A DNA stretch of 60,000 bases, from assembly GCF_026151205.1 (NCBI RefSeq), contig NC_087082.1, forward strand, positions 19,308,494 to 19,368,493, in the 5' to 3' direction. A model generated the notes under the pieces. That model was not told the origin of the DNA and did not search any database. It was given only the letters and a program-made list of their open reading frames with translations. The DNA comes from Bolinopsis microptera (lineage: Eukaryota > Ctenophora > Tentaculata > Lobata > Bolinopsidae). Made by a program: the position numbers and the translations under genes. Shown piece after piece: positions 1-60,000 of the stretch (position 1 is its first letter; each line of letters opens with the position of its first letter).

Positions 1-440
1 AAGAGATGGCCCAACACCAGAGAATACTAATTCACAACTTTTGTGTTTTTATAAAATTATTCTTCAAAAAAGCACTAACTTCAATAGCAAATATCTTTAT
101 GAAGGAGCAAGGTAGAAACATTTTCCGGTAGATTTTTAGAATGCTTGAACAATTATCTAAGATGAAAATTTGCTCAGATTTTGAATAAAATTACTCCTTA
201 ATGGTGTTAAATTGATTTGAAAAGTTGTTATTTTGTCAATAATCAAGATTTAAAAACGCTTAATTTGATGACGTCATCAAGTGGTGACGATGACGTTAAA
301 TTGCTTTTTGATATAATGTAAACTAAAGTGTAAACGATTATCTTCAAGACCTATGGTTGGAGATGACTGTATCGTTTATACTTTTGAATCTACGGACACT
401 TAAATGTAGGCTACAATTGACTGCCAAAGCGTCTATACAT
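1..440 (+). repeat. Dispersed repeat R1, copy 1
   Basis: The block beginning with GATGGCCCAACACCAGAG recurs almost unchanged at 1346-1790 in the same orientation and, much degraded, at 35905-36345 in the opposite orientation. It ends in an AT dinucleotide tract. It has no credible reading frame; the 85-codon minus-strand frame at 344-601 only spans the repeat tail and the adjoining hairpin. The window starts inside the repeat, so its left edge is not visible. Confidence 0.85.
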
Positions 441-451
441 ATATATATACC

Positions 452-780
452 ATTTGACCAAAACCCATAATCATGGGTAGAGTGAACCGCTGCCAGTGTC
501 TCTCTTTCCCAAACAAAAGGAAATGATATTAATTTGAGGAACCGTCCGCAAATGCAATTTGATACCGAGAATGAAATCGGTCGCTCGCTTTTCCCATTCA
601 TTCACGGCTTACGAATTGTAATAAAGCTTATTAAATGGGAAAAGCGAGCGACCGATTTCATTCTCGGTATCAAATTGCATTTGCGGACGGTTCCTCAAAT
701 TAATATCATTTCCTTTTGTTTGGAAAAGAGAGACACTGGCAGCGGTTCACTCTACCCATGATTATGGGTTTTGGTCAAAT
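452..780. repeat. Near-perfect inverted repeat (147-bp arms, 35-bp loop)
   Basis: Positions 452-598 are the reverse complement of 634-780 with about one mismatch, leaving a 35-bp loop. The transcript would form a very long hairpin. A diverged single arm with part of the loop lies at 30945-31080, so this is a mobile or dispersed family, probably a foldback or MITE-type element. The 75-codon frame at 534-761 reads through the hairpin and is not judged a gene. Confidence 0.9.
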
Positions 781-1345
781 ATCATCTCTTTTTGATTATA
801 ATGTCAGGATAATTTACACAGTCGAAACTTCATTAATAAAGAGGTAATTTCAACGATTTCGAAATTCTGCCTTTGAAAACGTTTCCTTGTGTTTAGGTAG
901 GTATATCTGTCGATAACCGACTGAATATGGCACTTTTTACTCATTCAAGTTGGCATTAAATTCATATATAATGCCATTTAAATATCGTGGAAAGCAGAAT
1001 ATATTCGAAATCACGAATGAGCAAAATTCTCACCTTTCGCACGTGCAAACTTTGAGCGGACGTTGCGTGCGCATAAAATATTGAATCACCGTAAATTTTT
1101 GCATAGTGGTATTTAATATATAGTTTGATAAGCATGCAAAGTTTCAGAAGATTTCATAAAGAACTTGGATCACAACGGGAGTCCGAAGTTGATAAAAATC
1201 GTGAAAATCAAAATTTTTAGTGATTTTAGCTATTTTAAATGAATTTGGGCGTGTCCCCACGTGTGCAACTTTTCGATTTTTAACTTTAAAACTAGCCTTT
1301 AACACAATTTAGACCTTTAAAAAGCAAAATTGAGCTCCACAACCC
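781..1345. other. Sequence between the two R1 copies, no gene seen
   Basis: AT-rich stretch with no open frame of note and no obvious internal repeat. Its last bases, with GAGCTCCACAACCCAAGG, also have a counterpart beside the inverted R1 copy near 36310-36340, so the R1 family may extend a little to the left of the block annotated here. Confidence 0.5.
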
Positions 1346-1790
1346 AAGGGATGGCCCAACACCAGAGAATACTAATTCACAACTTTTGTGTTTTTATAAA
1401 ATTATTCTTCAAAAAAGCACTAACTTCAATAGTAAATATCTTTATGAAGGAGCAAGGTAGGAAAATTTTCCAGTAGATTTTCGGGATGCTTGAACAATTA
1501 TCTAAGGTATAAATGTCCTCAGATTTTGAATAAAATTACTCCTTGATGGTGTAAAATCGATTTGAAAAGTTGTTACTTTGTCAAAAATCAAGTTTTAAAA
1601 ACACTTAATTTGATGACGTCATCAAGTGATGATGATGACGTTAAATTATTTTTCAATACAATGTAAACTAAAGCTTAAACGATTATCTTTAAAACCTGTG
1701 GTGACTGTATCGTTTATACTTTTGAATCTACGGACACTTAAATGTAGGCTACAATTTACTGCCAAAGCGTCTATATATATATTATACATA
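1346..1790 (+). repeat. Dispersed repeat R1, copy 2
   Basis: Direct repeat of 1-440 with a few substitutions and small indels. It ends in the same AT tract, which abuts the inverted part of the 488-bp satellite. No coding potential is seen. Confidence 0.85.
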
Positions 1791-1793
1791 TAA

Positions 1794-2340
1794 ATAGTTG
1801 TTGTTTGGTTTCCCAAAGAGAGTGCTCGACTGCAGTTAAGCAGGAGCATTATAATTCGAACAATTGAAACAAATCAAATTGGCGGGCAAACGATCCGTTT
1901 CATGATATGTATAAAAACAATACCAATCATCAGTGCCAAATAGAATAATGAATTGTAGCGCTATGACATGTTGCTCCTTTATAAACTGCGTTGGCCTTCG
2001 TGTAGTGGTAGAGGAAAATTCTTTACTGAGTTCCGTGAAGCTGGTAGAATTAGGATCCGTATTTGAGAGTTAATTGTTGATTCTGGTTATCAAACGAGAG
2101 TGCTCAACAACGACGAGTCGAAGGAGCATAACTAATAAATAGTTGTTGTTTGGTTTCCCAAAGAGAGTGCTCGACTGCAGTTAAGCAGGAGCATTATAAT
2201 TCGAACAATTGAAACAAATCAAATTGGCGGGCAAACGATCCGTTTCATGATATGTATAAAAACAATACCAATCATCAGTGCCAAATAGAATAATGAATTG
2301 TAGCGCTATGACATGTTGCTCCTTTATAAAATAATTTTTA
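1794..2340 (-). repeat. 488-bp satellite, inverted portion
   Basis: About 1.1 units of the 488-bp satellite in the opposite orientation to the array at 2341-4200. An internal deletion of about 130 bp joins CCTTTATAAA to CTGCGTTGGCC near 1984/1985. The head-to-head junction with the forward array is at about 2340, giving an inverted repeat of over 500 bp per side. Confidence 0.85.
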
Positions 2341-4200
2341 GCACTCTCGTTTGATAACCAGAATCAACAATTAACTCTCAAATACGGATCCTAATTCTAC
2401 CAGCTTCACGGAACTCAGTAAAGAATTTTCCTCTACCACTACACGAAGGCCAACGCAGTTTACAACTTTAAAAGCCAAAGATATCTTACTACCTTACTTC
2501 ATAGACAATTTTAAAATTGGGACGGACACAATAAACTGTTTTTTTGGAAATTTTGTAAATTTTGATAATTTTGAAAATGTTTCATGATCGATAAAAATTA
2601 TTTTATAAAGGAGCAACATGTCATAGCGCTACAATTCATTATTCTATTTGGCACTGATGATTGGTATTGTTTTTATACATATCATGAAACGGATCGTTTG
2701 CCCGCCAATTTGATTTGTTTCAATTGTTCGAATTATAATGCTCCTGCTTAACTGCAGTCGAGCACTCTCTTTGGGAAACCAAACAACAACTATTTATTAG
2801 TTATGCTCCTTCGACTCGTCGTTGTTGAGCACTCTCGTTTGATAACCAGAATCAACAATTAACTCTCAAATACGGATCCTAATTCTACCAGCTTCACGGA
2901 ACTCAGTAAAGAATTTTCCTCTACCACTACACGAAGGCCAACGCAGTTTACAACTTTAAAAGCCAAAGATATCTTACTACCTTACTTCATAGACAATTTT
3001 AAAATTGGGACGGACACAATAAACTGTTTTTTTGTAAATTTTGTAAATTTTGATAATTTTGAAAATGTTTCATGATCGATAAAAATTATTTTATAAAGGA
3101 GCAACATGTCATAGCGCTACAATTCATTATTCTATTTGGCACTGATGATTGGTATTGTTTTTATACATATCATGAAACGGATCGTTTGCCCGCCAATTTG
3201 ATTTGTTTCAATTGTTCGAATTATAATGCTCCTGCTTAACTGCAGTCGAGCACTCTCTTTGGGAAACCAAACAACAACTATTTATTAGTTATGCTCCTTC
3301 GACTCGTCGTTGTTGAGCACTCTCGTTTGATAACCAGAATCAACAATTAACTCTCAAATACGGATCCTAATTCTACCAGCTTCACGGAACTCAGTAAAGA
3401 ATTTTCCTCTACCACTACACGAAGGCCAACGCAGTTTACAACTTTAAAAGCCAAAGATATCTTACTACCTTACTTCATAGACAATTTTAAAATTGGGACG
3501 GACACAATAAACTGTTTTTTTGGAAATTTTGTAAATTTTGATAATTTTGAAAATGTTTCATGATCGATAAAAATTATTTTATAAAGGAGCAACATGTCAT
3601 AGCGCTACAATTCATTATTCTATTTGGCACTGATGATTGGTATTGTTTTTATACATATCATGAAACGGATCGTTTGCCCGCCAATTTGATTTGTTTCAAT
3701 TGTTCGAATTATAATGCTCCTGCTTAACTGCAGTCGAGCACTCTCTTTGGGAAACCAAACAACAACTATTTATTAGTTATGCTCCTTCGACTCGTCGTTG
3801 TTGAGCACTCTCGTTTGATAACCAGAATCAACAATTAACTCTCAAATACGGATCCTAATTCTACCAGCTTCACGGAACTCAGTAAAGAATTTTCCTCTAC
3901 CACTACACGAAGGCCAACGCAGTTTACAACTTTAAAAGCCAAAGATATCTTACTACCTTACTTCATAGACAATTTTAAAATTGGGACGGACACAATAAAC
4001 TGTTTTTTTTGGAAATTTTGTAAATTTTGATAATTTTGAAAATGTTTCATGATCGATAAAAATTATTTTATAAAGGAGCAACATGTCATAGCGCTACAAT
4101 TCATTATTCTATTTGGCACTGATGATTGGTATTGTTTTTATACATATCATGAAACGGATCGTTTGCCCGCCAATTTGATTTGTTTCAATTGTTCGAATTA
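2341..4200 (+). repeat. 488-bp tandem satellite, about 3.8 units
   Basis: Landmark TTTTATAAAG falls at 2601, 3089, 3577 and 4066, giving a period of 488 bp (489 in the last unit, from one extra T in a T-run). Units are almost identical, which suggests recent amplification or homogenisation. Each unit carries one GGATCC. The 62-codon frame at 4049-4237 is part of the unit running into the flank and is not judged a gene. Confidence 0.92.
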
Positions 4201-4214
4201 TATATACATATATA

Positions 4215-4314
4215 TACTTCACGACAATCTGTTGTAAAACAGGGGTTCCAGAAAACCCACTTGCCGATACTGCTGAAACATGAAAAAATTTTTGCAGTCG
4301 ATTTGGACGAGGTC
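4215..4314 (+). repeat. Dispersed repeat R2, 5' fragment
   Basis: Begins ACTTCACGACAATCTGTTG directly after a TA tract, as do the copies at 7603 and 8048. It matches R2 only up to GGACGAGGTCTG and then gives way to a (GTTT)n run at about 4315-4335. Confidence 0.85.
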
Positions 4315-4335
4315 TGTTTGTTTGTTTGTTTGTTT

Positions 4336-5193
4336 ATAGAACCCGTCCCCAATCTCGTATTGGAAAATGACTAAACTCAGGTCTGAGTGTGAATACGGGT
4401 GGTACCTGCAAGAGTGTTCATTAAGCATTTAGAGTTCTGTAAAACTGCAGTTACAATTGTGCTAGAGTATTTTTAGTATATACGATTGGTATCAGAAATA
4501 TATCCCTACATGCTTCCAAAATTTGTAAAGCCGTAGTACATACATATCACATTACACCAGAGCCTACACAGTGCAATCTCCTCCAGTCTATCTGCGCCGC
4601 GTATATTTGTATAAGCACACGGCGCAGACTGGAAAAAACCACACTCTGCAAGTTCAATCCAGTGCAATGCTACATGTACGTACTACGGCTTCATCTCCAA
4701 CTTTCTGCACAATGTACTGGAACGTTTTGAAGGAAAAGAAAGAACAAAAAAAGTGATATATATAAATAAAATCAGCGATTTAATGTTAGCCTTGGGACAG
4801 TAACTTTAATTCCCTGGTTTCTAAAATCAGCTTTTTAAAAAAAAATAATAATAAAGTATGTAACGTCGATACCAAACCGATTATTGAGCGATAATAACTG
4901 AGTAGTTGATTCCTGGGTTGCAGAGTCATTCAGATGTTCCAGTCTTCGAATGTGGTTCTTGTTCAGTTCTTGACCAGAAGTGTCTAATGAAGTAAGTCAG
5001 ACAAGCAAACTCTTCCTTAAATGCTCATATAAGTCGTCTCAATCCCAGAAATTATGAATGATGACCCAGTGTAAAAGTGCAGAAATCGGCCAAAAATAAC
5101 AAAGACTAAAAACAGTTAAAAAGTGAAAGGATTCAAACACAAGGAAAATTAATAACTTAGAGCGTAATAAGGAATATCTCCAAACGGAGTTTT
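4336..5193. other. Non-repetitive stretch with a small hairpin
   Basis: No gene recognised. Positions 4583-4632 form a hairpin with arms CCAGTC...TGCGCCG and CGGCGCAGACTGG (a few extra bases bulge in the left arm). The remainder is AT-rich, and the last 30 bases precede the first 276-bp satellite unit. Confidence 0.5.
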
Positions 5194-7256
5194 CTGAGAG
5201 GGTGAGAGGTTCTTTAATTAGAGCTAATGATTAAATGAGACCCACTAAAGGTACTAAATTAACCGGACTGCTAGCAAGGAATCGAGAGTGGGAATAAAAC
5301 TAAAAGCGGAATAAATTTTAAGATAATGAAACAGAAACTGAAAGCTAAAATATATACCGTTCTAGAATGCCTCCGCAAACTATTGCTCCTTTGTAATGTG
5401 CACGTGTTAGTAAGTGTAGTAAAAAGATAAAAATAATAAAGCTATACAAATGAACGGAGCGGTGAAAATCTGAGAGGGTGAGAGGTTCTTTAATTAGAGC
5501 TAATGATTAAATGAGACCCACTAAAGGTACTAAATTAACCGGACTGCTAGCAAGGAATCGAGAGTGGGAATAAAACTAAAAGCGGAATAAATTTTAAGAT
5601 AATGAAACAGAAACTGAAAGCTAAAATATATACCGTTCTAGAATGCCTCCGCAAACTATTGCTCCTTTGTAATGTGCACGTGTTAGTAAGTGTAGTAAAA
5701 AGATAAAAATAATAAAGCTATACAAATGAACGGAGCGGTGAAAATCTGAGAGGGTGAGAGGTTCTTTAATTAGAGCTAATGATTAAATGAGACCCACTAA
5801 AGGTACTAAATTAACCGGACTGCTAGCAAGGAATCGAGAGTGGGAATAAAACTAAAAGCGGAATAAATTTTAAGATAATGAAACAGAAACTGAAAGCTAA
5901 AATATATACCGTTCTAGAATGCCTTCGCAAACTATTGCTCCTTTGTAATGTGCACGTGTTAGTAAGTGTAGTAAAAAGATAAAAATAATAAAGCTATACA
6001 AATGAACGGAGCGGTGAAAATCTGAGAGGGTGAGAGGTTCTTTAATTAGAGCTAATGATTAAATGAGACCCACTAAAGGTACTAAATTAACCGGACTGCT
6101 AGCAAGGAATCGAGAGTGGGAATAAAACTAAAAGCGGAATAAATTTTAAGATAATGAAACAGAAACTGAAAGCTAAAATATATACCGTTCTAGAATGCCT
6201 CCGCAAACTATTGCTCCTTTGTAATGTGCACGTGTTAGTAAGTGTAGTAAAAAGATAAAAATAATAAAGCTATACAAATGAACGGAGCGGTGAAAATCTG
6301 AGCGGGTGAGAGGTTCTTTAATTAGAGCTAATGATTAAATGAGACCCACTAAAGGTACTAAATTAACCGGACTGCTAGCAAGGAATCGAGAGTGGGAATA
6401 AAACTAAAAGCGGAATAAATTTTAAGATAATGAAACAGAAACTGAAAGCTAAAATATATACCGTTCTAGAATGCCTCCGCAAACTATTGCTCCTTTGTAA
6501 TGTGCACGTGTTAGTAAGTGTAGTAAAAAGATAAAAATAATAAAGCTATACAAATGAACGGAGCGGTGAAAATCTGAGAGGGTGAGAGGTTCTTTAATTA
6601 GAGCTAATGATTAAATGAGACCCACTAAAGGTACTAAATTAACCGGACTGCTAGCAAGGAATCGAGAGTGGGAATAAAACTAAAAGCGGAATAAATTTTA
6701 AGATAATGAAACAGAAACTGAAAGCTAAAATATATACCGTTCTAGAATGCCTCCGCAAACTATTGCTCCTTTGTAATGTGCACGTGTTAGTAAGTGTAGT
6801 AAAAAGATAAAAATAATAAAGCTATACAAATGAACGGAGCGGTGAAAATCTGAGAGGGTGAGAGGTTCTTTAATTAGAGCTAATGATTAAATGAGACCCA
6901 CTAAAGGTACTAAATTAACCGGACTGCTAGCAAGGAATCGAGAGTGGGAATAAAACTAAAAGCGGAATAAATTTTAAGATAATGAAACAGAAACTGAAAG
7001 CTAAAATATATACCGTTCTAGAATGCCTCCGCAAACTATTGCTCCTTTGTAATGTGCACGTGTTAGTAAGTGTAGTAAAAAGATAAAAATAATAAAGCTA
7101 TACAAATGAACGGAGCGGTGAAAATCTGAGAGGGTGAGAGGTTCTTTAATTAGAGCTAATGATTAAATGAGACCCACTAAAGGTACTAAATTAACCGGAC
7201 TGCTAGCAAGGAATCGAGAGTGGGAATAAAACTAAAAGCGGAATAAATTTTAAGAT
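5194..7256 (+). repeat. 276-bp tandem satellite, 7 units plus a partial
   Basis: CTGAGAGGGTGAGAGG starts at 5194, 5470, 5746, 6022, 6298, 6574, 6850 and 7126, a constant 276-bp period. Units are almost identical; I saw only scattered single-base variants, for example near 5922 and 6302. Each unit contains one CACGTG E-box core in GTGCACGTGTTAG. The last unit is cut at about 7256, where a 5'-truncated R2 copy begins. Confidence 0.95.
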
Positions 7257-7602
7257 CTTGGACGAGGTCTAGACGCCCTGCAAAGTTTCAGATCTCTAAC
7301 TTAATTTTAACATGGTTTTTAAGGCACCTGAATATGGCGATTTTGGGTTTTTTACCTAATTTCGTATAACATGCTGGCGCGTATTTTGCGCAAATTTCTT
7401 AAGAACCTCCACATAACTATTTCTTATTCCTGTCATCTTTAACATTGAATTAGAATGTTTTGAACTTAAATATACCTGCTGAACTACTTTCGATGAGTCT
7501 TAATGCCTGGAAAACAATAAAGGGGATATAATAGTATAGGGGGTAAATAGTGTTGTGAATATAAGGGCAACGGTTATGCTTGCCAGCATTGTGACTATAC
7601 TA
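7257..7602 (+). repeat. Dispersed repeat R2, 5'-truncated copy
   Basis: Starts inside R2 at CTTGGACGAGGTCTAGACG, fused directly to the broken 276-bp satellite, and runs to the usual R2 end TGCCAGCATTGTGA. The junction shows that either the insertion or a recombination removed both the satellite end and the R2 start. Confidence 0.85.
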
Positions 7603-8026
7603 TACTTCACGACAATCTGTTGTAAAACAGGGGTTCCAGGAAACCCACTTCCCGATACTCCTGAAACTTGAAATTTCATTTACACTCGATTTGGTCAACG
7701 TCTAGACACCCTGCAAAGTTTCAGATCTTTTACTCATTTTTAACGTGGTTTTTGAGGCACCTGAATATGGCGATTTTGGGTTTTTACCTAATTTCGTATA
7801 ACATGCTGGCGCGTATTTTGCACAAATTTCTTGAAAATCTCCAAATAACTATTTCTTATTCCTGTCATCTTTAACATCGAATTAGAATGGGGGTAAGCAG
7901 TAAGGGGGGTAAATAGTAAAGGGGGTAAATAGTAGAGGGGGTAAATAGTAAAGGTGGGTAAATAGTAAAGGGGGTAAATAGTATTGTGAATATAAGGGCG
8001 ACGGTCATGCTTGCCAGCATTGTGAT
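7603..8026 (+). repeat. Dispersed repeat R2, full-length copy
   Basis: Runs from ACTTCACGACAATCTG to TGCCAGCATTGTGAT, about 424 bp, flanked by TA-rich DNA. It contains an expanded minisatellite (7888-7983) near its 3' end. No credible coding frame; the 68-codon frame at 7668-7874 is not conserved as an open frame in the sister copies. Confidence 0.88.
7888..7983 (+). repeat. 16-bp minisatellite inside R2
   Basis: Five to six copies of GGGGGTAAATAGTAAA with small variants. Sister R2 copies have only one or two units here (around 7535 and 8415), so this is a local expansion within one copy. Confidence 0.9.
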
Positions 8027-8047
8027 ATTATATATATATATATATAT

Positions 8048-8466
8048 ACTTCACGACAATCTGTTGTAAAACAGGGGTTCCAGAAAACCCACTTCTCGAT
8101 ACTCCTGAAACATGAATTTTTTTTACAGTCGATTTGGACAAGGTCTAGACGCCCTGCAAAGTTTCATATCTCTAACTCAATTTTAACATGGTTTTTAAGG
8201 CACCTGAATATGGCGATTTTGGGTTTTTTACCTAATTTCGTATAACATGCTGGCGCGTATTTTGCGCAAATTTCTTAAAAACCTCCACATAACTATTTCT
8301 TATTCCTGTCATCTTTAACATTGAATAAGAATGTTTTGAACTTAAAAATGCCTGCTGAACTACTTTCGATGAGTCTTAATGCCTGGAAAACAATAAAGGG
8401 GATATACTAGTATAGGGGGTAGTATTGTGAATATAAGGGCGACGGTAATGCTTGCCAGCATTGTGA
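8048..8466 (+). repeat. Dispersed repeat R2, full-length copy
   Basis: Same start and end as the copy at 7603, separated from it by a (TA)n run at about 8027-8047. No terminal inverted repeats are evident. The copies consistently begin and end in TA-rich DNA, so a TA-targeting or AT-targeting mobile origin is possible but unproven. Confidence 0.88.
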
Positions 8467-9630
8467 TAATATGTATTTAACATTGAATAATGTTTATGAA
8501 TGTTTAAAAACACAAATATGTCTCACAGTGATGGAGTTATGTGTCTTTTTTCAGGGTATTCATCACTTATCAATGCCATGAAGCTGATCGTTTCTGTAAT
8601 TTGTATTCTGAAATGGTGATTTTATTGCCATGTGACACATTATTTGTTGTACATGTAATTTCTGGTAATCAACACGGTTCATGTTCAAAATGTAAAATTT
8701 GGTCACAGTTAAATTGAAAATAATTTAGATAATAGCAATGTGTTTTAAAGAGCAATTGAATTTTAGGAATTCAGCACAATAGGAGTGTTGCAGTAAATGA
8801 CGAAAAAAAACAAACACTTTAAGTGGACATTTTTCTTACTAACCTTGAATTCTCATAAATTAATTGGAGCTGATATTCTCTCACTTTCTTCCTGCTCATC
8901 TCTATTCTGTCGACATTCGTATAGACTTTATACATCATCGTCTTTGTTCCTGGGGTTGTTAATTAATAACTTGAGATAGGATCGAGTAGATTATCATTAG
9001 ACCTTAATAAGATCTTCTGGCTTTTGTCATTTGAAATGGAAATCACCGGATGTGCGGTTAGTTTCTAATATTTGCTAGACTATAATATCATCAAGGGTTT
9101 ATGTTGTAACATTGAGCTGGATTCTACGTACATCTCACGATTGTATTAAGTGTTTTAGTTTAAATTTAATGTATTTATGAAACAAAGTGTTTTACTATGT
9201 TATAATGAAAATGCATTGCTTGTTAAATTTTTGAATTTAAATTGATTTTACATTTTATTTTGCTTTGTCAAATGCTGTTGTGTTGAGATCTCAGAGCAGG
9301 TTACCTCGATAACTTTTCTGGGGACTTATGGGTACTGGGTTTCTGCTGTCATACTTTTCCACCCGGAAAACTCAAACATACATTTTCTTATTTGGATATC
9401 TAAGTTAGATTGCAGTATCATCTGAGCTATTTGTCATAGCCCATCAACTGTAAGATTAAATTAAATCAGTTTTCTATAGTAATATAACCATTAACCAACT
9501 CTCCCCCTTACGACATTATTTTACCCCCTTTCGTCGGTTATGCTGATACTACCCTGGTTGTATGAAGAGTTTAGTTATCCTTTTGTAGTGATACTATGGT
9601 CATTTAGCATATCCGCTTCTAAAATTATAC
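8467..9630. other. AT-rich stretch downstream of the cysteine-rich gene, no exon identified
   Basis: This lies 3' of the last recognised exon of the minus-strand gene at 9631-16352. That exon ends in a splice donor, so further exons are expected here or beyond, but I could not identify one with a convincing domain, transmembrane segment or stop. A possible small splice-bounded segment near 9300-9342 (minus strand) hits a stop in the required phase. Confidence 0.5.
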
Positions 9631-9825
9631 CTGTATTTATACACTCGGGTTCATTAAAATCGAAAATAAATTCCGTTCCTGAGGTGCAGGTCACCTCGCT
9701 GCTCCCTTTATTGAGAGCTCTGGATTCAATACAATTCACTTCCACCACAGTTCCTGGGACTACTGGGAACTGTGTTGTTGTTCTGATCGCAGTTCTCCAC
9801 TCAGCCTTCAGTCCCGTACAGCTCA
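9631..9825 (-). CDS. Exon: CCP/sushi domain
   Basis: 195 nt, 65 residues, phase 1-1, acceptor ATCGACAG, donor ACAG/GTATAA. Cysteines fall as SCTG...VNC...VTC...PEC, with Gly-Ser before the third cysteine and a late Phe, which fits the four-cysteine complement control protein fold. The expected Trp between the third and fourth cysteines appears replaced by Phe. Confidence 0.78.
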
Positions 9826-12800
9826 CTGTCGATATGTCATATTAAATCACGTAAAACTGATTAATAAGGGTTATTTTGACGGTTTCTTATGTTCTCTTAC
9901 GCAGTTCCGCGATTTAGTTTTCCTGTCCCAACCCCAACCCTTTCAAGCAACCTCAAATATAACTATACTATCGTTTGCTTGGGGGTCCAAGTCTCAAATA
10001 CTATATACAATTTACCATTCTGTAGCGCAGTTAAATTAAATTTAAAACATAACAATAATATAAGATTTAAAGTTATCTTACCACAGGCAGTTTTGTTAGT
10101 GTTTGGTTTCCATCCAGCGTCACATGTCTCACAGCTTGTCATAGCATCATTCCGATATGTTCCTTCCCCACACGGCTCTGGAATTATAACGTTATTTATT
10201 ATTACAACTGGTAAATCGTTGTGGAAGATAAGGAAATCGTTATTATATAAGTACACTTCAGATATGTTACAATTAAATTAGGTTTAAAACAATAGGTGAA
10301 TAATTAAATATCCACACAACCACGGTTTTTTGATAGAATTATTACCACCCAGACTCTTATTACAGTTCTTGTCTTTTCGTACCACAAATTTGCCTTCTTG
10401 ATTCTAAGTCCTATCTGGCGCCTTATCCTTATCCCGTCTTAACCCTTATCTTTGCCCATCTATATAATATACATATAATCATCTCAGCTCGGTTCTTGTT
10501 AACAATTCTTACCACATTTTGTTCTCCCTGAGTTTCGTTCCTGGCCAAGTTCACAAGCTGTACACAAGGCTGCTCCTTCTGAACTGATTGTGTTATCAGA
10601 ACATTCTTCACATGTGTTCATATCAATGTTCTTGTAGCTTCCAGCTGGACATGACTCTGAAGAATTAGGAAATCTTTAAGCAGCAATTCGTTTGAACTAC
10701 CTTATTTAGAAGTTATTGTGAGTACCAATATCCTTGGTTTTCATTCTATAGCACAGTTAATTCAAATTTAAAACATAACAATAATATTAAATTTTATAAG
10801 CTTTAAAGTTATCTTACCACAAGCTGTTTTGTCAGAGTTTGGTATCAATCCAGCGTCACATGTCTCACAGCTTGTCATAGCATCATTCCGATATGTTTTT
10901 TCTCCACACGGCTCTACAATTTTAACGTTACAAATGGCAAATCGTTGTAGAAGATAAGAAAATCGTTATTATGTATGTACACTTCAGATGTGTTACAATT
11001 ACATAAGATTTAAAACAATAGTACAGTTAATTCAAATTTAAAACATAACAATAATAATATAATATTAAATTTTATAAGCTTTAAAGTTATCTTACCACAG
11101 GCTGTTTTGTCAGAGTTTGGTTTCCATCCAGCGTCACATGTCTCACAGCTTGTCATAGCATCATTCCGATATGTTCCTTCCCCACACGGCTCTGGAATTA
11201 ATAACGTTAAAACTGGCAAATCGTAGTGGAAGATAAGAAAATCGTTATTATATAAATATTTAAGTACAGATTAGATGTGTTACAATAACATTAGATTTAA
11301 AACAATGTGTGAAAAATTAGATGTCCACACAACTTTGACCATCTTTGACCATCTACAGGGTGTTGCAAGACTCGTGTCCAAATTTTGAATGGCTCTCAAA
11401 ATCTAAAAAATAAGACAAACGGTCTAATTTTTGTTTTAAATTGTAGACAAATTATTACATTTCAAAATACATAACAAAAATAAATCTAATATTTTAACAA
11501 TTTTTCGAACCAAGCCCCCTTTCTGCATAGAAGGTTTTGAACCCTCGGAAGCATATTGTCTATTGCACGTTTTACCATGTCAATTTTTAACTTTTTAGCC
11601 TCCCTTCTGATATTGTTTTTTAGCTCATCTACTGTTTGTGGGACTGGGTCTGAATAGACACGTCTTTTCAGATAGCCCCACAAAAAGAAATCGGCCGGAT
11701 TCAGGTCAGGGCTGTAGGGAGGCCAGCTGAACTCAGCTTTCCTCGATATCAGTCTTTCCCCAAAATGCTCCTTCAGCCAAGCCAAACTTTCGTGCGAACA
11801 GTGTGGAGGGGCCCCGTCTTGTTGGAATATACAGGAATCAAGTATTTTTTTCCTTTTAAGTACTGGGATAACTTTTCCACGCAACATAGCAATGTAATTT
11901 GCTGTCCTTATCGTCTCTGCCTTCTCTTCTTCATTCTTGAAAAAGTGGGGTCCGAAGACACCATGGTAACTGAGGCCCATCCAAACAGTCACCTTTTCTC
12001 TGGTTTTTGGACCTTCCACGGTGGCACAGGGTTGCTTATCTGACCAGATTCGGGCATTCTGAGTATTTTCCTGCCTGCATTACCGTATTTCTTTGAAAGT
12101 GCCCTCCTAGCAGCAGCCCCACTACTTCCGTTGACATAGAAAAGCTTGACCATGTCTACTCTCATTTCGTCTGATATGCCAGGTTTTGACATTTTTTCGA
12201 AGAAAATTTCGAAAGGATACAAATTTGCGAAAAGATGAGTTTTGAAACGAATTTGTGAGATATAACTAAAATTTAAGGTATAACCAGCATTTTAAAACCG
12301 ATTGCATCTAATTTTGCTCCTTCATAAAATTAAAAATTAAAATTTTAAATTTGGACACGAGTCTCGAAACACCCTGTATATAATATAGATATAATCATCT
12401 CAGCTCGGTTCTTGTTAACAATCCTTACCACACGTTGTTCTCGCTGAGTTTCGTTCCTGGCCAAGTTCACAAGTTGTACACAAGGCTGCTCCTTCTGAAC
12501 TGATCGTGTTATCAGGACATTCTTTACATGTGTTCATCTCAATGTTCTTGTAGCTTCCAGCTGGACATGGCTCTGAAGAATTAGGAAATTTTTAAGCAGC
12601 AATTCGTTTGAACTACCTTATTAATATTAAGAAGTTATTGTAAGTACCAATATCCTTGGTTTTCATTCTATAGCACAGTTAATTCAAATTTAAAACATAA
12701 CAATAATAATATAATATTAAATTTTATAAGCTTTAAAGTTATCTTACCACAGGCTGTTTTGTCAGAGTTTGGTTTCCATCCAGCGTCACATGTCTCACAG

Positions 12801-15800
12801 CTTGTCATAGCATCATTCCGATATGTTCCTTCCCCACACGGCTCTGGAATTAATAACGTTAAAACTGGCAAATCGTAGTGGAAGATAAGAAAATCGTTAT
12901 TATATAAATATTTAAGTACAGATTAGATGTGTTACAATAACATTAGATTTAAAACAATGTGTGAAAAATTAGATGTCCACACAACTTTGACCATCTTTGA
13001 CCATCTATATAATATAGATATAATCATCTCAGCTCGGTTCTTGTTAAAAATCCTTACCACACGTTGTTCTCGCTGAGTTTCGTTCCTGGCCAAGTTCACA
13101 AGCTGTGCACAAGGCTGCTCTTTCTGAACTGATCGTGTTATCAGGACATTCTTTACATGTGTTCATCTCAATGTTCTTGTAGCTTCCAGCTGGACATGGC
13201 TCTGAAGAATTAGGAAATCTTTAAGCAGCAATTCGTTTGAACTACCTTATTAATATTAAGAAGTTATTGTAAGTACCAATATCCTTGGTTTTCATTCTAT
13301 AGCACAGTTAATTCAAATTTAAAACATAACAATAATAATATAATATTAAATTTTATAAGCTTTAAAGTTATCTTACCACAGGCTGTTTTGTCAGAGTTTG
13401 GTTTCCATCCAGCGTCACATGTCTCACAGCTTGTCATAGCATCATTCCGATATGTTCCTTCCCCACACGGCTCTGGAATTAATAACGTTAAAACTGGCAA
13501 ATCGTAGTGGAAGATAAGAAAATCGTTATTATATAAGTATTTAAGTACAGATTAGATGTGTTACAATAACATTAGATTTAAAACAATGTGTGAAAAATTA
13601 GATGTCCACACAACTTTGACCATCTTTGACCATCTATATAATATAGATATAATAATCTCAGCTCGGTTCTTGTTAAGAATCCTTACCACACGTTGTTCTC
13701 GCTGAGTTTCATTCCTGGCCAAGTTCACAAGTTGTACACAAGGCTGCTCCTTCTGAACTGATCGTGTTATCAGGACATTCTTTACATGTGTTCATCTCAA
13801 TGTTCTTGTAGCTTCCAGCTAGACATGGCTCTGAAGAATTAGGAAATCTTTAAGCAGCAATTCGTTTGAACTACCTTATTTAGAAGTTATTGTGAGTACC
13901 AATATCCTTGGTTTTCATTCTATAGCACAGTTAATTCAAATTTAAAACATAACAATAATATTATAATTAAATTTTATAAGTTTTAAAGATATCTTACCAC
14001 AGGCTGTTTTGTCAGAGTTTGGTGTCAATCCAGCGTCACATGTCTCACAGCTTGTCATAACATCATTCCGATATGTTCCTTCCCCACACGGCTCTGGAAT
14101 TAATATCGTTAAAACTGGAAAATCGTAGTAAAAGATAAGAAAATCTTTATTATTTAACTATTTAAGTACAGTTCAGATGTGTTACAATAACATTAGATAT
14201 AAAACAATAGGTGACAAATTAAATATCCACACAACCACGGTTTTTTGATAGAATTATTACCACCCAGACTCTTACGGTTCTTGTCTTTTCGTACCACAAA
14301 TTTGCCTTCTTGATTCTAAGTCCTATCTGGCGCCTTATCCTTATCCCGTCTTAACCCTTAGCCTATCTTTGCCCATCTATATATTATACATATAATCATC
14401 TCAGCTCAGTTCTTGTTAACAATTCTTACCACATTTTGTTCTCCCTGAGTTTCGTTCCTGGCCAAGTTCACAAGCTGTACACAAGGCTGCTCCTTCTGAA
14501 CTGATTGTGTTATCAGAACATTCTTCACATGTGTTCATCTCAATGTTCTTGTAGCTTCCAGCTGGACATGACTCTGAAGAATTAGGAAATCTTTAAGCAG
14601 CTATTCATTTGAACTACCTTATTTAGAAGTTATTGTGAGTACCAATATCCTTGGTTTTCATTCTATACTTCTATAGCACAGTTAATTCAAATTTAAAACA
14701 TAACAATAATATTATAATTAAATTTTATAAGTTTTAAAGATATCTTACCACAGGCTGTTTTGTCAGAGTTTGGTGTCAATCCAGCGTCACATGTCTCACA
14801 GCTTGTCATAGCATCATTCCGATATGTTTTTTCTCCACACGGCTCTACAATTATAACGTTACAAATGGCAAATCGTTGTAGAAGATAAGAAAACCGTTAT
14901 TATTTATGTACACTTCAGATGTGTTACAATTACATATAATAAGATTTAAAACAATAGCACAGTTAATTCAAATTTAAAACATAACAATAATAATATTAAA
15001 TTTTGTAAGCTTTAAAGTTATCTTACCACAGGCTGTTTTGTCAGAGTTTGGTTTCCATCCAGCGTCACATGTCTCACAGCTTGTCATAGCATCATTCCGA
15101 TATGTTCCTTCCCCACACGGCTCTGGAATTAATATCGTTAAAACTGGCAAATCGTAGTAAAAGATAAGAAAATCTTTATTATTTAACTATTTAAGTACAG
15201 TTCAGATGTGTTACAATAACATTAGATTTATAAAAATATGTGAAAAATTAAATATCCACATATTCCACGGTTTTTTGAGGAAATTATTGCCACCCAGACT
15301 TTTAGGATTCTTGTAATTTCGTACCACACATTTTCCTTCTTGGTTCTAAGCCCAATACTAATTCAAATTGTTATCATTCATTAGGATTAATGCTAAAAAT
15401 TCTTCTCATCAACAAACTATAAAGCACAATGCACATTGCACAATGCACATATTGTGTAAACTCTGCAAAATAAATATTGAACCAAAAAAGTTTTGAGTTT
15501 GTTTGGTAAAATACCTTACTGCTTATGTTCAAGATATTTTGTAAAAACGTCAGTTTTCAATTGATAATTGTTTCAACCTTTAGTAGCTGAAAATGGCTTG
15601 TCTCCATGATGTCTACTACAAAATATGCAATATTTCTAAATTATAGTTAGCTATTTTGCAATCTTAAAGAACTTGATTTTATCTCATTCGGAGAACAGTA
15701 ATTGATAAAATTATGACCACTTTATTAAGTTATAAATAACAATATGTACTAACTATCCTATATCCCATATCCTATAATATATGTGTTTATGTTAAATAAC

Positions 15801-16352
15801 TAAATGGCATTCTTAAAATTTAGACAGAAAACACGTAATCACGAGCTTACGAGAGAATCAGCAAGTTGGCTTATTTTTTAATTAAAGTTATTGTTTGTTA
15901 AACCAAAGCTTGTTGTTATTAGTCACCTGGTTGTGTTCCGTAGTAATCAGATGCTGTGTCGTATCGAGAGAAGAATATCGTTGCCACGTCTTTGTTCCAG
16001 TACGACCTCCAGCCACTGTAACTACACGTTTGAGAGAGCAGTATGTTGAGCACCTCTACCTCGTTACAGTGTATCACTAGTCTAACACCTGCAGTTTCGG
16101 TTATACGCCACACCTTGTCAGTAGTAGAGGGGGGATTAACAGGGAAGTTAGTGATGGATGAGCAGTAGGTGAGCCTGTATTGTGGAGTAGAGGTGAAGTA
16201 GAGGACGACTCCTCCTGCACTCTCTCCCCCAGCAGAGTAGAAGAACACATACACCTGATCGCCACTCCCCAGCACACTATTAGTTTGAATTTCTAAAGGT
16301 GTCGACTCAAAATCCCACTCTATTTTCACGTTACGTTCGACTGGTAACCAAC
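9631..16352 (-). CDS. Multi-exon extracellular protein: beta-rich domain, 13 ephrin-receptor-like Cys exons, CCP/sushi (partial gene)
   Basis: Fifteen exons are recognised on the minus strand, each preceded by AG and followed by GT, all in phase 1-1, summing to about 703 residues. In order: one 142-residue domain exon, then A8, A7, B5, A6, B4, A5, B3, A4, B2, A3, A2, B1, A1, then a 65-residue CCP (sushi) exon. A (96 nt) and B (144 nt) exons carry the Cys-x-x-Cys and Gly-Thr/Ser-Tyr pattern of the Ephrin_rec_like/GCC2_GCC3 family (Pfam PF07699). This is typical of secreted or cell-surface adhesion or receptor proteins. Signal peptide, membrane anchor, start and stop were not found, so both ends are missing. 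The symmetric phases explain how exons could multiply without breaking the frame. A defective mariner sits in the intron between B2 and A3. Binding partner and function are unknown; the exon structure is seen directly, the extracellular role is inferred. Confidence 0.8.
10082..10177 (-). CDS. Exon A1
   Basis: 96 nt, phase 1-1. A-type module with GWKPNTNKTAC, slightly diverged. Last of the array before the CCP exon. Confidence 0.85.
10513..10656 (-). CDS. Exon B1
   Basis: 144 nt, phase 1-1, B-type module with SCPAGSYKNID at the start and RTKCG at the end. Closest to B5. Confidence 0.85.
10818..10913 (-). CDS. Exon A2, divergent A module
   Basis: 96 nt, phase 1-1. Has CGEKTY and GLIPN, and a TAG acceptor, like A7. 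This pairs A3-A2 with A8-A7 as copies of one larger duplication. Confidence 0.85.
11096..11191 (-). CDS. Exon A3
   Basis: 96 nt, phase 1-1, A-type module with GWKPNSDKTAC. Followed at 278 bp by A2, the same spacing as A8 to A7. Confidence 0.87.
11356..12376 (-). mobile_element. Mariner-type (Tc1/mariner) element, internally deleted, 1021 bp
   Basis: Ends are inverted repeats of about 30 bp beginning CAGGGTGTT and carrying GACTCGTGTCCAAATTT, flanked by TA at 11354-11355 and 12377-12378. The duplicated intron at about 13006-13025 shows the same flanking sequence with a single TA and no element, so both boundaries and the TA duplication are confirmed inside the window. It is inserted in the B2-A3 intron with its transposase remnant in the same orientation as the host gene. 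Confidence 0.95.
11486..12192 (-). pseudogene. Mariner transposase remnant (internal deletion and frame change)
   Basis: The likely start is the Met of MSKPGISDEMRVDM (ATG at 12192), which opens the N-terminal helix-turn-helix region. The frame then breaks near 12050-12080. The second frame, readable from about 12080 as QNARIWSDKQP and on to a stop at 11486, is the C-terminal catalytic half with FQQDGAPPH (second Asp) and PPYSPDLNPADFF (third Asp), about 36 residues apart. The region that should carry the first catalytic Asp is missing. About 235 codons remain, against roughly 330-350 for intact relatives. The copy cannot make an active transposase. Confidence 0.9.
12429..12572 (-). CDS. Exon B2
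   Basis: 144 nt, phase 1-1, B-type module. The mariner element begins about 52 bp downstream of its donor (on the minus strand), inside the B2-A3 intron. Confidence 0.87.
12748..12843 (-). CDS. Exon A4
   Basis: 96 nt, phase 1-1, A-type module. Lies 629 bp from A5, and 629 bp from A3 once the mariner and its TA duplication are subtracted. Confidence 0.87.
13058..13201 (-). CDS. Exon B3
   Basis: 144 nt, phase 1-1, B-type module. Nearly identical to B2. The upstream and downstream introns are also nearly identical to those of B2 and B4. Confidence 0.87.
13377..13472 (-). CDS. Exon A5
   Basis: 96 nt, phase 1-1, A-type module. Identical in sequence to A4 and A3 as far as I can read. Belongs to the 629-bp A-B tandem unit. 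Confidence 0.87.
13687..13830 (-). CDS. Exon B4
   Basis: 144 nt, phase 1-1, B-type module. One change turns the CPAGS start into CLAGS. Otherwise as B2 and B3. Confidence 0.85.
13998..14093 (-). CDS. Exon A6
   Basis: 96 nt, phase 1-1, A-type module with CGEGTYRND. It carries GLTPN rather than GWKPN and a Met-to-Val change corresponding to the bases around 14060, relative to A4/A5. Confidence 0.82.
14430..14573 (-). CDS. Exon B5, ephrin-receptor-like module
   Basis: 144 nt, 48 residues, phase 1-1, with CPAGSYKNI near the start, CEEC, then CTACELGQE. Closest to B1 (both end with ARG-THR-LYS-CYS and have an AGTCATG start). Confidence 0.85.
14749..14844 (-). CDS. Exon A7, divergent A module
   Basis: 96 nt, phase 1-1. 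Shares with A2 the changes CGEKTY at the start and a TAG acceptor instead of CAG, and has GLTPN where most A exons have GWKPN. Position 278 bp from A8 mirrors A2 relative to A3. Confidence 0.85.
15027..15122 (-). CDS. Exon A8, ephrin-receptor-like half-module
   Basis: 96 nt, 32 residues, phase 1-1. Starts Pro-Cys-Gly-Glu-Gly-Thr-Tyr and has CETC in the middle and Cys at the end. Nearly identical to A3, A4 and A5. First of the array. Confidence 0.85.
15123..15926 (-). other. Intron between the beta-rich exon and exon A8
   Basis: About 804 bp, AT-rich, with no further cysteine-rich exon seen. It is longer than the other introns of this gene and lies outside the duplicated block. Confidence 0.6.
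15927..16352 (-). CDS. Exon: 142-residue beta-rich extracellular domain
   Basis: Acceptor ATTAACAG and donor CCAG/GTGACT bound a 426-nt phase 1-1 exon. The frame continues past the donor only to a nearby TAA, so it looks like a terminal exon at first. Splicing at the donor instead puts Pro-Glu-Pro-Cys in frame with A8. It contains two cysteine pairs and the conserved-looking stretch SYWNKDVATIFFSRYDTASD. I do not recognise the family with certainty; a lectin-like or FAMeT-like beta sandwich is possible. Confidence 0.7.
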
Positions 16353-17089
16353 CTGTTAATTGTATGTTTAATTCATGACTACTGAGCAACGATTAATGAA
16401 TATCATGAATTTAAAGAAGAGTTGTTCTAGCAAAATTGTAAAGGAATTGTATGAATTTCGCCCATAGTTTATTCTCAGAATTTAAGGGCCCGACCAGTAC
16501 TCGTGCCAACTGTCATGGATAACGTGACGTCACGATTACCTAGTAAGGTCAATATTTTGCGTGATATGGACATTTGCAGTGCAGAGTGCAAAGATAGTAC
16601 TATAGTACAAACAGATCCGTCTGAAAAAATCGATATACTGACAGAAGAACCTTCCAGAGGATTTATGAGTTTTTAGGTTCAATTTTAAGTTTCATTCGGG
16701 TGGCCAACTTTTCCAAAATTGTCCACGTGTCTTAAGGCCACTTTTTACCACTTTTGCCACTTTTTACCTCCTTTCTTGTTTGTCAAATATCTTCAGCTTG
16801 AACATCGTTGAAGGATACGAATTAATTGAGGGTAATTATCATATCGACGAGAAAAACTTTTGTAAGACAAATTTTCATGTCAGACAATTAGATAATTGGA
16901 TAGTTACTAATTAGCAAGTAACCAAAAATCATAAAAATGTTTATTGGCTCAAAATGATCGGAATTTCTTCAGTTCAGCCCTACACTAATAGCATACGTTT
17001 GATTAATTTGCTATCTTATCTGCTTTCTTATCTCGCCTTGTTTAACGGTGAGATTTTGTGCCTTTCACCTTGTGGCTTAGCCTCGCATC
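16353..17089. other. Stretch between the cysteine-rich gene and the ORF1-like pseudogene
   Basis: No exon for the upstream part of the minus-strand gene could be recognised, although the acceptor at 16353 requires one. No repeat was matched inside the window, apart from the phrase ACTCGTG-CAA-TGTCAT near 16500, which resembles one at about 18637. Confidence 0.45.
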
Positions 17090-17949
17090 ATGGCAGCTGT
17101 GGACGACACGGAGATTGACAGTATTATGTTTAAAGCTGAGGATTGGATGACAAGAGTTATGGATCAGTTCGGTTGTGAAGAACCAATTCACATAACTTCT
17201 GTATTGTGCAAACACTTTTTGACTAAAAGGACATTGAATCTAGAGGATAAGGAAAAGTTTGCAGCGTTTTTTTCGGAATCGTTTCATTTGGTTCGCTTTC
17301 AAAATGAAAATTTGAAGAAGATGAAAAACAGATTGAGCTCAATCAAGGATCAGTTGATTGAGAATCAGAAATTGGTCATCAGCGCTCAGGAATCAATAAT
17401 TGACTGCAAAGAAAAACAGTTGCAGAAACAGTTGCAGGCAGTGCAGACCGTCGTCAAAGACACGGTAGAAAGTCAGTTTAAATTGTACAGCGATACAGTT
17501 CAGGAAAACGTCATGGTTTGTCAACCTGAAAGTTCAGTTACCGCCGAGACTTTGAAGGAAGTCGTCAAGTCTGTGGTGCAAGCAGAAGACCGGAGCAAGA
17601 ACATTATGATTTTTGGTTTGCCTGAAGATTCCACTTTCCAGTAAAGACTTGAACAAAACTGTCGAAGAAATTTGTGAAGAGATTGGACTGAAACCAGCAA
17701 TGGAGCTCAGTAGGGTTGGCAAGTCGAAGGAGAAAACTACTAGGCCAGTCAAGGTTACTCTGTCTAGTTCCAGTACAGCCTATCAATACTCAGTCAAGCT
17801 CGAAAGCTGCGACAATCAGAGATGTTCAGCTCAGTCTTAATTAGTCCAGACCGCTCTTTGAAGGATCGTGTCAAAAAGAAGCTGAGCCAAACAAGCACCA
17901 CTACATCAAAGGAGGGACAATTCATACTGAAGACAAATCAGTGAGATGA
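17090..17949 (+). pseudogene. Non-LTR retrotransposon ORF1-like protein, frameshifted
   Basis: The first 184 codons from ATG at 17090 encode an acidic N-terminus, then a coiled coil (about residues 75-125, many Lys/Gln/Glu with Leu/Ile spacing), then the start of an RRM-like domain at SKNIMIFGLPED. The frame breaks near 17635 and continues in another frame with EEIGLKPAMELSRVGKSKE and RPVKVTLSSS. It breaks again near 17795 to LISPDRSLKDRVKKKL, and again near 17890 to YIKGGTIHTEDKSVR and a stop at 17947-17949. This order matches the ORF1-like proteins linked to metazoan LINEs. No reverse transcriptase follows, so the copy is partial as well as broken. A domesticated gene is unlikely given three frame changes. 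Confidence 0.75.
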
Positions 17950-18379
17950 GTGTGGCTTTCACAAGAGTGTATGTTTTACAATTCATGTGTTGTTATTTTA
18001 TTAGGGACGATAGTGTTTGTTTGAAGATGGGGAATTGTCCCGTTGTGATACAATTTTTTGTTTGATTCAGTCATTAATTCTGGCCGTTAAAGCACAGAAA
18101 ACTTTAAGTTTTCGCGATATTTGTCAGATGAGGTTTAAATTCCATCGTAAAGTTGCTGTTCTACACAGTGTGGCATTTTCTTATTAAGAGTGCAGTGCCC
18201 TAATTGTGGGGGATTGTTACAATTTTCATAATATATTTGTTAAGATTTAAATTAGTCATTAGAACCACCCGGGCACCGTCTCGGTTTACAATCAAACACT
18301 GGGAAAGGTAGGTAGTTTTTGAAAAAACTTTCGAAAATTTTAAATTTTTTTCCGCCAAAAGTTTTTTCGAATAGAAGTT
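17950..18379. other. No gene seen
   Basis: Follows the ORF1-like pseudogene. If this were an intact LINE, an endonuclease/reverse transcriptase ORF would be expected here, but no such frame is present. Confidence 0.5.
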
Positions 18380-18535
18380 CTAATGAAAACATCAAACCAT
18401 GGTTTGGTGGCCGAACTGCATCCGACCGAATTGGTCACCACTGGGAACCAGATTGGTCCCCACTGGGAATCGAACCCCAGTCGTCCGTGTGGGAAGTAAA
18501 TGTATTAAAACCACTAAACCACCCGGCCGACGTGA
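18380..18535 (-). repeat. tRNA-derived SINE head
   Basis: On the minus strand there is a polymerase III A box TGGTTTAGTGG (18511-18521) and a B box GGTTCGATTCC (18466-18476), about 35 bp apart. A T-arm-like stem CTGGG/CCCAG surrounds the B box. The acceptor ends do not pair (GTCGGCC against TGGGGAC), so it is not a functional tRNA gene. Downstream on the minus strand a short body repeats phrases such as CCAGTGGGGACCAA. This fits a tRNA-derived SINE; the tail and target duplication were not defined. The 92-codon plus-strand frame at 18319-18597 is incidental. Confidence 0.75.
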
Positions 18536-18599
18536 CAGCACTCACATTTTACTATTTTCATCCCAATTATCATAGTATGTTTAGAGATCGAGCCTAAAA

Positions 18600-19527
18600 T
18601 CATGACAAATGGCACAGTGTGTTAAGAGGCCGTGCCTTTACTCGTGACAACAGTCATAGTATGGCTCTTACTTCCTTTTCCTATTATTATAGGTACTGGT
18701 AGTATACAAATTTGCGAAATTTGTGACTAAAATTATGGCATTACCAAAATGTTTGTAACCAAATTTATTGTGAACCAAATTTATTGACCTTAATGTATAC
18801 TTTTATGCGATACATCGCATAAATATCATTATGGTAAACTTTTAATCAGTATATTATGTAATCATTTGATTTAACCTGTTATCCGGTTTGCAGGAACCAT
18901 GTAATTCAAATTTTTCCCGATTACTTCATTTCCCGATTACTTCGCTGCCTATTAGGTGCCTTGCCGTCACTCGATAGGCAGCAGTATTTATGCGACCGGC
19001 TCTGTAAAAAAATTTTCTTACAACGACATATTATACTATCTTTTATAATCCGGTGACAATGTGTTCAACCTGGTGTCATGCTTAAATTGGTTTTGGACCT
19101 CTTCATGCTTTTGATTTATTTATTACTGTTATTTGGTATTATGAACTAATATGTACATATACACACGGTATCTAAAAGTTAAGTGTATAGCGAGCATATT
19201 TAACAACTTTTAAGCTATAATGAATAATGTATTGCGAGCAGCTGTAACTTTACTGGGCCGCGCTCAGCCTGTCATTCCGCCTAATCTCTATAATAGAGTA
19301 TATTCTGTTTATAAAATAAACATGATTGCCTGAGGTCCCCAGGTAACTGTAACTTAATTATCGCATAAAAATCATATAACTCAAAACTAAAATTTTACTG
19401 GAATATAGGGAAAACTAAAATAAAATTAATGTCGGACCCGTCGCCACTCTCAGCAGTCAACCAGGGCTCATAAAAGCTTAACAGCGCCTGGGTCCGTTCA
19501 CCAACTGTGCTAATGTGAGTGGTGGTG
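18600..19527. other. No gene seen
   Basis: AT-rich sequence with short phrases such as TGCCGTCACTCGATAGGCAGC paired with CTGCCTATTAGGTGCC nearby (18945-18982), a possible imperfect hairpin. No coding exon recognised. Confidence 0.45.
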
Positions 19528-19548
19528 TGGTAAGACCCATTTTAACAG

Positions 19549-19734
19549 CGTGTATATTGATCAATTAATACAAGCGCGCTAGCTGCTAGCATACTTGTAT
19601 TAGGCAGTGCGCCATCGACAATAAGACGCGCGCGCTGACCATTGAATGGTTTTTTAGCTCTTATTTCGGCCAGCACATTATTTTAGAAACAATCGAAAAG
19701 TTATAATACTTCCCATATATTATATATATATATA
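19549..19734 (+). mobile_element. Short retroposon-like insertion with 21-bp target duplication
   Basis: A 21-bp sequence, TGGTAAGACCCATTTTAACA followed by G, occurs at 19528-19548 and again at 19735-19755, bracketing the insert. The insert begins CGTGTATATTGATC and ends with CTTCCCATATA and a (TA)n tail. A second copy with the same start and the same CCCATATA end lies at 29523-29695. The long duplication and simple tail suggest insertion by LINE-type retrotransposition. Confidence 0.75.
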
Positions 19735-19756
19735 TGGTAAGACCCATTTTAACAGC

Positions 19757-20599
19757 CCACTGCGAGCTGATCATTCGCGAGGTGAAAATGAGCGCTGGGG
19801 ACGATCTCTCTGAAATTTTACCTGTTGGTTCAGTGGATGATTTTAGCCACAGCGCCTTAAATTTAGCACGATCGTCCATAATCACACAAAGTTACAGCTA
19901 ATTTAGTGATGTAAACACTCGTCGCAATATACTGGAATTGAATCGAGCGCGTTACTATGGTTACTGCGCGTTGATATGGTTACTAGATTTAGATTAGATT
20001 CATCGTTTTAGCGCGCGTAGCATGTAGCATTATTACAATTCTATCATATTGTCATATTATTGATACATGTTTCGTATCCCAATATCAGAGATATTGTGGC
20101 ATGCAACGTATGTCAATCATATTATTATTAGATGCACGAGTTTAGCTGCATTTTACATTTAATTACAGGAATCTGCAAGATTTGTAATCGATTAGATAAT
20201 ATTTAATTTCGTTCTTCATTCCTTGCTTGGCAGTCCTCATTTATGTATGTATTTTACCTGGGAGCGGGAACTCCAGGCTACGCTTTTCATTAACCGGGAT
20301 GTAATTTTCAGAAACCGATTGGAGTTTAGTCAGTATGACATGCTGATCGCCGCCAGACAGTTGAAAATTTGTTTCATACACATAAAATTGATTGTGTCAT
20401 ATCTGAGTTCTTGGCTGTATTTCGAAACCTCAGTCAGTTGTGGGTTTTTACCGACGTAAATAAAAAGTCAAGTTTACAGGACATTTCTGGGGAACCTTAC
20501 TATGTGTTTTACTTAACAAGATCAAAGATGCGAAGGTGAGGAAAAGGAAGCGTGCATTCGAGAGCGTATCATTTTGTACATTATAAATATATTACCCCG
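19757..20599. other. No gene seen
   Basis: Includes a 78-codon frame at 20223-20459 without recognisable domain or supporting splice signals. I see no further repeats in this stretch. Confidence 0.4.
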
Positions 20600-20607
20600 A
20601 TCTGAAG

Positions 20608-21390
20608 CAGGAGGTGACCGGGATTGGCAATTTTGAGTTATCCCGGTCCCGGTCAACCGGGTCAAGTCACATTTTTCATCCCGGTCGCGGTCAAATGCTG
20701 ATTTATGATCCCGGTCAATTCAGGATTCTTGGTCCCGGTCCCGGTCAATCACTCAAATTTGCCGGGATTTTGACCGGGATCTTTTACATAATTTCATTCA
20801 CTGTGATTTTAAGTTTTTACTTTCATTCATTGTGAATTTCATCTTAAAACAACCTCTGAGCCAAATAAAACAATGTTTAAAATTGCTAAACAAGTTTAGG
20901 TAACTAATATCGTTACATAACTCATAAGTGCAAACTAACATCAAGTTTTCAACTCGGGCTACGCCCAATTGTCAATTGGAGAATGAAACTGTTGAATAAT
21001 GAGGGATCATTGACTGAGGAATGAGGGTGAACTTGAGTAATCAGTACATGAACATTATTGGTGTAGTACATTAGGCCCATGCCCCATATTGACGGGTTTT
21101 TTCTATTTTTTTCTAATTTAATATTCTAGTTATTACTTATTCAAATTGTTCAATTATAATGTTAATGAAAGTTGCAGCTTTCAATATGAGAATACCAGTT
21201 TAGGTCCCGGTCATCCCGAAAAAATTGTATTGTTGGTCCCGGTCCCGGTAAGATAGAAATCCCAGAAATTATTGGTCCCGGTCCCGGTCACGGTAAATTG
21301 ATAATCTCAGTCCCGGTCCCGGTCAAGTCACATTTTTTATCCCGGTCCCGGTCCCGGTCAGGCCTAAAATCATGTCCCGGTCACCTCCTG
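20608..21390. mobile_element. hAT-type MITE, 783 bp
   Basis: Perfect 16-bp terminal inverted repeats CAGGAGGTGACCGGGA, flanked by the 8-bp direct duplication ATCTGAAG at 20600-20607 and 21391-21398. An 8-bp duplication and a CAGG start are typical of the hAT superfamily. Both subterminal regions carry many GTCCCGGTC-type repeats, whereas the centre is AT-rich and has no transposase. The 73-codon frame at 20614-20835 is a product of those repeats. Confidence 0.93.
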
Positions 21391-21398
21391 ATCTGAAG

Positions 21399-23262
21399 TT
21401 TGATGACTAGAAAACAGTGAATACAATTAATGTTTATTAATATTATTATCGAACTTCATATTATATTGTTTATCCTAAGTAAAGATCTGATAACTTTACA
21501 ACAGGGAGCGGTTAAACTATAAATGGAAACAATTTAAATACTGAAACATAAACTAGTGTTAACATATCTATAATACGTTAACTTAAAACTTAATTACATC
21601 AACTTGCAAGATTTAAAAAATTTTCTCTATAAAATACAGAGGCAATATCAAATATGGCACAGTTCAGTCAAATGAAAAAATCTGTTTGTTGATGGCACTG
21701 AAGAATATTTTGAAAAAAGCTACGATGAAAGTTGAAGGAACAGTTAAAGGAACACTATACCAATTTCAGAATGTAAATTTTCGTGTTTAAATATCATACT
21801 TTATAAGGTATAAAGTTTCGTATTATTAATCAAAAGTTGGTGTAATATCACACGTAACACGTTTTAGATATTAAACAGAAGAAAGTTTTTTGTCCTAGAT
21901 CAAGAGCTGCTCATTTCTCACAAGCAGTGTGGTCGGGGTTCTGTTCTTCGATTCTTGCTGCCTTTGTCTTTCGCACGCAAGTAGGAGTACCCTGAGGATT
22001 AGAGGCAATAATAATAATAACGCTTTATTTGTATACCGCTTAGGCCGTATAATCAACCATGAATTATTAAAATTTTATAGTTCTACAATTGGAACCTGCG
22101 ACTTGTTTTGCAGTGAATCACAATCCAGACGAAATGTGTAATTTTAAAAAGTATAGGTACACACCTGTCCGTAGTTTCTCGTACATCACGCGTGACGTCC
22201 GGCTAGAAGGAGTTTCTCCCAGGTCTGCTGTCTAGGAAGAGAGAATGGGAGATGAGAGCTGTTTGAGCTTTATGACTTCACTTAACAGCCAGAGGTGCCA
22301 TAAGCTAACTCGTCGTAAATTGCGAGCTCTGGCAGGTATCCTCGGGTGATTGTCAGATCAGATGGTGGTCCAAAAGAAACTGCTGGGAGCCTGACAGAAA
22401 ACCGTATTGCAAGCCCCGAAACGGTGTCAGGTTTGTGACTGAAGATTCTGATCAAGCTCAGGGTTGAGTCTACACAGTGTCGCCACTTGCCGATGCCAGT
22501 TGATGCGACAGGACACTGATTTAAGTGGGAAGTTGTGTCTAAGAAACAGCGTGTGGTTCGGGTGCCGGTTGAACGCATGTAATAGGGAGGGTATATCCGT
22601 ATTTCGCTGCTAGGAGGTGGTCCGCAGATTGCGTGAAGATGCCTACTTTTAAACCTATCAATAGGTTCAATAGGTAGGTGCTAGTGATGCAGTCCTTGAC
22701 CCGGAAGCTAAGGCTTCCCCGTTTCTCGCTCATTTGTGCTCCGATGTTCTTGTGACCTCTGCAGGGGTCAAGTGCAGGATGAGGGACATGGCCGACCAGG
22801 AGAAGGTTGTTTTAGAGAGGTATTTTTATACAGTTTAACTGTATCATTACCCTTGGAAATCTCTCGACCCAAACGATGCCAAATTCTGCCTCCGAGCACA
22901 AGTACTTTGTAGGGGGTCAGCGAGTCATTTCATGTCTATTGTTCAATGTCGTTGAGTACAGGGGAAGTTAGCTGCTGTCTACTGCCGTTATTCTCCAATT
23001 CTTAGAGTTCGTCTTTCGCACGTGAGTAAGTTTCCTGGGGAAAATAAATAGTCAACCAAAAATTATTAATAATAAACATAGATGGACTTCCCACAATTAT
23101 AACCAGTAAATCTGACACCTGCTAGCTGGCGTAAATTTAAAATTTAACACGCAGTGCGCGCGCCGCGCGCTAAAAATATCTCAAATTTGAAAACTGATGT
23201 GGTTTTTACCGAAAATCGAATTCGCGGCAGCCGCCATCAGAAGATGCAGTAGATGAATTCAT
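21399..23262. other. No gene recognised; possible retroelement tails
   Basis: At about 21998-22050 the phrase AATAATAATAATAACGC followed by TTTATTTGTATACCGC resembles simple-repeat tails of invertebrate SINE/LINE elements. The more GC-rich section 22150-22800 has two minus-strand frames (22282-22578 and 22539-22733) that I could not assign. The phrase TTTCGCACG-AAGTAG/AAGTTTCC before an AT repeat occurs at about 21969 and 23012, hinting at two related 3' ends. Confidence 0.4.
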
Positions 23263-23263
23263 A

Positions 23264-23834
23264 AATTTGGAACATGGGCACATCACAGTATTGGCCGTAT
23301 TTGAGTGCTGGGAAGGCTCAGTTCGGATTTCTAAGATGGATATAGCCGTAAGCTAGGCCTAGGAACCATAAAAAGTCGTATAAAACTACCCATGGAATGA
23401 CCAGAAATGAACGAAAATGAACATTCTTCTCAAAGTGCTCAGAATGGTTTAAAATGGGTCGGAAAGTGTTTATATTAGTCCTAGGACCACTCAAACCAAG
23501 TTTGAGAATCATTACATGTCTAGAACCGATGTTACCAATGTTCCAAAATGTCCCAATTTTGGCACAATAATCCTCCTGAGAATCCAGATTTTTGGAACAT
23601 GGGCACATCGAAGTATTGGCTGTATTTAAGTGCTGGGAAGCCTCAATTCGGTTTTCTAAGATGGATGTAGGTAAAAACTAGGCCTAAGAGCCATCAAAAC
23701 TCAAATAACATTACCCAGGTTCATGGAATGTATGGAAAATGAACAAAAATGAAAATAGTAGTTGAGATGGTGGAAACATTTGATACAATTTTGGAAACAT
23801 GCTTTTACAGCCGTATTTATGCTTGTACTGACTT
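23264..23834 (+). repeat. Dispersed repeat R3, two tandem partial copies
   Basis: TTTGGAACATGGGCACATC begins at about 23266 and again near 23592, with the following 100 bases similar (GCTGGGAAG, TCTAAGATGGAT, CTAGGCCTA). A second part of the family (GTTGAGATGGTGGAAACA) at about 23760 recurs at about 26032 and, more diverged, at 27315. The minus-strand frames at 23318-23608 and 23701-23961 are within the repeat and are not judged genes. Confidence 0.75.
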
Positions 23835-25775
23835 GGACATGTTCATAAAAAGGTGGCACTAGAGATTGATTTTTCACTGCCAAAATTGTGTGAAGCATTT
23901 TAAAACACTTGTATCTCAAGGAGTATGCTATGAAAGTTAACCAAATTTTAATGTGGTCCAAAAAGATTCAAATGTCACATAATAAAGTCATTCATCTCTT
24001 TATATCTGTTAATTGTGCAGATATGAGCCAGAAATCACAAAATATTCATTTCTTGCACCTCTAATCATGAATTTACATTCTGTGAGTGTGTCCTGCTTCT
24101 CAATGTGATTATTGAACCTTTTTGAGATAGCTGAGTGTTAAAAGTGCAAAGAATCACCGGTTAAATGTGGAGTTACGATGCAATTATCACATACAGGGTT
24201 AATTCTGACTAAGTATTTTAGAATGATGAATGTGATATGAATATCAACGGAATGATTGTAACAATGAACTCTATCAATGTCAATTATATCATGCTAACTA
24301 ATATTTAGAGAATTTAGATGGTTAAAAGTGCCATAATGAGTCAAAAATCACATAAATGAGCATGTATTGAAATTATGCTGTATCAGGGGAATGTACACTG
24401 TCCATTAGTACTCCGATGAAAAAGCGATGAATGTCGATTTGCCGTGATTCTAGCTTTGTGTGTTATTGTGTGATTTCAATGCACGGCAATGAAGGGACTC
24501 CGGTACCACGATCTGGCAGACAAACATGTCTGAACAGACATAGCGAGTCAGATCTGGTTCAGGAAATTTTATCGTTTAAGAGATATTCATATTTCATATG
24601 AATCAATACTCAGGTTTCTGATTTTGGACTCGCCCGGGGTTTGATTATGATACTTTGAGGAATGACATTTGATTTATAAGTTGATTTCAAATCCCCTATG
24701 GGTACCAGAAATATTGGTTTCACAACAACAACATCACTTTTTGGCTCTATATCAGGTTGGTATTCATAGTAAATCTGCAGTAATTTGTTGTGACACTGCA
24801 CTTGTTTATGGTCATGGAGAAGTTCGTTATTAGAGTAATAGTGGAATCAATAATCACAAAACACTGATTTTAAACTGATTAAACTAGGCAAGTACTTTTA
24901 CTACTCAAGCCATGATAATTTTGTCTCCATACTGTGACAAATGAATCAATCAGTTACGTATAATACTTAATTGAATTTTTGAAATGTGATTATCGATTCA
25001 TTACCTTTCTTTTCAAAATGTCATTACAACTTGAACATTACATATGATTCAATTGTCATACTTTAAAGAAAATTACATAGTTGGTAGCCAGATTTGTGTG
25101 ATTTTTGAATCATTTAACCACCCAGATCAAAAATTATCGCTCAAAGGCCTTCAATATGGTATAAGCTTAGACATGGATTCAAAAATCACATAATAAGAAC
25201 CATAGAATGGATATATGTTGTCATATTGTGCACTTAATTTAAGGCTTACTATAGTGAGACTTAATAGCGCACCAATAACGAAAATGTGATTTTTGAATCA
25301 TATTAACTGGTTTTAATACTATTTAATACTATTTTGTACCCTAACAAATGATAGAAAGCCAATAAAAACGTAAGATGATTCAATAATCACTGCTCAAAAT
25401 AGGCTCATTTCCAATGTTTAAGTTGTGATTTTTGAATCATTTTGGCACCAATAACAATTTCAGATAAGACATTTTATTCCTTACATGCATTATAGTCACC
25501 ATATCAATTTTGGCGTCTTTGTGAATAGTACTTTTCAGATTATCTAGTGTTGATTCATCTTGCATTTCTAATTGTGTGACTTTTGACTCATTGGCACACA
25601 AATAACGATAACTCCTGTGATATAAGCACTACAGACTCCGTGATTTCAGGATCATGAAATTTAATCGAATTTCTAAAGGTATAGATAGATATATCAACCA
25701 ACAAAGAGCAATGACCATTTTTAAAACTCATTTAAAAAAAATCAATCTCTAGTGCCACCTTTTTTGAACGTGTCC
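23835..25775. mobile_element. 1.94-kb TIR element with many copies of a 16-bp motif
   Basis: About 39-bp terminal inverted repeats contain AAAAGGTGGCACTAGAGATT and are preceded by GGACAYGTTCA. ACTT flanks both sides (23831-23834 and 25776-25779), a candidate 4-bp target duplication. The host is an R3 copy that continues on the right side. The interior has no transposase frame, but the motif GTGATTTTTGAATCAT or its reverse complement occurs at about 23965, 24336, 24844, 24986, 25098, 25176, 25286, 25375, 25425 and 25576. A non-autonomous DNA transposon is the best reading; the superfamily is not recognised. Confidence 0.82.
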
Positions 25776-25779
25776 ACTT

Positions 25780-26336
25780 GGAATCTATCTGGTATGGTAG
25801 AAGGACACATGTACTAACATTTCCAGCCACTTAGACTTGCAAAATACTCCCCTGGTTCATGGAATGAATGAAATGAACACAAAATGAACATTTTCCTAGA
25901 ATCCCCTGAATTGGGCTAAAACCAATTGGAATCGGTCGGTATTGATACCAGGAGTGTCCCTGAGAAGTTTGGTGTGCCTAGCATGTTCAAAAAGGGCTCT
26001 GGGGCAATGTTTCTATTTTGGTTTCAGAGTAGTTGAGATGGTGGAAACAATTGACACAAATTTAGAAACATGCTTTTTAGCGGTAATTATGCCTGGACTG
26101 GCATGGAATCGATATGGTATGGTAGAGGGGCATATTGTTTACTAACATGTTCAGCAACTCAGAAGTTTTTTTCTTTGAAATTTAATACTCCACCGAAGGG
26201 ATAGGGTGCGTCAAGAATCATCCAGTTTCACATCGAAAGCACTATTTTCACACATCAAATTGTGACATTTTTTGTTCAACTTTAAAAAAACCTTTTTAGT
26301 GCAAAATGATCCCCTGGTTCATGAAATGAACAAATA
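25780..26336 (+). repeat. Dispersed repeat R3, further copy
   Basis: Includes CCCCTGGTTCATGGAATGAA (25852) and again CCCCTGGTTCATGAAATGAA near 26311, so two partial units are present. GATACCAGGAGTGTCC at about 25945 recurs at 27230. The 67-codon frame at 25942-26145 lies in the repeat. Confidence 0.72.
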
Positions 26337-26342
26337 TGAACT

Positions 26343-27170
26343 TGGTAACTCGGTAATCTGCCGATGCACACCTCGGGCACACCTCGGGCACACCTGGGGC
26401 ACAAACTCGGGCACACCTCGGGCACACCTCGGGCACACCTGGGGCACAAAGCACACCTCGGGCACACCTCGGGCAGAACCACCTGGGGCACACCTCGGGC
26501 ACACCTCGGGCACATCTCGGGCACATCTCGGGCATGGTAATTGGGAAACCTTGGGAAAAGAACCTGGGCACACCCGGGGCACATCTCGGGCACATCTCGG
26601 GCACACCTCGGGCAGAACCACCTGGGGCACACCTGGGGCACATCTCAGGCACACCTGGGGCACATCTCGGGCAAAACCACCTGGGGGCACGGTCATTCCG
26701 GCAATATGGATTATTATTTATTACTGTGATGATAGATATCATTATTTATATTACTTATATTGGTGACAGTATTAAACTATATGTATGAGCAATATAATTT
26801 TCATGGACACAATTTTATTATTAAAAAAATGTATTTATTAACGAGCAATTGAAAAATACGATTGATCTGTTCATAATGTATCTAATAAATTTAATAGGTA
26901 AGCAATATTATATATTAAAGTATCAATCGGAACATCTCATAACCATTAAAAACTATAAGTATTACTGTAACTACAAAATAAATCAGTATATCCTCTTGGG
27001 AGGGAGTGCTTCTCCTGAAGCGTGGAGTGTGAGGTTCTGCCCGAGGTGTGCCCGAGGTGTGCTTTGTGCCCCAGGTGTGCCCGAGGTGTGCCCCAGGTGT
27101 GCCCGAGTTTGTGCCCCAGGTGTGCCCGAGGTGTGCCCCAGATGTGCATCGGCAGATTACCGAGTTACCA
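26343..27170. mobile_element. Foldback-like element with 11-bp tandem repeats in its inverted arms
   Basis: Termini TGGTAACTCGGTAATCTGCC (with GATGCACA following) are inverted and perfect over about 27 bp. The 6-bp direct duplication TGAACT flanks both sides (26337-26342 and 27171-27176) inside an R3 copy. The left arm (to about 26695) and right arm (from about 27036) consist of an 11-bp unit, CACACCTCGGG with variants such as CACATCTCGGG and CACACCTGGGG, in opposite orientations. The centre is unique and AT-rich. Because 11 is not a multiple of 3, the same 11-residue peptide repeat appears in every frame, so the open frames (26272-26766 plus, several minus) are not evidence of a protein. Confidence 0.9.
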
Positions 27171-27176
27171 TGAACT

Positions 27177-27430
27177 TTACCCTAAAATCGCCTAAACTGA
27201 GTTGAAGGCGATCAGAATCGATTGGTATCGATACCAGGAGTGTCCTTGAAAAGTTTGGTGGCCCTAGCATCCTCAGAAAAGGCTTTGTGGGCAATGTTCC
27301 ATTTTGGTTTCAGAGAAGTTGGGATTCTGGAACAGAATTGAGACAAATTTGGAACAGTCTTTTTGGGCAGTAATTATGCCTTGGCTGACTTAAAACGATC
27401 TGGTATGGTGGAGGGGTATATTAACTACAT
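27177..27430 (+). repeat. Dispersed repeat R3, continuation after the foldback element
   Basis: GATACCAGGAGTGTCCTTGA and GGTTTCAGAGAAGTTG match 25945-26140 with moderate divergence. Together with 26300-26342 this makes one R3 unit split by the foldback element. Confidence 0.75.
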
Positions 27431-29522
27431 TTTTGGGTGTTTTCAAATTAAAGATTTCAAAGCCAGATTTTCGGCTTAAGTTGCTGGGGACATGCCCAAA
27501 TTGTATATGCTTTGATCGTGATCGGGTTTTCAAAATAAACGATTTACCTTTCGGCATATGATGGACTTTTTCCCGAAGAAGGTGGGTATTTTATCCTTGT
27601 AGTTTTCCAGAGAAGGACGTAGTCTTTTCCACATCTCTGTCATCAGTGAAGTCCTCTCGATTAAACGGTACCTTTTTGGCACTCCTGAGATAATTGACTG
27701 TCTTATACACAATGGTTTTACCGTTTACAACATTTGCAGTAATATTTATTACCGAATTTAATTAGAATTTAACCCATACATTTTAAACACATGAACTGCT
27801 GTATCAGTAACCATCAAAATAGAGACAAACCTATGAATTTGATGTTTATCTTGTTAAGTGGGAGGTTAACCTCTTCTTGACACAAAATACCAAGTCGTCT
27901 CCTGAGATCTCCGACATGACAGAGGAAGCTACTGTCGAGTTCGATATTACAGCTAACCTAAGATAGTCAAACTGAGTGGGATCAATTTTAAGCATTACAA
28001 ATCAGCAGTTATCAAGCAAATGTGATGAAAGCCATTATTGAAATGTAAGGCAGATCTAGAGCTAGGAATGTGTTTCGGGGCATCAAAGAATAAGTATCTG
28101 TGTACTGTTCTTTACCATACCATTTAAACGATTTAATACATGGAAGTATCACAATAATATACTTTTTCAAAAACATAAACACATTTAAAAAAAGGCTCGA
28201 ATGGGTTATCGATATTTCCATATAATGCAGGATTGAAATAATCTGTTTAGGAGTAATACGTTCAAATTCGATCCTGATCTACAAAAGTGTAACATGATAG
28301 CAAAATCCGCTGTGCTTTTCTATACTGGAACAAGTTTTAGTAGTCTCCAGCACATCACAGCTTAAATGTTAAAGGCAGTAACACTAAATCGAATTAAATT
28401 AAATAACCTCTCAAGATCATTTAGTAATATCTGTATTTCAATGTGCAACGAAACAGCTTCTATACTACTTTTACTACTTCTATACTACTTTACTATCAAC
28501 TAGATATACGGTTTGAGCATTGAAGCTCTATGCTGTGAGCAGCAACGAAAAGAGATGGGATTGCAATATATCGACTCACCTGTGAAAATAATGATTAAAT
28601 CTCAAATCTCACTTGTTCAGGAACAATTACGATTTCTAACTGCGCGGCGTAGTGCGTACTTTGAAATCCAAAAAAAAATTATTTTTGATCAAAATATTGG
28701 AAAACAAAATTACAACATGATTCAAATCTTGTGTAAAAAAATGTGATAAACAATATGCTGTTGAAAAACTTTCGTGAAAAATTTTAAAAAGCATGATTTC
28801 CACCCGATTATGTGAAGTTATCATTTTTATGACTTTTACAGGTTATAATTTTTGTCAAGAGCTTAGCCATTTGTCAAAATTTAGGTCATGGTATCATGTT
28901 ATGTGACTATACAATGAGATTATAATCCGTTGATGTATAATATCTTGGAGTTTATCAGGGGATAAAATTATTTGTAGGTTTATAACTACCAAAACGCGCG
29001 CTGGGTTGGACTCGTTGTATAATAATAATGTATAACTATCAATACATGATACACGATAACGTAAAACTATATAAATCGATAACATATAAGATCAAATAAA
29101 CCATATGGTACCAAGTTACATTAATTGATGAAATCTTTCCATGTTTTAGAATGAAAATCCATATTACACAAATATTCCTAGCTTTAAGTATGACACACAT
29201 TATTACATGATAACCGAATTGATTTAACGCGCATATGCAAAATATATTGTAATTGTAGAAGAATCGACCTTGTTTTTAAAGATTAGTCATTTAAAGTATC
29301 GATGAGAAAATCCCTGTACAAATAGCTTCTACTTATAATCCGATAATTTATGTTGTATGATGCAATGAAAATACTCATACCCGCGCGCCGCAGCTTGAAC
29401 TACGACATACTGCATACGCAAGCGTTCAGTTGCAAATTATAAGGTCTACCGAAGTTTGTAGGGCGCGAAAAATTTTATGTTGACGTGCTCGCGCATTCTG
29501 AGTAGTCAGCTCGCGTTGGGAG
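27431..29522. other. AT-rich stretch, no gene recognised
   Basis: Contains only short frames (up to 77 codons at 28513-28746) with no recognisable domain. A small duplication CTTCTATACTACTTT occurs twice at about 28457-28491. Confidence 0.45.
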
Positions 29523-29695
29523 CGTGTATATTGATCAATTAATAACAAGCGCGCTAGCTGCTAGCATACTTGTATTAGGCAGTGCGCCATCGACAATAAG
29601 ACGCGCGCGCTGACCATTGAATGGTTTTTTAGCTCTTATTTCGGCCAGCACATTATTTTAGAAACAACCGAAAAGTTATAATACTTCCCATATAA
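29523..29695 (+). mobile_element. Second copy of the short retroposon-like element
   Basis: Matches 19549-19722 almost base for base from CGTGTATATTGATCAATTAA to CTTCCCATATA, with one extra A early on and few substitutions. It lacks the (TA)n extension. I could not define a target duplication here. Confidence 0.82.
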
Positions 29696-30222
29696 CAATT
29701 TTGTTGAAATTTGGTCAGCTTACGTAAACACTTATGTTCTACTGACCTAATTTAGTTTGAGCAATTTCGATGGTCAAAATTTGAGTTATCAACGAATTAT
29801 ACCTATTTTGTCATTTTTAGACCTCTTAATCAAGGCCAATCTCTCCCAACTAAATTAGGTTCGGTAGTTAAGTATGATTGAAAGGTTCTGACAAATTTTC
29901 AGCATGATTCATGCTTAGGAACCGAAGATATGACAGAATAATACGACAAAAATCAACGAATTTCGTCAATTACGCGACTTTTACACCTAATTTTGCTCCA
30001 AAAGCCGCGAGCGTACTAAATCACTCTACAGTCGATCTTCGAGATTGTTCTAAAAGGGCCCCCGACAGTTGAAACCAACTTCGATCGATGTATTTTCGGA
30101 CGCTGATTCCGAATCACCCCCCATGACATAGGGTTTAAAATGCTCCCCTGACGAGATATAGGCGAAAAACTGTCTCGATCACGTGATATGACCGTATAAG
30201 GGAAGTTAGTCTACTTTCTCGT
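29696..30222. other. No gene seen
   Basis: Noncoding-looking sequence leading into the telomere-like repeats. I recognise no repeat or exon. Confidence 0.4.
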
Positions 30223-30305
30223 TAGGGTTAGGGTTTCAGCATATGCTTTTGTTAAGGATTGGGTTAGGGTTAGGGTTGGGATCAGATAAGAGGGTTAGGG
30301 TTTCG
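30223..30305 (+). repeat. Interstitial TTAGGG repeats
   Basis: Three short clusters of GTTAGGG (about 30223-30236, 30260-30278 and 30292-30302) separated by unique bases. TTAGGG is the telomere repeat of most animals outside the arthropods. The clusters are too short and interrupted to be a telomere, so they are interstitial remnants or a repair scar. Confidence 0.8.
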
Positions 30306-30944
30306 AATAGTCTTTCAGGACCAGCTAGAGAACGGGTTGAAAAAGTCACGTGACAGTCGAGTGAAGAGTGATTAATTATCATCCCAAAAGCCGCGCACAT
30401 CAAATATGGCACCTAGGCGAAACTCACTGATCATTCCAAAAAGGTATAATAAATTTGGTACTGTGAAAATTCTCACAGTCTTTAGAAAACGGTGGTACAA
30501 AAATTTTGAAAATCCGAGCAAGTTATTTTTATCGTGCACCGCCTACTTGTATCATTTAATTTTAAATCAAATTTATTCGGATATATATTTATTGAAGTCA
30601 GAGTCAGACCCCTGTTTGTTTCAGCTGTTAGATTTAGCATGAAGCAAACAGAGGAGTGAAGTACCGAGAATTTAACAATTTGAACTTATTGTAATGAAAC
30701 CAGATGGATTTTCAATGTTTTCATTTAGGTCTTGATTCTTTTCTGTTTGAATATCCCTGTCACCCTGTGGTCAATTCAAAGATAATACTTTTCGACACTT
30801 GCACTTCTACTGGATAAACTTCGCCTCATTGGACACACTACCTACAGCTCTTATCCCGACGTACACTAAGTATCAGCCCGAAAGCAGCTCAAAAAGATTT
30901 CTACTGAGTTTGATTGATGTAGTAAACCTAAATTCGTTACAATA

Positions 30945-31080
30945 TGCAGGCCGTGAATGAATGAGGAAAACGAGCGACCGATTACATTCCCGGTATCATT
31001 TTGCATAAATTGAGAACGGTAACTTTAATTGATCTACTTCCTTTGTGTCAAAGGAGATACGGTCGATGGTCCAATCTACC
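30945..31080 (+). repeat. Diverged single arm of the 452-780 hairpin family
   Basis: GCCGTGAATGAATG, GAGCGACCGATT and CGGTATCA correspond in order to the reverse complement of about 612-470, including part of the loop. Many substitutions; only one arm is preserved. Confidence 0.75.
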
Positions 31081-31435
31081 AAATTTTTGGTTTTGGCGAA
31101 AAATATTTAATAGTTAATACTATATTATACTCATTTCACCGGGTATAAGTGGTACTATTTCTATTTTCTATAACGATACATTATTGATCTATTTTTGATC
31201 AATGCTAAGTAAAATAGCAGCTCATGCACATGTTACGTAGCTTACCACAGAGAGATAGCGAGATGATTTGTAGGAATATTAACTTCGTTTGAAGATTCCG
31301 CATGTCTACCATTCTACATTGTTAGAAAAATCGATGTTTAAACGAAATATCAACAACTGAAGATTGAGGAAAGTACATAATACAAATTTACTAATTAACT
31401 CGACAACGTGCTATCACGTGACTTAAATGAATTTG

Positions 31436-31757
31436 TGGACACTACGTCACACACTACGTCACACACTACGCCACACACTACGTCACACACTACGTCACAC
31501 ACTACGTCACAACACTACGTCACTCACTACGTCCCACACTACGTCACATACTACGTCACACACTACGTCACTCACTACCGTCACTCACTACATCACACAC
31601 TACGTCACACACTACGTCACTCATACGTCACACACTACGTCACACACTACGTCACTCACTACGTCACTCACTACGCCACACACTACGTCACTCACTACGT
31701 CACTCACTACGCCACAACAATACGTCACTCACTACGACACTCACTACGTCACTAAAT
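31436..31757 (+). repeat. 12-bp minisatellite (CACTACGTCACA)n
   Basis: About 26 units of a 12-bp repeat with ACGTCA core and variants CACTCACTACGT and ACTACGCCACA. Being a multiple of 3 it yields long open frames of Thr-Thr-Ser-His or His-Tyr-Val-Thr repeats (31408-31755 and 31427-31885), which I do not consider proteins. Each unit contains a TGACGTA half-site on the minus strand. Confidence 0.92.
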
Positions 31758-31955
31758 CATTGCACTCTTTCGGACACAAGCTGAAGAGCGGTAACTTTGA
31801 TTTCGGAGTGAAGAAAATCTACTTCTACTGGCTGTGTTCCGACGTTTCGTGTATTTGGCTATTCAAAACATATTTGCCCCTATAACACTCCCTACAGGAA
31901 CGAGATACATTTATAACAAAATAATTCTCCCAAAGCTAGGTTTTGTCACCTTTGT

Positions 31956-32138
31956 GTGGTAGCATCGGACAAAGCCCTGTACAAAAAAAAAAGGATGCAA
32001 GCAGTACAAAGACATGCTAGCATCATGATAGTTAGATCTAAAAGCACGGCTCTAGATAATCTGAAGATTATAATAGGGATCAACCCCATTCATCTCAAGA
32101 AAATGTCCATACTAACAGCCAGGAAGTTACAAAAATAG
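31956..32138 (+). pseudogene. Possible retroelement reverse-transcriptase C-terminal remnant
   Basis: A 60-codon frame contains MQAVQRHASIMIVRSKSTA and then LKIIIGINPIHLKK. The order (a QRxA stretch, Ser-Thr, Leu, then a Gly-Ile-x-Pro-Ile motif) resembles the segment after the reverse transcriptase palm in many LINE proteins. No RT catalytic motif is nearby. The match is from memory of family patterns and is weak. Confidence 0.3.
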
Positions 32139-32893
32139 GGAAATGTTCAGGAGCAAGATACTGTGTGGATTCGAGATATATAAACAATAAACATATAATT
32201 ATATGCAAAGGACCAGAGACAAAATTTTCACACCGAGGCAACTGTGTATTATCGTTTTGACGAACACAGAATTAGAATAATTCTATAATAAGGCAAAAAA
32301 AAACGTAGGGAATAAGTAATCGGATTTGGATATATAAGGTGGCCCGATGGACCTGCGTTGTCGATAAAAGTCTGCTCCTTCGCAATATGGACCACTCCCC
32401 TATAATTATGTGTATAAAAAGAGTATATTTTACGCGCTTGACGCTATAAGCCATGTGTTAATTAATTACAGGCTTAGCAACCAGTTTTTGGTGCTTGACG
32501 ACTGTTACACACGGATCAATCATTAATTTAAATGTTATTTTGGTGACACAAGCTTTATAAAATTACCGAGTGATAAAATTCAGCGATTCAAAACAAATAA
32601 AATTATGTTATCAGCTGATACTGATAGACCATAGACTCGTGGCTGATTATTTCTTTATTTAACAATTAATCGACACTGAATGGTAAAAAGCGAATACAAA
32701 GCTGAGAACAGATGGTATTTTACATGTACATTGGAGAAGCAACTAATATCAAAATTGCGGTACGCTTTAATAAGAATCCTACATCAAATAAAAAAGCTCG
32801 AAAGTCGATGGTGCTGTGATGTGTCGAGTAAGCATCAAAATGTATTAGTTTATGTTAGATACAAATAATAACTAAGACGAGACAGAATATTTT
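32139..32893. other. No gene seen
   Basis: AT-rich, with only frames of about 60 codons on both strands and no recognised repeats. Confidence 0.4.
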
Positions 32894-33320
32894 ATCACCA
32901 TGCTGGCAAGCATTACGTCGCCCTTATATTCACAATACTATTACCCCCTATACTATTATATCCCCTTTATTGTTTTCCAGGCATTAAGACTCATCGAAAG
33001 TAGTTTCAGCAGGTATATTTAAGTTCAAAACATTCTAATTCAATTGTTAAAGATGACAGGAATAAGAAATAGTTATCATGTGGAGGTTTTTAAAATTTGC
33101 GCAAAATACGCGCCAGCATGTTATACGAAATTAGGTAAAAAACCCAAAATCGCCATATTCAGGTGCCTTAAATCCATGTTAAAATTGAGTTAGAGATCTG
33201 AAACTTTGCAAGGGCGTCTAGACCTTGTCCCAATCGACTGTTTAAAAATTTCATGTTTTAGGAGTATCGGGAAGTGGGTTTTCTGGAACCCCTGTTTTTA
33301 CAACAGATTGTCGTGAAGTA
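32894..33320 (-). repeat. Dispersed repeat R2, inverted copy
   Basis: Reverse complement of the R2 copies at 7603-8026 and 8048-8466, from ATCACCATGCTGGCAAGC to CAGATTGTCGTGAAGT. It shows several one-base insertions in short homopolymers that the other copies lack. Confidence 0.88.
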
Positions 33321-33354
33321 AAGTATAAGGACACGTTCATTGAAGTTTGGAGGA

Positions 33355-34680
33355 TATGGTAAATATTAGTGACCCTACTAAATGGCACGATGAGATGTAA
33401 ATGTGTCACACTATAAAACTATATAAACCCTCAATGGTTAGGATAATCGTTTCATCCTCTAGATAAACTTTGTCGCATAACGATATCTTTATCAGGACGA
33501 TAAGATATCGCTTAAATGCGGCCGGCAGTGAGTTGGTAAACTTTGTCACACTATAAAAACGTGACGGAGTTTATATGGACCCCTTGTTGCCGTGTTTGAC
33601 AAAATTTTCGAATTTCCAATTCATAGAATAGCTGTATATGACTATTATCTACATATTAAGCGACTTTTTTCTTAAATGGTAGCGCCATGTAAACTCCGTC
33701 ACACATTTAAGAAATTTATATGAGGGATGTTTAATGATATCCTGACAAGAAATGGCCGAATAGTCTAGCATTATTTTGTGAGCTGAATGTGTTTGGAATA
33801 GTCCACATATTTCATTGTTATAGGCAAATACAATACAGAAGGCAGAAATAGGTAAATTTAGTCACATAAATTTGTATGATATCTCAACATGTGTGAAATT
33901 GAGTAAATATTAGTATACCAGCTTAAACACCCTATATTACGTACTATGGATCAATTAACAATATTTCAACCATACGCCGGTCATATAAAATTATTATATG
34001 GGAGTGATATGTTAACATTGGATAAAATTTCAACACCTGAACAGGGTAAAAATTGTAAATTTCGTCACAAAAAAATATTATAACTTTATTTGCTCCGTGT
34101 TGGCAAAATAAACTAGTTTATCGACATAGGATGGTGATAAAGTAAAATTATATCCTATTCGAGGTATGATTCTTCAAAATAGGGGGCAAGAAATGTAAAT
34201 TTCGTCCACATCAGCCCTTGCATTAGTTAGATAGATTTTCTTTCATATTATCAGTCCTTGTTATAGTTAGAATGGATTTACACAGGAAATATAGAAACCC
34301 ATGCCAATTTTTCATCACATTGAAATTATACTGTTGGGGCAGGAAAAGTAAATTTCGTCACATTTCAGTAACTTAGTAAAATTAAAACTCAGCATTGTGA
34401 AACTTGAGTTCTAATTTGCTGAAACAATAAAACCAAAAAAAAAAAATTTCCCGGAAGAAAATTTTTATTTAACGGGTTGGTTCTCAAGTAGGGGGAAGAA
34501 AAGTAATTTTCGTCAATACGTTTTTTAAAAATTTTTATAGTTTTCTTTCTTCAATATCCTTTTTTAGTTAAAGGTTTGTCGGAAAAAAAACCCATGCCAA
34601 ATTTTTTTCCCCCATTGAAATTATACTGTTTGGGGGGGAAAAAAATAAATTTCGTCCAAATTTTGTAAATTGTAAAATTA
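33355..34680 (+). repeat. Degenerate ~150-bp tandem repeat with GTAAATTTCGTCACA core
   Basis: The core recurs at about 33400, 33535, 33690, 33850, 34048, 34195, 34347, 34500 and 34645, a spacing of mostly 135-160 bp (one interval near 200). The sequence between cores is only partly conserved. The segment 34560-34660 is a close copy of 34260-34365 with many stretched homopolymers. Confidence 0.75.
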
Positions 34681-34936
34681 AAATCGCTTGTTAAACTTGA
34701 GTTCTTTTTGAAAAAAATAACCAATATAATTCCCGGAAAAAACTTGAAATTTTTTCCCCAGGTATGGTTTTCAAAATGGGGAAGAAATTTAAATTTTTTG
34801 TTTAAAGGTACGTCATTTAAAATTTAGATTCATTTCTTTCCGGAAAAATTTAAAAACCCCCCCCCCATTTTATAATGTATGTAATATGTTAATACAGATA
34901 TTTCATTTATAATCATTGTTTCCATTTTACTTTTGA

Positions 34937-35340
34937 TGTTTATATTTTTTGGGCGATGTTTAAAACAAGTGCCCTTATTTGAAACAAGTATCCGTGTATC
35001 GTCCTTATTGGTTTCCGAAAATTTTTAACTTATTTCGTGTCGTTTCATTTTGTGACGTTTTACTCAACTGCCCCTTTCTTGAATTTAAAGATCCGTGTTG
35101 TCCCTTATTTGGTTGTCCGCAAAGTGTAACCTATTACCCTTGTTTCTTTTTTGACGTGTTTTTTTAAAAAATGCCCCATTAATTGAATAAACTGTATCCC
35201 GTGATCGTCCTTATATAAATTTTCCCCGCAAAAAAGTAACTTTTTTCGTGTTATCATTTTGGGACGATGTTTACATCAAAAGCCCTAACTGGGAAACAAT
35301 GTTCCGTGTATCGTCCTTTAATAGAGTTTCCGCCTTCCAA
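34937..35340 (+). repeat. Degenerate ~105-bp tandem repeat, about 3-4 units
   Basis: Phrases CCGTGTATCGTCCTTA, then TTTCCG, then TTTCGTGT and GACGATGTTTA, then GCCCTTA, recur in the same order near 34990, 35090, 35195 and 35305. The 62-codon frame at 34979-35167 lies within it. Confidence 0.7.
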
Positions 35341-35904
35341 ACCCCAAACGTTTAAATATTTCGGGAAATTTCCCCGAATTTCAAATTCCATAAATGTGAC
35401 AGAATTTAAATATTTCCCCAAAAACCAAGTGATGTATTGCTAAATTTTCAAACAACATATTTTTTGGGCTGTGATTGGGAGAAAAAACTTAAAAAAAAAA
35501 GATTTAAAGGGTTTTTTGGACACCCAAAAGTAGAAAAGAGGTCTCGTATTTGAGTGTCAAAATTTACGAAATATTTGCCTTTAAAAACCCTTCGATCCGT
35601 GCCCTTTAACCACTGTTGTTTCATTTAAATTTTGATTGACCTTTTCTAATATTTTAGACCAAGGAATGATAATTGGGGAGTTTTGGTAACAGTCACAAAA
35701 AATTGACTTTTTTTTTCATTATAGTGCCTAAAAGCAATAATTTTATTTTTGGCAGTGTTGGGGGGATGGGTCCGTGGTAATGTTCGAACTTTGAACACGT
35801 ATATTAATAGATGCTAAAAAATTTGCACTATCGTCAAAAAGCATTTTGAAATTTTTCCAATATCCTAAACTTTTGAAGTGTCCATTATGTATGTTAGAGC
35901 TTTA

Positions 35905-36345
35905 GCGCAAAATTTTAGCTCATTTAGTGCCTGATTCAAAGTATAAAAGATACAGTTTTTCGAAACCCCAGGTTTTAAAGATAATTGTTTTTACTTTGTT
36001 TACACTATATTGAAAATAATTTATCGTCATCATCTCATTGAGACGTTCAATTAAAATGTTTTTTTTAAATTGATTTTGACAAGTTTTAACTTTTCAAATC
36101 GATTTTAAAAATTAAGGAGTAATTTATCAAAAATTGAATCATTTTCACCCTAGAAATTGTTTTAAAGCATTCTGAAATTTTCCGGGGAAAGTTTTTTCCT
36201 ACCCCTTATCCTTCATAAAAATATTCGCTATTTTTTTTTAAAATGTTTTTTTTTAAAATATTTTAAAAAATACAAAAATTGTGATTAGTTTTTTGGTGTT
36301 GGCCCTCCCTTGGTTGTGGAGCTCAATTTTGTTCTTAAAGGTCTA
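35905..36345 (-). repeat. Dispersed repeat R1, inverted degraded copy
   Basis: In order it matches the reverse complement of about 410 down to 1: GATTCAAAGTATAAAAGATA, TTTTCAAATCGATTTTA, ATTAAGGAGTAATTT, TTGGTGTTGGCCCTCCC. It differs by many single-base changes and by lengthened A/T/C runs. Confidence 0.8.
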
Positions 36346-36369
36346 AATTTGTTTTGGTGTTAATATTCA

Positions 36370-37860
36370 ACAAGACTTGAGAACATCAAAGATCGATTCC
36401 TCTCATCACAAAGATTGATGACCCTCCTTGCATGTTTATTCACCACAATTCAAAAAGCTGTCACTGAATGCATCTCATGTTGGGAATTGTGGGATCCCCG
36501 TTAGGTAAGGCATACTGTTCGCATTGAGAGCGGAGTGATATCAAGCTCTGGAGGTTGGGAATCTGAGCAAGTCTAAACCCCACGTGACCGTCTACTTCTT
36601 GGCGGAACACACGGAACAGAATCCGCTCCCAATTTGTCGTGGAGTTACAAGAGGTCAGACCTTGTCACAAAGAAGCGATAAGTTCCGGCAAGTCAGGAAA
36701 AACTGGGTCAATATTGCCACAAAGTACACCTGCCTGGTACCATAACAAGACGCCACGGAGACACTCTGGCTACAAGCCAGCAAAACGTCCGTCCTGACAA
36801 GAGTAGGGAGTGAGTTTAAGAGGGGGGGGGGGTAGTTACTCCTTTTCCTGGTTATTGCTTTTGTGGGGCAGATGTATACCGTCAGGAGCTTCTGGATTTG
36901 CCTCACTGATTGGAGACAGCAACAATCGGGGAGCACGGTGCTACACCGCTGGTGCTGGATGGCACTGCCACGGTCAAAGTCTGAATGGAACGCGACATGC
37001 ACAGCAAGACAGCTGCCTGACCTGTCCCAAGGTAAGGGGCCTGGTATGGTGTCCCCGTAACTTGCAAAAGCCTTCAACTATGCCAGGATTTATGGCATTC
37101 CTGGGAAAGGGCTGGCAAGGACACATGTTTGAAAAGACTGCCTGCCAGTTCTCTCTGAGAAACGAAATTTGTCAGAGTATTGACAAATGTTCGCCACACA
37201 AAAGGTAACGAGCTGCACCAACCACATAATCTTGGTAAACACAGCTCTTCTAACAACGGGATCGATGTTGAAGAACATGCTTTCTTCTGCTGATACTTAC
37301 AAATTTGTCAGCAATCACGGGCTACAATCGATTCCAACTGAGCAAAGCTCGTACGTCCGGTACGCAGGAGGGACAGAGTCGGCTATGTTCAACAAACTAG
37401 AGAGATAGCCAGGTCAGAGCACCCTGCCACACCCTTCCCTAAAAGTGTAGGATAACCAGAACTCTAGAACCCCAGTGTTATCCAGAAATCCTACAGCTGA
37501 ACAGTAGAAATTAATTGGGTAGTACAGTCCAGTGCGGTAGACTTTCTCCACCTGCTGCTCGTCACCATGAAATGGTTGATGTGCGAAGTACAATATTCAT
37601 GCAGGTTTGCTCCCTCAGTATTCCACGATGAAGTCCGGTTTCACCGTTCCTCTTAATACAAATACGAAGCAGCACTGGCTCTACAGATAGCGAACCTGCT
37701 CCCTAGATTCCTTCTTTTCCGCTCAGCTTGGTATTCATGACTGCCCAATAATGTTGGGCGTTCTTCAGTGGTAGACATTGAATCGTTCCTCGAGGAAGAG
37801 TGTGAATGATGAGTGTGTTTACTCCTCAAATCCTCACGGTTTGTCATTTCTTAAGGGAAG
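36370..37860 (+). other. More GC-rich stretch with a possible compact multi-exon gene
   Basis: This block is visibly less AT-rich than its surroundings. On the plus strand a pyrimidine-rich tract ending GGGGCAG (about 36871) and a strong donor CCCAAG/GTAAGG (about 37031) bound a 160-nt segment. It reads as a cysteine-rich peptide in one frame (GARCYTAGAGWHCHG, then SCLTCPK). A second candidate exon, 37088 to the donor ACAAAAG/GTAACG near 37206, would follow a 55-bp intron, and a third frame runs to a stop at 37408. Overlapping minus-strand frames (36655-37077) are also open, so the strand is not certain. No family is recognised. Confidence 0.25.
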
Positions 37861-40800
37861 AACGCAGGGAAGAACTAATATATTTACTCTTTTGGAGAGG
37901 GTTCATGGTTAAAGGCTCGTAAAGAACCTGCCTTCCTTAATTACGGTACTGATCAGCTTAATTATTTGTTATTAATATTATCATGAAGGTTGAATATTAT
38001 TTTCTTGTATAGTCTTATATATTTGCTACCCCTTACTTCCTATTATAAATTAAATTTGCAATCTTATTTTTATCACATAATATCTCTATCTTAGATCTTG
38101 CTAGACATAATATGAAAGTTATTAAATAAATACCTGAAAACTTATTATTGCTTAATCTTTTTAATTTTATAAAGATTTTAATTTTCATTTATATAAAACA
38201 TTTTATTACTTACGTGTTTTCCTTGTTTACTACTACATTGACTAGTACAATTGTATCTTAGTACCTACCGGAAACAATGATAAATACAATTAAAAATATA
38301 AATCTGCACTCTTTTACTTACTCCTCATTTTGTCGTACATTCGAATAGATTATTAACAAAGCAGGATGAGTCTTAGATAATAATCACAATATTTTTAACT
38401 TTATGACTTCATAAGTATTTAAAGTATTAACATAGAAATGGAGTTTTCCCGCATAAGGCTGATATGGGACACCAACACTAGCTGGGATACTGATCCTGCT
38501 CTGCTCTCTCTGTTCAGTTGTGCTCTCATACCTGTGACCAAACAGGTTATCAATTATACATAAGTGTGACATCATTAAACATACATTATACTTTATCTGT
38601 TATCATAATGTTGTTATATGGCAAGTTCAAGTGGAAGTATACAAATACATAACAAATTATGTCAGTTTTGTTATTTATGTATGTAACATAGTGGACCATC
38701 ACACGGGTTTGTTTTCAGTTTTCCCACACTCATCAGTAATCCAGGATTCTGCCTGGAATGACACAGCTAAATTTCATGTGTGACATGGCAGATGATGGAC
38801 TCATTAAAGAACGCTGGCAGAGCAGATCTGGAGAATGAATGGAAGGATTGTTTAATGAGAACAGCTTCCTGATCCAAACTGTTGGACCACTATATGGGGA
38901 GTGCTATGTTGGCTGTCACTATTTCTTTCTTTTGTAGTTGACTATACTGTCGTCCGACAGTGGCGTACAAGTTAATAAGAAATCAAGAGGAAAATAACAA
39001 TCCTGTAAGTGCTAATATCTTCTGAATTAATATTTGAATTTTTTATATGTCGTCAAGACCATTGCTGAACTGATTTATCATTTATTTATTTGGCACAATC
39101 TTTTAAACCTCTAATTCCAACTGCAGGCAGACAAAAGAAAAGTTCTGGTACATTTAAAAACGGCACTCTACAACATTTCAGTGCTAAAACTTAGTGGTTC
39201 TGACTGTAATATATTACCCGAACACGAGATGGTTGGGCTCACTCGATCCACTGTCTGTTACCCACATTTGGGGAACTTGTTCATCAGATCTGGGCATTTA
39301 AGATCATGGAAGAGTTGGCAATTACTACGGAATAGGTTAGTGCTTCTATACAATAAATTCCGCAGGGTGTGTCCATTGTCCCACTGAGCATAATCTTTTA
39401 CTTGTTTTTGCTATATTTATTTCTTTCCCTGAACATCAAGAAATATTATCTTGTAATGGTAAACATTGGTCTATAATACAGAAATTTTTTTTTTCTGTCC
39501 TATGGCTCCAGACATATATTTTCTCCTTATGCAGGATACTACACATGCCTTCAGTTCTACCATACCAATAAGAAGCATACAATGGACGGCCCCCCATAGT
39601 ATCGTATCGTCTCACTGTGGAACTGGTTGAGCATAACCTAGGAAACATCCTCCCAGTACCAGCGGTCCTTACATCTTCAGGTCTCATCTCTTTGTGGGAT
39701 GATTGGTAAAGCAGCTAGTATTGTATTATGGCAAGGAACATGGTAGTATGCTTACACATGCGTCTAGTTCTGGTAATGAAGTAATGACCTTTAGGCTAAA
39801 ATGTAGCCCAATTTTAATAACACGCAAAGTGACATTTGTTTCTCATACCATACTCTTTCTTACTGTTTAGGTCACTCTGGTACTGTTTAACACAACTGTA
39901 TAGCCAGCGCAGCGGATATCACCTTCCTCTCCTCTAGCAGTGCTGAGGGACAACGACTATCCATCACAAAACGTTAGAGATCAATAATTGGATTCAAATG
40001 TATTTTTATTCCTCTCAATAATCTGTATTACAATCTATATTACTAATATTGGGTATTTCGTACTCGTAGCCTTGAAAACCATAACGTTGATTTACCAGTT
40101 ACCCGTTATCATTACCAGTTTACCATTTACCAGTTACCAGTTATCACCGAAATTACTATTTCCCAGGTTCACTTCTTGGTACGGTACAATGCAATTTCCG
40201 TAGACGTCCTACATGGTACTGATAAAACCCTTCAGTGGCACAGTGATGGGAAGAGACACTTCATAACCTGTACTCTGACACCTGTTGACTGAAACTGTTT
40301 CTGATTAGAGAAGATAGTTGCAAGGTGGAATGACGGGATGAATCAAATGGTCTATTTTCAAGGAAAAATGTCGCTTAAGACTACACTCTTACACATAAAG
40401 CACAAGTTTAAGTGTTTTTTTCGAGAAGTTTTTCATATCCATTTTAATTTTAATTTCTTTTGTTCATAATGATATAGACATTAATAAATATTTTAAACAT
40501 ATATGTATATTGAAGTCTATATGTAATGTACAGACTACAATATATATTATTTTAGAGATATTTTAATATAAACCTTGATCCCGCGATTATTAATACACCA
40601 CCCCTTATATTTTGAGCAAATTTTATTATATTATTAAAAACTTTATTTAGATTTCAGTTTAACTAATTTTTATGCATTTAAATCCATTTTCACATGGACA
40701 TTCATAATTTTTTGTAAATCTAATGACAATGTTTCGGTATTGCAGATTGAACCTAGTTTTGTGGTATGACATAACTTTCTTATACTTTTTAATCTTAAAC

Positions 40801-41100
40801 CATATTGATGATCCAATTTACGCTGTAAGTAACTTTAATTAATCCACTTTTATAATAAAACGTGTCGTTATTGATGGATTTAATTCATACAATTGGTGGT
40901 AAATCCGAGGGAACCTGTTGGTATATTAGAGCCCAGATCAATAATTACAATATAATAGCTAATAATAACTAGCTAGTTTATATAGTGTACTAATTTCTCA
41001 TAATATTCAGTCCATAAGGGAACCTAGTAGCTAAATAAAATTCCAGATGTTCAATTTCCTCCCCCTGAAGACAAATTTTAACATGTGACAATCTCAAAGC
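37861..41100. other. AT-rich stretch, no gene recognised
   Basis: Only short frames, none with a recognised domain, including 39181-39387 (plus), 39436-39687 (minus) and 39988-40203 (plus). The words TTACCAGTTACC/TTTACCA repeat several times at 40093-40146. Possible decayed coding sequence around 38720-38880 could not be assigned. Confidence 0.4.
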
Positions 41101-42200
41101 TTCAGTATTCAGCTTCCCGAAGTCTTGGGTTAGGTAGCAATGGAACTAGTGTGTCTGAAGGACCATTTGAAGGCGAACCATGGGCTATAAAGCGAATTCC
41201 CAGACAAACGTTTACTGATTTAAAGGAATAATGCTTTTCGAACATGGAGAAGCAAACATTAATGAACTCAGATACTTTCGCAGCATGTCCATTCAAAATG
41301 TCATCAGGTATCATCTTTTCGATCGTGATGATTTACTCATTTTCGTGGCTCCTCCCGAATTGGTGCAAGGGAAAATCTTGCAGAATATTATCGACATATG
41401 GCAAGCCCTTGAACCATTACCCTCAGGAGATGGTAGAATCATCATGAGAGTCATTAGTACAGGGAAATTCTTAATGGTATAACACTATTTACACGTTGCG
41501 ATATTCATTCATGGTGATATCAAACCTCAGAATATCTTCTGTCGGACAACAAGTCCTATTCAAGGACATAGCATCCCATGAAATGAAGTTTAACCCAGTA
41601 TTATCTCAGAATTTGGACACAGGCCTAAGAATAGACCCTGGAAAAAGAGTAAAACTGCGATAGATTGTCTTATTGGAACTGAGGGTGGAGGAGGCCCATA
41701 GAATTTGTTGTTAGGCTTGAAGAGATAAACACCAGAAGAATTCTGATGAGATGAGAGAAACAAATAAAAGCCACAAAAGATGTCGACATTTTTGCTTTCG
41801 GAAGCATCATTCAGTATTGATGGCAGAAAAGGACATGAGAAACCGAGAGTTTTTTATATGCATCCCGTTGGCAATGAAAGCAATACGAAATAATAATATA
41901 AAAAAGATCACGACTTGCTATTATTCTAAAAGGTTATCCACAGTGCTTGAAGGAATTTTTAGCTGCCTTACTGAGAGGTATTGTGGTGACACAAATCCCT
42001 CAGGCCGACCTAAAACAAAAGATATAAATGGTCACCTTTCTTCTGGAAACCAAAGCGAAGGTATTATATCATCGAAAAGTTGCTAATTCACATCAATTCA
42101 AGCGATGATTTATGTCAAGCGGCTAGATGACAAATGGAAAAAAATACATCCGAGGTCTTTATGCAAGGAGAAAAGAATGCTGTAAAATATACAAGAAACG
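41100..42200 (+). pseudogene. IRE1-like serine/threonine kinase domain, broken
   Basis: Kinase landmarks occur in the right order on the plus strand but in shifting frames: glycine-rich loop LGLGSNGTSV (about 41124), ATP lysine in WAIKRI (about 41190), helix C and strand beta-4 region with FRSMSIQNVIRYH (about 41270), catalytic loop HGDIKPQNIF (41510-41539), ISEFG in place of DFG (about 41603), a GTEG segment (about 41676), VDIFAFGSI (about 41782) and RPKTKDI (about 42002). In-frame stops and shifts separate them, for example TAA at about 41228. The HGDIKPQN and NVIRYH signatures resemble IRE1-type kinases. The lack of introns across the whole domain would fit a retrocopy; no poly(A) tail or target duplication was confirmed. 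Confidence 0.7.
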
Positions 42201-43007
42201 ACCGTGAAAAGAACAACGGTTATTAATGATACTAACAGATGTTTTATCCATATTATATGCTCTTCTCAAAGATATAAGAAAACATAAACAGCATTATGAC
42301 GGAGATTAAAAAAGATAATTGAAATGATGGTTTGGTATCCGATTTATGGTGAGGGCGCTGAGTGACGATTTGACCGCTTACTTTCACTTTCTTCAAAAAA
42401 TTTTGCAGATTGTTCCAGGTCGTTTAACACGTGTCTATACACGATTCCACGAAAGATTGAGAGCTTATAGAGCGCGAGCGAGAGAGTAGTGATAAGGAGG
42501 ACTCGGGTTGTATTTAACTCCGTGAAAAAGTCTACTGGAATACACTTGACGTAGATATTTCCCCTGACTGGAAATCAAAAGGAAAACAAACCAAGAACTA
42601 CTCTCACCACAACCTAAAAACGTACAACGTGTAAACTGAATACCGCTGTACCAAGACTCACAATCGCTTTGAAGGTTTCTGCAACCTGCCTGCGCTCATA
42701 TAACTACACCATAACTCTAATTATTATCGGAGCCGGAAAGCCCAATCAATTGAATTCAAGAAACATTTTAAGTTTAATTTTTAGAAAATGAAATAGTGGT
42801 TTAATTCTTGTAAATTTTCAACCATATTAAATTATTGCAGAGAAATAATTATGCCATAACTTTTTGCCATAACTTTTTGCATAACTTTTTGCCATAACTT
42901 TTTGCATAACTTTTTTTGCATACAATTTTTTTTATTGGTTTGCTCTTTATCTAATTTAAACATATTATAAAGCCTTTAATTTTCAATATTTCAGAATACA
43001 GACATGA
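42201..43007. other. No gene; short tandem repeat at 42849-42927
   Basis: At 42849-42927 the unit CCATAACTTTTTG is repeated about five times with alternating loss of bases. The remainder shows no feature. Confidence 0.55.
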
Positions 43008-43009
43008 TA

Positions 43010-44507
43010 CGGGTAACGGCCTTACAAAATGACACGAAAAAAGGAGTTGGCTCTGAAATGCACCAAAATGATTTGTTCATGTTTTTATTATCCAGATAAT
43101 GTAGTTTCAACGGTAATGTTTTTCTTCCCGGGGTTGATTTGATTGCAAAAAACCCGTAAAATTTTGGCGATAAAAATTGCCATCTTTAAATCTTCACAAT
43201 GAAACTGCCTTACAAAATGACAATTTCGTTCACGCTGTCATTTTTTAACAGCAGCCATAGACATTTGATTTCACCTAGGACAGTTTAGATAATATAATAG
43301 ATTGAAGATTAGACTAGCTTTTACAGGAAAAAGGATGATAAAAAAAAGTTGGCAATTCGCGTGAGATAGTGCCTTACAAAATGAACAACCCAAAACGGCA
43401 TCACTCACTTCAATCCGATTTGGGAAAAAGTTTCATTAATCTTTCACGTTCTTACTGTTAGTATATATGTTGTTTATATTATACCAGTTCTGTTTTTAAC
43501 CAAAATTTAATTTAAAAAGGAACATTTTTATACTATGAAAAAATTTAAAAAATGCATTTTGTGAGGCCTAAAAATCATTTTTTGTTTTCATAACTTGAAC
43601 ACTGTCAATTTGGTTATATTTGAAATTTTTCTATGACTTGGAAAGATCACTTTTCAGTGTTTTACTAACGTTTTTGACATTTTAGGAGTTGTTATTACTC
43701 TCTGCCTTTCACAAAATAGAACTTTATTCGTTGAGTTTTGAAATCCGAGTTTGACATCAAAGAGTTTGAAATCAAATTTTTGATATCAGAAGTTTCACTT
43801 TTTTAATGTCACGTTAATTGTTAGACTGTCACATATGATATTTTTTTAACTCCTTCCTTGTATTGACTGTCTCTGAACATTTTAGATGATGAAAATAATC
43901 AATCTGAACATGTTCATTTTGTAAGGCATTTCGGTGTCATTTTGTTAGGTCATATTGATCAAAATATGATGATCAAGACTAACACAATTAGCTCATTCAT
44001 GAGCTTACTGGTTGGAAGAATACCAATAAATAGGCAAGTGGCATCCAATATAATATCCATCTTTGTATATAAGATATAGAAAACATGGGGGTCATTGGGG
44101 GTGTGGAGGAATAACAAGGGGGGGGGGGTTCATTGGTGTGTGAGGCTAGGTCATTTTTTTGTCATTTCTTCTACCAAAGTACTAAATCAGTTTTTTGTTA
44201 TCTGACCAGAGTAGTCTTTGATTGACATAAGTCAGGTAGTACCCCTGGTTTTCTGGGGTTAAATTCAAAACAGTGGTCTCCATTCTGGGTAACAGTTAGG
44301 TGGGCAATGAACTGAACAGCAAAATGTCCCATATTATGTAAGAAATTTTGATTATATTCATTATCTTCCGCTTGGAAGTGTTAATTAATGCTTTCCTTTC
44401 ATCAGTAAAGGAATGAGGGTTAATGTATAGGGAACCTAAGCTACAACAGCATGTCTAAGGGGGCTGTCATTTTTGTGAGGCCTGCATTTTGTAAGGCCGA
44501 TAACCCG
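43010..44507. mobile_element. 1.5-kb TA-flanked TIR element with internal motif copies
   Basis: Ends CGGGTAACGGCCTTACAAAA and, inverted, CGGGTTATCGGCCTTACAAA (one extra base and one change), each followed by ATG. TA flanks both sides (43008-43009 and 44508-44509). The motif GCCTTACAAAATGA occurs in the left part (about 43020, 43207, 43371) and, inverted, in the right part (about 43553, 43914, 44465, 44484). No transposase frame. It fits a non-autonomous element of a TA-targeting superfamily such as Tc1/mariner. Confidence 0.85.
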
Positions 44508-44509
44508 TA

Positions 44510-47320
44510 ATCAAATTTATTTACATTCTTATAAATAACTTGATTTTCATTATTTTATTGTAAAATTATGATGTACCTAGCAAAAACCGTTATCTTAAAA
44601 AATCCTATTAGCATGTAAATTGAAATGAAGAATTTTGGTTTTTTGTTAAAATATGGTCCCTTTTGCTCTTTTGATCCTGTTTTTTCCTTCATCTAAAAAA
44701 ATGTGAATGATAAAATTAGATTAGTCTGTTAGTCTGTGTCTCACCTTTGTTTCATCATTAATTAATTACTACTTTTTAATTCCGTAAAAACGACCCTACG
44801 TGTTGATATTTATTAACTCAATATTATATTATACATACTGTAACTTGAGCTACCTCTTAAGATTATCTGCCTCATTATTCCATGCATAACCAATGGCCAA
44901 TCACAAAAGATCGAAAAAAATTTACCAAATAACAACCAACTAAAAATCTACTCCATAACCCTTATAGCAATGACAAAGCAGGGACGCAAGCACTCTCGTT
45001 CAGTCCGGTGTACTTGCAGCGTTTGGACCACTGACCAATTGTGTGCGGTTCAGTTTCCCTCTCCGACTTGTACCGGACATTAGCAGCCTGGTATTTGAGG
45101 CTATTTAGCCGCTAGTAGTATAAATAATGCAGGGTGATTAAAAGAAATTTTGGGATTTTAAATGGCCATAATTTATGAGATAAATCAATTAAATCCATTT
45201 TTTACATATAAATTAGGGTATATTAGGGACAAGAGAAACGCCATTGTCGGACAGAGGAAGGAGTGAGGACTCCTCAAACACATTACATATAATCACCAAC
45301 GCGCGTGGGGTGGACGGGATATCCTGGTGTGGACTTTTATTCAGCGCGTATTGTACCTGTTTTTCAACTTGAAGTATTGATTCGTTACTAACTCAATGTC
45401 ACAGATACACAGAATGTGAGTGGATCATCTTAAAGAGAACGTCCAGCTTTCACCTGGTGTAAAGTTTATCATTAGTACTCCAAATAAAGCTTCGCTCAGC
45501 GTGCAAATAGAAGTTGACACTACAATAACCCCGTCCTGCGACCGGGTCGTTCAGATACCGGAGTGTGCACAAAAATTGGGTCCCTAAATTAAAATTCTAT
45601 GACGCCGTTTACCATGCAGAAATGTCTGGAGTAACCTTTGGTGAAAAATTGAAGGGTTCTACTGTAAATATTGCAAATGTTATTGAAAACAAACTAGCTT
45701 AAACAGAAGTTTTTGGAAAATTTTCAAATTTTTTGGTACGTAGTGGGGTCTACAGGGGTGGTACTCTTGCGGCGACGCATCTGACGGAGTGGCTTTTCAA
45801 CAGCCGTCAGTACGGCCAATATACTGAGCCACGAAATTATGTGAGTAAACCTTAATGATCAGCATGCAACCCCACACTAGAGTATTAACCGTATCTAAAA
45901 ACCAAGAAATGTTTATTCCGTCAAAGGGCTCAAATTTATTTAACCCCTCTCAGTGCAGTTAGTGTTAAACTATGAAGTACTAGCTAAGTAACGTTGACGT
46001 ACTGCATTACACAGTAGAAGAAACCACGGACGACTGCTGATTAACGAACACTTTCAACTGAACCGTTTCCAAAATACATAATCAGGCGACGATATTCAAC
46101 TTGAACCTTTATAGTTTTTTACAGTCTAAAATCACAATAAAATCCGTGAACTTGCAATCACAAAATCAAATCACTCAACTCCTGATATCCCGTTACAGTA
46201 AACGCTTTATGACACCTCAAACGCTTAAAAATAATTATTATCCAGTCTTGTGACCACCGATGCCCAACCGCTCCCATGTCCGCGGGAGCATCGTGGCACT
46301 GGGGTTTCAAGTTCTTTGTATCCTCCCACTCGGCCTTCGATAGATCGAAATGGCTTGGAAGTCATCTATCAGAAAGACCTTTGTCGAACTCAGGGGCGTG
46401 GTAAATGAGGATGTCGGAAATAAACTTCCTGAAAAGATTGAGACCATTCACCTCGTCTGTTGTAAATATCAAATAGTCCATGTAGGCAAGATTTAACTTA
46501 TGTTGGTTTTGATAACTAGAAAGGGCGATTTGATAATCCATTGATAGTAGAAGCCTATAAGCATAAGTGGATTTAGTTTATATACCCGTTTATATGGTAC
46601 CTCGAGGCTCCGAAAATCTTGTATTCAGTAATCATCACTCAAAATCAACTTATTAAATTTATTAACTAAACAAGTTAATGTATTACCGTCCTAGAGAGGT
46701 TTCTGAGAATTTGAAGTCTCTGTAGGTGCTGCATGTCTACTAAGCTCTACGATTGGAGGAGTTTTGGACCCCTCGGCGTTCCAGAAATGATTATAAAGCA
46801 GTGGGCATTTTCAACATCTATCGAGGTAAACGCCCTCGCAGCATAACCGTAGAGAATGAGAAATGTCATCATGTGTAGTTCAATGAATTAAAATCAGAGT
46901 GGCCGAATTCAAAACGGGCAGAATTCTAAATAACATGGCCGGGAATGACTATTTTTTTGTCGATTTTGCAAACCAACTGGCAAAACGATTGTTGATTTAT
47001 CGTCACTAGTCTAAATGAATGCAAAACGTCGCCGAAACAATTTACAAGATTAGAAACTAAACCGTTTCTTTTTCGTTATTATGTACAGACATGGCCGGGC
47101 TTGGGTTTTCCGCATACGAATATCTTCCTATCAATTAAAGTTGAACCCACACTTTGTACCGCTCGTGGAGGAGGAAAGCAAACGGATACCTTTTCCATGA
47201 GCATCTCGTGTAGTACCATCATCAATGTCGATTCCTGATATCAGCTGCAAAATTCCTCTAATACAAAATGCAGCTTTACGAACTTCGTATCTTGAAATAA
47301 CAACTTCTCTGAAAGAACCC
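44510..47320. other. No gene recognised
   Basis: A minus-strand reading near 46550-46380 contains LNLAYMDYLIF, which superficially resembles the YMDD box of reverse transcriptases, but flanking sequence does not match and the second Asp is Tyr. At 45130 GCAGGGTGATTAAAAG recalls a mariner terminus with no partner found. Otherwise nothing. Confidence 0.4.
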
Positions 47321-47324
47321 CACA

Positions 47325-47850
47325 CGAGAAACACACACACACACCCACACATAACACACACACCACCACACCACACACACACACACACACACAGACAGAT
47401 ACACACACCCACGAACACAAACAGACCTAGACAAAACCACACACACAAGACACAGACATACAGGCATACAGGCATAAACACAGACACAGACGGACATCAC
47501 AGACAGACACACAAAAAACAGAACACAGTTAACACACAGACAATGACACAGCAGACTCACACCCACAAACACATACAGACATAGACACACAGACACAGGC
47601 ATTAACACAGACACACACAGACACAGGCGGCACACAGACAGACACAGAACACACAGACACACACAGCACACACAGTCCACACACCAACATAAACACACAT
47701 AAGTTCACTTCAGTGCACTACATTACAATTACAGACACACGCAGTACAATCAAAACTCCAGGAACACACTACACGATTACAAAGACAGACACATACCAAA
47801 CACACAGAGTACAACATGTATTCAGTACAATCACAGACGCAGGCACAAAG
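47325..47850 (+). repeat. CA-rich microsatellite
   Basis: Long (CA)n with interspersed GACACAGACA units. It produces long open frames on both strands (119 to 140 codons) that are Thr-His-rich on one strand and Cys-Val-rich on the other. These are not genes. Confidence 0.9.
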
Positions 47851-49167
47851 ACAGATACCAAGAAGAACAAGATTGAAGTACCTTCATTTGCAGTGTTGAC
47901 CTATTCTGTTATACTCTCCTTTTGTCGTGTGCTTAATGGATCCGCTTTAAATATCGAATTTTACAGCGTTCCTGCGGGATTTCAGCACCCAAAATGGTGC
48001 AATAACCACTAAACGCTCCATATTTCTCTCAGAAAACCCCGTACGTGAATCTAATCGGCAATCTCATAACCCTATTAACCACAGTTAATTCAATCCACCG
48101 TCCTTAGCTCCACGCTTGTTCCTACCAGGATCGTGTTTTCATTATCCAAGTTCTACATGTAGAGATATCAACACATCGTCCTAAAATGTGACGGCCTGTT
48201 ATACTTATATCAACACATAGTACTTTGTTAAGCGCATCTCGAGCCTGCAGCTCCTTAGCTGACTGTGTTCTTTTATTGCAATTTCCATGCTCGTATTTTA
48301 ATGACTTTACTGTTCGTTTTGTTTTTTGTTATTTGAATATCGCCAGGAAATTGCCCGTTCCATTTCCCCGATTATTGTCGAAATCGTTTTGTCTCGCCAG
48401 ATATGCTCGACGTCGCGTTTTAATATATCTTGGCATTGAGTCAAATTGCAGCAATTTTAAGGGAAGTGATTACTCATGAAAGAATTCTAACTACCATGAT
48501 CCAAAGCTAGCAAAGTTCATTACAGGACACAAAGCATTCATTAAACTTTCGATTAAGTTAGCGTGACAGGTGGTTAAAGGGAACTGGCTAAGTAGTAGTC
48601 AAATCTGTTCAACTAAACCACCTTAATAGTGCCGATGGCGGGCCTGAGCCACCATAAACGTGGTCAAGATCAATGCTTCCCGTAAATCATTAAACTGCTG
48701 ATTTGTTAGTTAGACTTAGAGTTAACGTGATCTCAAGATCAATGTTTCCCGCAATCAAGCAACAAATGAGTTACAGGTGGCTAAGTAGTATGCCAAACAA
48801 ACTGCCAACTATTTACCTTTAATTTTAAACCACCTTACAAGTGCCACGATCTATTACTAGTATCATGGTTCTCAGAATTTGGGTGGAGCAAAATTGTAAC
48901 AATTCTCCCAGGAAGTAATATCACGTGATCGGATTTGAACCACCAGATTCTATACTAGTATAGTGAAATTACCACTTTACCCGCTTTTTGAAGAGAGCTC
49001 TGTATAGCACTGGGCGTTCTTGGACTCGTTCCAACTACTCAGGTATGTAATAGCTGCACTGCAACACGAATTAGTGGTTCAGGTTACTATTTCTCCCTAC
49101 AACTGTTCTCTCTAGCGACGCTCTTTCTCATCGGATAGTTTTACTGTTGTAGATTGTAGTTTCAATA
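47851..49167. other. No gene seen
   Basis: Two related phrases, GTGGTTAAAGGGAACTGGCTA then AGTAGT (48572) and CAGGTGGCTAAGTAGTATG (48775), each followed by CACCTTA-AGTGCC, suggest a diverged duplication. The 84-codon frame at 48225-48479 has no recognised domain. Confidence 0.45.
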
Positions 49168-49210
49168 AGTCTGGTGATACCAGACTATTTTTGATACATA
49201 TATATACATA

Positions 49211-49374
49211 TCACCGGAGACTCGCGGGCGGAACAAAATATTGCACGCGCGTGCGCGTGCAATATTTCATATGTCCCCGAGGGCGCTAGCCCGAGGAGGA
49301 CATATTTTCGTATAGCACGGAGGGCCCATCGGGCCCGAGTGCTATACGATTTTTCCGCCCGCGGGTCGAGGTGA
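49211..49374. repeat. Cloverleaf-forming palindrome cluster (closing stem and three hairpin arms)
   Basis: The closing stem pairs TCACC (49211-49215) and GACTCGCGGGCGGA (49219-49232) with TCCGCCCGCGGGTC (49354-49367) and GGTGA (49370-49374). It encloses three hairpins: 49236-49267 with a perfect 15-bp stem AAATATTGCACGCGC; 49269-49305 with ATATGTCC/GGACATAT and an inner GGGC/GCCC; and 49309-49348 with CGTATAGCAC/GTGCTATACG and an inner GGGCCC/GGGCCC. The whole could fold as a four-way junction in single-stranded DNA or RNA. Confidence 0.92.
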
Positions 49375-49490
49375 TGTGGATTATATCCACCAGCGTGAGC
49401 TTTTTCTTACAGATATTAGTTTTTACTTTAGTTTCTTCAAGAGATCCGTTTTTAATTTAGTTTCACTTTTACTTTCAACATGTTTCTAAT

Positions 49491-49527
49491 ACGATAGTTC
49501 CGCCCTCGAGGCGAGGAATGATATCGT
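49491..49527. repeat. Second structured hairpin
   Basis: ACGATA (49491-49496) pairs with TATCGT (49522-49527) around an inner TTCCGCC...GGCGAGGAA arm. Like the cloverleaf, it is followed at once by TATATCCAYCAGCG, so the same unit of hairpin plus motif appears twice in tandem. Confidence 0.7.
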
Positions 49528-49751
49528 GTATATCCATCAGCGGGCGTTTATCACGAAGCTTCAGTTTGCAACAATCACAGCAAATTAATGTACAAGATTT
49601 CAGAAAAGTTACGAAAAAATCATGTTGCTTTTGGTTTAAGATGTAAAACAGGCCAAAATGACTGACTATAGAACGAAAAACCGGCTGCTATCAAACAATG
49701 TTTCAGCTCATTGTTTCAGGTACATATTTTAATGTAAACGATCAAAATATA

Positions 49752-49957
49752 GGCCCTCTCTCCCTCTCTCCTTCTCTCCCTCTCTCCCTCTATCCCTCTC
49801 TCACTCTCTCCCTATCTTCCTTTCTCCTTCTCCCACTCTCCTTACGTCCCTCTCTCCCTCTATCCCTCTCTCTTTATCTCCCTCTCTCCTCCTCTCCCTC
49901 TCTTTCTCTCCTACTCTTCCTCTATACTTCTCTACTTCTCTCCCCTCTCCCTCCCTG
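49752..49957 (+). repeat. CT-rich polypyrimidine microsatellite
   Basis: About 200 bp of CTCTCCCT units. It gives Ser/Leu/Pro-rich and Arg/Glu/Gly-rich frames on the two strands, which are artefacts. Confidence 0.93.
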
Positions 49958-50023
49958 GAACCAGAACAAGCACCACCAGTCGCCACAGAGCCCTCTACTA
50001 CCAAGTTAGTTGTCATTATCATG

Positions 50024-50065
50024 TCAGTTACCTGGGTAACCAGGGTTACCCGGGTAACCAGTTAC
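50024..50065. repeat. Palindrome of GGTAACC units
   Basis: GTTACCTGGGTAACC is followed by an inverted GGTTACCCGGGTAAC with one mismatch, and further GTTAC. It could extrude as a small cruciform. Confidence 0.8.
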
Positions 50066-50892
50066 TACAGTTTCTGTAGCAGCTACTGAGTGGCTGGACA
50101 CTTAAAAGTAGTAACCCAGAGAGCTCGAGATCACAGTCTGATCATGGACATTTAATATGAAAGTTAAAGATCAAATTCATAACATCAATTTAAATGGCAG
50201 TTTCAAAACAAAAACAGGGCAAAATATCTTTCGGGAACACAATATAATAACACGTAAAATTTCGGCCTACATTTCAAGATTTATCGACTGAACTAGTGAA
50301 ATGAAAATGGTAAACACAACTGAAATGGTAAACACAAAACAATTATCGATACTATAATAGAGATCACCGGCTTAGACTTAAGTCTGAACGTCTCCACGAA
50401 TTTGGTAACCATAGTAACAGTGTGTCAGTGTCACGTGTTAATTATGAGCCAATCATGGCAAACTGCGTGACAACTGATATAGCGTCCGATAGAGGGTGAG
50501 CTCAGAGTTTACAGTTGATACATTCTTTACATCCACAGCATATTGCCGTGGGAATTTAGAAACAGAAACTACACCAATTAGCTCACTGTACGATTATTGC
50601 AATTGAATTCATCGTTAATGAATTAAACCGGTTTCAACTATAGTTCTAAGTAACTTGTAAGTTGTTGTCTTATGGAATTTCACATGGAGACGATACAGAA
50701 ACTGAAAATATTTTAGAGAACTCCGGGCTATATTGCTACTGGTCAAATTAAATGTCACTTGTTAGCGGGCTATATCATGAGCGGGCTGTAGAGATATCGG
50801 GCCCTTTGACAGCGGGCTGGTGAGAGCCCGCTATGCGAAAAAGCGCACGCTGGTGGATATAGTCTAGTATCATCAATACCAGTGGTATTGAT

Positions 50893-53090
50893 TCGAAATA
50901 GTGATGATTTTAAACTAAGCTATGTAACAATATTTAGTACAACATTTGCACGAGAAGCGGTAATTTCAGGCTATTAAAAACTATATTTTAGCTTTACTTT
51001 TCAGTTAGTCTGCAGAGGCTACCCTTAATTTCCAGATGGTCATCCTAGTGAAGGGTGAACAATATGGTCACATTCAGGTTTTCGGCAGACATTTGACGAA
51101 TTTTAAAAGAACTAATAAGAAGGTTCGGAAAAATTTTTGAAACAGTTAAATTTCATCGGCCAACACGAAATTTTAAAATTTAGGTACCCATAAAACACAC
51201 ATTTGACACAACACATCCTATCCGCTATTTATCCCAACAGCACGTGGGCTTCTTTAATCTGCTGTCATTTTATAACAGAGGTTACCTGGTTGTAAGTCGT
51301 TGTTGATAGTGAATAAATTGTTATATTTGCATTAAATCTTCGACATTGATTTAACGACTCAAATGAACCTCAAGCTGTATGGAACGAGAACAGCTAAAAC
51401 CAAGCATATTTTTGATTTTAAACACCTTGCTCTTGGTCATGCGTTTTTAAAAGGTTTAAGAAAGTTTGCCGTCAAATACCGACTAAATAGCTACATGTGT
51501 CGGATCATAAAATGTCTTTTAATCATAATTTATGAGAAATTCTTTATTTACTCTTACGTAAATTTACTGTCACATTTGATCGCGTGACTAAAATAAAAAC
51601 AGCGTAAAATTGATATATTTCCTCACCAAAAAGCCTTCAAAAGCCTGTTATTATATTGGTAATGACGTTAATTATTTAATTACATAACCAAGATTATGGA
51701 AGGTTTAAATACCATCTTGACAATGAGCATCTCGTCTAGTGCTAGTAGGTGTGTGATTCCGGAATTGTTGGAATTTTAGAATTTCAAGATTTAACCGGTT
51801 ATCACTAAGTGTGTCCCTCGAATAACGGTGGTCATTGGTTTTTGTTAATGGTATTTTACCTGACCCTTATATGTTTCCTGAGTCCTGACCCTTATATTTT
51901 ACCCTTATATTTTACCTGACTCTTATATTTTACCCTTATAAAGATATAAGAATACTGTGATCCTAGTCTAACTGATTAAGTTGTCTACAAGTTACTGACA
52001 GTGTGACATTCCCATAACATGAGCTCTCAATACACACATATATAGCTCTCTTACAGTGCAGCAGATACGACATATTTATTTTTGCGAGGAAAAACAACGC
52101 CAGACAGATGCTTCTTTATTTAGCCTCTATATTTGGATTGTTGAGACTCTAAAAGCGACACAAACGGACAACAGCTAAATCATGGCGTACTGTTTCTTCC
52201 CTGTTCATGTTTATCAGACAGCCCAGGTTTCTTCCCTGTTCATGTTTATCAGACCACAACCTATAATTAGTATTTTGTTATAATATCCTGCCAGTCTGTT
52301 TCAATATGACACCGGTCTCGCCGATTGGGTATACCACATTCACACGTGTCATTTGAGCATTTTAAAACTCTGGAATATTCATTGTAGTCTAGACGAATGT
52401 TGATTGGGTGTGGTACTACCGGTTAATTTCATCCTACCAGTCAGTAGTCAGACTAGTCACCCATATATAAACTCGGACGAGTGCGAGGTTATTCCCTAAC
52501 AATACATTGACGTAAAGCTAGCGATCGTAAAGCTAGCGATCTTTGATAAATTTGCCATCTTTTGGGAGTTTTTATATTGTTATTGTCTAACTTATCTGCT
52601 TCGTTTTTATATTGTTATTGTCTAACTTATCTGTTCCTTAAAACTTTAAAACTTTAAAACACCTCGATTGCACCAGATGACAAAAAGTTTCGAAATGAGC
52701 GTTCAGGCTTGTAGTTTATACGCATTACTGCTCTAAGAAGTTCCATCAAATTACTGGAATATTCCCATTGTATAGTGTTATTCAATCAAATCATATTTAT
52801 TTAATCAAATTGTATTTATTTAATCAAATTATAACTTCAATTTCAAGTTTGCTACCACCTGTTTGACCTCGTACTTCATTCGCAGGCACACAATAGTAGA
52901 GTTAATTCTAATATAGAGTTAATTGTACTACTGTATATATAATTAATTGTGCGCTTACTTAGATTATTCTGTGTACAAATTGGCTTGGAGGCGTGGCTGT
53001 ATGGTCACCATTGTAGTTTATTAATCAGCGTAAATTAAGTCACACTATATAATCTGGTCACACTATATAATCTTGTGTAGTAAAGTAGGA
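50893..53090. other. No gene; several very small tandem duplications
   Basis: Short local repeats only: CCCTTATATTTTACC-type units at 51860-51945, a 31-bp unit with CTTCCCTGTTCATGTTTATC twice at about 52196-52252, CGTAAAGCTAGCGATC twice at about 52513-52541, and TTTATATTGTTATTGTCTAA twice at about 52570-52632. The 74-codon frame at 51363-51587 is unassigned. Confidence 0.6.
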
Positions 53091-53094
53091 TTAG

Positions 53095-53153
53095 GGTCAA
53101 ATATTACCAAGCTCACACTATATAATATAAACTTGGTAATAGTATATTTGACC
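53095..53153. repeat. Imperfect hairpin
   Basis: GGTCAAATATTACCAAG (53095-53111) is inverted at 53132-53153 as CTTGGTAATAGTATATTTGACC with a small insertion. The CACACTATATAATCT words to its left are tandemly repeated. Confidence 0.75.
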
Positions 53154-53154
53154 A

Positions 53155-53215
53155 GTGGCGTAACGAAGGGCCCCGCTGACCCCGCTGTGCGGGGGGAGGG
53201 GGGGGGGGGGGGGGC
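53155..53215 (+). repeat. G-rich tract
   Basis: CAGTGGCGTAACGAAGGGCC is followed by a run of over 15 G. The preceding phrase is reminiscent of widespread metazoan retroelement ends, but I cannot assign it. Runs like this may be misassembled. Confidence 0.6.
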
Positions 53216-53440
53216 AAATCGTCGTTTGAATGTGGGACAATTTTGAAAGACTTAACCATGGTACTAGCAAAACCGCGCGTTTTGCTCTAGAAACACACTT
53301 TTTTAGAGATTTGTGCTAATTTTGTCGCTTGTGTAAGAACCCTGGTATAATCTGACAGGATCGTTTATAATATGATTGTAGGGGAGTGTATAATAGCGGG
53401 GATACTAATTACATAAAATGTACTTCGCTACACTCCACTT

Positions 53441-53490
53441 GTAACGTCATAACAACGTTGTAACGTCATAATAACGTTGTGACGTCATAA
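53441..53490 (+). repeat. 19-bp tandem repeat with ACGTCATAA
   Basis: GTAACGTCATAACAACGTT is repeated with small changes, then GTGACGTCATAAT. The last contains a full TGACGTCA cyclic-AMP-response-element palindrome. Confidence 0.8.
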
Positions 53491-53691
53491 TATTATTACT
53501 ACGTCACTGGTATGACGTTGTGTATGACGTTGGGAAAATAGGGCGTATTGTTTACGTAGTTCAAGGAAGCAAGGGTTTAGTTGAAGTTATTAAAGCGGTT
53601 TTATTTATAATTCTAAGTACGTATCTTTGTGACCACTGTCTTTGATATTCTTATTATACGGCACTTGTCTATACTATAAGCTGGGTAGTGT

Positions 53692-53751
53692 GTATTATTA
53701 TACCTTCCATACTACATTACTCAAGATGTAGTGTGGAAGGTATAATAATAC
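53692..53751. repeat. 26-bp-arm hairpin immediately before the GIY-YIG frame
   Basis: Arms 53692-53717 and 53726-53751 (GTATTATTATACCTTCC on the left) are complementary with one mismatch around an 8-bp loop. The stop codon that precedes the open frame follows at once. Confidence 0.9.
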
Positions 53752-53754
53752 TAA

Positions 53755-54138
53755 TCCAATGGTTTGGATTTAACTCTGGATTTCCGGTTGACATGTAAGG
53801 ACAGCAATATAATTTATGTCGCCCAATGCCAAATTTGTAATAAACTTCCCCAGAGCCTAAAAGACGACACCTATTTCGGCCAAACGGTTTCTCCATTTCA
53901 TATCAGAATGAATGGACACAGAAACAAGTTTAAAATTGATAATGAATTGTCATTTGAGAAGTCGGCACTTTCCATGCATTGTTTTCTAGCGCATAAATCT
54001 GATTTCACTATGGGAGTTTTTAAATTAGGTGTAGTAAGAAAAGTCCGACCAACAGCACTTGATAGAGAAGAGAGCATTCTTATTTCAAAATTTAGAACTA
54101 ATATTTTTGGGTTAAATAGGATTGTAGTTACTCGCTGA
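53755..54138 (+). CDS. GIY-YIG endonuclease domain of a Penelope-like retroelement (fragment)
   Basis: The open frame starts after a TAA at 53752-53754 and has no ATG at its head, so it is the 3' part of a longer ORF. IIYVAQC and TYFGQT stand for the GIY and YIG strands. They are followed by the catalytic Arg in IRMNGHR, a Cys-x-x-Cys pair (CQIC), the acidic residue in LDREESILISKF and a closing GLNRI. A Cys and His pattern around them (SALSMHCFLAHKSDF) is typical of the endonuclease that ends Penelope-like element proteins. About 127 codons with no internal stop; every expected catalytic residue is present. No reverse transcriptase is found upstream, where a hairpin and unrelated repeats lie, so the copy is 5'-truncated and probably immobile. 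A domesticated single-domain gene is possible but lacks a start codon or visible exon. Confidence 0.85.
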   Translation, partial: SNGLDLTLDFRLTCKDSNIIYVAQCQICNKLPQSLKDDTYFGQTVSPFHIRMNGHRNKFKIDNELSFEKSALSMHCFLAHKSDFTMGVFKLGVVRKVRPTALDREESILISKFRTNIFGLNRIVVTR

Positions 54139-54711
54139 ATAATCTGTTATGCTCTGTTGTCCATTCTACCTAGCACATTGAGCTCTTTAGTAAAGTTTCA
54201 GATTAAAATCTGTTTTGAATTTTCAAGTTGTTAACTTTTAAATTGCTTTCATTAGTCTAACCTAATTTAATTTTATAGGCTAGTGATGTAAATATACGAA
54301 GAATTCACCTATATTTGTGCTGTCTTACTATGTGTCCAAACCAAATTGATTACTCAAGATATATACAAGAGAAATGATAAATTGCTACATTTGCTTAAAC
54401 GCCCCGAGGGAAGCAATATCGATATTTCTAATTAAAGATACAAATTAACCTCAGTAAAGATTGCTAAGCACCTTAATAAACATCTTCAAAGATCACATAC
54501 ATCAGCAAGATTGCCGCCAGTACTCTCCTCTCATCCTTTTAAAGTTTAAACACATTCGCTCCGAATCTGAACTGCTTTTTAACAAAATCTTAACCGATTA
54601 GCAAAGAAATTAGTGGAAAATATAATAGTGGACTGCTGCTTCATAAAATTGTTCATAGACATTTAAAACCGTTCCAATGTATCGTGAACACCCTGTACAT
54701 CAGCAAGATTA
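54139..54711. other. Sequence 3' of the GIY-YIG fragment, no gene
   Basis: May include the 3' untranslated end of the Penelope-like element; its end was not defined. A short frame-free AT-rich region. ATCAGCAAGATT appears at about 54500 and 54698. Confidence 0.45.
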
Positions 54712-54845
54712 CTCTCCACTCATCCACTGTTAACCGAGTAATGTGTTTTACTCTCCTGACATCACGTGACCATCTTTTTCTCTCCACTTATCCACTGTTA
54801 ACCGAGTAATGTGTTTTGCTCTCCTGACATCACGTGACAATCTCA
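54712..54845 (+). repeat. 68-bp tandem duplication
   Basis: CTCTCCACTCATCCACTGTT begins at 54712 and, with one change, at 54780. Both units end with CTGACATCACGTGAC, containing a CACGTG E-box core. Confidence 0.88.
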
Positions 54846-54889
54846 CTTTGAAAGTGCGTTTATTTGTGATATTCGTGTCTCAGCTTACC

Positions 54890-55012
54890 AGTTACCACTG
54901 CGAGCTGGACCACTATCAAGCTTATATGTGCGAGCCTGCGTATTAAGTTTAAAACCACCACGTTCAGTTTTATTCCGACTAATATACTTTAACTTTAAAA
55001 TGTGTATAAGAC
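54890..55012 (+). repeat. Direct repeat, first copy (second at 55385-55507)
   Basis: CACTATCAAGCTTATATGTG to AAGACATTTGTGTAA recurs about 480 bp downstream with a 12-bp insertion in the second copy. The minus-strand 80-codon frame at 55270-55512 overlaps the second copy and is not supported. Confidence 0.85.
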
Positions 55013-55384
55013 ATTTGTGTAATAGACAGTTTTTGGGAGTTCCAAATAGTTTCTGATTATTCTGATTTGCGACAAATGATATTGCACTGTTAGGATAAAC
55101 GACGTTTCAAAGTAACAACTTCTTATACATGCTGACAAAATTGGTAAATATGTGAGATAACTGTCTCATAAAATTTATTAATCAAAAATGGCTAAACGAC
55201 AACAAATTGTTCAAATACTCGACTAAAATTAGAATCAAAATCTATATATATACACCACTACTCGATCTGCTATTCAATAAACTTAAAACATCCACTAAAC
55301 AGCAAGTACGTGATTGTGATCGTGTGATGGAATGACATGTACAGTGATAACAGATGATAAGGTAAAAGATACAATACATGTAAG

Positions 55385-55507
55385 ATCACTATCAAGCTTG
55401 TATGTGCGAGCCTGCGTATGTTTCCTTGTGGTTTAAAACCACCACGTTCAGTTTTATTCCGACTAATATACTTTAACTTTAAAATGTGTATAAGACATTT
55501 GTGTAAC
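55385..55507 (+). repeat. Direct repeat, second copy
   Basis: Matches 54890-55012 from CACTATCAAGCTTGTATGTG onward, with the extra bases TTTCCTTGTGG near 55420. Confidence 0.85.
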
Positions 55508-57677
55508 GTCATTCTGACTAAGTGACGTCATTCCCCATGGCCACAAAGAGTTTGACGGGTGATCGCAGCATGCTTAAAAACGAGAAAATATTCTCGAGCA
55601 ACATAACTTAATTACACTTGCTCGTCCATTATCAGTGCCGCGAAAATATTAAAGTATTAATGGTTTCGAATGATGTAAAGAGTAGCGAGTGAATCAGTTT
55701 GAAATCACATAATTACTTCACAAAGTTTCATGATGTTGAATTGTACTCCTCCCTTTCTCTTATTACTCCCTTTCTCTTACTACTCGGCGATATTATAGCG
55801 GTGAATACTTTGGTTTTATTTTCACGTACCGAAAATACGACATGTGCTGTAAAGTAAAACTTGAGGTTATCTATAAGGGTCGAGTATTTCTTAAGGCTTT
55901 TAAAACAGTTTTTACCGATATCTGCATCAATATAACAGTGCAATTAATCCAGGGTTACATTTAAATTAAGATTACTTTAGAAATAGCGATTAGAAATTAT
56001 AGCGTTTAGAAATAGCGTTAATTTCAGGGTAGGTTTATCTTATATATGAGTAGTTGCGGTGAACACCCTGGTTACTCTCGCTTCCACATACCTTGAACAT
56101 GTTCTGAGTTATTAAAACTTTGACACATCTGACGTCACTGTGACGTCACTGTGTTAGGTTTGCTATTCTCAGGTATAATGCAATCGTGTGACGGCTGAAA
56201 TTAAATCAGGAGTTGAAGCCACGCCGAAAAATGTTTCCTGATGCAACGCTTGGATGGTTTAATTTTCCGTTTTCCTGCTGGGTTTTGTCTAGTTCCATCA
56301 TTTATTTATTCTTGTAAAGCTGCATTTTCCGTCTAAATTGGGAGGATCTAGTTGATTTAATCGAGGGTTTGTATTTTGTGGTAATGTCGCAAGAGTCCAC
56401 TGTATGCAATATACAATATTATGGCACATTATGAAAGTGTAAGCTGTAACAAAGGTAAAAAACATAACATCATTGTTCTACTAACTTGCTCATCCGTCAC
56501 TGTAACTTCTGGCCAAAACACTGTAATATTTCCTTCAGCACCATCCATGATATTTGTGGTCAAGTATGTAACACTTAAATCTGTGTGTTGCAGAGACAGA
56601 GAATGATGTCGACTAACTAAAAGCCTTCGAAAACACTTTCCACTTTTTATCATGCCGTATACTAGATTTATATAATAACTTGTTTTGTTCCCCTGTAAAA
56701 TTGTAGCTGTAGATAAAAGTAAGATTAGGGTTAGTCCGTCCATAATTTTAACTTATTAAAATTTGAAAAGTATTTAATAATTTTAAAAAATTATTACCTC
56801 TTTTATCCTTAGTCATCCTACAATAAATTTCTTACAAACTTTCCTTTCTAAACATCATTGAATTATCTAGACTGTTTTGTCTTGATTCTGGTTTTATACA
56901 CTAAATAATTTGTTAAAACCTCTCATAGTTTTATATTTACAGGGTTTAACAAATTGTTTTTAAATCGGGCTTCGTTTCCGGTAATTTAGAATAATGTTGT
57001 GGTCTTCCAACGCCCTCTTATTGTATATTACTTGCTTATGAGTCACTTCCCCGCCCCTTTCTATAATGGGTATAATCATTTCAAAAGTTCCACTTTAAAG
57101 AGTCTTCCAAATATAGTTTTACTGCTGCATCTGACCATGGCACTGTAGTATAGTTATAAAATGCTATGAAGATCTTAGCACTCTGTGCTCTCAAACGTTT
57201 CATACCAAGGTTGCAGTGTTTGATCCTTTAAGTTTATAAGGCTCTTGTTATTATATGATGAATCCCCACCCTCGAATCTACCCACTACCCAGGCCAAGAT
57301 GGAACCAGACACAAGAGTAGAACCAGACACCACACTGCATTAGTGTGTTATAGAAGTCTGTTCTAAGTTTATCACACGTGTTTTTGCTGCTCCTTTTTGA
57401 CTAATGTGTGCTATTACACTTCCTGAGTATGTCGTTTTACATCATCATAAACAGCTTTTTGTTATCGACCTTACTCCTTTATCAGGTTACTGCTCCTTCA
57501 TCAAGTTATTTGTAATTACTAGCCACCGCCGGACTGTGAGCTGAGGTTATTAGTTCTGCCGTAAGTGAAACTACAGTCGGTTTTTGAACCTTCGTTGCAG
57601 CAGTATTATAGCCCTAGCTGTAGAGTGTGGTCTTTGATCAATCCTGATCATTTATCTTGCTCAATTCCTGTCTGTTT
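55508..57677. other. No firm gene; one weak secreted-peptide candidate
   Basis: The minus-strand frame 56429-56743 (104 codons) starts with an ATG and has a hydrophobic start, LTLILLLSTATILQG, that could act as a signal peptide, but no domain, homolog pattern or splice context supports it. TGACGTCACTG is doubled at about 56130-56150. Other frames are short. Confidence 0.3.
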
Positions 57678-57723
57678 GAGGTTATTTTGTGAATACTATA
57701 TATAGTATTCACAAAATAACCTC
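57678..57723. repeat. Perfect 46-bp palindrome
   Basis: The 23-bp half, GAGGTTATTTTGTGAATACT followed by ATA, is followed without any spacer by its exact reverse complement. It would form a cruciform or a hairpin without loop bases to spare. Confidence 0.95.
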
Positions 57724-58726
57724 TATATATAGAATTTACCAGATCCACTCATTTGCAGAATATTCTTTTGCCTTCTAAAACCTGCTCCACTAGACGACAC
57801 GGTGGTGCACGTCTCTGACATCAAACTATTTTCATCGGTAGATTTCCCTGAAGCTTCATGAGACTCACTAAGTCTCACGCAGAGTATTCGTTTCACTGTA
57901 TACTTGCAGGGTCCGCGGAGACACAATCATTGCTGCGTGAGAAATTTGCTTGCCAAATATTTGCTTACCAAGCAAATTTTGTGTCAAACTTTTGGAGGGA
58001 GACGATTATCTTCTGTGTCGTCTTTTAACACAGGATACAGCTGATTAACCCATCCCGGAAGGGACCTTATATTGGCAGTTATAAACGATACCCTCAGGAC
58101 CCCTCCCACTGCAAGGCTATTTAGGGTTCTATATTAGGCTATTTAAGGTTCCATTATGGCAGCATTAAGTAGATCAGATAGATAAAGGATGTGTACATAA
58201 TATTCTGCCGCCCTTATTAGTTAATTATTACCCCTGCTATTTGAGTCTAGTGATTGAAACGTGCCGCTCAAATGTTTCTATTATATCTTCAGATGTACAT
58301 TATATATATATATATATCTTGGTATGATGACTGTATAAAGTGGGCAACAACACCACCCACTGCATTGTGCTTCTTTGTAATCTTGAAGTTTTTACTGCTT
58401 TCAATATGTTTCTATAGCATTTGTACCTGTGAAGGTAAAGGGGCCTCTACGATCTTTGGTGGCGTTTCATTATGATGATATTGGAATTATTCGCTGAATT
58501 TGAATAGTTTTATCATATTACTATTTTCTTTATATTACTTAAGCTCTAATTTCAATATCCCTCTGTCAGGTGCTCTTTGGCCCCCTGGTGCTTTTTTGTA
58601 CATCCCTAGTTATTGTTTTCGCGTCGACCAAACTTTCAGTTAGCCGAGAAAAAATCCGGGGGAAAAACGCCACCCTCAGAATATATAGGTACCTCTATTT
58701 CACTCTCTGTAATAGTGCAGTGAGGT
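57724..58726. other. No gene seen
   Basis: Short frames on both strands (57723-57926 minus, 58254-58475 plus) with no recognisable features. A (TA)n run lies at about 58299-58317. Confidence 0.45.
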
Positions 58727-58766
58727 GTGACGTAATAGTGACGTAATAGTGACGTAATAGTGACGT
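58727..58766 (+). repeat. 12-bp repeat TGACGTAATAGT, about 3.5 units
   Basis: Preceded by GTGCAGTGAGGTGTGACG, a lead sequence that also precedes the related array at about 59166. Confidence 0.88.
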
Positions 58767-59165
58767 TCAGCTATAAGGTTGAGGCAACCTTGACTCATAC
58801 TCTCAACGCGACGGTTGGTACTATTTTGATATAACTTATATCTAACTGCTAATCAATTTGAAGATTTTGACTTTGATACTAACGGCTATTTTAAAAGCTC
58901 ATTAGATTTATGTCGTCTTACGGGCGTCGCCATGGAGATTTATGTCACACGTTGTAACAGGCGTTGCCCTGGAAACGTCATGCCGAAAATCTCTATAAGT
59001 ATAACTATATAATAGTCCACAACAGTGACATTATAATTGTGGCTTAGATCTTTTCGTGAGCTGTATTAGTGGCGATATCAGCTCATGTTTATGTTTATAT
59101 CAAATTTTGAGGTATCAATCAGATTTGCTAAATTTCGACCGATCTATTCTGACCGATCAGTATAG
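58767..59165. other. Between the two TGACGTAATAG arrays, no gene
   Basis: Includes CGCCATGGAGATTTATGTC and TTGCCCTGGAAACGTCATGC, which look like a diverged pair of GGCGTYGCC(A/C)TGGA phrases at about 58926 and 58962. Nothing else stands out. Confidence 0.4.
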
Positions 59166-59236
59166 TGAGGTGAGTTGTGACGTAATAGTGCAGTGAGTTG
59201 TGACGTAATAGTGACGTAATAGTGACGTAATAGTTA
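59166..59236 (+). repeat. Second TGACGTAATAGT array
   Basis: GTGACGTAATAGTGCAGTGA then GTTGTGACGTAATAG twice more, with the 12-bp unit repeated at the end. Related to 58727-58766. Confidence 0.85.
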
Positions 59237-59740
59237 GTCTATTCTGACCGATCAACCAGAGAACGTCTAGTCTGAACCCATGATAAAATAATATTTAGTA
59301 AAATCATCTTTGTCGATCTTGAACAGCAATGTTCGGACCAGTAGACCTATAAGTGTATTATAAACGGGAAGTATTATAAACGCCTAACAGGACTACTCCT
59401 ATCGCGTGCATGAACAGTTTTATGCAGATTTTAAAAGTTTGATGGACCTTTAAGATCAGACATACCCCTAAAAAGTAAAATTGCTGTCCTGTCAGAGATA
59501 AGGCACGTGCGCTCAGTAGTCAGTATGCTTCTAACCTTTCACGTGACTACACCTTATATCTGCTTATATTCCAACCGTTATGCTAAAAGGCAACTATTTC
59601 ACCTATCGAGGCATTTAAAATGCCACTGCTTAAGCAGTTGTAAGATAGCTAGACAGAGATATTTATCGTGAGGTTGACGTTAGCATATCTGATATCGGGT
59701 CTCTTTTATAGGACCACAATTTAGCGTGTTAGATTATATA
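59237..59740. other. No gene seen
   Basis: TCTATTCTGACCGATCA occurs at about 59142 and 59228, so the second TGACGTAATAG array sits between two copies of a short direct repeat. The rest is unremarkable. Confidence 0.45.
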
Positions 59741-59745
59741 TAAGC

Positions 59746-60000
59746 AGCTGAAACCACGTGATATTATAGCTGAAACCACGTGATATTATAGCTGAAACCA
59801 CGTGATATTATAGCTGAAACCACGTGATACTATAGCTGAAACCACGTGATATTATAGCTGAAACCACGTGATATTATAGCTGAAACCACGTGATATTATA
59901 GCTAAAACCACGTGATATTATAGCTGAAACCACGTGACATTATAGCTGAAACCACGTGATATTATAGCTGAAACCACGTGATATTATAGCTAAAACCACG
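59746..60000 (+). repeat. 22-bp minisatellite with CACGTG, running off the window
   Basis: Unit AGCTGAAACCACGTGATATT followed by AT; CACGTG falls at 59755, 59777 and every 22 bp after. About 11.5 units are visible with single-base variants only (GATACT, GCTAAAAC, GACATT). The array continues past 60000. Confidence 0.95.

Follow-up and report, generated by a model that had tools for sequence, protein, structure and literature searches.

A cloverleaf fold in the genome of the ctenophore Bolinopsis microptera forms the left end of a transposon and of its copies, a conclusion that is well supported, and longer copies with the same cloverleaf end carry a tyrosine recombinase gene. We analyzed 60,000 nucleotides of contig NC_087082.1 (positions 19,308,494 to 19,368,493; assembly GCF_026151205.1), hereafter the window, and all features in it are given on the + strand. 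On balance, we favor a Crypton-like family of DNA transposons whose own tyrosine recombinase acts on the folded left end, probably on one strand.

A three-armed fold larger than first described

Folding of 49160-49410 with both DNA and RNA parameters reproduced the closing stem in two parts around three arms that a preliminary description of the sequence had reported, with the structure spanning 49210-49375. The outer part of the closing stem pairs 49210-49215 with 49370-49375, and the inner part pairs its 5′ strand (49219-49233) with its 3′ strand (49353-49367); the closing-stem strands are 113 bases apart. Arm 1 (49236-49267), arm 2 (49269-49305), and arm 3 (49308-49349) lie between them. 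With DNA parameters, the segment folded at -79.9 kcal/mol versus -32.1 ± 3.8 for 200 dinucleotide shuffles (z = -12.6), and with RNA parameters at -138 versus -72.3 ± 4.9 (z = -13.4). In both cases, 0 of 200 shuffles folded as well, in agreement with the earlier statement that random sequence would not give such a structure. The three hairpins had been called perfect, which is true of arm 1 but not of arms 2 and 3, where bulges or mismatches occur. The extent first assigned, 49211-49374, was too short; the fold and the copies place the left-end unit, consisting of the closing stem and three arms, at 49203 to about 49385. A short hairpin sequence, AGTCTGGTGATACCAGACT (49168-49186), adjoins the insertion in the window and is perhaps a piece of another small element.

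A dispersed element with the cloverleaf as its left end

The element in the window is 1,659 bp long (49203-50861; TATACATATCACC...GCTGGTGGATATA), with boundaries common to copies in unrelated flanks. Its right end (50837-50861), as delimited by comparison of copies, finishes in a TATA owned by the element and is an inverted repeat of 49382-49406. The right subterminal region (50765-50833) contains GCGGGCT motifs in both orientations, read by eye, and part of it folds as a hairpin. The TATA to the left of the element (49199-49202) is taken to be owned by the target because the left 4-mer differs among copies and the empty site for another copy reads TACA. The open frames of the window copy included no convincing reading frame, and this copy is taken to be non-autonomous. 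Elsewhere in the window, a 124-aa open frame (53764-54138) resembles, by eye, what we take to be a nuclease-type domain of a retroelement.

The genome search proposed in the preliminary description demonstrated that the segment is not unique. With 49150-49420 as the query and 40 of 234 candidates scored, we obtained at least 42 strong matches including the window, 41 of them at 96 to 100% identity. The match started at query base 49 or 50 (window 49198-49199, within the terminal TATA run) in 36 of the 42. When 14 other loci were compared with the window, 13 aligned as far as 50861-50873 (in nine, the alignment stopped precisely at 50861), and L009 was the sole truncated locus. The exact left end TNNATATACATATCACCGGAGACTC occurs 145 times in the genome, the exact right end GCGCACGCTGGTGGATNNA 147 times, and a related end, TATATCCAYCAGCGKG, 418 times, with no occurrence of the control in each case (the reversed pattern for the exact left and right ends). 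A copy of only ~730 bp with the same ends as the window element is present in L016. We also observed a direct tandem array (L022:176-7749) in which the related end TATATCCACCAGCGGG recurs each 1,512-1,520 bp, six times in the same orientation.

Compensatory changes in the stems

Cloverleaves were gathered in three groups, ~70 to 86% identical to one another, with 40 of 231 and 40 of 229 candidates scored in the group searches. Ninety-eight matches cover at least 70% of a reference, 89 are complete, and 62 distinct rows were used. Compensatory changes had been named as a check on the structure, and the copies do show changes on both sides of the stems. With the window structure applied to the 62 rows, 95.1% of 4,352 cells pair. 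Changes on both sides were found in 16 of 73 pairs (shuffled, 11.6 ± 1.4; 3 of 500 as high), and the cells so changed numbered 174 (shuffled, 56.1 ± 5.9; 0 of 500). The structure used in this count was derived from one of the 62 rows, and the number of independent events is lower, since common descent accounts for most compensatory cells across the three groups. These changes are located in the closing stem and all three arms, including both strands of the inner closing stem. Sliding the partner by 1 to 3 columns reduced pairing to 28 to 54% and both-side cells to 21 to 42, and 12 diverse rows contained 43 both-side cells versus 16.8 expected. Further pair types were not in excess over shuffles (71 of 500; 190 of 500). 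RNAalifold on the 62 rows returned just 33 pairs and missed the outer stem of arm 3, a weaker result than the count on the named structure. With 95% of cells paired and both-side changes in 16 of the 73 pairs, the cloverleaf fold, as judged from these alignments, is conserved beyond mere sequence.

The tip of arm 1 varies among window-type units, reading AC in 42 of 54, GT in 5 (as in the window copy), and CC in 1, with 6 unmatched. The window copy (L001) and an L020 unit with AC are otherwise identical; between them the arm is exactly inverted, as would be seen if hairpins had been opened and copied anew.

Longer copies carry a tyrosine recombinase gene

In L032, the same cloverleaf and right end lie ~4.1 kb apart and enclose a recombinase-like frame. 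A genome search with this frame, in which 17 of 17 candidates were scored, identified seven places. The cloverleaf adjoins the recombinase in five of the six copies examined (L032, L033, L034, and two in L035). The seventh place is a 47-residue match. Near the L036 recombinase, no recognizable element end was found within the 6,001 bases read. L033 is truncated, agreeing with the other recombinase copies only to its base 2670, and L034:2050-5416 is a complete copy from right end to cloverleaf. Two recombinase lineages with 62% protein identity share this element layout.

The L034 recombinase gene is split over several exons, with one intron border reading GTAAGT...TTGCAG and the other acceptors ending in CAG; the presence of introns argues for movement as DNA. 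Its last exon matched PF00589 above the cut-off (E = 1.1e-6), and another exon gave a weak match to DUF3504 below the cut-off (E = 0.0024). In 24 of the 27 listed L034 frames of at least 50 aa, Pfam recognized no other enzyme and returned just a meaningless L31e match (E = 0.25). We located by eye, from the family pattern, an Arg, a His, and a Tyr that are presumably the catalytic residues. Solved structures yielded only a XerC-like match (E = 0.08) and a second, unrelated match (E = 2.7).

The preliminary description had suggested that the segment may serve an undescribed mobile element as its recognition end. The cloverleaf is indeed the left terminus of a mobile element, with sharp common boundaries, empty targets, and longer copies bearing a recombinase; as to recognition of the fold by a protein, we infer that the recombinase acts on the cloverleaf ends as their cognate enzyme. 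The word "undescribed" holds within two sources, namely Rfam, which gave no match to the window at gathering scores, and the literature searched (titles and abstract openings, at partial coverage), where we found no description of such a folded terminus.

Two further features of the recombinase-bearing copies were observed. The divergent recombinases at L034:4510-4887, L032:723-1043, and L036:1070-1462 all terminate in a strongly hydrophobic segment (best Kyte-Doolittle means over 19 residues of 2.62, 2.67, and 2.27, respectively), as if the tail anchored the protein in a membrane, which is unexpected for such an enzyme. The two recombinase-bearing copies in L035:638-7150 are 99.6% identical and opposed as a large inverted repeat, with their right ends 68 bases apart and AT repeats in the gap.

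Insertion is one-sided with respect to the target 4-mer

A copy at C1:12930405-12931149 has TACA on its left and TATA on its right. Its flanks joined with a single TACA were found at 33 places. The match spanned the whole query at 27 of these, including 4 that were 100% identical across the 260 bases, and the four empty loci read for this copy all show GGTATACAGGAGC. The single TACA in the empty sites indicates that the target kept its TACA and that the right TATA arrived with the element. Insertion of this copy is exact and without target duplication. We rejected the interpretation of TATA on both sides as a 4-bp duplication, which is contradicted by the TACA copy. With a second joined-flank query, no place spanned the junction; the matches, at least 40, were the two flanks themselves and repeats aligned on one side only, of which the longest-reaching, in a diverged copy, extended back to query base 110 of 260.

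The L014 copy sits in a dispersed repeat, three unoccupied copies of which read GGGGG-TATA-ATAG, and the occupied site reads GGGGG-TATA-(element ending in TATA)-ATAG. By itself, this site fits both duplication and exact insertion and cannot tell them apart. The left flanks of L009, L014, and L071 look alike, and one dispersed repeat family seems to have received several of the insertions; the empty site GGGGGTATAATAG was read in L094-L096.

With the middle two bases left free, 10 of 100 listed left ends had a 4-mer other than TATA (6 TACA and 4 TGTA), and the right 4-mer was TATA in 99 of 100 listed right ends. The one exception, TGCA, was rejected as evidence on geometry; it is a stub, an 85-bp match for which the 2,001 bases read contain no left end. 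The 86 distinct left ends comprised TATA (62), TACA (14), TGTA (3), ATAT (2), AATA (2), TAAA (2), and ATTA (1). Insertion targets AT-rich 4-mers that are mostly, but not always, TAYA.

Among 26 distinct end pairs with right 4-mers read openly, we found 22 TATA/TATA (left/right), 3 TACA/TATA, and 1 ATAT/TATA (L015), and five further TACA/TATA pairs were found beyond the 26. None of the end pairs read combined TATA on the left with another 4-mer on the right. The odd 4-mer was on the left in all nine informative copies, with the empty site read for one of the nine. Random resolution of core mismatches would give nine of nine with a one-sided chance of 1 in 512, and the result would be equally expected if both strands were exchanged and mismatch repair were biased. 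The way that copies sit in their targets may reflect movement as folded single-stranded DNA, like that of some bacterial elements.

An internal site complementary to the end junction

The internal site GGTGATGTGGAT-TATA-TCCACCAGCGTGAGC (49370-49400), or splint, is an inverted near-copy of the right-end/left-end junction. The splint alignment scored 32 in the window type versus at most 12.5 in 500 letter shuffles, and 23.5 in the recombinase-bearing type versus a shuffled maximum of 9.5; the splint of the latter type is imperfect (CATGAG versus CACCAG). DNA folding of the window element (1,660 bases) predicts that the final right-end base is paired with the internal site, adjacent to the foot of the cloverleaf stem. 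The same right-end pairing is predicted for the complementary strand, but there the terminal bases at the cloverleaf end are left unpaired. A 733-base stretch with a short copy folds like the window strand (z = -13.2; 20 shuffles). According to this long-range pairing, a thermodynamic prediction for naked DNA, both termini would lie side by side on one internal splint on a single strand.

A second internal junction (49489-49549) consists of the 3′ remnant of another cloverleaf followed by TATATCCATCAGCGGGCG, with a 61-bp match of 93% to the recombinase-bearing type. We rejected a division of the element into three abutting units with a boundary at 49512, as the second junction at 49529 holds the cloverleaf remnant.

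The head-to-tail junction GGTGGATATATATACATATCACC, with a single core, occurs exactly 22 times in the genome (control, 0), and a search of viral contigs for the exact junction gave no match. These 22 junctions fit a circle but do not prove one. Head-to-head elements are present in L020, L063, and L064, and we read L019 and L020, from their sequences, as insertions at internal junctions; with the head-to-head pairs, these insertions make element ends look like favored targets. Reverse-orientation cloverleaves beside a class-2 end were considered as inversions, an idea rejected after L019, L020, L028, and L085 were compared, and are instead read as tandem or nested insertions.

Proposed mechanism and alternative explanations

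We infer a circle, a folded substrate, and one-strand exchange. The recombinase would join the right end to the left end to produce a circle, which would be inserted 3′ of an AT-rich tetranucleotide, mostly TAYA. Exchange would be mainly of one strand, on which the cloverleaf stem and the internal complementary site would keep both ends adjacent, such that the substrate would be folded DNA and not sequence alone. The window copy, its gene lost, would have moved in trans. The fullest version of this model is one that we put forward tentatively: a eukaryotic transposon moving as folded single-stranded DNA via a tyrosine recombinase, its two ends kept together by the three-armed terminal cloverleaf and the internal splint, with one strand joining 3′ of a TAYA-like 4-mer and gaining its second strand by replication.

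An ordinary double-stranded Crypton, which we regard as possible though unlikely, would have linear duplex ends bound, with the arms being arrays of palindromic sites that the recombinase or host proteins bind and the fold a by-product. Tyrosine recombinases typically use two inverted arms about a short core (PMC3212892), and the arms of the internal site (GTGGA/TCCAC) flank TATA in this manner. The finding of elements in each other's TATA junctions also suits this explanation. However, compensatory changes reach the closing stem despite the distance between its strands, palindromic binding sites would be expected to keep their sequence beyond pairing, and one-sided 4-mers in nine of nine copies speak against it.

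The compensatory changes might alternatively reflect a mutation bias, in which template switching at replicating hairpins corrects one arm from the other and no selection on structure is needed. We consider this improbable. Such a process accounts for short hairpins more readily than for a closing stem that encloses 113 bases and leaves the three-arm layout across groups ~70 to 86% identical unaccounted for, even though the arm 1 tips, GT or AC in otherwise identical units, are the arm inversion expected of hairpin processing.

A role in RNA, such as serving the recombinase transcript as its 3′ UTR or terminator, is very unlikely. The L034 gene does point to the cloverleaf, with its last frame stopping at 4890, ~345 bases short, and the z score of the RNA fold (-13.4) is compatible with such a role, but gene-less non-autonomous copies retain the cloverleaf, which starts at the element boundary. 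Least plausible of all is an ordinary DDE-type inverted-repeat transposon with folded ends and a TATA target duplication. In its favor, most copies have TATA on both sides and one empty site is TATA; against it, the TACA copy lacks a duplication and the sole enzyme recognized in a full copy (L034; 24 of 27 listed frames) is a tyrosine recombinase.

To our knowledge, there is little direct evidence on end recognition and movement of eukaryotic Cryptons. In this family, copies are very similar and probably recent, some members bear the recombinase, the ends are defined, empty sites can be read, and the folded substrate is open to testing. Should folded DNA prove to undergo one-strand exchange, a bacterial mechanism would be present in eukaryotic transposons too, as a counterpart in eukaryotes to the recombination of integrons and SE elements. 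In that case, the internal complementary site would tie DNA-only recombinase elements (Cryptons) to DIRS retrotransposons.

Comparison with known systems

Helitrons have 5′ TC and 3′ CTRR ends and insert between A and T, which differs from the element ends found here, TATACATATC and GGTGGATATA. Terminal repeats of the parvovirus type are T- or Y-shaped and belong to elements with a replication protein gene; here the terminus has three arms, and the recombinase alone was recognized in L034. IS200/IS605 elements have subterminal hairpins and an HUH Y1 transposase and insert 3′ of a tetranucleotide, which remains as the left one, whereas the right one belongs to the element. The elements analyzed here likewise have hairpins near their ends, a left 4-mer belonging to the target, and a right 4-mer belonging to the element, but Pfam detected no HUH Y1 transposase in 24 of the 27 listed L034 frames.

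DIRS elements, a type of tyrosine recombinase retrotransposon, have an internal complementary region and no target duplication. An internal region complementary to the end junction is present in both types here, with scores above the shuffled maxima. In contrast to DIRS elements, no reverse transcriptase was recognized by Pfam in 24 of the 27 listed L034 frames, and the gene of this element has introns. The splint is reminiscent of the internal repeats of DIRS elements (PMC4157794).

In bacterial integrons, the tyrosine recombinase IntI works on one folded strand of attC (PMC2727003). The pattern here resembles the descriptions of attC sites, which belong to bacterial gene cassettes. The pattern here resembles that of the Vibrio SE elements, which are strand-biased circularizing integrative elements, although these are bacterial and their description, in the part of the source used, includes no cloverleaf (PMC9345347).

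The family shares with Cryptons a tyrosine recombinase as the sole enzyme recognized (L034; 24 of 27 frames). In Cryptons, non-autonomous derivatives outnumber full copies and a circular intermediate is proposed (Kojima and Jurka 2011, PMC3212892). These authors report no terminal repeats for animal Cryptons (CryptonA/I groups), and the word "hairpin" is absent from their main text (PMC3212892). The family described here differs in its conserved folded terminus, the inverted near-copy of its end junction, and exact insertion after a 4-mer. Fungal Cryptons have short direct repeats of 4 to 6 bp at both termini as the recombination substrate (PMC3212892). The 4-mers here are mostly TAYA on the left, belonging to the target, and TATA on the right, belonging to the element, with ownership read from one copy with empty sites.
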